A DNA stretch of 44,819 bases from a virus: positions 1-44,819 of the IMG/VR virus record IMGVR_UViG_3300027759_000149; one strand, 5' to 3'. A program made the translations under genes and the position numbers. Numbering within the stretch: the stretch's first letter is position 1; the number at the start of each line of letters is the position of its first letter. The notes beneath the pieces are model-generated. The model saw only the letters and a list, made by a program, of their open reading frames with translations, did not search any database and was not told where the DNA came from. Below, one piece after another: positions 1-44,819 of this stretch.

Positions 1-116
1 TTATATGAATAAAACAGATTTTATAAATTATGTTTTAAAAAAATTTAAAAATTATACTAACTTTATTAAACATAAGATATATCAATTAGCAAGAAAAAGA
101 GATTATATAACAACTA

Positions 117-545
117 TCAAACATTGTTTTGATAAAAACATTTCATATCACGAGGAACTCGATTTAATCTGATGTGAATTATTCCGTTGTAAGTATCATC
201 TCTAAAAAGAACCTTATTCTCAATTTGATATTTTAATTCTTCATATTTCATTTGCCATTTGCATGTACAACATTGTAAAATAGTTCTTTTAAATAGTGAT
301 TTTCCGTATTTTTCAATATCAAAAAGTAAATCTTTGCTACTTCCATAATAAGATCTCCAATCAGATTCTTTAATTATTTTTCTTTTTTTTATTTTACCTT
401 TTAGCGGTGGTTTAGTTAATTTACTAAAAAATTGCTTACAACCCCAATAAAATCTTTTTTCATCATCCTTTGCATTCAATCTTTCTATAACATATACAAA
501 ACCTAAATAATTTTCTATTTTTTCTGGTATGTTTTCCCATTCCAT
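117..545 (-). CDS. SegE-like GIY-YIG endonuclease
   Basis: This 142-residue protein resembles the small GIY-YIG domain proteins of T4-like phages called SegE-like. It has the first strand FVYVIERL (about residues 16-23), a YIG-like FYWGCKQFF (32-40), a DWRSYYGSSK block (62-71) and an acidic helix YEELKYQIE near 101-109 that could hold the catalytic glutamate. Known relatives cut DNA and promote their own spread between phages, or act as accessory nucleases. It is transcribed away from the gene starting at 625. No TAAATA motif lies before its start. The family is fairly clear; activity is inferred. Confidence 0.6.
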   Translation of the reverse strand: MEWENIPEKIENYLGFVYVIERLNAKDDEKRFYWGCKQFFSKLTKPPLKGKIKKRKIIKESDWRSYYGSSKDLLFDIEKYGKSLFKRTILQCCTCKWQMKYEELKYQIENKVLFRDDTYNGIIHIRLNRVPRDMKCFYQNNV

Positions 546-591
546 TAAATTAGTTAAGCAAAAAATTTTATAAATCTATGAAAAATATAAT

Positions 592-619
592 TTGACAACA
601 TAAAAAGGAATGTTATAAT
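592..619 (+). promoter_or_regulatory. sigma70-like promoter
   Basis: A TTGACA box (592-597) and a TATAAT box (614-619) are separated by 16 bases. The next ATG begins at 625, only 5 bases after the -10 box, so a transcript starting at the usual distance would begin at or beside the start codon. This is the best host-type promoter in the window and probably drives early transcription. Confidence 0.6.
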
Positions 620-624
620 AAATC

Positions 625-1119
625 ATGGATTTAAGTATTTGTTTATTATATAATATAAATATTATAAATCTAAATCGTTTAATAGAAGAAAAGATTTGGA
701 TAGAAATAGATAATTTTTTATTTGATAATAACTTAAAAAATCTTCCAGAAAATTCAAAAGACAGAAAAAAAATATATAATCATTTTATTGCTTCGAATCT
801 TTTAGAAGTTTTGAATCAAAATTATAATAATATTTTTATATATAATAAAAATTATAACACATCTTCTTTTGTTATAAGCAAAAATATAATAGACATTGTA
901 AAAGTGTTTAAATTAAACCTTTTTGATGTTGATCTGGACATTAATAATACAGAATTGTTAATAGACAGAAATATAATATATCAATTTAAGTGTTTAGCAG
1001 AAAACAAAAAGAAAATCAACTTTAAAAAAATTCAAGATTTTTGTGATAAAAACTCTTTAGTATTTTTATCAGATAAAATTAAAAATAATCTTAAAACTAA
1101 AATGCTATTGCATAAATAA
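625..1119 (+). CDS. hypothetical protein
   Basis: I do not recognise this 164-residue protein. It is rich in Asn, Ile, Leu and Lys, has no signal peptide or clear membrane span, and looks soluble and helical. It follows a consensus sigma70-like promoter and ends just before the 1124 gene, whose TAAATA motif overlaps its stop codon. Because it has the host-type promoter and not the TAAATA motif of its neighbours, it may be expressed early. Confidence 0.6.
   Translation: MDLSICLLYNINIINLNRLIEEKIWIEIDNFLFDNNLKNLPENSKDRKKIYNHFIASNLLEVLNQNYNNIFIYNKNYNTSSFVISKNIIDIVKVFKLNLFDVDLDINNTELLIDRNIIYQFKCLAENKKKINFKKIQDFCDKNSLVFLSDKIKNNLKTKMLLHK
1111..1118 (+). promoter_or_regulatory. late-promoter-like CATAAATA
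   Basis: This octamer lies 5 bases before ATG 1124 and overlaps the end of the previous gene. It matches the T4 late consensus TATAAATA at 7 of 8 positions. Confidence 0.5.
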
Positions 1120-1123
1120 TGCT

Positions 1124-1483
1124 ATGAAGTTTAATAGATTTATAAAAAAAGCTTATGTTTTGTTAGAACAAGATCAAGCGCCTCAACCTCCGTCGGCTGG
1201 AGGTGATCCTTCTGCTGGTGGACAACCACCTTCTGCTGCTCAACCACAAGCAGCTAATCCAGATCCTAATCAGGTTCAAAATTCTGAAGAAGGTCTTTTG
1301 GAAGTGGCTAAGAAACTAATTTTATGTTTTAAACAGATATCAGAATCAAATGATATAAAGGAAAGGGATTCATTTATTCAGGATCTTATGAATGCTAGTA
1401 AAGGAGAAGCTAAGGTTGCATTACAAGCAATAGGACAAGTGTGTGATGAATATTCTCCTCAAGCAGTTCCACAACAATTTTAA
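1124..1483 (+). CDS. hypothetical protein with capsid-targeting-like leader
   Basis: This 119-residue protein of unknown function starts MKFNRFIKKAYVLLE-Q. That resembles the T4 capsid-targeting leader, with a possible gp21-type cut after LLE (residue 15). Residues 17-50 are a Pro/Ala/Gly/Gln-rich linker with repeated PPSAGG-like units, similar in composition to the portal C-terminal tail. The last 65 residues look helical and globular. The start is supported by CATAAATA 5 bases upstream. It may be an internal head protein; this rests on the leader only. Confidence 0.6.
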   Translation: MKFNRFIKKAYVLLEQDQAPQPPSAGGDPSAGGQPPSAAQPQAANPDPNQVQNSEEGLLEVAKKLILCFKQISESNDIKERDSFIQDLMNASKGEAKVALQAIGQVCDEYSPQAVPQQF

Positions 1484-1488
1484 TTTAA

Positions 1489-1496
1489 ACTAAATA
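1489..1496 (+). promoter_or_regulatory. late-promoter-like ACTAAATA
   Basis: The octamer ends 5 bases before ATG 1502. No Shine-Dalgarno sequence is present. Confidence 0.5.
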
Positions 1497-1501
1497 ATAA
1501 T

Positions 1502-1765
1502 ATGTCATCACAAAAAGCAAAATTCGAATCTAAAGAATCTTTCGATACTTTAGTAAATCAATTATTAGGAACTTATGTATTTGAAGCTAATCAATTTGAT
1601 GAAGATGATGAAAATGATGTAACTGATCAAGAAGTTTCTAAAGAAGTAAATGAAATTAAAAAGCAAAAAGATAAGCAGAAAGCTTCTGTAAATCCCGCTG
1701 AAGTAAAAAAAATCATGCAGGGAGCTAAGAAAATCGGAGTTCCTATTGGTGGGCAACAACAATAA
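1502..1765 (+). CDS. small acidic/basic hypothetical protein
   Basis: This 87-residue unknown protein has an acidic middle (DEDDENDVTDQE) and a Lys-rich second half. A possible gp21-type cleavage site VFE-A lies near residue 28, less convincing than in its neighbours. Its stop overlaps the start of the next gene in TAATG, indicating translational coupling. Two opposite-strand frames in this stretch are hydrophobic shadows. Confidence 0.55.
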   Translation: MSSQKAKFESKESFDTLVNQLLGTYVFEANQFDEDDENDVTDQEVSKEVNEIKKQKDKQKASVNPAEVKKIMQGAKKIGVPIGGQQQ

Positions 1766-2169
1766 TGAAATTTGACCAAATAGTCCAAGCTATATTGATA
1801 GAAAAAGCTATATTTTCTCCTAAAGAAGATATAGAAATTATTGGTATTGGAAAATTTGGTGCCAAAATAGATAGTGGAAATGATGCTTTCGGTGTACTTC
1901 ATGGAGATGACATCAAAGTAGAAGATGATGTAGTTTATTTTACTACATCTGATAATAAAAGATTTAATAGACCTTTAATCGATACAATTAAAATTAATGT
2001 AGGTGCTGGCGTAGAAGAAGACAGACCCATAGTACATTTTGACATAGTTTTAAAAGGAAACAAATATAAAAATCAGAAATTTTCTATAGGGAATCGTTCT
2101 GATAATGAAGAGAAGGTTCTTATAGGATTAAAATTTCTAGAACCATTAAAAGCACTAATTCAGTGTTAA
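1765..2169 (+). CDS. retropepsin-like/RimK-associated protease-fold protein
   Basis: The 134 residues resemble the RimK-associated putative protease family, which has a retropepsin-like fold. The core KFGAKIDSGNDAFGVLHG (about 30-47) corresponds to the family AKiDTGA...LH motif, with DSG in place of DTG. RPIVHFDIVLKG and the later IGNRSDNEEKVLIGLKFLE match the family strand pattern ending in an LLGR-like turn. The leader MKFDQIVQAILIE-K resembles a capsid-targeting sequence with a cut after LIE. Whether it is an active protease is unknown; the DSG aspartate is the residue to test. It is coupled to the previous gene by TAATG. Confidence 0.5.
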   Translation: MKFDQIVQAILIEKAIFSPKEDIEIIGIGKFGAKIDSGNDAFGVLHGDDIKVEDDVVYFTTSDNKRFNRPLIDTIKINVGAGVEEDRPIVHFDIVLKGNKYKNQKFSIGNRSDNEEKVLIGLKFLEPLKALIQC

Positions 2170-2172
2170 ATA
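2165..2172 (+). promoter_or_regulatory. late-promoter-like GTTAAATA
   Basis: The octamer touches the ATG at 2173 but lies 6 bases before the ATG at 2179. By the spacing rule seen elsewhere it favours 2179 as the true start. Confidence 0.4.
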
Positions 2173-2178
2173 ATGTTT

Positions 2179-2601
2179 ATGAAGAAATTTTCCAAATTTT
2201 TAGAAAATTCGTTTAAAAGTTCTAACTTACGAAGAGTAAGATTAAAAGTTGATCCAGCGTTTTGTGTAAACGGAGAAATTGCAAAATTTCAAGGTTATGA
2301 AGGCTTTATTTTGTCAGAAGATGGTATCAATGCTAAAATGTACATAGAAAATTCAGAAGGCGGTGTAATCACTACAATACCTTGTGGAATGATAGATATT
2401 GAAAGTGGATTAACTCCTTTAGAAAAACTTAAGATGAATGTTTTGATTTATCTTAAAGAAAATAAAGAAATGAGTTTTGATAGTCCATTAGTTCAAATGG
2501 TAATGAATAGTTCTAATATAGAAATGCTAGAAGCATTTCTATTAAATAATGGATGTACAGAAAAGGATTTACTAGAGATTTATAGATCGGAATACTTATA
2601 A
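2179..2601 (+). CDS. hypothetical protein with capsid-targeting-like leader
   Basis: I do not recognise this 140-residue protein. From ATG 2179 it begins MKKFSKFLE-N, very close in form to the T4 capsid-targeting leader with a gp21-type cut after FLE. An alternative start at 2173 adds only Met-Phe. A small beta-rich stretch around residues 25-65 (NGEIAKFQGYEGFILSEDG) could be an SH3/KOW-like barrel, followed by helices. Its stop overlaps the next start (TAATG at 2599-2603). Confidence 0.55.
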   Translation: MKKFSKFLENSFKSSNLRRVRLKVDPAFCVNGEIAKFQGYEGFILSEDGINAKMYIENSEGGVITTIPCGMIDIESGLTPLEKLKMNVLIYLKENKEMSFDSPLVQMVMNSSNIEMLEAFLLNNGCTEKDLLEIYRSEYL

Positions 2602-3302
2602 TGAAATTCGACGAACAATACCAAAAACTTTTAAACCATTACATAAGTGAAGGTATTGGTGCTGCTATTAAGGATACCTTCAGAAGAAACTTTGTTGATC
2701 CAGCTATTCAGATGAATCCTTGGAGAAATGAAAGAGGTAATTGGGCTCAAGATAGTTTAGATAAAAAACAAACCCTTGCAGAGTTAAATCCTAAACAGCA
2801 AGGAAAAGCGCAAGCACAAGGATCAAATAATTCTAAGTATATTGAAAGTTATAAACAAACTCAACTAAAATCTACTATTACTTATAATAAAGAAATTTCC
2901 TTTATAGATAGAGGAACAGTTCTAGGTCAATTTAAGTTTAATTGTAATGACTTTATCACTAGAAAAATTAATATAAATAATATGTTATTAAGTAATGCTA
3001 CTGTTGCTCCTAATCTATATCAACAAGCATTACAGTTTTTGGCTTCTTATGATTTAAGAAGGTTGAGAATTATCGATTCTCAAGTAGAAAAGGATATAGC
3101 TAATGCAATTAGACCCGCTTTATTAAAAGATAAATTAGATCCAGCTAATGTAGCAAATAAAACTACAGAAATTATAAATGAACTTAAAAAATATATAGAT
3201 TCTATATTTGTTCCAATTAATTTACAGACACAGCAATCTTCTATTTATGAAAAGGCTGCTTGGTATTTCATACTTGCTAAGTATCATCAATTAAAATCGT
3301 AA
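2601..3302 (+). CDS. hypothetical protein, possible internal head protein
   Basis: This is a 233-residue protein of unknown function. It starts MKFDEQYQKLLNHYISE-G, with a possible gp21-type cut after ISE at residue 17. The rest is mostly helical with Gln/Asn-rich stretches (about residues 55-80). No membrane segment or enzyme motif is visible. It overlaps the next gene by one base, so the two are probably co-translated. Confidence 0.55.
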   Translation: MKFDEQYQKLLNHYISEGIGAAIKDTFRRNFVDPAIQMNPWRNERGNWAQDSLDKKQTLAELNPKQQGKAQAQGSNNSKYIESYKQTQLKSTITYNKEISFIDRGTVLGQFKFNCNDFITRKININNMLLSNATVAPNLYQQALQFLASYDLRRLRIIDSQVEKDIANAIRPALLKDKLDPANVANKTTEIINELKKYIDSIFVPINLQTQQSSIYEKAAWYFILAKYHQLKS

Positions 3303-3577
3303 TGGAGCAAGATTTATCTAGTATATATTCTAGCAATGTTCAGGGTAGAGGAACAGTTTCTACTCGTCTTTTTAGTTCTTCATCTGGATCTCCTATGTAT
3401 GAAAGAGATCCAGCATTAAGAAATTTAGAACAATCAGTGTTTTCTAAAATAAATGAATTGACTAGAGAACATGAAGCTCCCAAGCCATCAGTTGTTAAAA
3501 CCAATGACTTGAGAGCTGTATCTGTTGAAGAAGCTATGAGAGAATTGTTAGAATTAGAAAGGTCTAATGGCTTCTAG
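3302..3577 (+). CDS. small hypothetical protein
   Basis: This 91-residue unknown protein has a Ser-rich, low-complexity N-terminal third (SSIYSSN, SSSSGSP) and a helical, Glu-rich C-terminus. It starts on the last base of the preceding stop codon and closes the run of small genes before the homing endonuclease. No leader or catalytic motif is evident. Confidence 0.5.
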   Translation: MEQDLSSIYSSNVQGRGTVSTRLFSSSSGSPMYERDPALRNLEQSVFSKINELTREHEAPKPSVVKTNDLRAVSVEEAMRELLELERSNGF

Positions 3578-3663
3578 GTAAAGGAAGGTTTTATAACTTT
3601 ACTGATAAAAGTAAATAAGTAAGGATTTAATTTATATCTGATAGTAAAATAATGCTCCATTAT

Positions 3664-3671
3664 ACTAAATA
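3664..3671 (+). promoter_or_regulatory. late-promoter-like ACTAAATA
   Basis: The octamer lies 7 bases before ATG 3679, in the 101-base gap after the 3302 gene. The rest of the gap holds only a weak 6-bp inverted repeat. Confidence 0.4.
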
Positions 3672-3678
3672 ATAGTAT

Positions 3679-5163
3679 ATGGGTTATACATGCGGTCGCA
3701 GACATACAGAAGAATCTTTAAGAGATATTGCTAAACAATATAAAACCAGATCAGAATTTCAAATTTCTGATATAGGTGCTTATAGTAGTGCTAAAAGAAA
3801 AGGAAAAGAATTTTTAGATTCTATTTGTGAGCATATGATAAGTGGATCGTATTCGACACCACAATTGATATGTAAGCATATTATGGAAGAATTATTGGGA
3901 ATTGAATGTGAATATAATACAAGAAAAATAATCACTCCTTATGAATTAGACATTTATTTTTCACAATTTAAATTAGCAATAGAATATAATGGAAAAGGAT
4001 GGCATTATAAAGAAGAAGTCGTGGATAGAGATAAAATAAAAGTAAAAATATGTAGTGATAAAAATATCACATTGGTAATAATTACTGAAAATAACAGAGA
4101 TTATGAATCCGACGTAAAAACACAATTAATTTCAAATTTAGATTTAATTAATAAAGTCACAAAAAATAATTTTTCAGAAAAAGATATAATTGATATAGAT
4201 TGTAAAAATGTTTACGATTTTATATTAAAAAGAAAAGATCTAGATGAAATTAAAGACAAAATATCAAAATGTAGTTCTATTAAAGAATTTCAAAGAAAAT
4301 ATATTTCAGAATATACTTTTTTAAGAAAAAATAAAAAATTAGATTTATTAAACGAGATACGAACTGTAGATATATATTCAGACGAAGAACTTCTGAACAG
4401 ATGTAAAAAAATTTCAAATTATACTGATTTTATTAAAGACCATCATTCACTTTATCAGAGATGTATAAATAAAAATCTATTATTAGTTGCCACTGCGCAT
4501 ATGAAAAAACACAAATGTTTGTATAGACAACACACAAATAAAGAACTGATGGATTTATCTAAAAATTATAACTTTAAATCACAAATGAAGATTTCTAATA
4601 CATCGTTGTTTAACGAATTAAAGCGAAGAGGAATTCTAGATAAGGTTCAGTATAATAAAGATTTCGTATATGTTCATAGTAAAACTGCCGAAAAAGAAGA
4701 TAAATTAAAAAAATGCTTCGAGGAAGCTATAAAATATGATAATTATGAAGATTTTAAAAACGACAAAGAGCTTTTTAATCAATGTAAGAAATATAAAATA
4801 ATAAACAAAATTACAGAAAAATTTGAAAAAGAAGATATAACAAAAATTATACTAGATGAATCTAAAAAATATAAAAATTTTGAAGAATTTACAAATAGTA
4901 TTTGGTACTTAAAAAGTAAAAAATACGTAGGTTTGATACAAAAAATAAAATCACAAAATAATTGGGATTTCTTTAAAAAAGGAAAAATGAATTATATAGA
5001 AAAATTTCCAAATATAATAGAACTGATAAACAAAGATGTAAATTTGGATACCATAGTTGAAATGACTAAAGTCAAAAAAACTACTATTTGGAGAATTAAA
5101 GTACGAATGCACAAGGCAGGAATATTGAAAGTTGAATATAATTTGAGAAAAAAGGATAAATAA
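3679..5163 (+). CDS. free-standing homing endonuclease, Vsr/EDxHD-like, with repeated DNA-binding modules
   Basis: This 494-residue protein has an N-terminal module, a nuclease core and a long repeat region. The core (about 90-150) reads ELDIYFSQFKLAIEYNG, WHYKEEVVDRDK, then a strand LVIITE. This is the PD-(D/E)XK-type pattern of Vsr-like and EDxHD homing enzymes. Modules of about 45 residues with the pattern (S/C)xxYxxxxxFxxxxxxLxxxxKxxxxLxxI recur before and after the core, as in the target-recognition arms of phage homing endonucleases. A C-terminal helix-turn-helix (TIVEMTKVKKTTIWRIKVRM) follows. Its last codons overlap the TAAATA motif of the PhoH gene, as expected for a selfish insertion that keeps the neighbour's promoter. 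Confidence 0.7.
   Translation: MGYTCGRRHTEESLRDIAKQYKTRSEFQISDIGAYSSAKRKGKEFLDSICEHMISGSYSTPQLICKHIMEELLGIECEYNTRKIITPYELDIYFSQFKLAIEYNGKGWHYKEEVVDRDKIKVKICSDKNITLVIITENNRDYESDVKTQLISNLDLINKVTKNNFSEKDIIDIDCKNVYDFILKRKDLDEIKDKISKCSSIKEFQRKYISEYTFLRKNKKLDLLNEIRTVDIYSDEELLNRCKKISNYTDFIKDHHSLYQRCINKNLLLVATAHMKKHKCLYRQHTNKELMDLSKNYNFKSQMKISNTSLFNELKRRGILDKVQYNKDFVYVHSKTAEKEDKLKKCFEEAIKYDNYEDFKNDKELFNQCKKYKIINKITEKFEKEDITKIILDESKKYKNFEEFTNSIWYLKSKKYVGLIQKIKSQNNWDFFKKGKMNYIEKFPNIIELINKDVNLDTIVEMTKVKKTTIWRIKVRMHKAGILKVEYNLRKKDK
5155..5162 (+). promoter_or_regulatory. late-promoter-like GATAAATA
   Basis: The octamer overlaps the stop codon of the endonuclease gene and lies 8 bases before ATG 5171. 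A short TAGG directly before the ATG could be a weak ribosome binding site. Confidence 0.4.
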
Positions 5164-5170
5164 TTGTAGG

Positions 5171-5950
5171 ATGAGCAACAAAAAACGCTCTACTCAAAAG
5201 AGTAGTAAAAGCGAGGGGATTGAAGAAATTCAATCCGAAATTCAGCCCAAAAAAGACACAAGTCCTTATGTTTTTCAAAAGGAGAAAATAGACTTCTCTT
5301 TAAATATAAAAGAAATCCCTTGGACTGAAAAGCAAAAAGAAATAATAAATACTGTTATAGAAAAAAAAGCAAACATGACGTTAATTGACGGAATTTGGGG
5401 TTCGGGTAAGACGATCATGGCCGTTTATGCTTGTTTAAAACTTTTAAACATGAAAAAGATTTCAAATATTCTTTATGTAAGGAATATTGTACAAAGTGGT
5501 ACTGGAACACTGGGCTGGCTTGGAGGTGACCTCCAGACCCGTCTAAGCCCGTATATGGTCCCACTTAACCAGAAGCTGGAACAGCTTCTTCCAGCTAATC
5601 AAGTTAAGAAATTATTACAAGATAATACTGTAGAAGCACAACCAGTTGCTTTGCTTCGTGGTACATCATATGATGCGTATGGAATAATAATAGATGAAAT
5701 GGGATGTATGTCCAAAGAAGACATCATGCTTACTTTATCTAGAGTAGGTAAATTTAGTTATGTTTTCGGAATTGGCGACTCTTGGCAAGTAGATATTAAA
5801 AACTCAGGATTTCGTAATATTTTTGATACATTCAATGACGAAGAATCGAGAGAAAATAAAATTTACACTTTCGAACTGCAAGAAGAAATGGACGTTATGA
5901 GAAGTGATTTCTTGAAATATGTGATGAAAAAGGTAAGAGGTTCTAGATAA
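5171..5950 (+). CDS. phoH: PhoH-like P-loop ATPase
   Basis: The 259 residues carry a PhoH-type ATPase. Walker A is GIWGSGKT (74-81) and Walker B is in YGIIIDEMG (about 170-178), with a conserved RNIVQSG...GWLGGD stretch between them typical of PhoH. PhoH-like proteins are very common in marine phages; the role is uncertain, perhaps linked to phosphate stress or RNA metabolism. The first 35 residues are a Lys/Ser/Glu-rich extension. The gene begins a plus-strand run with the Nudix and kinase-like genes. Confidence 0.85.
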   Translation: MSNKKRSTQKSSKSEGIEEIQSEIQPKKDTSPYVFQKEKIDFSLNIKEIPWTEKQKEIINTVIEKKANMTLIDGIWGSGKTIMAVYACLKLLNMKKISNILYVRNIVQSGTGTLGWLGGDLQTRLSPYMVPLNQKLEQLLPANQVKKLLQDNTVEAQPVALLRGTSYDAYGIIIDEMGCMSKEDIMLTLSRVGKFSYVFGIGDSWQVDIKNSGFRNIFDTFNDEESRENKIYTFELQEEMDVMRSDFLKYVMKKVRGSR

Positions 5951-5991
5951 TTTATCTTTTACAATCTTGTAAAATAGGGTAAGTAGATAAT

Positions 5992-6435
5992 ATGAATATT
6001 AAAGATGGAAATGAAGATTCCAATAGAATTGCAAAAATAATGATTATAAAAGGAAATAAAGTTTTATTATTATTTTCTAAAAGGTTGAAGAAATTTCATT
6101 TGCCAGGGGGTCATGTGCATAAAAACGAAAGTTATATACAAGGTCTTAAAAGAGAAGTGAAGGAAGAAACTGATTTAGATATTACTAATAATCATAGTAT
6201 TTTTTACAAAAAGCCAAATGTTGTGTTATACAAGGGTTATGCTCACCCAGGGTATATAAAGTTGAGTGATGAGCACGACGGATACGTGTGGGCTAAAATA
6301 GATAATGTAATAGAAAAATACAAAAATACTTTATGTAATTATACTTTTAGAGATTTATGGCACTTGCAAAGATATTGGAGAAGAAAATACACTAAAAAGC
6401 TGAGTGAAGATAAATCATCTGAAGATATATCTTGA
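5992..6435 (+). CDS. Nudix hydrolase
   Basis: A Nudix box is visible at residues 40-62: G40, five residues, E46, then R54-E55-V-K-E58-E59. The usual glycine near the end is Asp61. The catalytic REUxEE core is intact, so the 147-residue protein should hydrolyse a nucleoside diphosphate linked to another group; the substrate cannot be read from sequence. A basic C-terminus (WRRKYTKK) follows the domain. It lies between PhoH and the kinase-like protein, fitting a nucleotide-metabolism role. Confidence 0.85.
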   Translation: MNIKDGNEDSNRIAKIMIIKGNKVLLLFSKRLKKFHLPGGHVHKNESYIQGLKREVKEETDLDITNNHSIFYKKPNVVLYKGYAHPGYIKLSDEHDGYVWAKIDNVIEKYKNTLCNYTFRDLWHLQRYWRRKYTKKLSEDKSSEDIS

Positions 6436-6467
6436 TATTTTTTTATAACTTGATAACATAAAAATAT

Positions 6468-7238
6468 ATGCGTATTTTAATCAGCGGAACCGCTAATACT
6501 GGCAAGACAACTTTAATTAAAGATTTTTTAAATAGTTGGCCGAACTACAGTACTCCAGTCTCATCTTATAGAGATTTAATTAAAGAAAAAAACTATCCAC
6601 ATAGCAAGAAGTGCAACCAAGAAGGCCAATGGGCTATATTGAATTGTATGATTGACGAAATGCAGAAATACACGAAGGATGACAAAGTTATTTTTGATAG
6701 GGGTCCTTTGGATTGTTTAGTATACTCTCTATGGGCTTGTGAGATGAGTTCTTCTGATATTGAAGAGAACTTTATAAGTAAGATTATTCCAATCGTAAAG
6801 GAGTCCATGAAAAATTTGGATGTAATTTTTTATATTCCTATTTCTAAGTCTTCTCCGATTCCGATTAATAATGACGGATTTAGGGATGTAGATCCTAAGT
6901 ATATTACAGAAATAGATAATATTTTCAAAGCTATATTTCATCTGTATCAACATAGTTTTACTGATAATCCTTTTCTTCCTTCCGATGATTGTCCAGCTAT
7001 TATCGAGATCTTTGGAAGTAGAGAAGAAAGAATTGCCTTAATGCAGCAGTACTTAAATGTGGATGGTGAAGTTATTGGAGAAGAAGGCGGGTCTATTCTA
7101 GATCCCCATAATATTAGAGATTTAGAAAAATTGCTAGAAGATCAGTTAACAGCAGATCAAAAAGAAAAGCTCTTTAAGAGAGAAAAGGAATTAGCTGACG
7201 AGTTCCTAAAAAAAGAGAAAACTAAATCTAAACGCTGA
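6468..7238 (+). CDS. P-loop kinase-like protein (AAA_28 type)
   Basis: This 256-residue protein has a Walker A GTANTGKT (7-14) and an FDRGPLDCLVY motif (about 84-94). The latter resembles the DR(G/S) segment of thymidylate and deoxynucleoside kinase-like phage proteins. The fold suggests phosphate transfer to a nucleotide or similar small substrate, but the substrate is unknown. The C-terminal 60 residues are a charged helix ending in a Lys-rich tail. Its 3' end overlaps the convergent gene at 7228-7797 by 11 bases. Confidence 0.6.
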   Translation: MRILISGTANTGKTTLIKDFLNSWPNYSTPVSSYRDLIKEKNYPHSKKCNQEGQWAILNCMIDEMQKYTKDDKVIFDRGPLDCLVYSLWACEMSSSDIEENFISKIIPIVKESMKNLDVIFYIPISKSSPIPINNDGFRDVDPKYITEIDNIFKAIFHLYQHSFTDNPFLPSDDCPAIIEIFGSREERIALMQQYLNVDGEVIGEEGGSILDPHNIRDLEKLLEDQLTADQKEKLFKREKELADEFLKKEKTKSKR

Positions 7239-7797
7239 TAATAGCAGTTATATTATAGATGGCTTCTTCTTCTGCATTAATTGAAGTCATGACAATAGAA
7301 CTGGTTTCAGCTACAAAAGTATACCGTGAAAACGGAGCAGATATTTTAACTGCTCCGTTTGAAACTCCCATTACATAAGCGGGAAATCTAGCAGCATAGG
7401 AATTTCCTGGAGTAATTATAACATCTTCTGCTTTTATTTCTGTGTTATTTGGAACAACCATTCCAGTTTCGTATGTCCCTCCCGCTGGGATCTTGATTGT
7501 AACTTTACCTATATAAGTACTAGAAACACCATTTACATTAGAAGTTAGTAAATCTAAATTACTAGACAATGTATTAATTGTATTGGAATGAGTATTTACT
7601 AATGCTGATAAAGTTATAACTGCATTAGAATTTTGTGTAACTGTAGTAGTTAATACTGTATTTGTTGTTGGTATAAGAAAATTTTGAAAATCTATGATGT
7701 GTGTACCCGTGGAAGTTTCCAGTAGAATATAATCTCCGTTGTTAATCTCTGTAACCTCGGGTAAATCTTTAATATTAATAAAAACTTCAGTAGCCAT
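7228..7797 (-). CDS. structural-looking protein, possible tail or head fibre part
   Basis: This 189-residue protein is not recognised by family. Residues 50-95 are Thr/Asn/Ser-rich with a heptad-like spacing (TLSALVNTHSNTINTLSSNLDLLTSNV), typical of trimeric coiled coils in phage fibres. The C-terminal half looks beta-rich (AGGTYETGMVVPNNTEI). It is the only minus-strand gene between 0.6 and 25 kb, and its start follows a minus-strand TAAATA motif. A decoration or fibre protein is likely but unproven. Confidence 0.5.
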   Translation of the reverse strand: MATEVFINIKDLPEVTEINNGDYILLETSTGTHIIDFQNFLIPTTNTVLTTTVTQNSNAVITLSALVNTHSNTINTLSSNLDLLTSNVNGVSSTYIGKVTIKIPAGGTYETGMVVPNNTEIKAEDVIITPGNSYAARFPAYVMGVSNGAVKISAPFSRYTFVAETSSIVMTSINAEEEAIYNITAIISV

Positions 7798-7803
7798 TTT
7801 AAT

Positions 7804-7811
7804 TATTTATT
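7804..7811 (-). promoter_or_regulatory. late-promoter-like AATAAATA
   Basis: On the minus strand the octamer lies 6 bases before the ATG of the gene ending at 7797. Confidence 0.45.
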
Positions 7812-7844
7812 GATTTTGTCGTTTTATGTGATAAATTAAAATAA

Positions 7845-8627
7845 ATGAGTAAAAAAATAGGATTAGGTGTTGTTACATATAACAGACCAGAGTATTTCAA
7901 GAAGATTTTCAAGTCTATACCAATACATAAGTTAGACTCTATTGTAGTTGTTAACGACGGAACTCCGTATGGAGAATTAGAAGTTCCTTTAATTCAACAC
8001 GAAACCAATAAAGGTGTTGGTGTAAGTAAAAATGATGCTTTACGTTTTCTTCTAGAGAAGGATTGTGATTATTTCTTTTTAATGGAAGATGATATAATCA
8101 TTAAAGATCCAGATGTGTTTCAGAAATATATAGATGTTTCAGAGGAAACTGGAATCCAACATTTTAATTATAGTCAACATGGCTTGATGAACAAGTTACC
8201 GAATACAGAAACTCCAGCTCCAAAAACTAGAATTGAGTATAAAAATGGAATTTCTATTGAATTATTTTCAAATTGTGTAGGAGCATTTTCGTTCTATACT
8301 AGAAAATGCATTGATGGTGTCGGTCTTTTGGATGAAGATTTTCATAATGCTTTAGAACATGTAGAACATACGTTTAATATTATTAAGAAAGATATGCATC
8401 CACCTTTTTGGTGGTTTGCTGATATAGCTGATTCTAATAATTATCTTTCTGATATACCTTGGTCTCCGCAAACTAGTACTATTTCTTCGAAGCCAGATCA
8501 TATGGATTCCTTTAGAAAAGGACTTGAGATCTTTTCTAAAAAACATAAGGAAAATCTATTATCTATACCCGCACAACCATTGGATTCTGTTAAACAATCA
8601 TTAAAAAATATTTACAGGAATAGATGA
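7845..8627 (+). CDS. GT-A (family 2-like) glycosyltransferase
   Basis: This 260-residue protein starts with a family-2 GT-A fold: GLGVVTYNRPEYF (6-18), VVVNDGTPYGE (34-44) and a metal-binding ED-D acidic motif, EDDIII (81-86). It should transfer a sugar from a nucleotide-sugar donor to an unknown acceptor. The C-terminal part has NCVGAFSFYTRK and the later HVEHTF, typical of acceptor-side regions. It opens the glycan cassette, and its stop overlaps the next ATG in ATGA. No TAAATA motif sits at the expected place. Confidence 0.75.
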   Translation: MSKKIGLGVVTYNRPEYFKKIFKSIPIHKLDSIVVVNDGTPYGELEVPLIQHETNKGVGVSKNDALRFLLEKDCDYFFLMEDDIIIKDPDVFQKYIDVSEETGIQHFNYSQHGLMNKLPNTETPAPKTRIEYKNGISIELFSNCVGAFSFYTRKCIDGVGLLDEDFHNALEHVEHTFNIIKKDMHPPFWWFADIADSNNYLSDIPWSPQTSTISSKPDHMDSFRKGLEIFSKKHKENLLSIPAQPLDSVKQSLKNIYRNR

Positions 8628-9355
8628 AAAATATAACTTTAGCTTCTTGTTCTTATAATACTCCTATAGTAACAATTACGATGCTTAAATCATTTTTTAA
8701 GCATCACGACGAAACAGAAGTTTTGATTTGTGAAAATTCCTCTAATGAGGAAACTGTTAACCTTCTTAGAGAAGAAGGTGTAAATTTCATTAGAAATCAA
8801 AATGGATTACACGCTCCTTCTGTTGATATTCTATTAAATGAATGTAAAACTGATTATATGTTGTTAGTTGATACTGATATTATATTTCTTAAAAATCATA
8901 CAGATATTTTTAATCAAGTTAAACATCTTGATATTACACTTTTAGGCGAAATATGCGGTGATAGAGGAGGTAAAAAATTACATAACAGAGTTCATCCTTG
9001 GCATTGTTTTATAAATGCAAAACATATTAAAGAAAATAATATAAAATTTTATGATTACAATCGTCAAATAAAAAGGGATGGAAGTCCAATTTATGATGTT
9101 GGTGCTAGCTTTTTTGAAGATATTAAAAAAGCAAAATTAAAAATCGGTGGTGTAAAATTAGAACATAATTATTTCAAACATTATGAAGGAATGTCTTGGA
9201 GAACTCTTAAATATGGACAGAATGAAGGAAATATTGATGTTGATTCTAATGCAACTCATAATAATTATGAGTTGTACAAATACGGAAAAATGATAGAAGA
9301 CAGATATCAATCAGAAATAGAAAATTTCAAACAAATAGAAATAAAATGTAAATAA
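8624..9355 (+). CDS. GT-A-like glycosyltransferase
   Basis: This 243-residue protein has a GT-A-like N-terminus (LASCSYNTPIVTITML) and a clear DTD metal motif at residues 83-85 (LLVDTDIIFL). A later RDGSPIYDVGASFF segment and HNYFKHYEGMSW resemble acceptor-side loops of phage glycosyltransferases. Donor and acceptor are unknown. It overlaps the previous gene by 4 bases and precedes the next by 2. Confidence 0.7.
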   Translation: MKNITLASCSYNTPIVTITMLKSFFKHHDETEVLICENSSNEETVNLLREEGVNFIRNQNGLHAPSVDILLNECKTDYMLLVDTDIIFLKNHTDIFNQVKHLDITLLGEICGDRGGKKLHNRVHPWHCFINAKHIKENNIKFYDYNRQIKRDGSPIYDVGASFFEDIKKAKLKIGGVKLEHNYFKHYEGMSWRTLKYGQNEGNIDVDSNATHNNYELYKYGKMIEDRYQSEIENFKQIEIKCK

Positions 9356-9357
9356 TT

Positions 9358-10593
9358 ATGAAAGATTACAAATTACTTATAAAGTTTCCAACACGGAGCA
9401 GACCAGAAAAATTTTTTAATATTCTAGATGAGTATTATAAATTATTAAAAAAACCAAATTATGAATTTGTCGTATCATGCGATATTGATGATTTATCGAT
9501 GAATAACGATGTTGTAAAACAGAAGTTAGATACTTATCCAAATCTTAAATATTATTTTGATAATAATAAATCAAAAATACAAGCAGTAAATAATAATTTA
9601 TCGGATAAAATTTTTGATATAGTCCTTTTGGCATCGGACGACATGCTTCCAATAGTAGAAGGATATGATGAAATTATAAGACAAAGGATGGAAGAAAATT
9701 TCCCAGATACTGACGGTGTTTTATGGTTTAATGACGGGTTCCAAGGACAAAATTTAAATACTTTATCTATATTAGGTAAGAAGTACTATGATAGATTTAA
9801 TTATCTTTATCACCCAGCATATAGATCATTGTATCCAGACACAGAATTTACTATAGTAAGTCAACAATTAAAAAAAGCAAAATATTTTGATGAAATTATT
9901 ATAAAACATATTCAGTATTCTATAGTCAAAGAAACACCAGATGAATTATATTTGAGGAATGATAGTTTGGAAAGTGTTGATAGAGCTGTATTTCTCGATA
10001 GAAAAAGTAGGAATTTTGATTTAAATTCTATAAAATTTTCTATAATGATTTGCTCTTTAAAGGCTAGAAAAAAATATCTAGAAAGACTATTAAATATTTT
10101 AAAACCCCAAAAGACGAACGAAGTCGAAGTATTATGTTTGATAGATGAAGGAGAGTTATCTATTGGAGCAAAGAGACAAAAATTATTAAATTCTTCTAAA
10201 GGAAAATATGTAGCATTTATTGATGATGATGATCTCATTTCTGATGATTATGTAAAGTTGATCCTAGAAGGAATAGATAAAAACCCAGATGTTATAGGTA
10301 TTCATTTGATCATGAATACCGATGGGAAATTGTCTGGGAAGACGTATCACTCACTTAAGTATGATCATTGGTTTGATAAGAATGGTGATGATCCTTCGTG
10401 GAGATATTACTATAGAAATCCAAATCATCTAAATCCAATTAAAAGAGAGTTGGCTATGAAATCAAAGTATCCTAATATTAGTAATGGTGAAGATAGAGTC
10501 TTCTCTATGAACGTATTACCATTTTTGAAGACAGAACATTATATAGAAAGTCCTATATATTTTTACGAGGTAAGATCACATAAAGAAGTATGA
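9358..10593 (+). CDS. two-domain GT-A glycosyltransferase
   Basis: The 411 residues look like two GT-A domains in tandem. The first starts LLIKFPTRSRPEKF and has an SDD motif (93-95). The second starts near residue 225 (KFSIMICSLKARKKYLERLL) and has an acidic FIDDDDLIS motif near 285. Two catalytic domains in one chain could add two sugars in sequence or alternate linkages. The stop overlaps the next start (ATGA). Confidence 0.65.
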   Translation: MKDYKLLIKFPTRSRPEKFFNILDEYYKLLKKPNYEFVVSCDIDDLSMNNDVVKQKLDTYPNLKYYFDNNKSKIQAVNNNLSDKIFDIVLLASDDMLPIVEGYDEIIRQRMEENFPDTDGVLWFNDGFQGQNLNTLSILGKKYYDRFNYLYHPAYRSLYPDTEFTIVSQQLKKAKYFDEIIIKHIQYSIVKETPDELYLRNDSLESVDRAVFLDRKSRNFDLNSIKFSIMICSLKARKKYLERLLNILKPQKTNEVEVLCLIDEGELSIGAKRQKLLNSSKGKYVAFIDDDDLISDDYVKLILEGIDKNPDVIGIHLIMNTDGKLSGKTYHSLKYDHWFDKNGDDPSWRYYYRNPNHLNPIKRELAMKSKYPNISNGEDRVFSMNVLPFLKTEHYIESPIYFYEVRSHKEV

Positions 10594-11489
10594 AAATAGA
10601 AAATGTATCAGATAGTTATATAATTTCTAATTATGGTGGAGGAGTAAACACCAAAGAATATTATTATTATTGTGTTAATTTAATTAAAAATTTTTTATGT
10701 GATACTGAATCAAAATATAATATTTTTTTAAGTACTCATGCTCATGATTTAAACAATTCAAATAAATCAATCAGTATTGACATACAGTTTGAACATACTT
10801 TAGTTAGAAATGGAGGAAGAGGTGTACACCATATAATACATGGAACATCAAAATATGATGATAACGAATGTTATCTAGTGAGAATTGATCGGTATGAATA
10901 TTTAAAAAATCTGGATTTCATAATAGAATATAGTTTATCTAATTATTTTAATATACTAAATAGCGGATTTTTTGATGAATTCTGCAAGAAATTAATATGC
11001 ATACATCCTATGATATATAATATTAATTTTGATAGAAAAACCAAAAAGGATGTAATAACTTTATATACATTAGAAAATCACGAAAGAAGAGCAAGAATTC
11101 ATAATCAAATACTTGACTTAAACATAAATTACAAAAATATAGATAATATATTTTCTGGAGAAGAAATAATAGAGTTATATAAAAACTCAAAAATTTTAGT
11201 AAACATTCATCAGACCGAACATCATCACACATTTGAAGAACTTAGAACTTTGCCAGCATTATTAAATGGAGTTATAGTAATAAGTGAAAGATCTGGTTTA
11301 ACAGATTGTATTCCGTATGGAAAATATATAATATGGTGTGAGTATCATGAAATAAAAGATAAAGTGAAAGAAGTGTATGAAAATTATGATTATTATTATA
11401 ATAAGATATTTTCTGATGAATCTTTATTGCAGATTTTAAAAAATATGGAAATTCATAATAATAACATTCTAAAAAATTTTATAAAATGA
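10590..11489 (+). CDS. GT-B-like glycosyltransferase
   Basis: This 299-residue protein resembles the C-terminal half of GT-B enzymes. It has ELYKNSKILVNIH, then EELRTLPALLNGVIVISERSGLTDCIPYGKYIIWCEYHE, which matches the donor-binding EalacG.PVv..d.gg.....g pattern. The N-terminal domain is short and divergent. It is placed between GT-A genes and overlaps both neighbours by 4 bases, so the cassette combines both glycosyltransferase folds. Confidence 0.55.
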   Translation: MKIENVSDSYIISNYGGGVNTKEYYYYCVNLIKNFLCDTESKYNIFLSTHAHDLNNSNKSISIDIQFEHTLVRNGGRGVHHIIHGTSKYDDNECYLVRIDRYEYLKNLDFIIEYSLSNYFNILNSGFFDEFCKKLICIHPMIYNINFDRKTKKDVITLYTLENHERRARIHNQILDLNINYKNIDNIFSGEEIIELYKNSKILVNIHQTEHHHTFEELRTLPALLNGVIVISERSGLTDCIPYGKYIIWCEYHEIKDKVKEVYENYDYYYNKIFSDESLLQILKNMEIHNNNILKNFIK

Positions 11490-12235
11490 AAAATTATAAT
11501 ATAGCGATCACAACATTCTCTAAAAGATTTGATTATTTAAAAAAATTGTTAGAACAAATAAGAACATATTCTAATAATAAGATTCATTTGATAATAAATG
11601 GAGAAAGGGATGGAAATTTTAATGAAACTTATAGAAAGGATATATTGAATATATGTTCAAATTATGATTTTATATATCCTGTTTTCTTTACTGAGATACG
11701 AGGTCTTACAAAGATGTGGAATACTTCATTGATATTTTCTAATGAAGATGATGTTTTGGTATTAAATGATGATATAGAAATACATTCAGTTGACATCTTT
11801 AATAAAGCAACTGCAATAATAAACAATTCAAAATATAAGGGTTTATGTCGATTGAATGGAAGTTTTTCACATTTCGTAGCAAATAAAAATGTTATAGGAT
11901 CTATTGGATATTTTGATGAAAGATTGTTGGGGTTTGGGGAAGAAGACGGAGACATAATTTATAGATTAATGAAACATAGAATATCTTTAAATGATGCTCC
12001 AGTTTTTGGTTTAGCTAATATAGTTTGTGATGTAAAACATGAAGATGTTAAAGGACATTCTAATAGCAAGTATTCACAATTTAATAGAGATTTTATATAC
12101 ACACAAAAATACGGAAAAGATTATAGTTCTAAACTTCAAGGAATGTTCGACTATCCGATGAAAGAATTATTAGAAAATGTTAAACAATATCCTTACGAAG
12201 AATTCTTTAAGGATAATAAGCACAAATTATTTTAA
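11486..12235 (+). CDS. GT-A (family 2-like) glycosyltransferase
   Basis: This 249-residue protein has the GT-A start NIAITTFSKRFDYLKKLL, a metal motif NDD at 94-96 (LVLNDDIEI), and a GFGEEDGDIIYRL segment (about 150-162) that matches the acceptor-side ED motif of family 2 enzymes. It is one of the clearest glycosyltransferases in the cassette. The next gene starts one base after its stop. Confidence 0.75.
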   Translation: MKNYNIAITTFSKRFDYLKKLLEQIRTYSNNKIHLIINGERDGNFNETYRKDILNICSNYDFIYPVFFTEIRGLTKMWNTSLIFSNEDDVLVLNDDIEIHSVDIFNKATAIINNSKYKGLCRLNGSFSHFVANKNVIGSIGYFDERLLGFGEEDGDIIYRLMKHRISLNDAPVFGLANIVCDVKHEDVKGHSNSKYSQFNRDFIYTQKYGKDYSSKLQGMFDYPMKELLENVKQYPYEEFFKDNKHKLF

Positions 12236-12236
12236 T

Positions 12237-12944
12237 ATGAAACAATGTATAATACGTCAACCAGCAGGGATGGGTGATATTTTTGTCTGTCAAAAAATAG
12301 CTTTAAAGATTTCTGAGAAATATAAAATACCAGTAATATGGCCCGTGATAAAGGAATATTCTTATATAAAAGATTATATTAAAAACGACATCAAATTTAT
12401 TGATGAAAATGATTCGTTTGAATTTAAAGATTTGTATTTAAATTCAACTAGATTAGTGGATAACGAGAATGTTTTATTTATACCATTACACAACGATTCG
12501 TATCATGCAACTATGGATTGTAAAATATTTGAAAAGAAATATAATAGACTTGGATTGAATTGTCATGATTGGTTAGATTATTTTAATTTTCAAAGAAATA
12601 AAGAAAGAGAAGATCATTTATTTTACGATATTTTAAAATTAAAAGATGGTGATAAGTATAATTTAGTGAATCGTATTTACGCATCTCTACCTAATTCAAT
12701 TGTAGCTAACTTTGAGTATCCTAAAGATAAAAAAGTAATAGAAATAAAATTTTACGAAGGTATAAATGTTTTTGATTGGTGTAAGGTTTTTGAAAATGCT
12801 CATGAAATATATACTACAGATACTTGTTATATCTTATTGGCAGAAAAATTAAAATGTAGTACTCTTAATATCTTTTCAAGAAGAACTGGAAATTGGAGTG
12901 AAATAGATTATATATTAAATAAAAATTTCAACAAATTATATTAA
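12237..12944 (+). CDS. GT9/heptosyltransferase-like protein
   Basis: From ATG 12237 the protein is 235 residues. It starts with a GxGD turn (RQPAGMGDIFVCQKIA) like that of ADP-heptose:LPS transferases and related GT-B enzymes. The C-terminal ENAHEIYTTDTCYILLAEKLK resembles the family donor-site stretch. A longer frame starting at 12177 lies inside the preceding gene and is rejected. It is shorter than typical GT9 enzymes (about 330), so the N-terminal domain may be reduced. Confidence 0.5.
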   Translation: MKQCIIRQPAGMGDIFVCQKIALKISEKYKIPVIWPVIKEYSYIKDYIKNDIKFIDENDSFEFKDLYLNSTRLVDNENVLFIPLHNDSYHATMDCKIFEKKYNRLGLNCHDWLDYFNFQRNKEREDHLFYDILKLKDGDKYNLVNRIYASLPNSIVANFEYPKDKKVIEIKFYEGINVFDWCKVFENAHEIYTTDTCYILLAEKLKCSTLNIFSRRTGNWSEIDYILNKNFNKLY

Positions 12945-12946
12945 GT

Positions 12947-13444
12947 ATGAATACTATAAATTTTAATGGAAAACCCTATCCAGAATTTCAATCTAAAGGA
13001 TTTGCATCACAATTCGCATTTCCCTTTGCTAAACATTTTTGTATAGGAACAGGTTATGATATTGGATGTAATAGAATTGAATGGTCATTTCCAAATTCTA
13101 TACCAATTGATCCAGTGTTAAACGAATACGATGCATATAATTTACCAGATAAAGAAGTCGATTATATTTTTTCTAGTCATTGTTTAGAACATCTACCTAA
13201 TTGGGTAGATGCATTAGATTATTGGATTTCTAAACTAAAAAGTGGCGGCGTTTTATTTTTGTATCTTCCTCATTATGATCAAGAATATTGGAGACCTTGG
13301 AATAATAGAAAACATGTTCATTGTTTTACTCCAAACATTATAAAAGATTATTTGGTTCAAAACAAACTTGTACATACAAACTCTATCTTTGTTAGTGAAA
13401 GAGACTTGAATCATTCGTTCATGGCTGTAGCAGAAAAAATATAA
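12947..13444 (+). CDS. SAM-dependent methyltransferase-like protein
   Basis: The 165 residues look like a class I methyltransferase (Methyltransf_11 type). GYDIGCNR stands for the glycine-rich SAM loop, followed by YNLPDKEVDYIFSSHCLEHLPNWVDALDYW and LKSGGVLFLYLPH, the usual post-loop segments. The SAM loop is weak and the protein is short, so the cofactor site should be checked. It may methylate a sugar made by the neighbouring genes. Confidence 0.6.
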   Translation: MNTINFNGKPYPEFQSKGFASQFAFPFAKHFCIGTGYDIGCNRIEWSFPNSIPIDPVLNEYDAYNLPDKEVDYIFSSHCLEHLPNWVDALDYWISKLKSGGVLFLYLPHYDQEYWRPWNNRKHVHCFTPNIIKDYLVQNKLVHTNSIFVSERDLNHSFMAVAEKI

Positions 13445-13445
13445 T

Positions 13446-14075
13446 ATGTTTGATAATTATAAAAAATTAGAAAATGGTTTGATTAAACAAATAAATTTTT
13501 TTAATCAAAAAAGAGTTTATGATGTGGACTATATAAAAAATAGTTATGACAAATATAACGAACTTTCTAAGTATATGTCATATTTAAGATTGGGTTATTT
13601 ATTGGGATCTATAAAAGATAATATTAATACTATTTTAGATGTAGGATATGGAAACGGAGACTTTTTAAAAGTTGCGAAAACTAAAATTTCAAATTGTTAC
13701 GGATTTGAAGTAAATGACTATCCTATTCCTGAAGGATGTGTTCATACAAATGATATATATAACAATGAATTTGATGTAGTTTGTTTTTTTGATGTATTAG
13801 AGCATTTCGAAGACATTTATGAAATTAAAAATTTGAAAACAAAATATATCTACATATCAGTTCCAGAATGTCATTACTTTTCAGATGAATGGTTTTTAAA
13901 TTGGAAACACAGAAGACCAGATGAACATTTATGGCATTTTAATTTAAAATCTTTAAAATCTTTTATGAATGAAATAGGATTTGATTACGTTTGTCATTCA
14001 AACGTAGAAGATATTATAAGAAAACCTACGGATGAAAATTCTAATATATTAACAGCAATATTTAAAAAATGTTAA
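13446..14075 (+). CDS. SAM-dependent methyltransferase
   Basis: This 209-residue protein has a good class I SAM loop, ILDVGYGNGDFL (about 60-71), then FDVVCFFDVLEHFED (about 105-119) and a YIYISVPECHYF strand. The pattern fits Methyltransf_23-like enzymes in surface-glycan clusters. Its 3' end overlaps the next gene by 7 bases. Confidence 0.7.
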   Translation: MFDNYKKLENGLIKQINFFNQKRVYDVDYIKNSYDKYNELSKYMSYLRLGYLLGSIKDNINTILDVGYGNGDFLKVAKTKISNCYGFEVNDYPIPEGCVHTNDIYNNEFDVVCFFDVLEHFEDIYEIKNLKTKYIYISVPECHYFSDEWFLNWKHRRPDEHLWHFNLKSLKSFMNEIGFDYVCHSNVEDIIRKPTDENSNILTAIFKKC

Positions 14076-14788
14076 ACTTAAATAACTTTGAAAATAAAAT
14101 ATATTCTCAACATGGAGAAGATGGAATAACTATTAAATTAGTTGAAACTATATACGAAAATCCTTTTGAGAAACATTTTGTAGAGTTTGGTGTAGACAAT
14201 GGTTTAGAATGCAATGCAAGAATTTTAAGAGAAAAATTTAATTGGAGTGGTTTGATGATGGATGGAGGATTTGAAAATACTCATTTAAATTTAAAGAGAG
14301 AATTTGTAACTAAAGAAAATGTTTTAGATTTATTCAGAAAATATAATGTACCACATCATATAAATTTTTTATCAATTGATATAGATTATAATGATTTTTA
14401 TTGTGCTAAAGAAATTTTAAAAGAACATATTTGTGATATTTTAGTATTTGAATATAATGGAACACATTTACCAACAGAAGATAAAATAATAATTTACAAT
14501 AAATTTTCTGGATGGGATGGATATAATTATTTCGGAGCTTCTTTACTCTCTTGGAAAAAATTAGCTAATTTATATGATTATTCTTTAGTTTGTTGTGATT
14601 CTTCTGGAACTAATTGTTATTTTGTTAATAATAAAATAATTAAAGAAAGAAATTTACAATTTTTAAATTTGGATGATATAAATAGTTTATACAGACCTCC
14701 CATATATGGAGATGGTCCCAACGGGGGGCATAGAGATGATACATTTAAAAGAACTTATCTTAATTTCGAAACAGCAATATTAAGATAA
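14069..14788 (+). CDS. FkbM-like methyltransferase-fold protein
   Basis: This 239-residue protein has the start YSQHGEDGITIKLVETI, then HFVEFGVDNGLECNARIL in place of the SAM loop and NFLSIDIDYNDFY plus DILVFEYNGTH downstream. These match FkbM-like methyltransferases often found in glycan clusters. O-methylation of a sugar is the likely activity. A separate promoter for the next gene lies just after it. Confidence 0.55.
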   Translation: MLNLNNFENKIYSQHGEDGITIKLVETIYENPFEKHFVEFGVDNGLECNARILREKFNWSGLMMDGGFENTHLNLKREFVTKENVLDLFRKYNVPHHINFLSIDIDYNDFYCAKEILKEHICDILVFEYNGTHLPTEDKIIIYNKFSGWDGYNYFGASLLSWKKLANLYDYSLVCCDSSGTNCYFVNNKIIKERNLQFLNLDDINSLYRPPIYGDGPNGGHRDDTFKRTYLNFETAILR

Positions 14789-14796
14789 ATTATTTA

Positions 14797-14824
14797 TTGA
14801 TTTTATTTGTATGTTTGATATACT
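14797..14824 (+). promoter_or_regulatory. sigma70-like promoter
   Basis: TTGATT (14797-14802) and TATACT (14819-14824) are 16 bases apart, and ATG 14831 begins 6 bases after the -10 box. This suggests the epimerase can be expressed separately, with a nearly leaderless transcript. Confidence 0.45.
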
Positions 14825-14830
14825 TTATAT

Positions 14831-15826
14831 ATGAAGAAAGCATTAGTTTTAGGAGCTGGAGGATTTATTGGCAATCATTTAGTAAATAGATTAAAGTCTG
14901 AAGGATATTGGGTTAGAGCTGCTGATTTAAAATATCCAGAATTCTCTAATACTCTTGCAGATGAATTTTTGATATGTGATTTGAGAGATTATAATAAATG
15001 TTCTCTTTTAATGTTAGCACCTGGCCAACATTCCTTGGATGAAAAGGAAAACGCTTTTGATGAAGTATACCAATTAGCAGCGGATATGGGTGGTGCTGGC
15101 TATATTTTTAGTGGTGAGAATGATGCGAATTTGATGCATAACTCGGCTCAAATCAATTTAAATATTGCTGAATTATCAAAGCTATTTAATGTAAAAAAAG
15201 TTTTCTATTCTAGTAGCGCCTGTATGTATCCAGCATATAACCAAGAAGATCCAAACAACCCTAAGTGTTCTGAGGATTCTGCTTATCCCGCAGCTCCAGA
15301 CAGTGAATATGGTTGGGAAAAACTTTTTAGCGAAAGACTTTATTTGGCGTATGCTAAGAATTATGGCTTGAATGTTCGAATCGCAAGATTCCATAATATT
15401 TATGGCCCTATGGGGACATGGGATGGTGGAAAAGAAAAAGCACCAGCAGCAATTTGTCGAAAGGTTCTCAAGGCGGAGAATAATTCTTCTATTGAAATAT
15501 GGGGTGATGGAACACAGACCAGATCCTTTTTGTATATAGATGAATGTATTGAAGGAATTCTAAGATTGATGGAATCTGATTTTGTTGGTCCTGTAAATAT
15601 AGGATCTGATGAAATGGTTACTATAAATGAATTGGTTGATATTGCAACTTCTGTGGAAGGTAAGACTTTAATCAAAAATCATATAGAAGGTCCTTTGGGT
15701 GTAAAAGGAAGAAACTCTGATAACAGTTTGATTAAACAAAAGTTGAATTGGGCACCATATTATCCTTTAAAAAATGGAATAGAAAAAACTTACAATTGGG
15801 TTAAACAACAAATAGAAAATATTTAA
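14831..15826 (+). CDS. GDP-mannose 3,5-epimerase-like enzyme
   Basis: The 331 residues are an extended short-chain dehydrogenase with the NAD loop GAGGFIG (8-14). The sequence closely follows GDP-mannose 3,5-epimerase: AADMGGAGYIF, SSSACMYP with Cys131, SEYGWEK with Tyr160 and Lys164, and GGKEKAPAA with Lys203. These sit at a constant offset of 14 from Cys145, Tyr174, Lys178 and Lys217 as I recall them in the plant enzyme. It should convert GDP-mannose to GDP-L-galactose (or GDP-L-gulose), a donor for the neighbouring glycosyltransferases. Specificity is inferred. Confidence 0.8.
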   Translation: MKKALVLGAGGFIGNHLVNRLKSEGYWVRAADLKYPEFSNTLADEFLICDLRDYNKCSLLMLAPGQHSLDEKENAFDEVYQLAADMGGAGYIFSGENDANLMHNSAQINLNIAELSKLFNVKKVFYSSSACMYPAYNQEDPNNPKCSEDSAYPAAPDSEYGWEKLFSERLYLAYAKNYGLNVRIARFHNIYGPMGTWDGGKEKAPAAICRKVLKAENNSSIEIWGDGTQTRSFLYIDECIEGILRLMESDFVGPVNIGSDEMVTINELVDIATSVEGKTLIKNHIEGPLGVKGRNSDNSLIKQKLNWAPYYPLKNGIEKTYNWVKQQIENI

Positions 15827-15829
15827 ATT

Positions 15830-16487
15830 ATGAATATAAAAATAGGAATTTCTAGTCATAAAAAATTTGTTAATAAAACAACTCCTTTGTTAATTTCTAC
15901 TTTGTTGAAAAGTGGTATAAAAAATGAAGATATTTATGTTTTTTGTGGAGGATTTGAAGAAAATAAAAATTTTATAAAAGACGGTATAAATTGTTATACC
16001 GTAACTCATAATTCTTATGAGTACACCTCTTATATAGAGATTCTAGAAAATAAATTGGATTATAATTGGTTTCTAATGCATGATACTTGTTATGTAGGGC
16101 CAGATTTTAAAAAAACTTCTTTACGAAAAAACTTTGCCTGATGCTGATAGAATGTGTATAAAGTCTTGGCCGCCAGCAGGTATGTCTATGGGATATATTA
16201 AGTATGAATATATGTACAGATATCGTACAATTGTTTTAGCATTAAAAAACATGTCAAAATATGAAACTGTTATTTACGAAGATTTAATAACTCGTAGAAT
16301 GGAATATGATATACATGGTGTTGTTAAATACTGCCCAGTTTATGGAAACGAAAGATACGAATATCCTCCAAAATCAGGGTATTATGGAACTGATACTAAA
16401 AGAATTTTAGAATACTTTCCTCAATTAGATTTATATAAATTAAAGTCTAATTGGGGTCAATCTGGTCATCATACTAATACATTATGA
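15830..16487 (+). pseudogene. glycosyltransferase-like gene split by a frameshift
   Basis: Two frames, 15830-16141 and 16134-16487, look like one gene. The first ends soon after HDTCYVGPDF; the second is open well upstream of its TTG codon and continues with LLYEKTLPDADRM. They meet at a run of seven A (16109-16115). With six A the sequence would read through as one protein of about 218 residues. The first part resembles a GT-A start (KIGISSHKKF) with a DT(C) region in place of a DxD motif. It could be a true pseudogene, a sequencing error in the homopolymer, or a site of slippage. Confidence 0.6.
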
Positions 16488-16861
16488 CCGATACAATTTT
16501 TAATTATGTAGATTCTGTTCTCTTTAACAAGAAGAAACTAAATACTCTTAATGAAGGAGAAACTCAATTCAGTTTGTATATGCTTAATCGTTGGTGCAGT
16601 ATGTATTCTCCCGACGTTGCACAAATTATTAATGAAACGACAAACCGATATAATAAATCGATTACGTTAAAGCAAGATCAGTACGAATTTTCATACAATA
16701 TTTTACCAAAATGTAAAAAAAGGAAAATAGATTATTTAAAAAAGAATAAAACTGAAATAGAAAAGAAAGAAAATAATTTCAAAGTTATTTCCAAAAATTT
16801 AGAGATTTCTGAAAGAGAAGTGTTAAATTATATTGATTTTTTAGAAACATTGCATAATTAA
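16484..16861 (+). CDS. possible clamp-loader subunit A (gp62-like)
   Basis: This 125-residue protein has the pattern FNYVDSVLFNKKK, QFSLYMLNRWCSMYSPD, IINETTNRY and YEFSYNILPKCKKRKIDYLKK. It resembles the small phage clamp-loader subunits, which share an F-I-N-R...S..P...N..N.....YDFL.....KKR pattern. The role would be loading the sliding clamp at the replication fork. No other replisome gene is in view, so the assignment is tentative. It overlaps the previous gene by 4 bases. Confidence 0.45.
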   Translation: MTDTIFNYVDSVLFNKKKLNTLNEGETQFSLYMLNRWCSMYSPDVAQIINETTNRYNKSITLKQDQYEFSYNILPKCKKRKIDYLKKNKTEIEKKENNFKVISKNLEISEREVLNYIDFLETLHN

Positions 16862-16865
16862 TTAT

Positions 16866-17279
16866 ATGGCTATAGAAGTACCCTCACACATGGATAACGT
16901 AAAGCACAAGAAAGGCATGATTGATCTTGATGCTAATAGCGAAGGCTTTTTTGGTCTTGATGATTATAAGCTTTCTTTTGTTTTTGATGATATTGTTCTA
17001 GTAGAATTTGTAGATGAAGTAGAAGATTCTAAAGGATCTGCTGTTATGAGAAATGGTTTGTATGTCCCTACAAATGTTAATACTAAAGCATGGAGAAAGG
17101 CTAAAGTTGTTTTGGCTGGACCAAATGTAGTATTCTGTAAAAAGAATGATATTGTAATTTTTCCTAATGATAAGGGAGTTACTGTAGCAAATATGGAGAT
17201 TGAAGGATATGGTACAGTAAAGAAGGGTATGTTCTTAAACGAACAAAGATTATTCGGAATTGCTAAGAAAAAGAGTTAA
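16866..17279 (+). CDS. GroES-like co-chaperonin (gp31-like)
   Basis: The 137 residues match the GroES pattern: FDDIVLVEFVDEVE, GLYVPTNVNTKAWRKAKVVLAGPN, KKNDIVIFPND and a C-terminal GMFLNEQRLFGIAKK. The insert between the first strands (about residues 53-62) would hold the mobile loop. T4 gp31 replaces GroES for folding the capsid protein, and this protein may do the same for the capsid product encoded at 28.5 kb. Identity is fairly good but divergent. Confidence 0.6.
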   Translation: MAIEVPSHMDNVKHKKGMIDLDANSEGFFGLDDYKLSFVFDDIVLVEFVDEVEDSKGSAVMRNGLYVPTNVNTKAWRKAKVVLAGPNVVFCKKNDIVIFPNDKGVTVANMEIEGYGTVKKGMFLNEQRLFGIAKKKS

Positions 17280-17282
17280 ATA
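17275..17282 (+). promoter_or_regulatory. late-promoter-like GTTAAATA
   Basis: The octamer overlaps the previous stop codon and ends 5 bases before a GTG codon at 17288, which supports GTG as the start of the next gene. Confidence 0.45.
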
Positions 17283-17287
17283 CTTAG

Positions 17288-17785
17288 GTGGACGAAACAG
17301 AAGATATCCAACCCAATCAGGAACAGAAAAAAGAGCCAAAAAGGCAAGAAATAAAGCCGTATAAATACGGTACGGAATTCAATAATAAAAGAGTTTCTAT
17401 GGCTGAGTTGGACAGCCTTCTGAGAACTAATGTATGTATTATTTCCTTTGTGAGGAAGCATCCAGTATCTGGTAAAAATACTTACAGAAGAATGTTATGT
17501 AGTAATTGTTATGATTTTTTGAATTCGTATAATGGTAAAGTTAAATTAAGTTATCGTCCACCAACACAAGCACCACCTTATAATCCAGCAACATATAATC
17601 TTGTGGTTACATGGGATTTGTTGATGATTGATTATAGAATGGTTAATATGAATGGATGTTTTTTAAGTTATCAATATCCAGTAAATACAAAACAAGAAAG
17701 AAACATGTTTTGGAGAGATTTGTTTAATAAGACCTTTTTATTGATGTCTCCGCCAGAAAAGTTAGGGTGGATGTCTACTTGGTAG
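17288..17785 (+). CDS. WYL_2/SH3-like small phage protein
   Basis: This 165-residue protein starts at GTG. After a 35-residue polar, Lys/Glu-rich segment it has MAELDSLLRTNVCIISFVRKHPVSGKNTYRRMLCS, then NLVVTWDLLMIDYRMVNMNGC. This resembles the WYL_2 (DUF2693) phage family with an Sm/SH3-like barrel (L.R..V..V.F.K..G..R.M.C...V.D.....WR). The function is unknown; nucleic-acid binding is a guess from the fold. Confidence 0.5.
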   Translation: MDETEDIQPNQEQKKEPKRQEIKPYKYGTEFNNKRVSMAELDSLLRTNVCIISFVRKHPVSGKNTYRRMLCSNCYDFLNSYNGKVKLSYRPPTQAPPYNPATYNLVVTWDLLMIDYRMVNMNGCFLSYQYPVNTKQERNMFWRDLFNKTFLLMSPPEKLGWMSTW

Positions 17786-17805
17786 TTGATAAATATTCTT
17801 ATCCA

Positions 17806-17813
17806 TTTAAATA
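17806..17813 (+). promoter_or_regulatory. late-promoter-like TTTAAATA
   Basis: It lies 6 bases before ATG 17820. A second GATAAATA at 17788-17795 is further upstream and may be an extra site. Confidence 0.4.
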
Positions 17814-17819
17814 AAATGA

Positions 17820-18179
17820 ATGGATGATACACTGGAACTATTCAATCATTTCTTACAAAGGAATGTAGTTTTTGCTTTGGATAATAAGATAATTAAGGAA
17901 GGCAATCTTTTTTTGTATAAACAAAATGATTATTATTTATTCTTTTATTTAAAGAATAATAATCAAGACCAAAAGAAGTTTGAAATTCCATATCCATTTT
18001 CTATTAAAAGAGAAAAAAATTATATAATTTTGGATTATAGTTTGAGTGCTATATCAAAAGCAGATCCCGAATTATATTATAGATTGGTATCGTTAAATCA
18101 AAAATCTAGTTGTAGGTACTACAACAACAAAATTTTAGTTTTTGAAAAAAACACCCTTGATTTATCTCTCTTGTCGTAG
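17820..18179 (+). CDS. hypothetical protein
   Basis: I do not recognise this 119-residue protein. It is rich in Asn, Lys, Leu, Phe and Tyr, with alternating hydrophobic strands (NLFLYKQNDYYLFFYLK, REKNYIILDYS), so a small beta-rich soluble fold is likely. It ends 12 bases before the helicase gene and may be co-expressed with it. An ATG at 17816 opens a frame of only three codons and is rejected. Confidence 0.55.
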   Translation: MDDTLELFNHFLQRNVVFALDNKIIKEGNLFLYKQNDYYLFFYLKNNNQDQKKFEIPYPFSIKREKNYIILDYSLSAISKADPELYYRLVSLNQKSSCRYYNNKILVFEKNTLDLSLLS

Positions 18180-18191
18180 TATCTTCCGTGA

Positions 18192-19820
18192 ATGGCTCTA
18201 CTAGATTATTTTCCGAAACAGTTCAAACCTCATTCTCAACAGGTTGAGTTGTTAAACAAAATTGATGCAGCCTTTAATGAAGGCTATAATTTTGTTATAT
18301 GTTGTGCTCCCACTGGAAGTGGGAAGTCTTTTCTTTCGAAAACTCTGGCAAATGTATCCAGTGAAGTGTCCGCCAGATTTAAAGATTTGATTGACTCCAA
18401 CAATGCTTTCAAACTGGACAACTACGGAGACTTCATAAAGAAGGAAGATTGTCTTAATGAAAAAGCTTTCGGCGTTTTTGCGTTGACCATCACAAAAAGT
18501 TTACAAGATCAGTATACAAACTTATTTGATGATTCCAGAGCACTAAAAGGAAAGTCAAATTATCTATGTAATGTAGATCCTAAGTATGATGTTGACGTTG
18601 CTCTATGTGTTTTTACTAGCGGAATGAAAGAAAAGTGTATCTTAAATTCTACATGTAATTATTATAATTCTCGTAGAGAGATGCTCACCAATAAATTTGG
18701 TGTTTTGAATTATAGCATGTATCTTTCTCTTCCAGAACATGTGAGGAGGAGGGAGTATATTATTTGTGATGAAGCTTCTGAGATTGAAGATGAATTGGTA
18801 AAAAGATTCAGCAGATTCCTACCATATAAATTATTGAAAAGGTTGGGGTATACTCCCAAGGATATTCCAACAGAGAATTATCAAAGATTTAAAATTTGGT
18901 TGGATAATTTAGTTTTAAAAATTGGTGATGAAGTAGATGATCTTAAAAAGGCTTTATCTAAAAAAAGAGGGAAAGCTGAGATGGATTCTGATATCCAAAG
19001 ATTTAAGCTATTTAATAATATGCTTAGGCAAATGCGTGGAACTTTAGATACATGGAAGGAATGTGAATATGTAGTCGAGAATAATATCGAAGGAGTTTCT
19101 TTAAAACCTCTTCGTGTTAATAATTTGGCAAAGCATATCTTCGATTTTGGTGATAAAAATCTTCTGATGTCTGCCACTATTATTGATCCAGACAATTTTG
19201 CCAAAACTTTAGGAATCAAAAAGTTCAAATATATTGAAGTAGACTCTACATTTGATCCGAAGAATTCTCCAATCTATGTAGCAACAACAAATAAATTAAA
19301 TTACAAAAATCTAAAGGAGAATCTTCCTAAGATCAAAAATGTAATTGAGAAGATTTGTTCCACTCACATAAATCAAAAGGGTATTATTCATACCCACACA
19401 AATGAAATCACTCAATATCTGAGAGATCATCTGGGTGATGATCCTAGATTTTTGTTCCGTTTGGATGGTGCTGACAACGAAAAGATCTTGAGATCTCATA
19501 TTGAATCTACAGAACCTACCATCTTAGTTAGTCCTTCGATGTCATATGGGGTAGACTTAAAGGAAGACCTTGCCAGATTTCAAGTCGTCGTTAAGGCTGC
19601 TTATATGCCTCTACACGATGAACGCATTAAGCGTCTCTTCAAGGAAGATAACGACTGGTATTCTAACAAGATGCTGAATAATCTTATTCAAGCTTGTGGT
19701 AGAGGAGTCCGATCAAAGGAAGATAAGTGTATTACATACATATTAGACGGAGCTATATCGGATGCTGTAATTAGAAATGCTAAAAAACTACCCAAGTATT
19801 TCCTTTCTCGTTTTGTTTGA
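18192..19820 (+). CDS. XPD/DinG-type superfamily 2 helicase with Fe-S cluster motif
   Basis: This 542-residue helicase has Walker A APTGSGKS (39-46) and a DEAS motif in YIICDEASEIEDE in place of DEAH. SATI is motif III. A C-terminal QACGRGVRSKED region is motif VI. Four cysteines between motifs I and II (YLC, ALC, EKC, STC) match the iron-sulphur cluster of XPD and DinG, which unwind DNA 5' to 3'. It could assist replication, repair or recombination. The gene has no TAAATA motif and follows a small unknown gene closely. Confidence 0.8.
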   Translation: MALLDYFPKQFKPHSQQVELLNKIDAAFNEGYNFVICCAPTGSGKSFLSKTLANVSSEVSARFKDLIDSNNAFKLDNYGDFIKKEDCLNEKAFGVFALTITKSLQDQYTNLFDDSRALKGKSNYLCNVDPKYDVDVALCVFTSGMKEKCILNSTCNYYNSRREMLTNKFGVLNYSMYLSLPEHVRRREYIICDEASEIEDELVKRFSRFLPYKLLKRLGYTPKDIPTENYQRFKIWLDNLVLKIGDEVDDLKKALSKKRGKAEMDSDIQRFKLFNNMLRQMRGTLDTWKECEYVVENNIEGVSLKPLRVNNLAKHIFDFGDKNLLMSATIIDPDNFAKTLGIKKFKYIEVDSTFDPKNSPIYVATTNKLNYKNLKENLPKIKNVIEKICSTHINQKGIIHTHTNEITQYLRDHLGDDPRFLFRLDGADNEKILRSHIESTEPTILVSPSMSYGVDLKEDLARFQVVVKAAYMPLHDERIKRLFKEDNDWYSNKMLNNLIQACGRGVRSKEDKCITYILDGAISDAVIRNAKKLPKYFLSRFV

Positions 19821-19826
19821 TAAATA
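19819..19826 (+). promoter_or_regulatory. late-promoter-like GATAAATA
   Basis: The octamer overlaps the helicase stop and ends 6 bases before ATG 19833. Confidence 0.45.
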
Positions 19827-19832
19827 ATATAA

Positions 19833-20252
19833 ATGTTTACCTTTAAAGAATTTTTCTTAGAATCAAAAATAGGAATTAATATAAATGATTCTGTTCAAGA
19901 TTTTACTGGTCAAATTTTAAGAGGTGAAAAAACTATAGAAACTAGGGACGCTTTCTCTAAAAAGCCAGAGAAAGCGTCTCTTCATGCTTATGTAGGAAGA
20001 GAAATTGGTATTATAAGAACTGGAAAAGGTAAGGCTTTTTTAGTTGGGAAAGCTGTTATAGGAAAACCTATAGTTTATCATAATAGAGAAGAATTTGATA
20101 AAGATTATTCAAAACATTTAGTTTCGTCAGACAGCAAATTTTATATAAAACCAGAAAGAAACAAAATAGGATACCCTCTTATAAATGTAGTTCCATTAAA
20201 ACCTACTCAAGTAACTACAAAAGGAATAGTGAGTAGAAGTGTTGATTACTAA
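19833..20252 (+). CDS. ASCH-domain-like protein with capsid-targeting-like leader
   Basis: This 139-residue protein has ILRGEKTIETRD (about 29-40), the ASCH/YqfB signature I.sGeKtiEiR. ASCH domains bind RNA or modified nucleotides, and a few hydrolyse acylated cytidines. The leader MFTFKEFFLE-S resembles a T4 capsid-targeting sequence with a cut after FLE at residue 10. If real, the enzyme would be packaged and might act early after injection. The leader also resembles a 10-codon frame ahead of the capsid gene. Confidence 0.55.
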   Translation: MFTFKEFFLESKIGININDSVQDFTGQILRGEKTIETRDAFSKKPEKASLHAYVGREIGIIRTGKGKAFLVGKAVIGKPIVYHNREEFDKDYSKHLVSSDSKFYIKPERNKIGYPLINVVPLKPTQVTTKGIVSRSVDY

Positions 20253-20255
20253 ATA
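20248..20255 (+). promoter_or_regulatory. late-promoter-like ACTAAATA
   Basis: It overlaps the previous stop codon and ends 6 bases before the gp15 start at 20262. Confidence 0.5.
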
Positions 20256-20261
20256 ATATTA

Positions 20262-21410
20262 ATGTTTGATAAAGCCTTTCATTTTGAAGTTCATGATCTA
20301 CTGACGCAATTCATAGCTGCGATGGATGATGTTGTTATAGGCAGATACAATAAAAACAGAGAAAAGAAAGAGGAACTCAAAGTAAGATATGTTCATGCTC
20401 CAAAAGAAAGAGTTTTATTTGATATAATAAATAAAGCTCAGAATATTACGGTTCCAGTAATATCAGTTTCTATAACTTCATTACAAAGAGATGTAGGAAG
20501 AGTTTTCAATAAAATTGATGGGCTGTATGCTCCAGTAGGAAGAAACGAAAAAGGTACTAATACGGCTAGAATACCGATGCCCGTACCAGTTAATTTGTCG
20601 TTAGCTTTATCAATAATAACAAATTATCAAAGTGATATGGATCAAATTATTTCTAATTTCGTTCCGTATTCGAATCCTTATATAATTATATGTTGGAAAA
20701 TTCCAGAGGAATTTGGCGTAGAATCTTTACAAGAAATTAGATCAGAAGTTTTATGGGATGGTAATATTTCTATGGATTATCCCATAGAAATGGAAGCTGG
20801 AACTAAACCGAGATTTACTGCTACTACTAATTTTACTATTAAAGGATGGCTATTCCCAGCATCTGGAGATGATTATTATAAAAATATATATTTTGTTAAA
20901 TCTAATTTCCGTACAACCAGCAAATTGAAATTAGATTATGATTCTCTTGCGAGTCTTTCTACAGAAGCTGCGGAATATGATTCTATCAATGGAGTATTAA
21001 AGGAAACTGAATTTGCTCCAATATCTGGATCTCCGTATATAACAAATTTATATATGCATACATCATCTGGGCCGATGGATGTAAATGGGAATAAAGCTAT
21101 TATAGGAAATAGCAGTCCTATAATAATATTAGGAAAGAATTTTAATTATACTACTCATGTATTATTAAGTAGTAATTTATCTACATTATATACTAATCAT
21201 AGCACTTTTAATTTCAAATATTATCCAACTATAAATGGATTTGATTTGCCGACTACAAATTACAAAGTAATGAGTAAGAATGCTATTTATATAAATCTAC
21301 CTTTTCTCAGCGGTGATAAAGTAAATGTAAATTTTGTAGTTGTTAATGATATAGGCTGGAAAGATACAAACTCTATAAATACAAATTTGATATATATTTC
21401 TGGAGTTTAA
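20262..21410 (+). CDS. 15: tail sheath stabiliser/completion protein gp15-like, with C-terminal extension
   Basis: Residues 1-230 follow T4 gp15: MFDKAFHFEVHDLLTQF, LKVRYVHAPKERVLFDI, ITVPVISVSIT, SIITNYQSDMDQIISNFVPY and FTIKGWLFP. In T4, gp15 caps the tail tube and sheath and joins the tail to the head. This protein has 382 residues against about 272 in T4. The extra C-terminal part (about 245-382) has GSSPIIILGKNFNYTTHVLL and looks like an IPT/TIG immunoglobulin-like domain, perhaps exposed at the neck. Confidence 0.75.
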   Translation: MFDKAFHFEVHDLLTQFIAAMDDVVIGRYNKNREKKEELKVRYVHAPKERVLFDIINKAQNITVPVISVSITSLQRDVGRVFNKIDGLYAPVGRNEKGTNTARIPMPVPVNLSLALSIITNYQSDMDQIISNFVPYSNPYIIICWKIPEEFGVESLQEIRSEVLWDGNISMDYPIEMEAGTKPRFTATTNFTIKGWLFPASGDDYYKNIYFVKSNFRTTSKLKLDYDSLASLSTEAAEYDSINGVLKETEFAPISGSPYITNLYMHTSSGPMDVNGNKAIIGNSSPIIILGKNFNYTTHVLLSSNLSTLYTNHSTFNFKYYPTINGFDLPTTNYKVMSKNAIYINLPFLSGDKVNVNFVVVNDIGWKDTNSINTNLIYISGV

Positions 21411-21412
21411 TC

Positions 21413-21420
21413 AATAAATA
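21413..21420 (+). promoter_or_regulatory. late-promoter-like AATAAATA
   Basis: The octamer ends 5 bases before the portal start at 21426. Confidence 0.5.
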
Positions 21421-21425
21421 AAAAC

Positions 21426-23237
21426 ATGGCAGCTAATTTTGATAATGGTAACTCTTCTACGTTTGGTAGAGAATTGATGAATTATATTTCATCTAAACTA
21501 CCTTATACTGGTTTTGATGTTGCAAAGTTAACAGATACTTTAAATCCGAAGTACAAATATTTCGAAGAGACTGGATTAAGAAGAGCGGAGTCTCTTTCTA
21601 AGCATTCCATATCTCAAAATTTTGATTACAACAATTCTTCGATAGGAAGCATTACATCTGACAAGAATTTTAGTCAAGTAATGTATGCTAATATCCAAAA
21701 GGATAAAGCGGCAAGAGTTAGAGATTACCGAGTAATGGCAGCTTTTTCTGAAGTCGCTAACGCTTTAGATGAGATATGTGATGAATGTATTAATATTGAT
21801 TCTTCTACAAATAATTGTTTAAATTTAAAATTTAAAAATATACAATTATCCACATATCAAACAGAAACAATTCAAAAAGAGTTTTCTAAATATGTAAGTC
21901 ATTTTGATTTCGAACATAAGGGTTGGTCTTACTTCAGACAGCTCTTAGTAGAAGGTGAAATTTTTTGGGAACATATCATTCATAAAGATTATGTGGATGA
22001 GGGTATTTTAGGAGTTGTTCAAGTTCCTTCGGAATTGATAGATCCAGTTTTCTCTAATGTACAGAACGTAATGGTGAAAGGTTTCCTATACAGGAAACCA
22101 AAATTCGATCCTAACAATCCATTAAAACAGATCGGAGTAGATTTTGTTCCTATGGATAAAAATCAAATTACTTATGTAAATTCTGATGTTTGGAACGAGA
22201 GTAAAACAATGAGGTTGCCGTTTTTAGAAAATTGTCGCAGAGCTTATAGACAATTATCTATGGTAGAAGATTCTATTGTAATTTATCGACTTGCTCGTGC
22301 TCCAGAGCGTTTGGTGTTTAATGTCGATGTTGGTAATATGCCAGCCCCAAAAGCTGAAGCTTATTTAAGGAAATTAGTTACACAGTATTGGTCAACAAAA
22401 ACATATGATCCAAACCAAGGTGGTATTGTACAAAAGTTTAATCCTCAATCTATTCTAGATAACTTTTGGTTTGCAAAGCGTGCTGGTTCTGAAGGAACTA
22501 ATGTTACACAATTAGCTGGTGCTGCAAATTTAGGAGAACTAGAAGATTTGATGTATTTCGTTAAGAAATTATATCAATCTTTAAAAGTTCCAACGACTCG
22601 TTTAGATCCACAAGATGCGTTTCGGGATGGTGCTGACATGCTTAGAGAAGAATTGAAGTTTGCTAGATTTATCATCAGAACTCAACAATTGTTTTCAAGT
22701 GGAATTAAAATGGGTTTCGTAACACACCTTCAAATGAAGGGTCTATGGAAAGAACTTGAATTAAAAGATGAATGTCTTCAAATAGAATTTAATGTTCCAA
22801 CAAATTTCTATGAACTTAGAGAAAGTCAAAAATTAGAGTTGAAGGTTGCTAACTTCGGAAATCTTGCCTCAAACGAATCAATATCTCCAACTTTTGCACA
22901 AAAGAGATATTTGAATTGGTCTGATATAGATATCAAAGCTAATAGAGAATTTCTTAGAAAGGACAAGGAATTGAAATGGGAATTGATGCAGATAGAACAG
23001 ATGGGTCCTAATTGGAAGGAAATGGTTGCTCAACAAGCTGCTGGTGGAGCACCTCCAGAAGCTGGTGGAGGAGGTGGGGGTGGTGGAGGTATGCCTCCAG
23101 CCTTTACGGGGGGTCCAGCGGGACCAGAGCCTGGAGGGCCAGAAGAAGCTGGTGGAGCACCCCCAGAAGCGGGAGGCGCACCTACAGGACCCCCAGCGGG
23201 TGGATCACCGCTTCCAGCGGGAGCACCTCCAGCATAG
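21426..23237 (+). CDS. 20: portal vertex protein gp20-like
   Basis: This is the portal protein, the ring at one capsid vertex through which DNA enters and leaves. Family landmarks include RDYRVMAAFSEVANALDEI, WSYFRQLLVEGEIFWE, RLARAPERLVFNVDVGNMP, and GADMLREELKFARFI. The family-like body ends near residue 540. A Gly/Pro/Ala/Glu-rich tail follows (about 541-603), with repeated GGAPPEAGG units and a poly-glycine run. The tail makes it longer than T4 gp20 (524). Its DNA is locally GC-rich and produces shadow frames on both strands. Confidence 0.9.
   Translation: MAANFDNGNSSTFGRELMNYISSKLPYTGFDVAKLTDTLNPKYKYFEETGLRRAESLSKHSISQNFDYNNSSIGSITSDKNFSQVMYANIQKDKAARVRDYRVMAAFSEVANALDEICDECINIDSSTNNCLNLKFKNIQLSTYQTETIQKEFSKYVSHFDFEHKGWSYFRQLLVEGEIFWEHIIHKDYVDEGILGVVQVPSELIDPVFSNVQNVMVKGFLYRKPKFDPNNPLKQIGVDFVPMDKNQITYVNSDVWNESKTMRLPFLENCRRAYRQLSMVEDSIVIYRLARAPERLVFNVDVGNMPAPKAEAYLRKLVTQYWSTKTYDPNQGGIVQKFNPQSILDNFWFAKRAGSEGTNVTQLAGAANLGELEDLMYFVKKLYQSLKVPTTRLDPQDAFRDGADMLREELKFARFIIRTQQLFSSGIKMGFVTHLQMKGLWKELELKDECLQIEFNVPTNFYELRESQKLELKVANFGNLASNESISPTFAQKRYLNWSDIDIKANREFLRKDKELKWELMQIEQMGPNWKEMVAQQAAGGAPPEAGGGGGGGGGMPPAFTGGPAGPEPGGPEEAGGAPPEAGGAPTGPPAGGSPLPAGAPPA
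23034..23236 (+). repeat. GC-rich low-complexity repeat in portal tail
   Basis: Imperfect repeats of about 27 bases encode GGAPPEAGG-like units and a poly-Gly run. Composition is markedly more GC-rich than the surrounding genome. Confidence 0.6.
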
Positions 23238-23243
23238 ATAAAG

Positions 23244-23251
23244 ACTAAATA
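23244..23251 (+). promoter_or_regulatory. late-promoter-like ACTAAATA
   Basis: The octamer ends 5 bases before ATG 23257. Confidence 0.5.
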
Positions 23252-23256
23252 ATTAC

Positions 23257-24432
23257 ATGTCACAATGTGTAATTACACCAGTTAGTGCGTTCCAAAGCAC
23301 AAATTTAAATAGTAAAATAGATTGTTTTGGTAGATTAGCAGATCGTATAGTTCGATCTTTGGGAGCACCGTTGATTTCTATTGAAACACATCAAGATCAA
23401 TTATTCGAAAATATAGCTATAGCGTGTGAAATGTTTTCGAAGTATGCTGGGTATACTAGGGAATATCTAATATTGGATTCTGCTTTATATGAAAAAGGTA
23501 GAGGTATTAGATTAGATTATTTGTATACTCTTGCAAATTCTACTATCACACCTCAAAAGGCGATAAGGCATAATACCACTTCTACAGACACGGCACCATA
23601 CATGGTAAATCCAGATACCTTTTTTATATCTGTATCTTCCTTAAATAAAACATTCTTTACAGTAAACGCCGAACTATCTGGACTGTACACAGAAGGTTTG
23701 GAGAGGAATGTTATTTTAAATTACAGTACGTATAATAAATTAGTGACAGCTTTCGCTGCTGATCCTGTTTTAAATCTTATACCAATCTCTTCGTTCTTTA
23801 TATCTTCTTATAACGAACAAATAAGCATGAATGGAGAGGTAGATAGATCGCAAAATACAATCATATATAACAATATGTTTGACTACGATGCAATGGAATA
23901 TCGCAAAGTCATAGCGGTTACAAATTTCGAAGAAGGTGCTACTACTGGTGTAAATACACTATTTACTATAGAACAAACTCTTGCACAGCAAACATACTTC
24001 AGTTATGCGATGGGTAATCATGGATTTGATCTTATTAGTTGGTATACAGTTAAAAATTGGTTAGAAACTAGAGAGAAGGTTTTAGCAACAAAAAGATCTT
24101 TTGAATTTAATGAAAGAACTCAGTATCTGAGAATATATCCCGAACCCACAGATTCGGTTAGATTTTATGGTGTGCTTGATTGTTACATAGAAAAACCAAT
24201 TAGAGATCTAATAAAAGAAACTTGGGTATATCAATATGCATTAGCATTAACAAAAATTTCAGTTGGATATGTAAGAGGTAAATTTTCAAACGTGAATTTA
24301 TTCGGTGGACAAGTATTTCTAGATAGTATTAAAGCTGATGGAATACAAGAAAGAGATAAACTCGAAGAACATTTATACACAAATGCTGCTGGACTTGGAG
24401 ATAGTTCTCCTTGCGAATTTTTAATAGGTTAA
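23257..24432 (+). CDS. virion structural protein, probably neck/head closure
   Basis: This 391-residue protein resembles phage structural proteins with the C-terminal pattern NWLETREKVLATKRSFEFNERTQYLRIYPEP, FYGVLDCYIEKPIRDLIKETWVYQYALALTKISVGYVRGKF and NLFGGQVFLDSIKADG. I associate this with neck or head-completion proteins near the portal in marine T4-like phages, but I cannot prove it is the gp13 homologue. Its place right after the portal supports a portal-tail connector role. Confidence 0.55.
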   Translation: MSQCVITPVSAFQSTNLNSKIDCFGRLADRIVRSLGAPLISIETHQDQLFENIAIACEMFSKYAGYTREYLILDSALYEKGRGIRLDYLYTLANSTITPQKAIRHNTTSTDTAPYMVNPDTFFISVSSLNKTFFTVNAELSGLYTEGLERNVILNYSTYNKLVTAFAADPVLNLIPISSFFISSYNEQISMNGEVDRSQNTIIYNNMFDYDAMEYRKVIAVTNFEEGATTGVNTLFTIEQTLAQQTYFSYAMGNHGFDLISWYTVKNWLETREKVLATKRSFEFNERTQYLRIYPEPTDSVRFYGVLDCYIEKPIRDLIKETWVYQYALALTKISVGYVRGKFSNVNLFGGQVFLDSIKADGIQERDKLEEHLYTNAAGLGDSSPCEFLIG

Positions 24433-24434
24433 TT

Positions 24435-24986
24435 ATGAAATACTTACAATATATGTTATGTTTGGTATTGTTAATTTCGGGCTGCACAACCACAGCCGTA
24501 CAGCACACTATTTACCAACAGAAAATAGAACAAAAACGAGAAAAACTTACAGATGATGCCAAAGATTTTTTGGTGAAAGCAACACAGATGTTACAGGTAA
24601 ATTCTGGAACTATTGACATTAATAGAGTCAAATCGTTATTAGAAAAATCTCAATCTTTATTAGGAGTAGATTCTGATGATGGAAAAGAGTTAAAAGAATT
24701 AAATGGGAAAGAATTAGATAAAGCAATTAATAAAATTATAGAAGAATCTGAAGAAGAAAAGGAAGCTATCGCTGATTTAAGAAAAAAAGATGAAGATACG
24801 ATAGCTAAAATGATAACCGATGATATTAAAGCACAAACTATAAAAGAATACGAAAGAGGCAAGACTTTTAAATTATATGCCATATGTGCCACTATACTTT
24901 CTATATTAGGAGCTTTATTTTATTTCTTTCCTACTAAATTTTTAAGTATTGGAAGCAGTATAATATCTTTCTTCTTTAAAAAATAA
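24435..24986 (+). CDS. lipoprotein with C-terminal membrane span, spanin-like
   Basis: From ATG 24435 the 183-residue product begins with a lipoprotein signal peptide, MKYLQYMLCLVLLISGC, with Cys17 as the lipidation site. The middle is charged and probably coiled-coil (EESEEEKEAIADLRKKDEDT). A hydrophobic span (LYAICATILSILGALFYFF) lies near the C-terminus. A lipobox plus C-terminal membrane anchor is the topology of unimolecular spanins, which fuse inner and outer membranes at lysis. It is longer than T1 gp11 (131 residues). A frame starting at 24411 lies inside the previous gene and lacks the signal start. Confidence 0.55.
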   Translation: MKYLQYMLCLVLLISGCTTTAVQHTIYQQKIEQKREKLTDDAKDFLVKATQMLQVNSGTIDINRVKSLLEKSQSLLGVDSDDGKELKELNGKELDKAINKIIEESEEEKEAIADLRKKDEDTIAKMITDDIKAQTIKEYERGKTFKLYAICATILSILGALFYFFPTKFLSIGSSIISFFFKK

Positions 24987-24987
24987 T

Positions 24988-25440
24988 ATGCCACCAATTT
25001 TCAAAAAAGATGAAAGATATAAGCAAGGGATTTTCAAACCTATAAATCCTCAAAAATTTATAGGAAAAGTTGCTATTTTTAGATCTTCCTTTGAAAGGAA
25101 ATTTTTTTTATGGGCTGATAAAAATCCTAATGTTATTGAATGGGGATCGGAGAATATTATTGTTCCCTATAAAAGTCCTATAGACGAAAAGTATCATAGA
25201 TATTACGTGGATACTTATGTTGTAATAAAAGAAGGTAATAATATTAAGAGGTATTTGATAGAGATTAAACCTTTTGCTCAAACACAACCACCTAAACCTT
25301 CGAATAGAAAAAAGCAATCTACTATGCTTTACGAAAATGTACAGTGGGTTATTAATCAAGCAAAATGGGATGCCGCAAAAAAGTTCGCAGCATCCCGTAA
25401 TGCAGAGTTTTTAATATTGACCGAAAAGGAATTATTTTAA
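24988..25440 (+). CDS. 4: head completion nuclease gp4-like
   Basis: This 150-residue protein follows T4 gp4 (gp50/gp65) closely: YKQGIFKPINPQKFIGK, FRSSFERKFFLWADKNPNVIEWGSE, YHRYYVDTYVV, KRYLIEIKPFAQTQPPK and the C-terminus FLILTEKELF. The E...D...E-x-K arrangement is the PD-(D/E)XK nuclease core. It completes the DNA-filled head before tail joining. Its stop overlaps the stop of the convergent gene at 25437. Confidence 0.9.
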   Translation: MPPIFKKDERYKQGIFKPINPQKFIGKVAIFRSSFERKFFLWADKNPNVIEWGSENIIVPYKSPIDEKYHRYYVDTYVVIKEGNNIKRYLIEIKPFAQTQPPKPSNRKKQSTMLYENVQWVINQAKWDAAKKFAASRNAEFLILTEKELF

Positions 25441-26450
25441 AATGATATTACTTTAATAAATTGATATGATTCTTTATTAACTTTAGGAGCTGGTTTTTTC
25501 TTAGGAGCTGGTTTCTTTTTAGATTCTGGTTTAACTTCTGGTTTCTTTTTAGGAGCTGATTTCTTTTTAATAATAGGAGATTTAGTTTTAGTAATTTTCT
25601 TAGGTTGTTGTTGTGTTCTTAGTCTTTCTTGATGTGCATCCCTGTCGGGGTCGGCCAATGTTTCCCCAGCAAGATTTTCTGGTGTTTCTCTTTCTGGTAC
25701 ATGTGTATCAGAATCCATTTCATCTGGATTGAATCGTTCTTCTCCAGTGAATAACAAATGACTTATTTTCTTAATACGATCCCAATTCGGGCCTTGTAGT
25801 TCTCTAGTGTTTGTTACAAACACATGTTCGAAATCATCTCTTTGAGATTTACCACCAAATGTAACTTGTTGTAATACTTTTCTTTCTCCTCCTTGGAAAG
25901 TTCTGTTTACAAATTTTGTAATAAAGGAACGTACTGCATTTAATTCTGAATCATCATTTGGATTACCACCATAATTTTCTTGGTAGATAGAACCTAGTTT
26001 ATTAAACAAAACAATCATAAGTTTCCTCTCCTTTTCGGTTTCCACTAAATTTCTAGCCGCTTTGATAGCAGAAATTAAATCTGGTAGCCTGAAATTTGGA
26101 ACTACGAATGGACCAATGTCTGGATGTTCTGGAAATGGATTATATGCACTCTTTTGATTTATATTATCAGTTCTTAGATATTCCATTAAAGCAGATCTTG
26201 CTTCATCTCTTCCACCAAAATCATCAGCTACTAAATCTAGTATATTAATTAGATTTCCTTTACTGACATCAGATTCGATATTTCTATTAAATCTTGTATC
26301 TTTATGTCTTTGTTCTTCTTCTGGAGAAGTTACAGATACTCCTCTTTTATGAGCACCAGCAGCAGCTTTTAATCCATATTGACTCCGAGGCATATCTGCT
26401 TCTGCTAATATATTTAAATATTTTTCAAAAATTAAATTTTCGTCATTCAT
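25437..26450 (-). CDS. Lys/Pro-rich hypothetical protein, possible internal head protein
   Basis: This 337-residue protein is not recognised. It starts MNDENLIFEKYLNILAE-A, a leader with a gp21-type cut after LAE at residue 17. The middle (about 60-230) is globular and helical. The C-terminal 60 residues are built of KKKPAPKKKPAP-like repeats, like histone H1-type tails that bind DNA. A leader plus a DNA-binding tail would suit a protein packed with the genome. It is convergent with gp4 inside the plus-strand virion block. Confidence 0.5.
   Translation of the reverse strand: MNDENLIFEKYLNILAEADMPRSQYGLKAAAGAHKRGVSVTSPEEEQRHKDTRFNRNIESDVSKGNLINILDLVADDFGGRDEARSALMEYLRTDNINQKSAYNPFPEHPDIGPFVVPNFRLPDLISAIKAARNLVETEKERKLMIVLFNKLGSIYQENYGGNPNDDSELNAVRSFITKFVNRTFQGGERKVLQQVTFGGKSQRDDFEHVFVTNTRELQGPNWDRIKKISHLLFTGEERFNPDEMDSDTHVPERETPENLAGETLADPDRDAHQERLRTQQQPKKITKTKSPIIKKKSAPKKKPEVKPESKKKPAPKKKPAPKVNKESYQFIKVISF
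25481..25568 (-). repeat. KKKPAP-coding repeats
   Basis: Imperfect repeats of about 18 bases encode the Lys/Pro/Ala tail of the minus-strand protein. Confidence 0.5.
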
Positions 26451-26457
26451 TAACGAA

Positions 26458-26465
26458 TATTTATC
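26458..26465 (-). promoter_or_regulatory. late-promoter-like GATAAATA
   Basis: On the minus strand it lies 7 bases before the ATG at 26450. Confidence 0.45.
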
Positions 26466-26512
26466 TTTTATTAATATTTTAAGATAAATATCTTAAAATA
26501 TAAATAACTTAA

Positions 26513-26520
26513 CCTAAATA
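26513..26520 (+). promoter_or_regulatory. late-promoter-like CCTAAATA
   Basis: It ends 5 bases before the prohead protease start at 26526. Confidence 0.5.
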
Positions 26521-26525
26521 ATTTT

Positions 26526-27191
26526 ATGTCATTAAGATTGATCGTTGAAAAACCAGCTCCAGAAGAAGAATTCGAATATATTGTCGAAGAGAAGGATCGC
26601 AACAGTCCTTCGTCTCTTTTTATTAAGGGGCCTTATATGATGGCTGAAAATTATAATAGAAACAATCGTCTATATCGTTTGGAAGAAATGGTTAACGAGG
26701 TAAGTCGTTATAAAACAGAAATGATCAAAACTAATCGTGCTTTAGGGACATTAAATCACGAAAGCAGTGCAGAAGTTAATTTGGATAGAGTATGTCATAT
26801 AGTAACTGATCTTTATCAAGAAGGTAATGTTTTTCATGGTAAGAGTAAAGTGCTAACTACTCCTAGTGGACATATTGTAAGAGCACTTATTAACGATGGC
26901 GTAAAAGTTGGTATGAGTTCCAGAGCTTTAGGGCAACTTGTAGAAGCTTCTGGTGGTAAAAATATTGTTAAAGATTTTCGTTTAATATCAATTGATTGCG
27001 TTGCTGATCCTAGTTTTCCTAAAGCTTTCGTAAATGGTATCCTAGAATCTAAACAATGGGTATTAGGAGAGTCTGGTCAATTCGAAGAAGTATATGCTGA
27101 TTTTGAAAATAGCATATCAAAACTACCAAAGGTTCAAGTAGAACAATATTTGAAAGAATGTATATTAAACTTCTTAAATAAAATTAAGTAA
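26526..27191 (+). CDS. 21: prohead core protease gp21-like
   Basis: This is the T4-type prohead protease. Landmarks are FIKGPYMMAENYNRNNRLY, LGTLNHESSAEVNLDRV with His and a nearby Glu, and GVKVGMSSRALGQL with the serine nucleophile region, then SIDCVADPSFP. In T4 the enzyme cuts after (L/I)-x-E in scaffold, capsid and internal proteins during maturation. The 221-residue length is close to T4 gp21 (212). The MSLRLIVE-K start could itself be a self-cleavage site. Confidence 0.88.
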   Translation: MSLRLIVEKPAPEEEFEYIVEEKDRNSPSSLFIKGPYMMAENYNRNNRLYRLEEMVNEVSRYKTEMIKTNRALGTLNHESSAEVNLDRVCHIVTDLYQEGNVFHGKSKVLTTPSGHIVRALINDGVKVGMSSRALGQLVEASGGKNIVKDFRLISIDCVADPSFPKAFVNGILESKQWVLGESGQFEEVYADFENSISKLPKVQVEQYLKECILNFLNKIK

Positions 27192-27194
27192 CAC

Positions 27195-27202
27195 ACTAAA
27201 TA
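27195..27202 (+). promoter_or_regulatory. late-promoter-like ACTAAATA
   Basis: It ends 5 bases before ATG 27208. Confidence 0.5.
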
Positions 27203-27207
27203 AAACT

Positions 27208-27495
27208 ATGGATCTTATAAAAGAAAACGCAATAAAGTTTATTGATGCCATGCTAGTAGATAACTATAGCAAAGCACACAAATTTTTAGAAGTCATTGTT
27301 AATGAAAAGGTAAAAGAAAAAATCGCAAAAGCGATAAAGGATGAACACCCCTTCAAAAAGAAAAAGAAAAGTGATAAGAAAAAGAAGGATGATAAAAAGA
27401 AGGATTCTAAAAAGGATTCTAAAAAGGATTCTAAAAAAGGAAAATTTCCTTTCTTCTTAAAAAAAGGAAAGAAATTGGAAGAGAAAAGTAAATAA
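27208..27495 (+). CDS. prohead core-like small protein, Lys-rich tail
   Basis: The first 45 residues (MDLIKENAIKFIDAMLVDNY, KVKEKIAKAIKD) resemble the short prohead core proteins (gp67/gp68-like) that sit near gp21 and gp22 in T4-like phages. The second half is Lys/Asp/Ser low complexity with KKDS repeats. Position between protease and scaffold supports a core role. The basic tail differs from the acidic T4 gp67. Confidence 0.5.
   Translation: MDLIKENAIKFIDAMLVDNYSKAHKFLEVIVNEKVKEKIAKAIKDEHPFKKKKKSDKKKKDDKKKDSKKDSKKDSKKGKFPFFLKKGKKLEEKSK
27397..27432 (+). repeat. 12-bp tandem repeat (KKDS)
   Basis: Three near-identical copies of AAAAAGGATTCT run in tandem; the first copy has one changed base. 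They encode three KKDS units in frame. Confidence 0.7.
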
Positions 27496-27522
27496 TTTAA
27501 CACAGAAAGACTAACTATTATT

Positions 27523-28410
27523 ATGGCAACAGAAATTTCTAAGCTTTTAAAGGAAGCTACTCAAGGTATATTAACTGATGAAACTTTAACACAAATTCAA
27601 GAAGCATTTGATAGTGCTGTTGACGAAAGAGTTAAAATTCATGTCGAGAAAGCTTTAATCGAACAAGATTCTGAATATACCCAAAAGGCAGAACAGTTAT
27701 TAGAAGCTATTGATAAGGATCATTGTAAAAAGTTAGAACGTGTTGTTGAAGCTTTAGATGCCAACAATGCAAATAAATTACAAATGGTTGTTGGTAGATA
27801 TAGAAAAGTTATCAAGGAACAAGCTAATCAATTCAAGGATGAATTAATTGATAAAGTATCTGATTATATTTCTATCTTCATCGAATCCAAGATCCCACAA
27901 AAATCAATTAACGAAGCTGTTAAGAATCACAAGGCTAGAATCATACTAAACAATTTGAGAGAAAATCTTGCAATTGATTCCGCTTTGATGAGCGAATCAT
28001 TAAAGGGTGCTCTTATAGATGGTAAGAATCAAATTGATGAAGCTCGTAAGCAAGCAAGTAAAGCTAGCACAGAATTAGTCGAACTTCGCGAATCTTTAGA
28101 CAAGTCCAAAGCTAAGTTAGTTTTAGAACAGAAGACTGCACATTTAAATGCAAAGAAGAAGGAATACGCACTTCGTGTATTTGAAGGCAAGTCCCCAAAA
28201 TTCATAATCGAAAATATCGATTACACTCTTTCGCTTTTTGATAAGAAGGAAGAAGAACGTCTTAGCACTTTAAAGGAAGAAGCTTTTGAATCTCGCAAAG
28301 TAAAAGCTGATAGAGTTGTCTTGGAAGAAGATACGCAAGATTCTTCACAAGATACTCAAGAAAATTTCGGTCACGTTCAAAATTATATGAACGAGTTAGG
28401 TAAATACTAA
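27523..28410 (+). CDS. 22: prohead scaffold protein gp22-like
   Basis: This 295-residue, highly helical charged protein sits between protease and capsid genes, as gp22 does in T4. The segments VVGRYRKVIKEQANQFKDELIDKVSDYI and FEGKSPKFIIENIDYTLSLF are typical of T4-like scaffolds. A gp21-type site LKE-A occurs at residue 11, and other LxE sites lie inside, as expected for a scaffold that is degraded. The stop codon overlaps the upstream motif of the capsid leader. Confidence 0.8.
   Translation: MATEISKLLKEATQGILTDETLTQIQEAFDSAVDERVKIHVEKALIEQDSEYTQKAEQLLEAIDKDHCKKLERVVEALDANNANKLQMVVGRYRKVIKEQANQFKDELIDKVSDYISIFIESKIPQKSINEAVKNHKARIILNNLRENLAIDSALMSESLKGALIDGKNQIDEARKQASKASTELVELRESLDKSKAKLVLEQKTAHLNAKKKEYALRVFEGKSPKFIIENIDYTLSLFDKKEEERLSTLKEEAFESRKVKADRVVLEEDTQDSSQDTQENFGHVQNYMNELGKY
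28399..28406 (+). promoter_or_regulatory. late-promoter-like GGTAAATA ahead of the capsid gene
   Basis: The octamer overlaps the end of gp22 and lies 5 bases before an ATG at 28412 that opens only a 10-codon frame. It is the nearest exact motif to the capsid gene, so its transcript would have a leader of about 64-106 bases. Confidence 0.4.
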
Positions 28411-28411
28411 T

Positions 28412-28444
28412 ATGTTTACCTACAAAAATTTGGTAGAAGTATAA
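28412..28444 (+). other. 10-codon upstream frame MFTYKNLVEV
   Basis: This short frame begins exactly 5 bases after a TAAATA motif and stops before the capsid gene. Its sequence resembles the start of the 19833 protein (MFTFKEFFLES) and other capsid-targeting leaders. It may be a decayed leader, a regulatory upstream frame, or chance. Confidence 0.3.
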
Positions 28445-28460
28445 ACATACTTGAGTTCCT

Positions 28461-28479
28461 GCACGTTACAGTAACATGC
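28461..28479 (+). promoter_or_regulatory. inverted repeat in capsid mRNA leader
   Basis: GCACGTTAC and GTAACATGC form an inverted repeat around one base, with one mismatch. The ATG at 28476 lies inside the second arm. It might be an operator-like site or affect start choice. Confidence 0.3.
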
Positions 28480-28517
28480 TTGAGGTCGAAAAACAAAAAG
28501 AAAGAAACAAAACACAT

Positions 28518-30044
28518 ATGAAACAAATCAAACCCGCACAATCGTATATCGATCAAGATCGCGCAAGACTTCTTTTAGAAAAGTGGGCACCAGTGCTCGA
28601 CTATACTTCTAAGAATGTTGCAGCTATCGAAGATGACAACACTCGTTTAAACACTGCAATGCTTTTGGAAAACCAAGAAGCCTATTGCTTACGTGAAGCT
28701 AATGTTGCTGGAGGAAACTCAGGAGCCTTTGGCTACGGTGGTTCTTCCATTGGTAATGGTGACTCCGCAAACGGTTTCCCAGCTAACAGAGACTCTTACG
28801 CACAAGGTGATGCTCGTCTTCCTAAGATCTTGATTCCCATGATCCGCCGTACCTTCCCTGAATTGATCACCAACGAAATCGTTGGGGTTCAACCAATGAG
28901 TGGTCCTGTTGGTCTCGCATTTGCACTTCGTTACAAGTATAGCAATCAAACTCTTGGTGGTAATTACCAAGACACTAGTGTTGGATCATCATCCCCACTT
29001 AGTGGACAATGGTTGCCTGCCCCAGGTGGAGTTAATGCTCACACCAATCCTCAGGTAAACTATACTGGTCAGAAGACTCCAGAAGGTGACAATGAATTAG
29101 GATTCCAACATCTCGATTCTAGTTACACTGGTGTTCGCAATAACGCACTATCAGGAAATGCTGATTGGGCCTTCGCAAATCAAGATCGTGGCGTAGCCGA
29201 ACTTCTCAAGAATTTCGAAATCAACGCTAACATCCCAACTGTCGAAGTCTCCTTCGAAAAGACCGCTGTTGAAGCTGGTACTCGTAGACTAGGTGCTAAA
29301 TGGTCCGTTGAGCTAGAACAAGACTTAAAGAACATGAACGGTATCGACATCGATGCTGAGATCACAAATGCTATGGCATATGAGATCCAAGCTGAAATCG
29401 ACCGTGAAATGATTATCCGCATGATCCAAACCTCCTTAAATGGTGGTTTCGGAAAGGGATATTCTGTATGGTCTCCAATGTCTGCTGACGGTCGTTGGTT
29501 GGTTGAACGTAATCGTGACTTCTACCAGAGAGTTATTATCGAAGCAAACCGCATTGCTATCCGCAATCGTCGTGGACCCGCAAACTTCATCGTAGCAACA
29601 CCTCGCGTGTGCGCTATTTTTGAAATGCTCCCCGAATTCCAGTGGGTAACCGTACAGGGCAATGTAACTACCCAGCAAACTGGCGTAGCTAAGGTTGGTT
29701 CACTCGGTGGCAGATTCCAGATCTATCGTGATACCCGCACCGAAGTACAGAACAGTAATGTTTATGGTGACTTAGGTTATACAGGCCAGACCCCAGGTGT
29801 AGAGTACGCTCTACTTGGTTATAAAGGCTCAGAGTTTTATGACTCTGGTATTATCTATTGCCCATATATTCCTGTCATGATTCAGAGAACTATCGGGCCG
29901 AATGACTTCGCTCCCCGCGTTGGTCTCTTGACAAGATATGGAGTGGTAGATAATATTTTTGGAGCTGCATTGTATTACCATACAATCATTCTCAAGAATC
30001 TTGGTCAGGCATTTACTCCTGGGAACCAGGCCGTATATTTTTAA
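28518..30044 (+). CDS. 23: major capsid protein gp23-like
   Basis: The protein follows T4-like gp23: LLLEKWAPVLDY, MIRRTFPELITNEIVGVQPMSGPVGLAFALRY, FEKTAVEAGTRRLGAKWSVELEQDLKNMNGID and ARAEI-like EIQAEIDREMI. A predicted gp21 cut is CLRE-ANVAGG after residue 60, aligned with the T4 site TE-AEIGGD. I choose ATG 28518 (508 residues); ATG 28476 adds 14 residues but lies in an inverted repeat. Codons are richer in C and G (ATC, TTC, CGT, CGC) than in neighbours, as expected for a highly expressed gene. Confidence 0.9.
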   Translation: MKQIKPAQSYIDQDRARLLLEKWAPVLDYTSKNVAAIEDDNTRLNTAMLLENQEAYCLREANVAGGNSGAFGYGGSSIGNGDSANGFPANRDSYAQGDARLPKILIPMIRRTFPELITNEIVGVQPMSGPVGLAFALRYKYSNQTLGGNYQDTSVGSSSPLSGQWLPAPGGVNAHTNPQVNYTGQKTPEGDNELGFQHLDSSYTGVRNNALSGNADWAFANQDRGVAELLKNFEINANIPTVEVSFEKTAVEAGTRRLGAKWSVELEQDLKNMNGIDIDAEITNAMAYEIQAEIDREMIIRMIQTSLNGGFGKGYSVWSPMSADGRWLVERNRDFYQRVIIEANRIAIRNRRGPANFIVATPRVCAIFEMLPEFQWVTVQGNVTTQQTGVAKVGSLGGRFQIYRDTRTEVQNSNVYGDLGYTGQTPGVEYALLGYKGSEFYDSGIIYCPYIPVMIQRTIGPNDFAPRVGLLTRYGVVDNIFGAALYYHTIILKNLGQAFTPGNQAVYF

Positions 30045-30073
30045 ATTTAAGTATTTAAAAATAAAGCACTTAT

Positions 30074-30108
30074 AAAGAACCACAGAGAAATCTGTGGTTC
30101 TTTTTTGT
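30074..30108 (+). terminator. rho-independent terminator after capsid gene
   Basis: A 13-bp stem (AAAGAACCACAGA with its complement) closes a GAAA loop and is followed by a T-rich tail. It lies 30 bases after the capsid stop. Confidence 0.8.
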
Positions 30109-30113
30109 TTCAT

Positions 30114-30121
30114 ACTAAATA
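30114..30121 (+). promoter_or_regulatory. late-promoter-like ACTAAATA
   Basis: It lies directly after the terminator and 6 bases before ATG 30128. Confidence 0.5.
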
Positions 30122-30127
30122 CTATGT

Positions 30128-30505
30128 ATGAAATCATTTAATAAATTAACAGACAATCTTCTATTAGAAGCAAAAGAAGATGTAAACGAACTTCACAAGT
30201 TTATAGAAAAAAGAAAAACTGGTGCTGATAAAATTCGTAAAAGTTCCGAAGCAAAAGGTGGTCCCGCTATATTAACAGCAATACATTTTGCAGCTAAAGA
30301 AGTCCCATACAAACAAGCCTTACAATTATCTACAAAAGATTCTTGCAATAAGACTTTAAAGAAAAAAGGAGATGAACTAGCTTCTAAATTAAAATCTTGG
30401 CATACTATGTCCCAAAAAGAATTTCAACATGTGATGGGACAATTAGAAGCTTATGGAGAAGTATATATAAAATCAGTTAAACCTGATTCTATTAAATTGG
30501 ATTAA
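30128..30505 (+). CDS. hypothetical protein with capsid-targeting-like leader
   Basis: I do not recognise the body of this 125-residue protein. It starts MKSFNKLTDNLLLE-A, a leader with a gp21-type cut after LLE at residue 14. The rest is basic and helical with no catalytic motif. It lies between the capsid terminator and a convergent homing endonuclease, overlapping the latter by 4 bases. An internal head protein is plausible. Confidence 0.55.
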   Translation: MKSFNKLTDNLLLEAKEDVNELHKFIEKRKTGADKIRKSSEAKGGPAILTAIHFAAKEVPYKQALQLSTKDSCNKTLKKKGDELASKLKSWHTMSQKEFQHVMGQLEAYGEVYIKSVKPDSIKLD

Positions 30506-31227
30506 TTACGAATCGTATTTAATTTTTCTACTTTATATCCTTTAGATGATTTAATAATATTATTAGAACATCTATTTAGATTGGAAGCTTCTAATTTATT
30601 TTGTTTTGCGTATTCAGTTAAATTATCCACTATTATTTTATTTCCATGTGGATCAACTATTAAAAAATGTCCATTATATTTTGTTTTCTTGTTTTCTATT
30701 TTTAAGTCATATTTATTTTTTACCCAGATATATTTTTTTGGTTTATTTATAATAGAACTTATATTATTTGGTTTACAATTTAATGTTTTAGCTATATCTT
30801 TTACTTTAACATTTTTATTATATAAATTAAACATTAAAATTACTTCATCATCCGTAAATTTGCGTTGAGATTCGAAATGATTTATTAAATAAGATTCATC
30901 AAATTTTAACCCTAATGTAGAAGCTGCTGTTTTACATATATTGTATTTCGGAACTAATGTATCTAAAAAATATTGTTCCTTTTCAATACATTTATCTTTT
31001 GAACATATTTCTAAAATTGAAAATATAAAATCTATATTTTTGTATTTATTATAACTATGTTGAAGAAATTTACATGGATTTTTATTTATATGTAGTAATC
31101 TTCTATGATTTAAAAATCTTTTATTAAAACTAATAGAAGCACTTCCTATATAAAATTCATTATTAACAGGATTTTCTATTTTATAAATTCCTGTTTGTTT
31201 TAAATTTTCTTCTAATGTTATTAACAT
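30502..31227 (-). CDS. GIY-YIG homing endonuclease
   Basis: From ATG 31227 the protein is 241 residues. It has GIYKIENPVNNEFYIGSA, the GIY and YIG strands, then a conserved RFLNHRRLL with Arg and a later EQYFLD with Glu. DNA-binding parts follow: a helix-turn-helix-like KVKDIAKTLNCKPNNISSI and a NUMOD1-like C-terminus (LTEYAKQNKLEASNLNRC). It is free-standing and inserted between two minus/plus gene groups. A longer frame to 31278 runs into the upstream gene and is not needed. Confidence 0.8.
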   Translation of the reverse strand: MLITLEENLKQTGIYKIENPVNNEFYIGSASISFNKRFLNHRRLLHINKNPCKFLQHSYNKYKNIDFIFSILEICSKDKCIEKEQYFLDTLVPKYNICKTAASTLGLKFDESYLINHFESQRKFTDDEVILMFNLYNKNVKVKDIAKTLNCKPNNISSIINKPKKYIWVKNKYDLKIENKKTKYNGHFLIVDPHGNKIIVDNLTEYAKQNKLEASNLNRCSNNIIKSSKGYKVEKLNTIRN

Positions 31228-31228
31228 A

Positions 31229-31507
31229 TTATTTCCAATCTTTGCAAGCCATTGCTTGTGGCGAACCTGCTTTAGCATGTGAACAATTATGTCTTTTTTT
31301 AAAGCTCTTCTTTCTTTTTGTATTACCAGATTTTCCAGTTACTCTAACACCAGCTTGACCCCAGTGTATGCGTTTAATACTGCCATCTGATTGGCGAGCA
31401 CACTTAGTCCACTTCTTTCCTTTCCTTGTTGAAGAAGCTTTCTTTGTTACTTTAGTACACTTCTCTTCCATCAACATTACATAATTAATTAACTCATCAA
31501 AGTTCAT
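31229..31507 (-). CDS. small basic Cys/His protein with capsid-targeting-like leader
   Basis: This 92-residue protein starts MNFDELINYVMLME-E, with a possible gp21-type cut after LME at residue 14. The rest is very basic and has Cys and His residues (KSFKKRHNCSHAK, QAMACKDW), matching a common phage pattern KSFrarHkC..Ak.....C..W. A zinc or DNA-binding role in the head is likely but unproven. Its stop is one base before the start of the endonuclease gene. Confidence 0.55.
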   Translation of the reverse strand: MNFDELINYVMLMEEKCTKVTKKASSTRKGKKWTKCARQSDGSIKRIHWGQAGVRVTGKSGNTKRKKSFKKRHNCSHAKAGSPQAMACKDWK

Positions 31508-31512
31508 AATAT

Positions 31513-31520
31513 TATTTATC
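31513..31520 (-). promoter_or_regulatory. late-promoter-like GATAAATA
   Basis: On the minus strand it ends 5 bases before the ATG at 31507. It would also drive the downstream endonuclease gene. Confidence 0.5.
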
Positions 31521-31546
31521 CACTATAGAAAAAATATAATAATATA

Positions 31547-31554
31547 GATAAATA
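31547..31554 (+). promoter_or_regulatory. late-promoter-like GATAAATA
   Basis: It ends 5 bases before ATG 31560 and forms a divergent pair with the minus-strand site at 31513-31520. Confidence 0.5.
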
Positions 31555-31559
31555 ATAAC

Positions 31560-31946
31560 ATGGCTACTTTTTCAAATCATGTTTTTGATGCTTCCACTCA
31601 AACACCTCCACCACTTAACGTAAGTTTATCTGGTTCTAGCAATAGTGTTATATTACGTTCGTTAGGAACCCTTAGTGGTAAGACCGTTGCTGGTTTATTA
31701 TATAATGAAATTAGCACTGCCACAACTGCAACTACTAGTGTATCTGTTGCTGTAGGGACTGTATTTTCAGTACATCCAAAGTATGATGGTTCTACTTTTG
31801 CATTATATTTTACTGATAAATCAACTTGTTTATTCACTGTCAATACTGCATATGGAACGGATGTAGTTCAATATTTAGCTGCTAGTGTTATTGGTTATGA
31901 AAATAGAGGTCCTAGTGAAGTGAGAAGATTTGCTATAGAAGGTTAA
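31560..31946 (+). CDS. structural-looking hypothetical protein
   Basis: This 128-residue protein is rich in Ser, Thr, Val and Gly and looks all-beta, as in small virion or decoration proteins. No specific family is recognised. It has its own motif upstream and a strong terminator downstream, so it is probably transcribed as a single gene. High expression of a virion part is a reasonable guess. Confidence 0.55.
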   Translation: MATFSNHVFDASTQTPPPLNVSLSGSSNSVILRSLGTLSGKTVAGLLYNEISTATTATTSVSVAVGTVFSVHPKYDGSTFALYFTDKSTCLFTVNTAYGTDVVQYLAASVIGYENRGPSEVRRFAIEG

Positions 31947-31960
31947 GTTATTTTTTGTTT

Positions 31961-31991
31961 AAAAAACCCCGTCTAAATGACGGGGTTTTTT
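31961..31991. terminator. bidirectional rho-independent terminator
   Basis: A 13-bp perfect stem (AAAAAACCCCGTC with its complement) closes a TAAAT loop. A- and T-runs on either side make it usable on both strands. Confidence 0.85.
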
Positions 31992-32001
31992 GTTATATAC
32001 T

Positions 32002-32009
32002 ATTAAATA
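32002..32009 (+). promoter_or_regulatory. late-promoter-like ATTAAATA
   Basis: It lies right after the terminator and ends 5 bases before ATG 32015, fixing that start. Confidence 0.5.
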
Positions 32010-32014
32010 TTTTT

Positions 32015-32596
32015 ATGGGGCTAATATTTGAAAGATCTAAAACTGGTTTTTTAAATCCAGTTAATAGTACAGTAGATAAATTAATTTCTGCATCAAATGG
32101 ATTGATGTGTTTAAAGAGTACAATATTCGGTGGCATACCGAATCTTTCTGGTATAATGATGGGATTAGCTGGAATGATTGCTGGTATGATATCAGCAATT
32201 GTAGCATCAGTTACAGATGTTATAACTAAAAGAGTAGGTCAGATTGTGAATTCTATTTTATCTCCAATAAGACAGATAGAACAAATTATTACAGATATTA
32301 CAAAAGTATTAATATCTACTCAAAATATTTTAGATAAAGCATTAAACATGAATTCTTATTTTCAAGACAAACAGAATTGTGCTAATTCAGCAGCGCAATT
32401 AATGAATTGTTTAGCGCAATCCGCTATAAATAAAATATCTTCGAAAGTTGCTATGGATGTAGATAAATTTGTAGGACCAATAGCAAATTCAGTTTCTAAA
32501 GAAGCATTCAAAGTTAATGGAAGTATTTCTAATTACGTTAATAGACAAACTGGATTTATTGCAAAAGCACAATTACAGACTAAATTATTAACATAA
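32015..32596 (+). CDS. hypothetical protein before baseplate spike, hydrophobic helices
   Basis: This is a 193-residue protein from ATG 32015. An earlier frame start at 31955 runs through the terminator and is rejected. Residues 35-70 are a Gly/Ala/Ile/Met-rich hydrophobic stretch (IMMGLAGMIAGMISAIVASV), followed by amphipathic helices. This looks like a baseplate-hub partner or a membrane-interacting virion protein. It is 1 base from the spike gene, so the two are probably expressed together. Confidence 0.5.
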   Translation: MGLIFERSKTGFLNPVNSTVDKLISASNGLMCLKSTIFGGIPNLSGIMMGLAGMIAGMISAIVASVTDVITKRVGQIVNSILSPIRQIEQIITDITKVLISTQNILDKALNMNSYFQDKQNCANSAAQLMNCLAQSAINKISSKVAMDVDKFVGPIANSVSKEAFKVNGSISNYVNRQTGFIAKAQLQTKLLT

Positions 32597-32597
32597 T

Positions 32598-33845
32598 ATG
32601 GGAAATCCTTTAGACGAAAAGCATTACGGATTCTTTAAAGGAATTGTTGTTCAGAACAATGATCCAGAAAGAAGGGGAAGAGTTAAATTAGCAATACCAG
32701 AATTTATTGTAGAACATGTGAGAGATGCTGGATTAGATCCAGATGTATACGCATGTAGATTTATTGGAGGAGAGAACATTACAAGTATATTCAATGCAGA
32801 AACTTTAAAGAAATTCTGTGATAATTTAAGATGGGCTGAACAAGCAGCACCACTTATAGGAGGTGGTACTTCTGGAGTATTTGATGCAAAAAATAAAATA
32901 GCTACTGTAGGAGAAGGTCATAGAGGAATTTTGAGAGAACCAGTAGCAGAAGAAAGTGTAACACCTTCTGGTGAATCTGTATCACCGAAAGCTGCCATGT
33001 CAGTTCACGGAACTGCTGGAGGATTCGATCAGGGTGTGCGAACGGGAATGTGTGATGTATATAATCAATCATATGCACCAACGGCAATTAACAATGCTAC
33101 TAAAGGAGTGTTTTCAGTTCCTCGTGTAGGTTCTCAAGTATGGGTATTTTTTGATGGAGGTAGTTTATTACACCCAGTATACATGGCATATGTATATGAT
33201 CAAAACGATTGGAATAGTGTAATGAATCCACAAGGAGCCAATCCCAGTCTTCATTATCCCGCTGGTAGCGAGAACATGCAAGATGAGGAACCATTCTTTT
33301 TTACTGGACAAACAGTTATCAATACTAAAGCGGGTTCATTAGAATTTATAGAAACAGATGACTTTGAAAAAATAAAACTATCACATTATAGTGGTTCGTT
33401 TTATGAAATAGGAAATGGAACAACAGTAGAAGTAAATGTTTCTAATAAAGCAACTGTAACAAATATAAACGAACACCATACAATAAAGGGAGATAGTTCA
33501 TTTGTTTGTCATGGAGATAGACATGAAGTTTATAGAGGACACTTTCATATAACTTATGGAGATCCAGATAACAAAACTTTATATGATGATTGGGTAGAAA
33601 CTGCGTCTCCAGCATTTGCACATGCAGCACAATTCGAACAAAAAGAAAGAGTCATAAAAGATCCAACTAAAGATGGTGCTGCCAAAAGTAATGCAAATAC
33701 AACTAACAAACATCCAAACAGATTAACTTTTAATACTGGGAATTGGGCTGGAACTTTGAAAGGCATGAATCCATCTTCACATGAAAAGAGAATACAACAC
33801 GAATATATGGGATCACAAGGCGGATTTAAGGTTGAACCTGTTTAA
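32598..33845 (+). CDS. 5: gp5-like baseplate hub/spike protein without lysozyme
   Basis: The N-terminus (YGFFKGIVVQNNDPERRGRVKLAIPEF) is the OB-fold start of gp5-type spike proteins. GVFSVPRVGSQVWVFFDGGSLLHPVYMAYVY is the second conserved block. The C-terminal half has repeats rich in Thr, His and Gly typical of a beta-helix. T4 gp5 (575 residues) has a lysozyme domain between these; this 415-residue protein has no recognisable one. It should form part of the cell-puncturing device. Confidence 0.7.
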   Translation: MGNPLDEKHYGFFKGIVVQNNDPERRGRVKLAIPEFIVEHVRDAGLDPDVYACRFIGGENITSIFNAETLKKFCDNLRWAEQAAPLIGGGTSGVFDAKNKIATVGEGHRGILREPVAEESVTPSGESVSPKAAMSVHGTAGGFDQGVRTGMCDVYNQSYAPTAINNATKGVFSVPRVGSQVWVFFDGGSLLHPVYMAYVYDQNDWNSVMNPQGANPSLHYPAGSENMQDEEPFFFTGQTVINTKAGSLEFIETDDFEKIKLSHYSGSFYEIGNGTTVEVNVSNKATVTNINEHHTIKGDSSFVCHGDRHEVYRGHFHITYGDPDNKTLYDDWVETASPAFAHAAQFEQKERVIKDPTKDGAAKSNANTTNKHPNRLTFNTGNWAGTLKGMNPSSHEKRIQHEYMGSQGGFKVEPV

Positions 33846-33851
33846 GTGATG

Positions 33852-33859
33852 TGTAAATA
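33852..33859 (+). promoter_or_regulatory. late-promoter-like TGTAAATA
   Basis: It ends 5 bases before ATG 33865. Confidence 0.5.
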
Positions 33860-33864
33860 CTGTC

Positions 33865-34941
33865 ATGGCTGATATAAAGAATACTCAAGAATTTGAAAAG
33901 GGTAATCAGGAAGAAGTTTTATTAAAAGTATCAGAGAATTTATTACCAATCGAACAGCAAATCAAGGCTGGTGGTGATCAGCATATCACATACGAAAAAA
34001 ATAAGTATGAACATATCGGTTCTGTTACAAATCAATTCCCCCCTATTCGTGTAGATGTACAAGGCAAGTTCAGACCTAAGTCTGTAGATATATCTGGTAA
34101 GGGATCTTTTGTTAATTATCAGCCAGTATCATATACTGAAGAAGTAGAAAATACTAGATTCCCTTGTGGAACATATTCTGTAATGGTAGGAAACAGATAT
34201 GATTTAAGTGTAGGTAATGGAGGTATAGGATTTTCTACTGGTGGTGGAATGCGAATAGCTGCGGGTGGTAGAGCAAACATAACTTCAACCAAGGAAGTTA
34301 ATATAGCATCTGGTGAAGGTAATGTAGATATTAAAGCTGCACAGAATTTATCTCTAGAAGCAGACTCGATGAATTTAACTTGCCCTAATCAAGTTGTAGT
34401 TGATTGTAATTTAGGAGTAACTAGGAATGCCATTATTAATGGATGTGCTTTTATTGATGGTGAAGTATATTTACATCACGTAACATGTCCAGCAGAAGTA
34501 CAATATACTGGTGGTGGTATTGGTAGCTTTGGTCAATTGATGACGGGAGCTGGTCCAGGTGGTTCTGAAAAAGGTGGTGGAGGTACTACTGTTATAGGAT
34601 ATGCAGATGTAAGCTTTATAAAAGATATGCTTACACGCCCCTTAGCAGATTCTAGGGGAGACGTTCATGCATATTCTTGGAATGGGCCAGATAAAGTTCC
34701 CGTCCTTGTTTTATCTGAGGGAGGTACACCATTAGCATCTAGTGCTGGTAATGGAGGATCAAAATCAAACCCAACATTTTCTGTATTTGTATATCCACAC
34801 GAACATCCATTTAATAATATTCCAATTACATTTACAACTGGAAATGAGCAAATGAGAGGTGCTGCTTCTGGATTAAATAATTCAACATCAGCGGGAAATG
34901 CTAAACCTATTGTAAATGGCTACAAGGTTCCTGGCGGTTAG
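33865..34941 (+). CDS. beta-helical baseplate/spike structural protein
   Basis: This 358-residue protein has short repeating strands (NITSTKEVNIASGEGNVDIKAAQNLSLEADS) of the kind that form a trimeric beta-helix needle. Glycine-rich loops follow, and a C-terminal HEHPF motif could bind metal. It follows the gp5-like gene and may be a second part of the spike. Its 3' end overlaps the convergent thyX gene by 35 bases. Confidence 0.55.
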   Translation: MADIKNTQEFEKGNQEEVLLKVSENLLPIEQQIKAGGDQHITYEKNKYEHIGSVTNQFPPIRVDVQGKFRPKSVDISGKGSFVNYQPVSYTEEVENTRFPCGTYSVMVGNRYDLSVGNGGIGFSTGGGMRIAAGGRANITSTKEVNIASGEGNVDIKAAQNLSLEADSMNLTCPNQVVVDCNLGVTRNAIINGCAFIDGEVYLHHVTCPAEVQYTGGGIGSFGQLMTGAGPGGSEKGGGGTTVIGYADVSFIKDMLTRPLADSRGDVHAYSWNGPDKVPVLVLSEGGTPLASSAGNGGSKSNPTFSVFVYPHEHPFNNIPITFTTGNEQMRGAASGLNNSTSAGNAKPIVNGYKVPGG

Positions 34942-35728
34942 TATTCTCCATTATAGTTCTATATTGAATCCATTGACAGAAATTAGCATGTACTCCAAAA
35001 GTAGCTTGGGCCGAATGTTCCAAAGGACTGAAATGTCCTTCCTTCAACAACTGATCATGTAGAGTATAATCTCTATCATAATTAATAATACCATCAAAAG
35101 TTTTATAAGAAACTCTGGCTGCTCTAGCTGTAGCTATTTTAAGTTTTTGTTCAATTGATAAACCATCTGTAAATCTATCACCGAATGGTATATGCCAATC
35201 TCCATTTTTTAGTTCTTTAGGAGAACTAGCTTTCATGGCATCTTGCATTTTATATGCAAGTTCTCTAATTTCTGGTTGAGCTGCACTATGCGCTCTTAAC
35301 TTAAAGAAATTATCATATTCTGTAGCTGTAAGAAGAGTCTTGATATGAAAAAATGGCTCCATTAAACGGTTGGCAATTTGCTTATGGATTTTAAGATCAT
35401 TTAATTTTTTAGCATAAACAACAGCAGAATCTCTTGCTTCATTCCAAATTTGCATTGCTTTAATTTTAGTTGCTTCATCAACTTCATTATCTGCCTGCAT
35501 CCCCTTTTGGTTAGCACCCCAATGAATAGGAATAGCTGGATCTGTTAAAACATCTTCAATAAATTTTTCAATAGGAATCGCTCTTGACGAGGCTGCATTT
35601 CGACTAAACATTCTATGCGTCATTACTTCGGCATGAATGAAGCGAGGATATGTCAAAACAAAACTAGTTATCCTCTTATTTCTAGATGAAGTATTAATAC
35701 TATCAGCAACAATCTCAGCAGTGATCAT
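34907..35728 (-). CDS. thyX: FAD-dependent thymidylate synthase ThyX
   Basis: This 273-residue protein has the ThyX motif at residues 37-50, THRMFSRNAASSRA. It keeps HR..S.N..S.R of the RHRxxSxNxxSxRY consensus, with Thr for the first Arg and Ala for the last Tyr. Further conserved parts are PEIRELAYKMQDAM and EGHFSPLEHSAQA. It makes dTMP from dUMP with FAD and methylene-tetrahydrofolate. It closes a minus-strand run after clpP and supports phage DNA synthesis. Confidence 0.9.
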   Translation of the reverse strand: MITAEIVADSINTSSRNKRITSFVLTYPRFIHAEVMTHRMFSRNAASSRAIPIEKFIEDVLTDPAIPIHWGANQKGMQADNEVDEATKIKAMQIWNEARDSAVVYAKKLNDLKIHKQIANRLMEPFFHIKTLLTATEYDNFFKLRAHSAAQPEIRELAYKMQDAMKASSPKELKNGDWHIPFGDRFTDGLSIEQKLKIATARAARVSYKTFDGIINYDRDYTLHDQLLKEGHFSPLEHSAQATFGVHANFCQWIQYRTIMENTNRQEPCSHLQ

Positions 35729-35769
35729 TTTCGGATATTATCACAAAACAAATGTTTGTAAAGGCGAAT

Positions 35770-36402
35770 TTAGACAATACCATCTACTAGGCCATATTTC
35801 AGACAAGTTGACGAGTCAAACCAAATATCTCTTTTTAATATGTTGTCTAATTCTTTCATGGGAATTTTAGTATATTCTTTATATAAAGATTTAATAACTC
35901 CCATGATTCTACGGTTATTTTCGTTTTCGTCTTGTAGACGCTCAAAAGTTCCAGCACAAACAGAACTTAATTGATGGATTAACATAAATCCATTTTTACC
36001 AATAAATCTTTTTTTACCAACAATACTAATAAGAGTCGATGCGCTTGCAGCAGCGCCTTCCACATAAGTATAAACTTTTGTTTTCATACTTCTAATAGTA
36101 TCTACTGAAGATAGACCAGCTAAAACATCTCCTCCATAACTATGAATTCTTAGATGTATTGTCGGATCAAATTCCGAATCATTCATAGTTATTTTAGCAT
36201 GTTGCATTCTTATATCCAATTCTCTAAGCAATCTATTTAATTCGCTGCAACTAGATCCAGATATTTCTGCATAGAAATGTATTGTATTATCCAATGCTTT
36301 GATAGATCCATTAGGAAGCAAGAGATCTGACGTTGGTAATGATTGAGGTGTTTCCTTGAATAATTCTTCCTCAAATTCTTCAGACCCCCAATATTTTTTC
36401 AT
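35770..36402 (-). CDS. clpP: ClpP-like serine protease
   Basis: The 210 residues carry the ClpP fold: LRIHSYGGDVLAG, VEGAAASASTLIS with nucleophile Ser120, FMLIHQ with His143, and LKRDIWFDSSTCLKYGLVDGI with Asp192. The spacing of 23 and 49 residues fits the Ser-His-Asp triad of ClpP. A gp21-type prohead protease is already present, so this may act in host takeover or protein turnover, with host ClpX or alone. The first 35 residues are an acidic extension. Confidence 0.85.
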   Translation of the reverse strand: MKKYWGSEEFEEELFKETPQSLPTSDLLLPNGSIKALDNTIHFYAEISGSSCSELNRLLRELDIRMQHAKITMNDSEFDPTIHLRIHSYGGDVLAGLSSVDTIRSMKTKVYTYVEGAAASASTLISIVGKKRFIGKNGFMLIHQLSSVCAGTFERLQDENENNRRIMGVIKSLYKEYTKIPMKELDNILKRDIWFDSSTCLKYGLVDGIV

Positions 36403-36409
36403 ATGTTAT

Positions 36410-36417
36410 TATTTATT
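36410..36417 (-). promoter_or_regulatory. late-promoter-like AATAAATA
   Basis: On the minus strand it lies 7 bases before the clpP start at 36402 and overlaps the stop of the PAS gene. Confidence 0.45.
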
Positions 36418-36976
36418 ATAAAACCCGAGAAAGTCCAAGTATGAAAATCCTTTTACCATCTTCATCATCAACATCAATAGCAGTGCATTTCACTTTTGAT
36501 ATTAATCCAGTAACACGATGTTGATATCTGAAAATTTCTTCGAAAGGAGTATTATATGTAATCATATTATGCCACTTTTTTTGTATATTTTGTCTATCAT
36601 CTATATGAACTGATAATAACCAGTGATGACCAGAAGCATCATCCTCAGATAATCCAGTAAGAGATGTCCATTTACTATTTACTTTTATACATCTACCTTC
36701 TGCGTCACATACAAATTGTGCTAGCTCTAAAGTATCTAATATAGAATTTACAAGTTTACTATTTAATTTTATCTCATGATAGATATCTTTTTGCATATCC
36801 TTTATCTTTACAACTAACTCAGGCGTCTCTTTTATTAAACGAATCAAATTATAGGTATCAGTTTTTTTAAAGAATTTTGAAGAAAATTTATAAAATGCGT
36901 ATAAAGATCCTATTATGGCTATACAATAATAAATTGTGTTAACATTGGATGATGTGAGTATATATAACGAATTCAT
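36416..36976 (-). CDS. membrane-anchored PAS-domain protein
   Basis: This 186-residue protein has one N-terminal membrane span (about residues 14-32, NTIYYCIAIIGSLYAFYKF), a helical linker and a C-terminal PAS domain (about 80-186). The PAS landmarks are AQFVCDAEGRCIKVNSKWTSLTGLSEDDASGHHWLLSVHIDDR. PAS domains sense ligands, redox or light, but no output domain is attached. It may alter host sensing or report on the membrane state. It lies between a small membrane protein and clpP. Confidence 0.7.
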   Translation of the reverse strand: MNSLYILTSSNVNTIYYCIAIIGSLYAFYKFSSKFFKKTDTYNLIRLIKETPELVVKIKDMQKDIYHEIKLNSKLVNSILDTLELAQFVCDAEGRCIKVNSKWTSLTGLSEDDASGHHWLLSVHIDDRQNIQKKWHNMITYNTPFEEIFRYQHRVTGLISKVKCTAIDVDDEDGKRIFILGLSRVL

Positions 36977-36980
36977 TTAA

Positions 36981-37241
36981 TTATTTGTTTAAATTATCGT
37001 TTGTAATTTCAGTTAATAAATTATTCTGAGAATTATTATTATCTGAAATAGTAGTATCTAAGAATGCTTTTATGGAGATGAGTCCAGGGAGTAGAGATTT
37101 GAATGTAATTTTAATCCAATCTAAATTAGAAATTTCTCCTAAATCATGTACATTTATAGCATCTAATAAAGAAACGAATGATATAATTCCACTTACAATA
37201 ACATATAAAGACATTTTTGCTATTAACTTCCATGTATGCAT
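36981..37241 (-). CDS. small two-span membrane protein, holin-like
   Basis: This 86-residue protein has two hydrophobic segments (MSLYVIVSGIISFVSLLDAI and SLLPGLISIKAFLDTTI) joined by a short polar turn, with a polar Asn-rich C-terminus. Size and topology suit a class II holin, but many small phage membrane proteins look alike. It precedes the PAS gene by 4 bases, so the two are probably expressed together. Confidence 0.5.
   Translation of the reverse strand: MHTWKLIAKMSLYVIVSGIISFVSLLDAINVHDLGEISNLDWIKITFKSLLPGLISIKAFLDTTISDNNNSQNNLLTEITNDNLNK
36982..36989 (-). promoter_or_regulatory. variant late-promoter-like AACAAATA
   Basis: This has one change from the TAAATA core and ends 5 bases before the PAS start at 36976. 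It lies inside the end of the upstream gene. Confidence 0.25.
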
Positions 37242-37247
37242 ATATAT

Positions 37248-37255
37248 TATTTATC
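37248..37255 (-). promoter_or_regulatory. late-promoter-like GATAAATA
   Basis: On the minus strand it lies 6 bases before the ATG at 37241, just after the terminator of the RNR operon. Confidence 0.5.
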
Positions 37256-37265
37256 CAAAAACATA

Positions 37266-37299
37266 ACAAAAAGGGATTAGATATTTAATCTAATCCCTT
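37266..37299 (-). terminator. rho-independent terminator of RNR operon
   Basis: A perfect 12-bp stem (37271-37282 with 37288-37299) closes a 5-base loop. On the minus strand it is followed by a run of T. It lies downstream of the 52-residue membrane protein gene. Confidence 0.8.
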
Positions 37300-37322
37300 C
37301 TGTTGCAACATTTTTCATTAAA

Positions 37323-37481
37323 TCACCAATGTCTTATAACACCAGATATAATAAAAATGCATGTTATTATATGCATAAGCCACCAAAATGTTCTAATAAT
37401 GGCAGCTATATCTGACTGGGTATTGTCTTCTGCTATTTTATTACCCATTGTTTTACACCAAATCTCCCAGATATTTTTCAT
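37323..37481 (-). CDS. 52-residue membrane protein
   Basis: A short frame reads MKNIWEIWCKTMGNKIAED, then a hydrophobic span WWLMHIITCIFIISGVI and ends RHW. Its ATG overlaps the stop of the upstream gene in ATGA. I recall similar small proteins with an IRTxW...H..TC.FI(I) span in other T4-like marine phages. The function is unknown. It is the last gene before a strong terminator. Confidence 0.6.
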   Translation of the reverse strand: MKNIWEIWCKTMGNKIAEDNTQSDIAAIIRTFWWLMHIITCIFIISGVIRHW

Positions 37482-37702
37482 GGATTTGTAATCTTATCAG
37501 CTATGTCTTGAATAGATTGTCTTTTTTTTCCTTCTACTTTTTGAGCATATTCATTAAGCATCCTAAATGCATACTCGATCCTAACCCAAGATAAACTAAT
37601 ATTATCTATCTTAGGTGTTTCTATATTACCATCATTTATACAATAAAGCAATACAGATATTTCGTCTGGACTTAATCTATTTAATTTATGAGTAGGTATC
37701 AT
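37478..37702 (-). CDS. small hypothetical protein
   Basis: This 74-residue soluble, helical protein lies directly downstream of nrdA, one base after its stop. The segment RIEYAFRMLNEYAQKVEGKKRQSIQDIADKI looks like a helical pair. No family is recognised. Its stop overlaps the next ATG, so it belongs to the RNR operon. Confidence 0.55.
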   Translation of the reverse strand: MIPTHKLNRLSPDEISVLLYCINDGNIETPKIDNISLSWVRIEYAFRMLNEYAQKVEGKKRQSIQDIADKITNP

Positions 37703-37703
37703 A

Positions 37704-39347
37704 TTAAGCTTCGCAACTCTTACAATTCATTATTGACCTGGCAAGCTCTTGGGCTGGGTTTGCGCTACGCTGGTAGTATAGACTTTTAATTCCCATTTCC
37801 CATGCGAAAACCATAAGTTCATTTACTTCTTTTGGTTTTGTATTAGGAGGAATCATGATATTTAGACTCTGTCCTTGATCAATATACTTCTGTCTTTGTG
37901 AAGCTTGTATTACAATTTCCTTTTGGCTAATCTCACCAAAAGTTTTATATATATCCTTTTCTTCTTGTGATAAGAAATCTAAATGTTGAACGCTTCCCCC
38001 TTTCACCAAGATACCTCTCCATACATCATCAGTATCTTGATTTTTTTCTTGTAATAAAGATTTTAGATATGGGTTTCTAAACGTGAATTTTCCTTTAGAA
38101 AGGTCCTTAACATAGTAATTAGAATTAAGAGGTTCAACGCTAGGGGATACTTGTCCTAGAATAAACGAACTAGAAGTAGTAGGAGCCACTGCTAGTGTAG
38201 TGGTATTTCTACGTCCATATCCTTTTAATAAAGGAGCTTCTCCAAATTTATCTGCTAAATCACAGGTAGCTTGATCTGCTTGTTGTCTGATAAATTTCCA
38301 GACTTCTACGTTCAGAAATTTAGCGTCCATGCTTTCAAATGCTATATTCTTCTTTTGAAGAAGTGAATGCCATCCCAATACACCCAATCCTAGTGCTCTA
38401 TGATTAACAGCAAAGTTTCTAGGTGCTTGCATGTACTTATCATTTTCTGTTTTATCAATAAATTCAGTCATTACTGCATCAAGAAAATGAATCATGACTT
38501 GCACAGCATCAGTGTTCTTCCATTCATCCCATGTTTCGAGATTCATAGAAGCCAAATTACAAACAAATGACTCGTCTTTATTATTTGGTAAATTTATTTC
38601 CGCGCAAAGATTTGAATGTAAGATCCTCATTCCCTTGTCTTTATAAACTTGAGGAGCATTGTTATTTGCATTATCAGAAAAGAAAACGTATGGATATCCA
38701 CTTTCAAATCTCTTTTTGATAATATCACCCCATACTTTTCTTTTTTGTTTATCTCCTTCTAACATCGATTTCATCCAATCGTCTGAAACACAAACTCCAA
38801 TAGAGATATCTTGAATAGGATTACCTTCGCTTTTAATCTTTAGAAATTCTTCGATATCGGGATGATCTACTGGAAGATATGCAGCAAATGATCCTCTACG
38901 AACATTTCCTTGAGATACCACATGCATCAGCGTGTCGTAAATTTCCATGAAATGTACTGCCCCCGTAGAAACACCCCCAGAAGAAATAGCAGCACCTCGT
39001 CCACGAATATCTCCGAAATATCCTGAAGTTCCACCACCACCTTTTGTCATTATTCCTACTTCAGCAGCTTTTTCTAAGATACCTTCCATTGTGTCAGGAA
39101 TATAAGATCCGAAACAACTAATAGGCAATCCTCTTTCTCTGCCGTAATTACTCCACAGAGGACTACTTAAAGAGTAAGCTCCCATAGAAATATACTTAAT
39201 AAATTTATTATGATATTCTTCTCCTAGATATTTTTTAGCAGCATTAGCGATATCAGAAATGCGTTGTTCTGGAGTTTCATCTTTTACAAGATAACCTCTC
39301 TCCAGAAAAGTTCTAGAGTCTTTATTTAACCAATATATATTACTCAT
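37704..39347 (-). CDS. nrdA: ribonucleotide reductase large subunit, class I, no ATP-cone
   Basis: From ATG 39347 this is 547 residues. It has the radical-site motif NLCAEINLP, with ISCFGS and CNLASMNLE holding the likely redox cysteines, and a C-terminal CKSCEA tail for reduction. E. coli NrdA has 761 residues with an N-terminal ATP-cone; here that cone is absent, so overall dATP control may be missing. Specificity-site loops may remain. A frame start at 39383 lies inside nrdB and is not supported; a TAAATA motif favours 39347. Confidence 0.92.
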   Translation of the reverse strand: MSNIYWLNKDSRTFLERGYLVKDETPEQRISDIANAAKKYLGEEYHNKFIKYISMGAYSLSSPLWSNYGRERGLPISCFGSYIPDTMEGILEKAAEVGIMTKGGGGTSGYFGDIRGRGAAISSGGVSTGAVHFMEIYDTLMHVVSQGNVRRGSFAAYLPVDHPDIEEFLKIKSEGNPIQDISIGVCVSDDWMKSMLEGDKQKRKVWGDIIKKRFESGYPYVFFSDNANNNAPQVYKDKGMRILHSNLCAEINLPNNKDESFVCNLASMNLETWDEWKNTDAVQVMIHFLDAVMTEFIDKTENDKYMQAPRNFAVNHRALGLGVLGWHSLLQKKNIAFESMDAKFLNVEVWKFIRQQADQATCDLADKFGEAPLLKGYGRRNTTTLAVAPTTSSSFILGQVSPSVEPLNSNYYVKDLSKGKFTFRNPYLKSLLQEKNQDTDDVWRGILVKGGSVQHLDFLSQEEKDIYKTFGEISQKEIVIQASQRQKYIDQGQSLNIMIPPNTKPKEVNELMVFAWEMGIKSLYYQRSANPAQELARSIMNCKSCEA

Positions 39348-39352
39348 ATTTT

Positions 39353-39360
39353 TATTTAAA
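39353..39360 (-). promoter_or_regulatory. late-promoter-like TTTAAATA
   Basis: On the minus strand it ends 5 bases before the nrdA ATG at 39347 and overlaps the nrdB stop. Confidence 0.45.
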
Positions 39361-40327
39361 ATAATTCCGATTCGTCGAAACATTGATTCTTTTTAGCATA
39401 ACCAGTATCTTTTGAATGGAAAAAATCAGTCATGTTGTTGCCCAATAATTCTTCTTGAAACCACATAGTAGCAGAAAGAATATCCTTATCTACCTCAAAT
39501 ACTTGAGGAAATCCAATTTGTACTAAAGACTCGTTTATACGATCCTTTACAAACTCTTTTAAAGTAATTGCATCTAAACCTTCTTCTTTAATTCCATTGA
39601 TCATCCAATCAATAATTGCAGATTCAGATTCGAATGCTTCTTTAGCTTCTTTCACAATCTTTTGAGTAAGTTCTTCATCAAACAAATCTGGATATTCCTC
39701 ACGAATAGTATTAATTAATTTAATGCCGACTAAGGCATGAATATTTTCTTCGTTACGAGTATAACGTACTTGCTGATCTGTATCCTTTAATACATTTTTA
39801 AAACGTGCAAACCAATTTATAACATAAAACTGGCTGAACAAAGATACATTTTCTACAAATAAAGTAAAAAGAATTAATGCATATAGATATTGTTTCTTGC
39901 TATCTTTATAAAAACGATGAGTATACTTACGAAGATACTTAACTCTTCCTTCGATCCATCCCAATTTAAGATTCTCTTCGAAAACATTCTCCAAACCCAA
40001 TACAGAAATCAATCGTTCATACGCATTATTATGTATGACTTCTACATTAGCCATTACATATCCTAAATCTGATAGGCTGGGATGGGGTAAATTCTCTCCT
40101 AACTTAGCCCAGAAGGTCTTTACTGCTATCTCAATCTGACCAATCGCAGAAAGAGTTCTAATAACTATCTCCTTTTCTTTCTCTGAAAGATTAACTTTAA
40201 AGTCTTGAATATCTGAACTAAAATTAAATTCTTTATCTGTCCAAAACCCATTATGCATGGCTTCGATGAATTTATCTGTCCAAGGATAATGGTTAGGTTT
40301 ACGCGAAATTTGTTCGTCAAATATCAT
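39356..40327 (-). CDS. nrdB: ribonucleotide reductase small subunit
   Basis: This 323-residue protein carries the di-metal ligands: a first acidic ligand in QIEIAVKTFW, EVIH with Glu and His, ENVSLFSQF with Glu, and NEENIH with Glu and His. HNNAY has Tyr four residues after the His, the place of the radical tyrosine (Tyr122 in E. coli). So it should be a normal tyrosyl-radical class I subunit. It lies 8 bases upstream of nrdA in the same operon. Confidence 0.92.
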   Translation of the reverse strand: MIFDEQISRKPNHYPWTDKFIEAMHNGFWTDKEFNFSSDIQDFKVNLSEKEKEIVIRTLSAIGQIEIAVKTFWAKLGENLPHPSLSDLGYVMANVEVIHNNAYERLISVLGLENVFEENLKLGWIEGRVKYLRKYTHRFYKDSKKQYLYALILFTLFVENVSLFSQFYVINWFARFKNVLKDTDQQVRYTRNEENIHALVGIKLINTIREEYPDLFDEELTQKIVKEAKEAFESESAIIDWMINGIKEEGLDAITLKEFVKDRINESLVQIGFPQVFEVDKDILSATMWFQEELLGNNMTDFFHSKDTGYAKKNQCFDESELF

Positions 40328-40335
40328 AGCTTATA

Positions 40336-40343
40336 TATTTAGA
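40336..40343 (-). promoter_or_regulatory. late-promoter-like TCTAAATA
   Basis: On the minus strand it lies 8 bases before the nrdB start. Confidence 0.35.
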
Positions 40344-40396
40344 TATAGTTGTACTAGTAAAAATAGTACTTAAAAAATCAATTAATTGGATAAATA

Positions 40397-40723
40397 CTAA
40401 CGTAGTGCAGAAATATATTCAGATACGTCTGGGTCTGATTTTTTAATACTACTATTTTCGTAAGTAGCTGTTTCTTCGTCATCTACAGAAAGAATCTCTT
40501 TTACTTTCTTATCGGAAACTTCTGGAAGACCTTCTTCAGATTTTAACAAATCTCTAATCTCTTTTACTTTATAACCCCGCTTAAGAAGATTCTTAGCTTG
40601 TCTAGAAACATATAAAGAATTGTATTTCTCTTCTGTTCCGTATTCTAATACCTTTTTATCGTAATATTCGTTACCAACAGTAATTACTTTACCAGTTATT
40701 AGACAACAAAGCTTATGAGACAT
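40397..40723 (-). CDS. hypothetical protein
   Basis: This 108-residue protein has the start MSHKLCCLITGKVITVGNEYYDKKVLEYGTEEKY, then a helical RQAKNLLKRGYKVKEIRDLL. Similar C-x-x-TGK starts occur in small T4-like phage proteins of unknown function. The last 30 residues are polar and probably disordered. No TAAATA motif is at the usual distance. It may be expressed with the upstream DUF1501 gene, 44 bases away. Confidence 0.5.
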   Translation of the reverse strand: MSHKLCCLITGKVITVGNEYYDKKVLEYGTEEKYNSLYVSRQAKNLLKRGYKVKEIRDLLKSEEGLPEVSDKKVKEILSVDDEETATYENSSIKKSDPDVSEYISALR

Positions 40724-40767
40724 GGTGCTATAGTAGCAGAAAACCCTTCGAAGTCCACCTAAAACAC

Positions 40768-42132
40768 TTAAGAAATGAGTTCTGTAATTACATTACCAAA
40801 GTTATCAGTAAGCCTAAATTCTCTTCCGTTGTAATTGTATGTAAGCTTTGTATGATCAAAGCCCATAAGGCGTAGAATAGTTGCATGGAGATCGTGGATA
40901 TGAACAATATCTTTTACTGCTGTTCCACCAGTTTCATCGGTTTCACCGTAACGCTGACCTCCTTTTACGTTTCCTCCAGCCATCCATACGGAGAAGGCTT
41001 TTCCGTTGTGGTCGCGTCCAGGTAGCCCCGCACCGCCGCCAGCAGTAACTGTACGACCAAATTCACCACCCCATATAACTAATACAGAATCTAATAATCC
41101 TCTCTGTTTAAGATCTGTAAGAAGTCCCGAAAATGCTTGATCATATCTAGACGCAGTAGTGGTCATAGCTCTCTTAATGTCGCTATGATGATCATAGCCA
41201 CCTACACTTACCTGAACGAAACGAACTCCTCTTTCTACTAGTCTTCTAGCTATCATCATCTTATTACCTTCTTCGTTTCTACCATAAAGATCCTTTATAT
41301 TTTCTGGTTCTTTTGTTAGGTCAAATGCATCAGTAGCTTCTGTCTGCATTTTAAATGCCGTCTCAAATGCCTCTATACGAGATTCTAACTGAATATCCTT
41401 TTGAAGTTTAGCCATATGCATTTGATTAAATTGTTTAGATAAATCTAATTGTCTTCTTTGTCTATCTAAAGTAGAAAATTCGCTACGAATGTTAGCTAGA
41501 ATTTCTTCTGCTCGCATCGTTGATCTATACTGAACATTACATCCTTGATATATAGATGGAAGAAATGCACACTGTCTCCATTCGGGAGCACCATTTAAAG
41601 ATATAAATGCTGGCATATTCTGATTTAAAGATCCTAAACCATAAGTAAGCCAACTCCCTAAACTAGGTTTTGGTAATTGTGTAGAACCAGTATTAAACAT
41701 CTTTGCAGCAATTCCATGATCTGGAATATCTGTTTGCATAGAATTGATAATAGCAATATTATCCGCATGTCGGCCTAACTTAGACCACACTTCAGATATA
41801 TTTAAACCAGATTTACCGAACTGTGGGAACTCAAAAGGAGAGGCTAATAGATTCCCAGATCCCGCTTTTTGTCCATCTCTCTTTTGTAGTTCTGGTTTAT
41901 AGTCAAAAGTATCAACATGTGATGGCGCACCCGAAGCAAAAAGTTGGATAACGGCTTTTGCTTTGACTGGAAGTGGGGGTGCCTTTGCCTCGAAAGGAGA
42001 TACAGCTTCAGCCGTTTGTGGGTCGATTCCTAACATTGCTGCTAATGATAATCCTCCAATACCCCAGCCGAAATCATTTAAAAAATCTCTTCTAGTATGG
42101 AACTCTGTTGGATGGTTTCCGCAATCTTTCAT
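40768..42132 (-). CDS. DUF1501 protein with Tat signal, host-like
   Basis: This 454-residue protein is a complete DUF1501 member. It has a twin-arginine signal (TRRDFL, 13-18, then a hydrophobic GIGGLSLAAMLG), then FASGAPSHVDTFDYKP, GGEFGRTVTAGGGAGLPGRD and FSVWMAGGNVKGGQRYG, and the C-terminal HDLHATILRLMGFDHTKL. DUF1501 proteins have an alkaline phosphatase/sulfatase-like fold and are abundant in Planctomycetota and Verrucomicrobiota; function is unknown. Its ATG follows the stop of a phage leader-bearing gene by 3 bases. No frameshift is visible. It is probably a host-derived auxiliary gene. Confidence 0.9.
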   Translation of the reverse strand: MKDCGNHPTEFHTRRDFLNDFGWGIGGLSLAAMLGIDPQTAEAVSPFEAKAPPLPVKAKAVIQLFASGAPSHVDTFDYKPELQKRDGQKAGSGNLLASPFEFPQFGKSGLNISEVWSKLGRHADNIAIINSMQTDIPDHGIAAKMFNTGSTQLPKPSLGSWLTYGLGSLNQNMPAFISLNGAPEWRQCAFLPSIYQGCNVQYRSTMRAEEILANIRSEFSTLDRQRRQLDLSKQFNQMHMAKLQKDIQLESRIEAFETAFKMQTEATDAFDLTKEPENIKDLYGRNEEGNKMMIARRLVERGVRFVQVSVGGYDHHSDIKRAMTTTASRYDQAFSGLLTDLKQRGLLDSVLVIWGGEFGRTVTAGGGAGLPGRDHNGKAFSVWMAGGNVKGGQRYGETDETGGTAVKDIVHIHDLHATILRLMGFDHTKLTYNYNGREFRLTDNFGNVITELIS

Positions 42133-42135
42133 AAA

Positions 42136-42363
42136 TTATTTTTTGTTTTTTGGTTTAGAACTCTTTGTTTTTTTCTGATACCACATATTACCAACTAAAG
42201 CATTAGGACCCATTTTATTAATATTACCCAAGAACTCTCCACCTCCATTAGGTAATACCCCGTCTCTACTCGGTCCTTGGGTGAGATTTGGAGAAAATTG
42301 AGGATACCTTTTAGCTAGTGTATACTCTTTTAAAAGCTTCTGTACTTTTTCATCAAACTTCAT
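42136..42363 (-). CDS. small hypothetical protein with capsid-targeting-like leader
   Basis: This 75-residue protein starts MKFDEKVQKLLKE-Y, with a possible gp21-type cut after LKE at residue 13. The body is Gly/Asn/Pro-rich and the tail very basic (KKTKSSKPKNKK). It lies just upstream of the DUF1501 gene in the same direction. A small internal head protein is possible. Confidence 0.5.
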   Translation of the reverse strand: MKFDEKVQKLLKEYTLAKRYPQFSPNLTQGPSRDGVLPNGGGEFLGNINKMGPNALVGNMWYQKKTKSSKPKNKK

Positions 42364-42368
42364 AAATG

Positions 42369-42376
42369 TATTTAAC
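42369..42376 (-). promoter_or_regulatory. late-promoter-like GTTAAATA
   Basis: On the minus strand it ends 5 bases before the ATG at 42363. It overlaps the plus-strand site at 42375-42382 by 2 bases. Confidence 0.5.
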
Positions 42377-42382
42377 TAAATA
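42375..42382 (+). promoter_or_regulatory. late-promoter-like ACTAAATA
   Basis: It ends 5 bases before ATG 42388 and overlaps the divergent site of the minus-strand gene. Confidence 0.5.
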
Positions 42383-42387
42383 ATCTT

Positions 42388-42771
42388 ATGGATCATAATT
42401 ATTACAAGATATCTGATGTTTACAGGAATAGAATTCTAGGAGAAACCACGGGAGCTACAAATGATATGAAGAATTCGTATCAAACTACGGCTTCGATGCA
42501 GGGGCCAGGGAATGGGCCAGTAGCGGGGAGTCAAGGTGGGATGTCTCAGGGAGGTAATAATGTAATGTTCCCTGATGACCAAGAATTAAGTAATTCTCAA
42601 AAAGCTTCCATGCTGATAAAATTTTTTAAAATGGAAATAGATGACGGTACTTGGGACGAAGATGCCAAGACTAAATTTAAAAATTTATTAGATTACCTAT
42701 TAGGATTTGAAGAATCAGACAAAGATAAGACCGAGGAAGAATTGATGAAGGCTGCTAGAGAAGCATCCTAA
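42388..42771 (+). CDS. hypothetical protein
   Basis: This 127-residue protein is the only plus-strand gene after 35 kb. Residues 25-60 are Gly/Gln/Ser-rich, and the C-terminal half is acidic and helical (LIKFFKMEIDDGTWDEDAKTKFKNLLDYLLGF). A possible cleavage site LGE-T lies near residue 19. No family is recognised. Its end overlaps the convergent membrane-protein gene by 4 bases. Confidence 0.5.
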   Translation: MDHNYYKISDVYRNRILGETTGATNDMKNSYQTTASMQGPGNGPVAGSQGGMSQGGNNVMFPDDQELSNSQKASMLIKFFKMEIDDGTWDEDAKTKFKNLLDYLLGFEESDKDKTEEELMKAAREAS

Positions 42772-43067
42772 TCCTTATTTAGACGATTCGTCTGTGCATG
42801 TATCATACTCATGATACTATCTGCATACCAACATATACATGAACAAGTAAAAGGAAAGACTATTAAATCTAATTCCCATCCTTCTGAAAGATATAATAAA
42901 GGAGACAAAATTAGACCTACCCAAAATCCCATACACAAACAACATTTATAAAGTTTTTCTAAACAGGGAAACCACGAAGATGTCTTCTTACGAAATGATT
43001 CTAAAATAGAACCATATTTAAAAATAAAACAAATACCTATTGCGGCTATCCAGTAGTATAAGATCAT
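42768..43067 (-). CDS. small membrane protein, DUF1360-like
   Basis: This 99-residue protein has about three hydrophobic spans, with YKCCLCMGFWVGLILSPLLYL in the middle. The C..C.GFWVG pattern resembles DUF1360-type phage membrane proteins. Function is unknown. Its start overlaps the stop of the 43064 gene. Confidence 0.5.
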   Translation of the reverse strand: MILYYWIAAIGICFIFKYGSILESFRKKTSSWFPCLEKLYKCCLCMGFWVGLILSPLLYLSEGWELDLIVFPFTCSCICWYADSIMSMIHAQTNRLNKD

Positions 43068-43684
43068 TGTAATTGAATATATTTAACGTCTTCGTGATTT
43101 GTTTTTGGGCCATACGGAAGTCTAACCTCTATAACATCTTCTCCTTTAATACGATTTTTTGTGTAGAAAGTAGGATATTCCGTATCTGCTACGAGTCCAG
43201 CAATTTCATTTTGTGATGGATTGCCTTCTGCAAATCCTAATACTATATCTGCAATAACATCATCCATCAATTTTCTGTTAAGAGAAAGAGATTTGAAATT
43301 TATATTAGAAGGATTTCTGCTAGAGATATCATCTATGTCTTGTCTGATACTAGACATAAGTGCTATAAATTCACGTCTAGTATCTCTATCCATATTATTC
43401 AAATCTATTCTATGAGGAGCTTTTACTTCTTCTGCTTCCTTATCAAATATTTCTGGATACTCTTCTGATGTATATTCGGGTTCCCTTTCAGAAGAGGGGA
43501 TATAATCTTTTCTGGATTGAGGGACGTTAGGTTTTAATTCTGGTTTTTGAAAATGTCTTCCCTTATGCCTTCCAAATTTGTATCCAGTAGCATCACCAAA
43601 ATCAGCATCTGGATTAAGGTTAATCTCTTGGATTACTTTTTCCAAATAAATTTTTTGGAGTTTAGATGAATCGCTGTCATTCAT
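43064..43684 (-). CDS. hypothetical protein
   Basis: I do not recognise this 206-residue protein. Residues 30-95 are polar and Pro/Glu/Lys-rich, probably disordered, followed by a helical stretch (DRDTRREFIALMSSIRQDI) and a beta-rich end (KNRIKGEDVIEVRLPYG). A YLE-K site near residue 15 weakly resembles the gp21 cleavage pattern. It overlaps the downstream gene by 4 bases. Confidence 0.5.
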   Translation of the reverse strand: MNDSDSSKLQKIYLEKVIQEINLNPDADFGDATGYKFGRHKGRHFQKPELKPNVPQSRKDYIPSSEREPEYTSEEYPEIFDKEAEEVKAPHRIDLNNMDRDTRREFIALMSSIRQDIDDISSRNPSNINFKSLSLNRKLMDDVIADIVLGFAEGNPSQNEIAGLVADTEYPTFYTKNRIKGEDVIEVRLPYGPKTNHEDVKYIQLQ

Positions 43685-43689
43685 CTAAC

Positions 43690-43697
43690 TATTTAAT
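43690..43697 (-). promoter_or_regulatory. late-promoter-like ATTAAATA
   Basis: On the minus strand it ends 5 bases before the ATG at 43684 and overlaps the stop of the upstream gene. Confidence 0.45.
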
Positions 43698-43884
43698 CCT
43701 TTAAGTTGGTGTTAAGAAAATTCTTAAGAAGATTTAATTCTCCTTTGGTTAAAACTACAGTACCTTCAAAATCATCTGTAATAGTAAATTTATCATTTTC
43801 TATTTCTGTTAAAACAGGACAGCAGGAACCAGTGCTGCACATAGTGTATTTAATCTTTTCTTGGCGGGTATTTGTTGTTTCCAT
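43693..43884 (-). CDS. small Cys-containing hypothetical protein
   Basis: This 63-residue protein has CSTGSCCPVL near its start, then a polar strand and a C-terminal helix (TKGELNLLKNFLNTNL). The closely spaced cysteines could bind a metal. No family is recognised. Confidence 0.45.
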   Translation of the reverse strand: METTNTRQEKIKYTMCSTGSCCPVLTEIENDKFTITDDFEGTVVLTKGELNLLKNFLNTNLKD

Positions 43885-43891
43885 ACATTAT

Positions 43892-43899
43892 TATTTACA
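43892..43899 (-). promoter_or_regulatory. late-promoter-like TGTAAATA
   Basis: On the minus strand it lies 7 bases before the ATG at 43884. Confidence 0.4.
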
Positions 43900-43917
43900 A
43901 TAAAAAATATATTTTCA

Positions 43918-44214
43918 TTACAAATCAAATAATCTTATAGCTTTTTCTACTCCATTAATATTTACGATTAGATAATCTGTTGATTCTGTTAAAGGAGTAG
44001 AAGGGGAATACAATTCCGCATCTTTAATCATATCGGTAAACCCACCAGCTATAGAAATTATATTCGTAGCATTACCATTACCATCATCACCAGCACCATA
44101 GTATAATACTTGATCTACTTCATTAAATCCTAATTCTCCATTTAATAAACTACTAGGAGGCCCTACAGCTCCCCCCTTTCGTCTTTTTATTAAAATTTTC
44201 GATGGTAAATCCAT
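43918..44214 (-). CDS. short tail-fibre-like protein
   Basis: This 98-residue protein has the start IKRRKGGAVGPPSSLLNGELGFNEVDQVLYYGAGDD, which matches a widespread N-terminal module of phage fibres and tropism proteins (LnGEl.yne.d..LyyG). Normally it joins to a longer fibre; here it ends soon after. It may be a small fibre-attachment or baseplate part. Confidence 0.6.
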   Translation of the reverse strand: MDLPSKILIKRRKGGAVGPPSSLLNGELGFNEVDQVLYYGAGDDGNGNATNIISIAGGFTDMIKDAELYSPSTPLTESTDYLIVNINGVEKAIRLFDL

Positions 44215-44222
44215 TGTTTAGA

Positions 44223-44230
44223 TATTTATT
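44223..44230 (-). promoter_or_regulatory. late-promoter-like AATAAATA
   Basis: On the minus strand it lies 8 bases before the ATG at 44214, after a terminator. Confidence 0.4.
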
Positions 44231-44261
44231 TGATATAATGGATTTTTCTATCATATTAAAT

Positions 44262-44298
44262 AAAAAACCTCACAGGGATTGGACCTGTGAGGTTTTTT
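44262..44298. terminator. bidirectional rho-independent terminator
   Basis: A 15-bp perfect stem (AAAAAACCTCACAGG with its complement) closes a 7-base loop. It follows the end of the 44330 gene on the minus strand. Confidence 0.85.
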
Positions 44299-44329
44299 GT
44301 ATTTTAAAGAATTATACTACTTAAAAATA

Positions 44330-44819
44330 TTAAGCGTATATTAATCCACCATTTTCGATAGTAGGATCATCAGCAGTTAAACCACCATTTTCAACTGTTG
44401 GTGATAAAGTATCATAACCAGTTGGGTCATTATTTTCATCATAAACAGGAACACCCTGCCAATCTGGTGTATTATGATATGTAACAGTCCAGTTTGAATT
44501 AGAAGTTGGTACATATTGATGTTCAGTTGCAGCACCGTTATATGCCCACTGACCAAAATGTGTTCCAGTTATCTGATACTGCTGGGGTGTTGTCACACCC
44601 GCTAACCAATCAAGGTAGTCTATTTCATAACCTAATTCTTGTGCATGACTCCATAAGCTTCCATGATCAATTGATGCATTGTAGTCTTCCACGGGAAGGA
44701 TAGTACCACCATATTTGTATACATCATAACCGTCATCAGTATAATACCCAGTTGAATTTGCGTTTGACCAAGCATCATAGGCAGCAGCAGCAGCAGCAGC
44801 AGCAGCAGCGGCAGCAGCA
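44330..44819 (-). CDS. partial virion-like protein with poly-alanine tract
   Basis: The frame is open to the right edge, so this is the C-terminal 162 codons of a longer gene. A GTG at 44692 is internal. The visible part begins with at least 13 alanines, then a polar, aromatic Tyr/Trp/Gly/Asn-rich region (YDAWSNANSTGYYTDDGY), and ends with a repeated P-T-(V/I)-ENGGL unit. Composition suits an extracellular or fibre protein. No catalytic motif is visible. Confidence 0.6.
   Translation of the reverse strand, partial: AAAAAAAAAAAAAYDAWSNANSTGYYTDDGYDVYKYGGTILPVEDYNASIDHGSLWSHAQELGYEIDYLDWLAGVTTPQQYQITGTHFGQWAYNGAATEHQYVPTSNSNWTVTYHNTPDWQGVPVYDENNDPTGYDTLSPTVENGGLTADDPTIENGGLIYA
44780..44819 (-). 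repeat. GCT/GCC trinucleotide repeat (poly-Ala)
   Basis: Thirteen Ala codons, mostly GCT with two GCC, run in frame to the window edge on the minus strand. It may continue beyond. Confidence 0.8.

Follow-up and report, generated by a model that had tools for sequence, protein, structure and literature searches.

A conserved phage PAS protein, probably membrane-bound, encoded behind late-promoter-like signals beside ClpP in uncultured T4-like phages

Introduction

Why would a T4-like phage encode a PAS domain that has no output domain attached to it, and place its gene between one for a small membrane protein and one for the protease ClpP? The question is raised by a 44,819-base virus record, taken whole and referred to here as the window, which carries T4-type genes including those for a portal protein (phrog_213) and a major head protein (phrog_138), the latter at most 35% identical to its best-listed phage relatives, mostly cyanophages. 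An initial annotation read the three genes as a small module that senses a cell signal and affects lysis timing or host proteolysis. We have examined the domain content of the three products, the conservation of their order, and the signals in the DNA around them. The results favor a reading in which the PAS protein is the constant element, its gene usually paired with that of the small membrane protein and probably expressed late, with ClpP as a frequent but separately controlled neighbor.

Results

The three adjacent minus-strand genes are real and together fill positions 35770-37241 exactly. They encode an 86-aa small membrane protein, here called TM86 (36981-37241), a 186-aa PAS protein (36416-36976), and a 210-aa ClpP protease (35770-36402), and they lie within a longer run of minus-strand genes in the order nrdB (39356-40327), nrdA (37704-39383), a 74-aa ORF (37478-37702), a 52-aa ORF (37323-37481), TM86, PAS, ClpP, and thyX (34907-35728). 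The 52-aa ORF was absent from the initial annotation, as were a terminator and promoter-like signals described below. It encodes a one-span protein matching phrog_1679 (1e-13) and is probably a neighbor belonging to the nrd unit. Relatives of this protein occur in 193 phage records, every one named as a cyanobacterial phage, and the one in P-TIM68 lies near clamp-loader genes. Further upstream on the same strand, the window encodes a full-length DUF1501 protein (40768-42132; PF07394, 2.5e-132), an unusual gene for a phage; related ORFs of 454-456 aa are also present in contigs L003 and L004.

By both family match and fold, the central gene encodes a PAS domain protein and not a sensor kinase. 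Residues 76-184 match the Pfam families PAS_3 (3e-10), PAS_4 (4.8e-8), PAS (1.7e-7), and PAS_8, all above cut-off; the PAS_3 score is 40.7 bits for a cut-off of 25.6, and PAS_3 exceeds its cut-off in all 16 records that carry the gene, with one match per record. No other Pfam match was found in the protein, and thus no kinase, receiver, or second PAS domain. In an AlphaFold2 model, residues 12-38 and 40-82 are helical and residues 83-186 take up a PAS-like fold, where pLDDT in 10-residue blocks is 70-91; over the whole model it is 72.2 with a pTM of 0.48, the transmembrane and linker parts being of low confidence. The model matched 570 PDB chains at E <= 0.001, and the 50 listed all contain PAS or LOV domains, although a sequence profile of the phage family found no PDB chain at the same threshold. 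Inspection by eye revealed neither a LOV-type cysteine nor a FixL-type histidine. The PAS domain is the best conserved part of the protein, the commonest residue having a mean share of 0.80 as compared with 0.49 in the transmembrane helix, and Cys90, Cys96, and Cys164 are invariant across 15 alignment rows, which makes redox sensing through these residues a possible lead. The N-terminal hydrophobic helix, which a long linker helix joins to the C-terminal PAS domain, has a mean hydropathy over 19 residues of 0.93-2.20 in the family and 1.3 in the window. The proposal of a membrane-anchored PAS sensor without an output domain therefore stands as to the domain and the missing output; with an anchor prediction of moderate strength, attachment to the membrane is likely.

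TM86 had been described as a two-span membrane protein, which is no more than likely. The first of its hydrophobic segments is clear (1.46-2.16 over 19 residues across the family); the second is moderate (1.02-1.58) and contains a conserved lysine, and the AlphaFold2 model, with helices at 3-28 and 39-84, is poor (pLDDT 64.8). Used as a single query, TM86 found no relative in viral contigs and no match at E <= 10 among phage records; its relatives were reached through the PAS loci and then by alignment. Neither PHROGs nor Pfam gave a holin family match for it, and PHROG matches for the PAS protein and TM86 were weak and functionless (best 0.0074 and 0.0042), which led us to drop the assignment of either one to a known phage family.

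The reading of the third gene as a full ClpP with an intact catalytic triad holds up well. The protein matches PF00574 (CLP_protease, 6.3e-25), and alignment to a solved ClpP puts Ser120, His143, and Asp192, the last of which we take to be the catalytic aspartate, on the triad positions; all three are retained throughout a 16-row alignment. Its best PHROG is phrog_94, a head maturation protease family it shares with phage ClpP-like proteases. We nevertheless rejected capsid maturation as its main role: the window ClpP lies outside the head-gene cluster, and the same record has its own gp21-type head protease located with the head genes (26526-27191; phrog_207, 5e-55), which makes ClpP an improbable capsid protease. 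Close pairs of all three proteins are under purifying selection, with dN/dS values between contigs L010 and L011 of 0.18 for TM86 and 0.03 for both PAS and ClpP; among distant TM86 pairs the values are higher, up to 1.09, and saturated.

Scans of 2.9 million viral contigs turned up relatives of the PAS protein on 15 further contigs from uncultured phages, representing 14 distinct sequences (two contigs have identical copies) that are 42-72% identical over the alignment. A tblastn search of 50,697 phage records found nothing at E <= 0.01, and two matches at E ~10 were dismissed as spurious because they fall inside a DNA polymerase gene. That collection thus contains no credible match, in agreement with the earlier remark that standard T4 functions do not include such a PAS sensor. 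A pattern scan of 84,980 prokaryote genomes returned a single relative, the PAS region of a 921-aa protein (L076) that reads as a hybrid histidine kinase and is 32% identical over residues 67-171 (E 5e-15). These contig and genome scans rely on short exact patterns, and distant relatives may therefore have been missed.

Conservation of the gene order had been proposed as the check on the original reading, and the order is indeed conserved: TM86, PAS, and ClpP are contiguous in 12 of the 16 contigs (the window and L002-L012) while the outer neighbors vary. Unrelated ORFs lie upstream of the trio in L008, and in L009-L012 it is flanked by an Hsp20 gene on the upstream side and by a gene of the IMP dehydrogenase/GMP reductase type on the downstream side; with L024 included, 5 of 16 records have Hsp20 (PF00011) immediately ahead of TM86. 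The bonds within the trio are not equally tight. Between TM86 and PAS the spacing is -11 to +9 nt in each of the 14 contigs that carry TM86. PAS and ClpP are neighbors in 13 contigs, 8-44 nt apart, the thirteenth being L013, where PAS and ClpP occur without TM86. ClpP is separated from PAS in the other three: in L018 a 211-aa gene on the opposite strand follows TM86-PAS and precedes ClpP, in L019 a gene of the same kind lies between PAS and ClpP, with TM86 missing (the L019 copy has no Pfam match), and in L024 ClpP is 6.6 kb from TM86-PAS, beyond nrdA. Neither record lacking TM86 has a match to it elsewhere, and in L019 the end of the 52-aa ORF is followed by the hairpin, the motif, and then PAS directly, which indicates that TM86 is genuinely absent there. 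Viewed from the side of ClpP, 37 of 49 loci have neither PAS nor TM86 in the available DNA, which for some includes little upstream sequence; 11 have PAS, and one (L015) begins 127 nt before ClpP. In L026 and L027 ClpP directly follows nrdA, an arrangement suggestive of a gain or a loss of the TM86-PAS pair at this site. Taken together, the contigs suggest that PAS is the constant gene and TM86 its usual but dispensable partner. L002 encodes a 700-aa ThyX (10269-12371) with a match to an intein splicing domain (PF14890, 6.3e-16), and the long nrdA ORFs of 767-924 aa in L006, L013, and L024 may also carry inserts.

We also asked whether the anchor is more hydrophobic where TM86 is lost, as co-evolution would have it, and the contigs do not establish this: the anchor has a hydropathy of 2.20 in L013 and 1.77 in L019, both without TM86, yet it reaches 1.88 in L003, where TM86 is present.

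Just upstream of TM86 in the window, a hairpin with a T-rich tail resembling an intrinsic terminator (37269-37301, minus strand) is followed by the hexamer TAAATA (37248-37253), which ends 6 nt before the TM86 start codon and resembles a T4 late promoter. A second TAAATA (36410-36415) lies just past the PAS stop and ends 7 nt before the ClpP start codon. Of 14 contigs, 13 (all but L008) have a strong hairpin with a T-run ahead of TM86, at folding energies of -16.4 to -23.0 kcal/mol; among 300 random windows taken from a relative, 4 reach -16 kcal/mol. All 13 TM86 loci counted have TAAATA ending 5-6 nt ahead of the start codon. For L002, L003, L018, and L024 we moved the start, with the motif in view, from the position given by the ORF finder to a later in-frame ATG that follows the motif; L005, identical to L006 at this site, was excluded from the motif counts. 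The hexamer precedes ClpP by 5-9 nt in 11 of 15 cases, with a near-match in the other four (L009-L012). It is present before PAS in only 1 of 15, namely L019, where TM86 is lost and PAS leads. Among the other genes nearby, NrdB has it in 5 of 6 cases (at 8-9 nt), nrdA in 1 of 7, the 74-aa ORF in 0 of 7, and ThyX in 0 of 10. NrdB is normally an early-type gene, so its motif implies that the signal need not mean strictly late expression. Sigma-70-like promoter matches (50 versus 49.5 in shuffled sequence) were of no use as evidence.

The terminator and the TM86-upstream TAAATA, both new here, appear to separate TM86-PAS from the preceding genes (nrd genes in most contigs). Since ClpP usually has a motif of its own as well, the reading that suits the locus best is one of two late units side by side, TM86-PAS and ClpP, and not one of a single three-gene module. 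What survives of the module originally proposed is its contiguity in most contigs; the separate ClpP motif, the displacement of ClpP in three contigs, and the loss of TM86 from two argue against a single unit. These control signals suggest that the PAS protein is made late in infection.

How far can TAAATA be trusted as a promoter? PMC1524935 gives the T4 late promoter as TATAAATA, located -13 to -6 relative to the start of transcription, and describes its first base as variable in other T4-like phages, with CTAAATA in Aeh1. In the window, TATAAATA and CTAAATA occur at chance frequency (12 versus 13.2 and 17 versus 21.6), and only position before start codons, not number, sets the motif apart. 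In the window and a 236-kb relative (G002) taken together, 105 of 373 ORF starts, but only 60 of 9,667 other ATGs, are preceded by TAAATA at a distance of 4-9 nt. The distribution peaks at exactly 5 nt, the position found for 13 of 63 starts in the window, 51 of 310 in G002, and 6 of 61 in L010 and L012, as compared with 1 of 47 in cyanophage P-HM2 and 0 of 39 in a stretch of T4, where nine cases lie at 24-28 nt instead. Shine-Dalgarno-like four-mers vary in the opposite direction, preceding 3 of 63 starts in the window, 24 of 310 in G002, and 4 of 61 in L010 and L012, versus 28 of 39 in T4 and 15 of 47 in P-HM2. The features of a T4-type late promoter are present, with a TATAAATA-like element upstream, the first two bases of the octamer varying, and a homologue of the late sigma factor gp55 in 3 of 9 related records. 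In G002 the gp55-like gene (103663-104913) is interrupted by an insert that keeps the reading frame, the whole forming part of an open frame of 502 aa.

If the T4 spacing is applied to this arrangement, the transcription start would coincide with the A of the ATG. We therefore infer that these phages make leaderless late mRNAs and that their host may be independent of Shine-Dalgarno sites, both being predictions from sequence. Bacteroidetes are one group that does not rely on such sites, although the mRNAs of Flavobacterium are mostly leadered (PMC6847099). Alternatively, TAAATA may be a translation signal and not a promoter. This fits poorly with its rarity at overlapping genes (1 of 56, in part a coding-sequence constraint) and with its lower frequency in small-ORF regions of G002; at starts that follow larger gaps of 41-200 nt it is found in only 15 of 67 cases.

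The proposed effect on lysis timing finds less support in the surrounding genes. Near the locus, lysin families were found in none of the records searched (PF00959, 0 of 16; PF13539, 0 of 9; PF01510, 0 of 9), and ten small membrane ORFs or lysin candidates matched no holin or lysin PHROG. A survey of G002 compared 155 of its 171 ORFs of 105-340 aa, in lists of 75 and 80, with Pfam and gave, among the families listed, a GH46 match as the one lysin-like gene identified, roughly 149 kb from PAS; 25 of 26 and 25 of 31 matching families were listed, so other lysins may be missed, and those listed include a DPBB_1 "lytic transglycolase" match and a papain-type protease match. The absence of TM86 from L013 and L019 implies that it is no essential holin there, and together with the lack of a lysin match nearby and of any family match it leaves the idea of TM86 as the sole holin unsupported.

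Discussion

The analysis suggests a tentative model, in which the PAS protein is a late-expressed inner-membrane sensor that acts through a membrane partner and most likely times lysis; we rate it ahead of the alternatives below and still would not bet on it. According to this model, TM86-PAS forms a short unit behind a terminator that would be started from the T4-type late-promoter-like motif, the part of the scheme with direct sequence support. The N-terminal helix would anchor the PAS protein in the inner membrane, the linker helix would dimerize it, and the PAS domain would lie in the cytoplasm to read a small molecule or the redox state, perhaps through its three invariant cysteines. With no output domain of its own, the protein would have to act by touching a membrane partner, TM86 where that is present. 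In this way a membrane event late in infection, with lysis timing as the most likely candidate, would follow the state of the cell, and where TM86 is gone PAS would simply occupy its place behind the terminator and motif. Lysis is the least certain step. Late signals and a membrane location make its timing the likeliest single role, and the sensor features fit as well, so a part for PAS in timing the end of infection is possible. The distance to the GH46 gene, the absence of lysin matches nearby, and the dispensability of TM86 all weigh against this part of the original claim. The bolder version, in which a lineage-wide late PAS membrane sensor made from leaderless mRNA decides the onset of lysis with TM86 as an interchangeable effector, strikes us as unlikely.

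Several other accounts of the locus deserve consideration. The PAS protein may be a fragment of a host sensor kinase, lacking the kinase itself, which would form pairs with a PAS sensor of the host as a decoy or dominant-negative partner and so shut down or divert the signaling of that sensor. Its membrane helix, long linker, and PAS domain do resemble such a fragment, and the only cellular relative found is the PAS region of a kinase-like protein; yet that match is of a general PAS kind, late-type signals are less apt for a takeover of host signaling, and the conserved link to TM86 is left unexplained, so that we regard this role as unlikely. We would say much the same of mere proximity, with TM86-PAS and ClpP as unrelated late accessory genes sharing a site behind the nrd genes. 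The separate motifs before TM86 and ClpP, the contigs in which ClpP is separated from PAS or directly follows nrdA, and the 37 ClpP loci without detected PAS or TM86, many with little upstream DNA, are all in line with it, but coincidence does not readily explain why the trio stays contiguous in 12 contigs though its outer neighbors change.

A connection to proteolysis appears less probable than either of these. The PAS protein could be an adaptor, switched by its ligand, that delivers membrane or host proteins to the phage ClpP working with host ClpX or ClpA. The close PAS-ClpP adjacency would then be functional, the Hsp20 gene upstream of TM86 in five records would be a second proteostasis gene, and a jumbo-phage review (PMC7824862) does propose that patchily distributed proteases, ClpP among them, are turned on the host. 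Nevertheless, ClpP occurs without PAS and is unlinked to it in three contigs, the TM86-PAS bond is tighter than the PAS-ClpP bond, and Hsp20 was not found in 11 of the 16 records, most of them fragments. More doubtful still is that TM86 and PAS are membrane proteins that block the entry of a second phage. T4 Imm, a membrane protein of superinfection exclusion, is comparable to TM86 in kind and size class, and TM86 is likewise small and conserved. Superinfection exclusion is usually established early, however, whereas the signals here look late, and exclusion of this kind has no need for a PAS sensor.

The known systems nearest to the locus share some of its features and lack others. The PAS protein resembles members of the PAS superfamily in its matches (PF08447 PAS_3, PAS_4, and PAS) and modeled fold, but differs in being phage-encoded, in lacking an output domain, and in having its PAS domain C-terminal to a membrane helix; the bacterial PAS sensor histidine kinases, represented by L076, share the PAS region and have signaling domains that it does without. 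TM86 is like the two-span (class II) holins, and like further small membrane proteins of phages, in size, in its two likely hydrophobic segments, and in its late-type signal, and unlike them in lacking a holin family match, in not being beside a lysin, and in being dispensable in two contigs. The promoter-like motif shares the TAAATA core of T4 late promoters and differs from them in its spacing. Among the papers listed from the open-access PMC literature, we found none that deals with a PAS protein or module of this kind in a phage.

If the sensor model is correct, a conserved, output-less, and probably membrane-bound late PAS protein would be a viral sensor of host state in a group of obligate lytic type. 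Whether T4-like phages adjust late events to the physiology of the cell would then be testable with a single deletion. The promoter finding, for its part, has implications for the way phages operate in hosts that make no use of Shine-Dalgarno sites.
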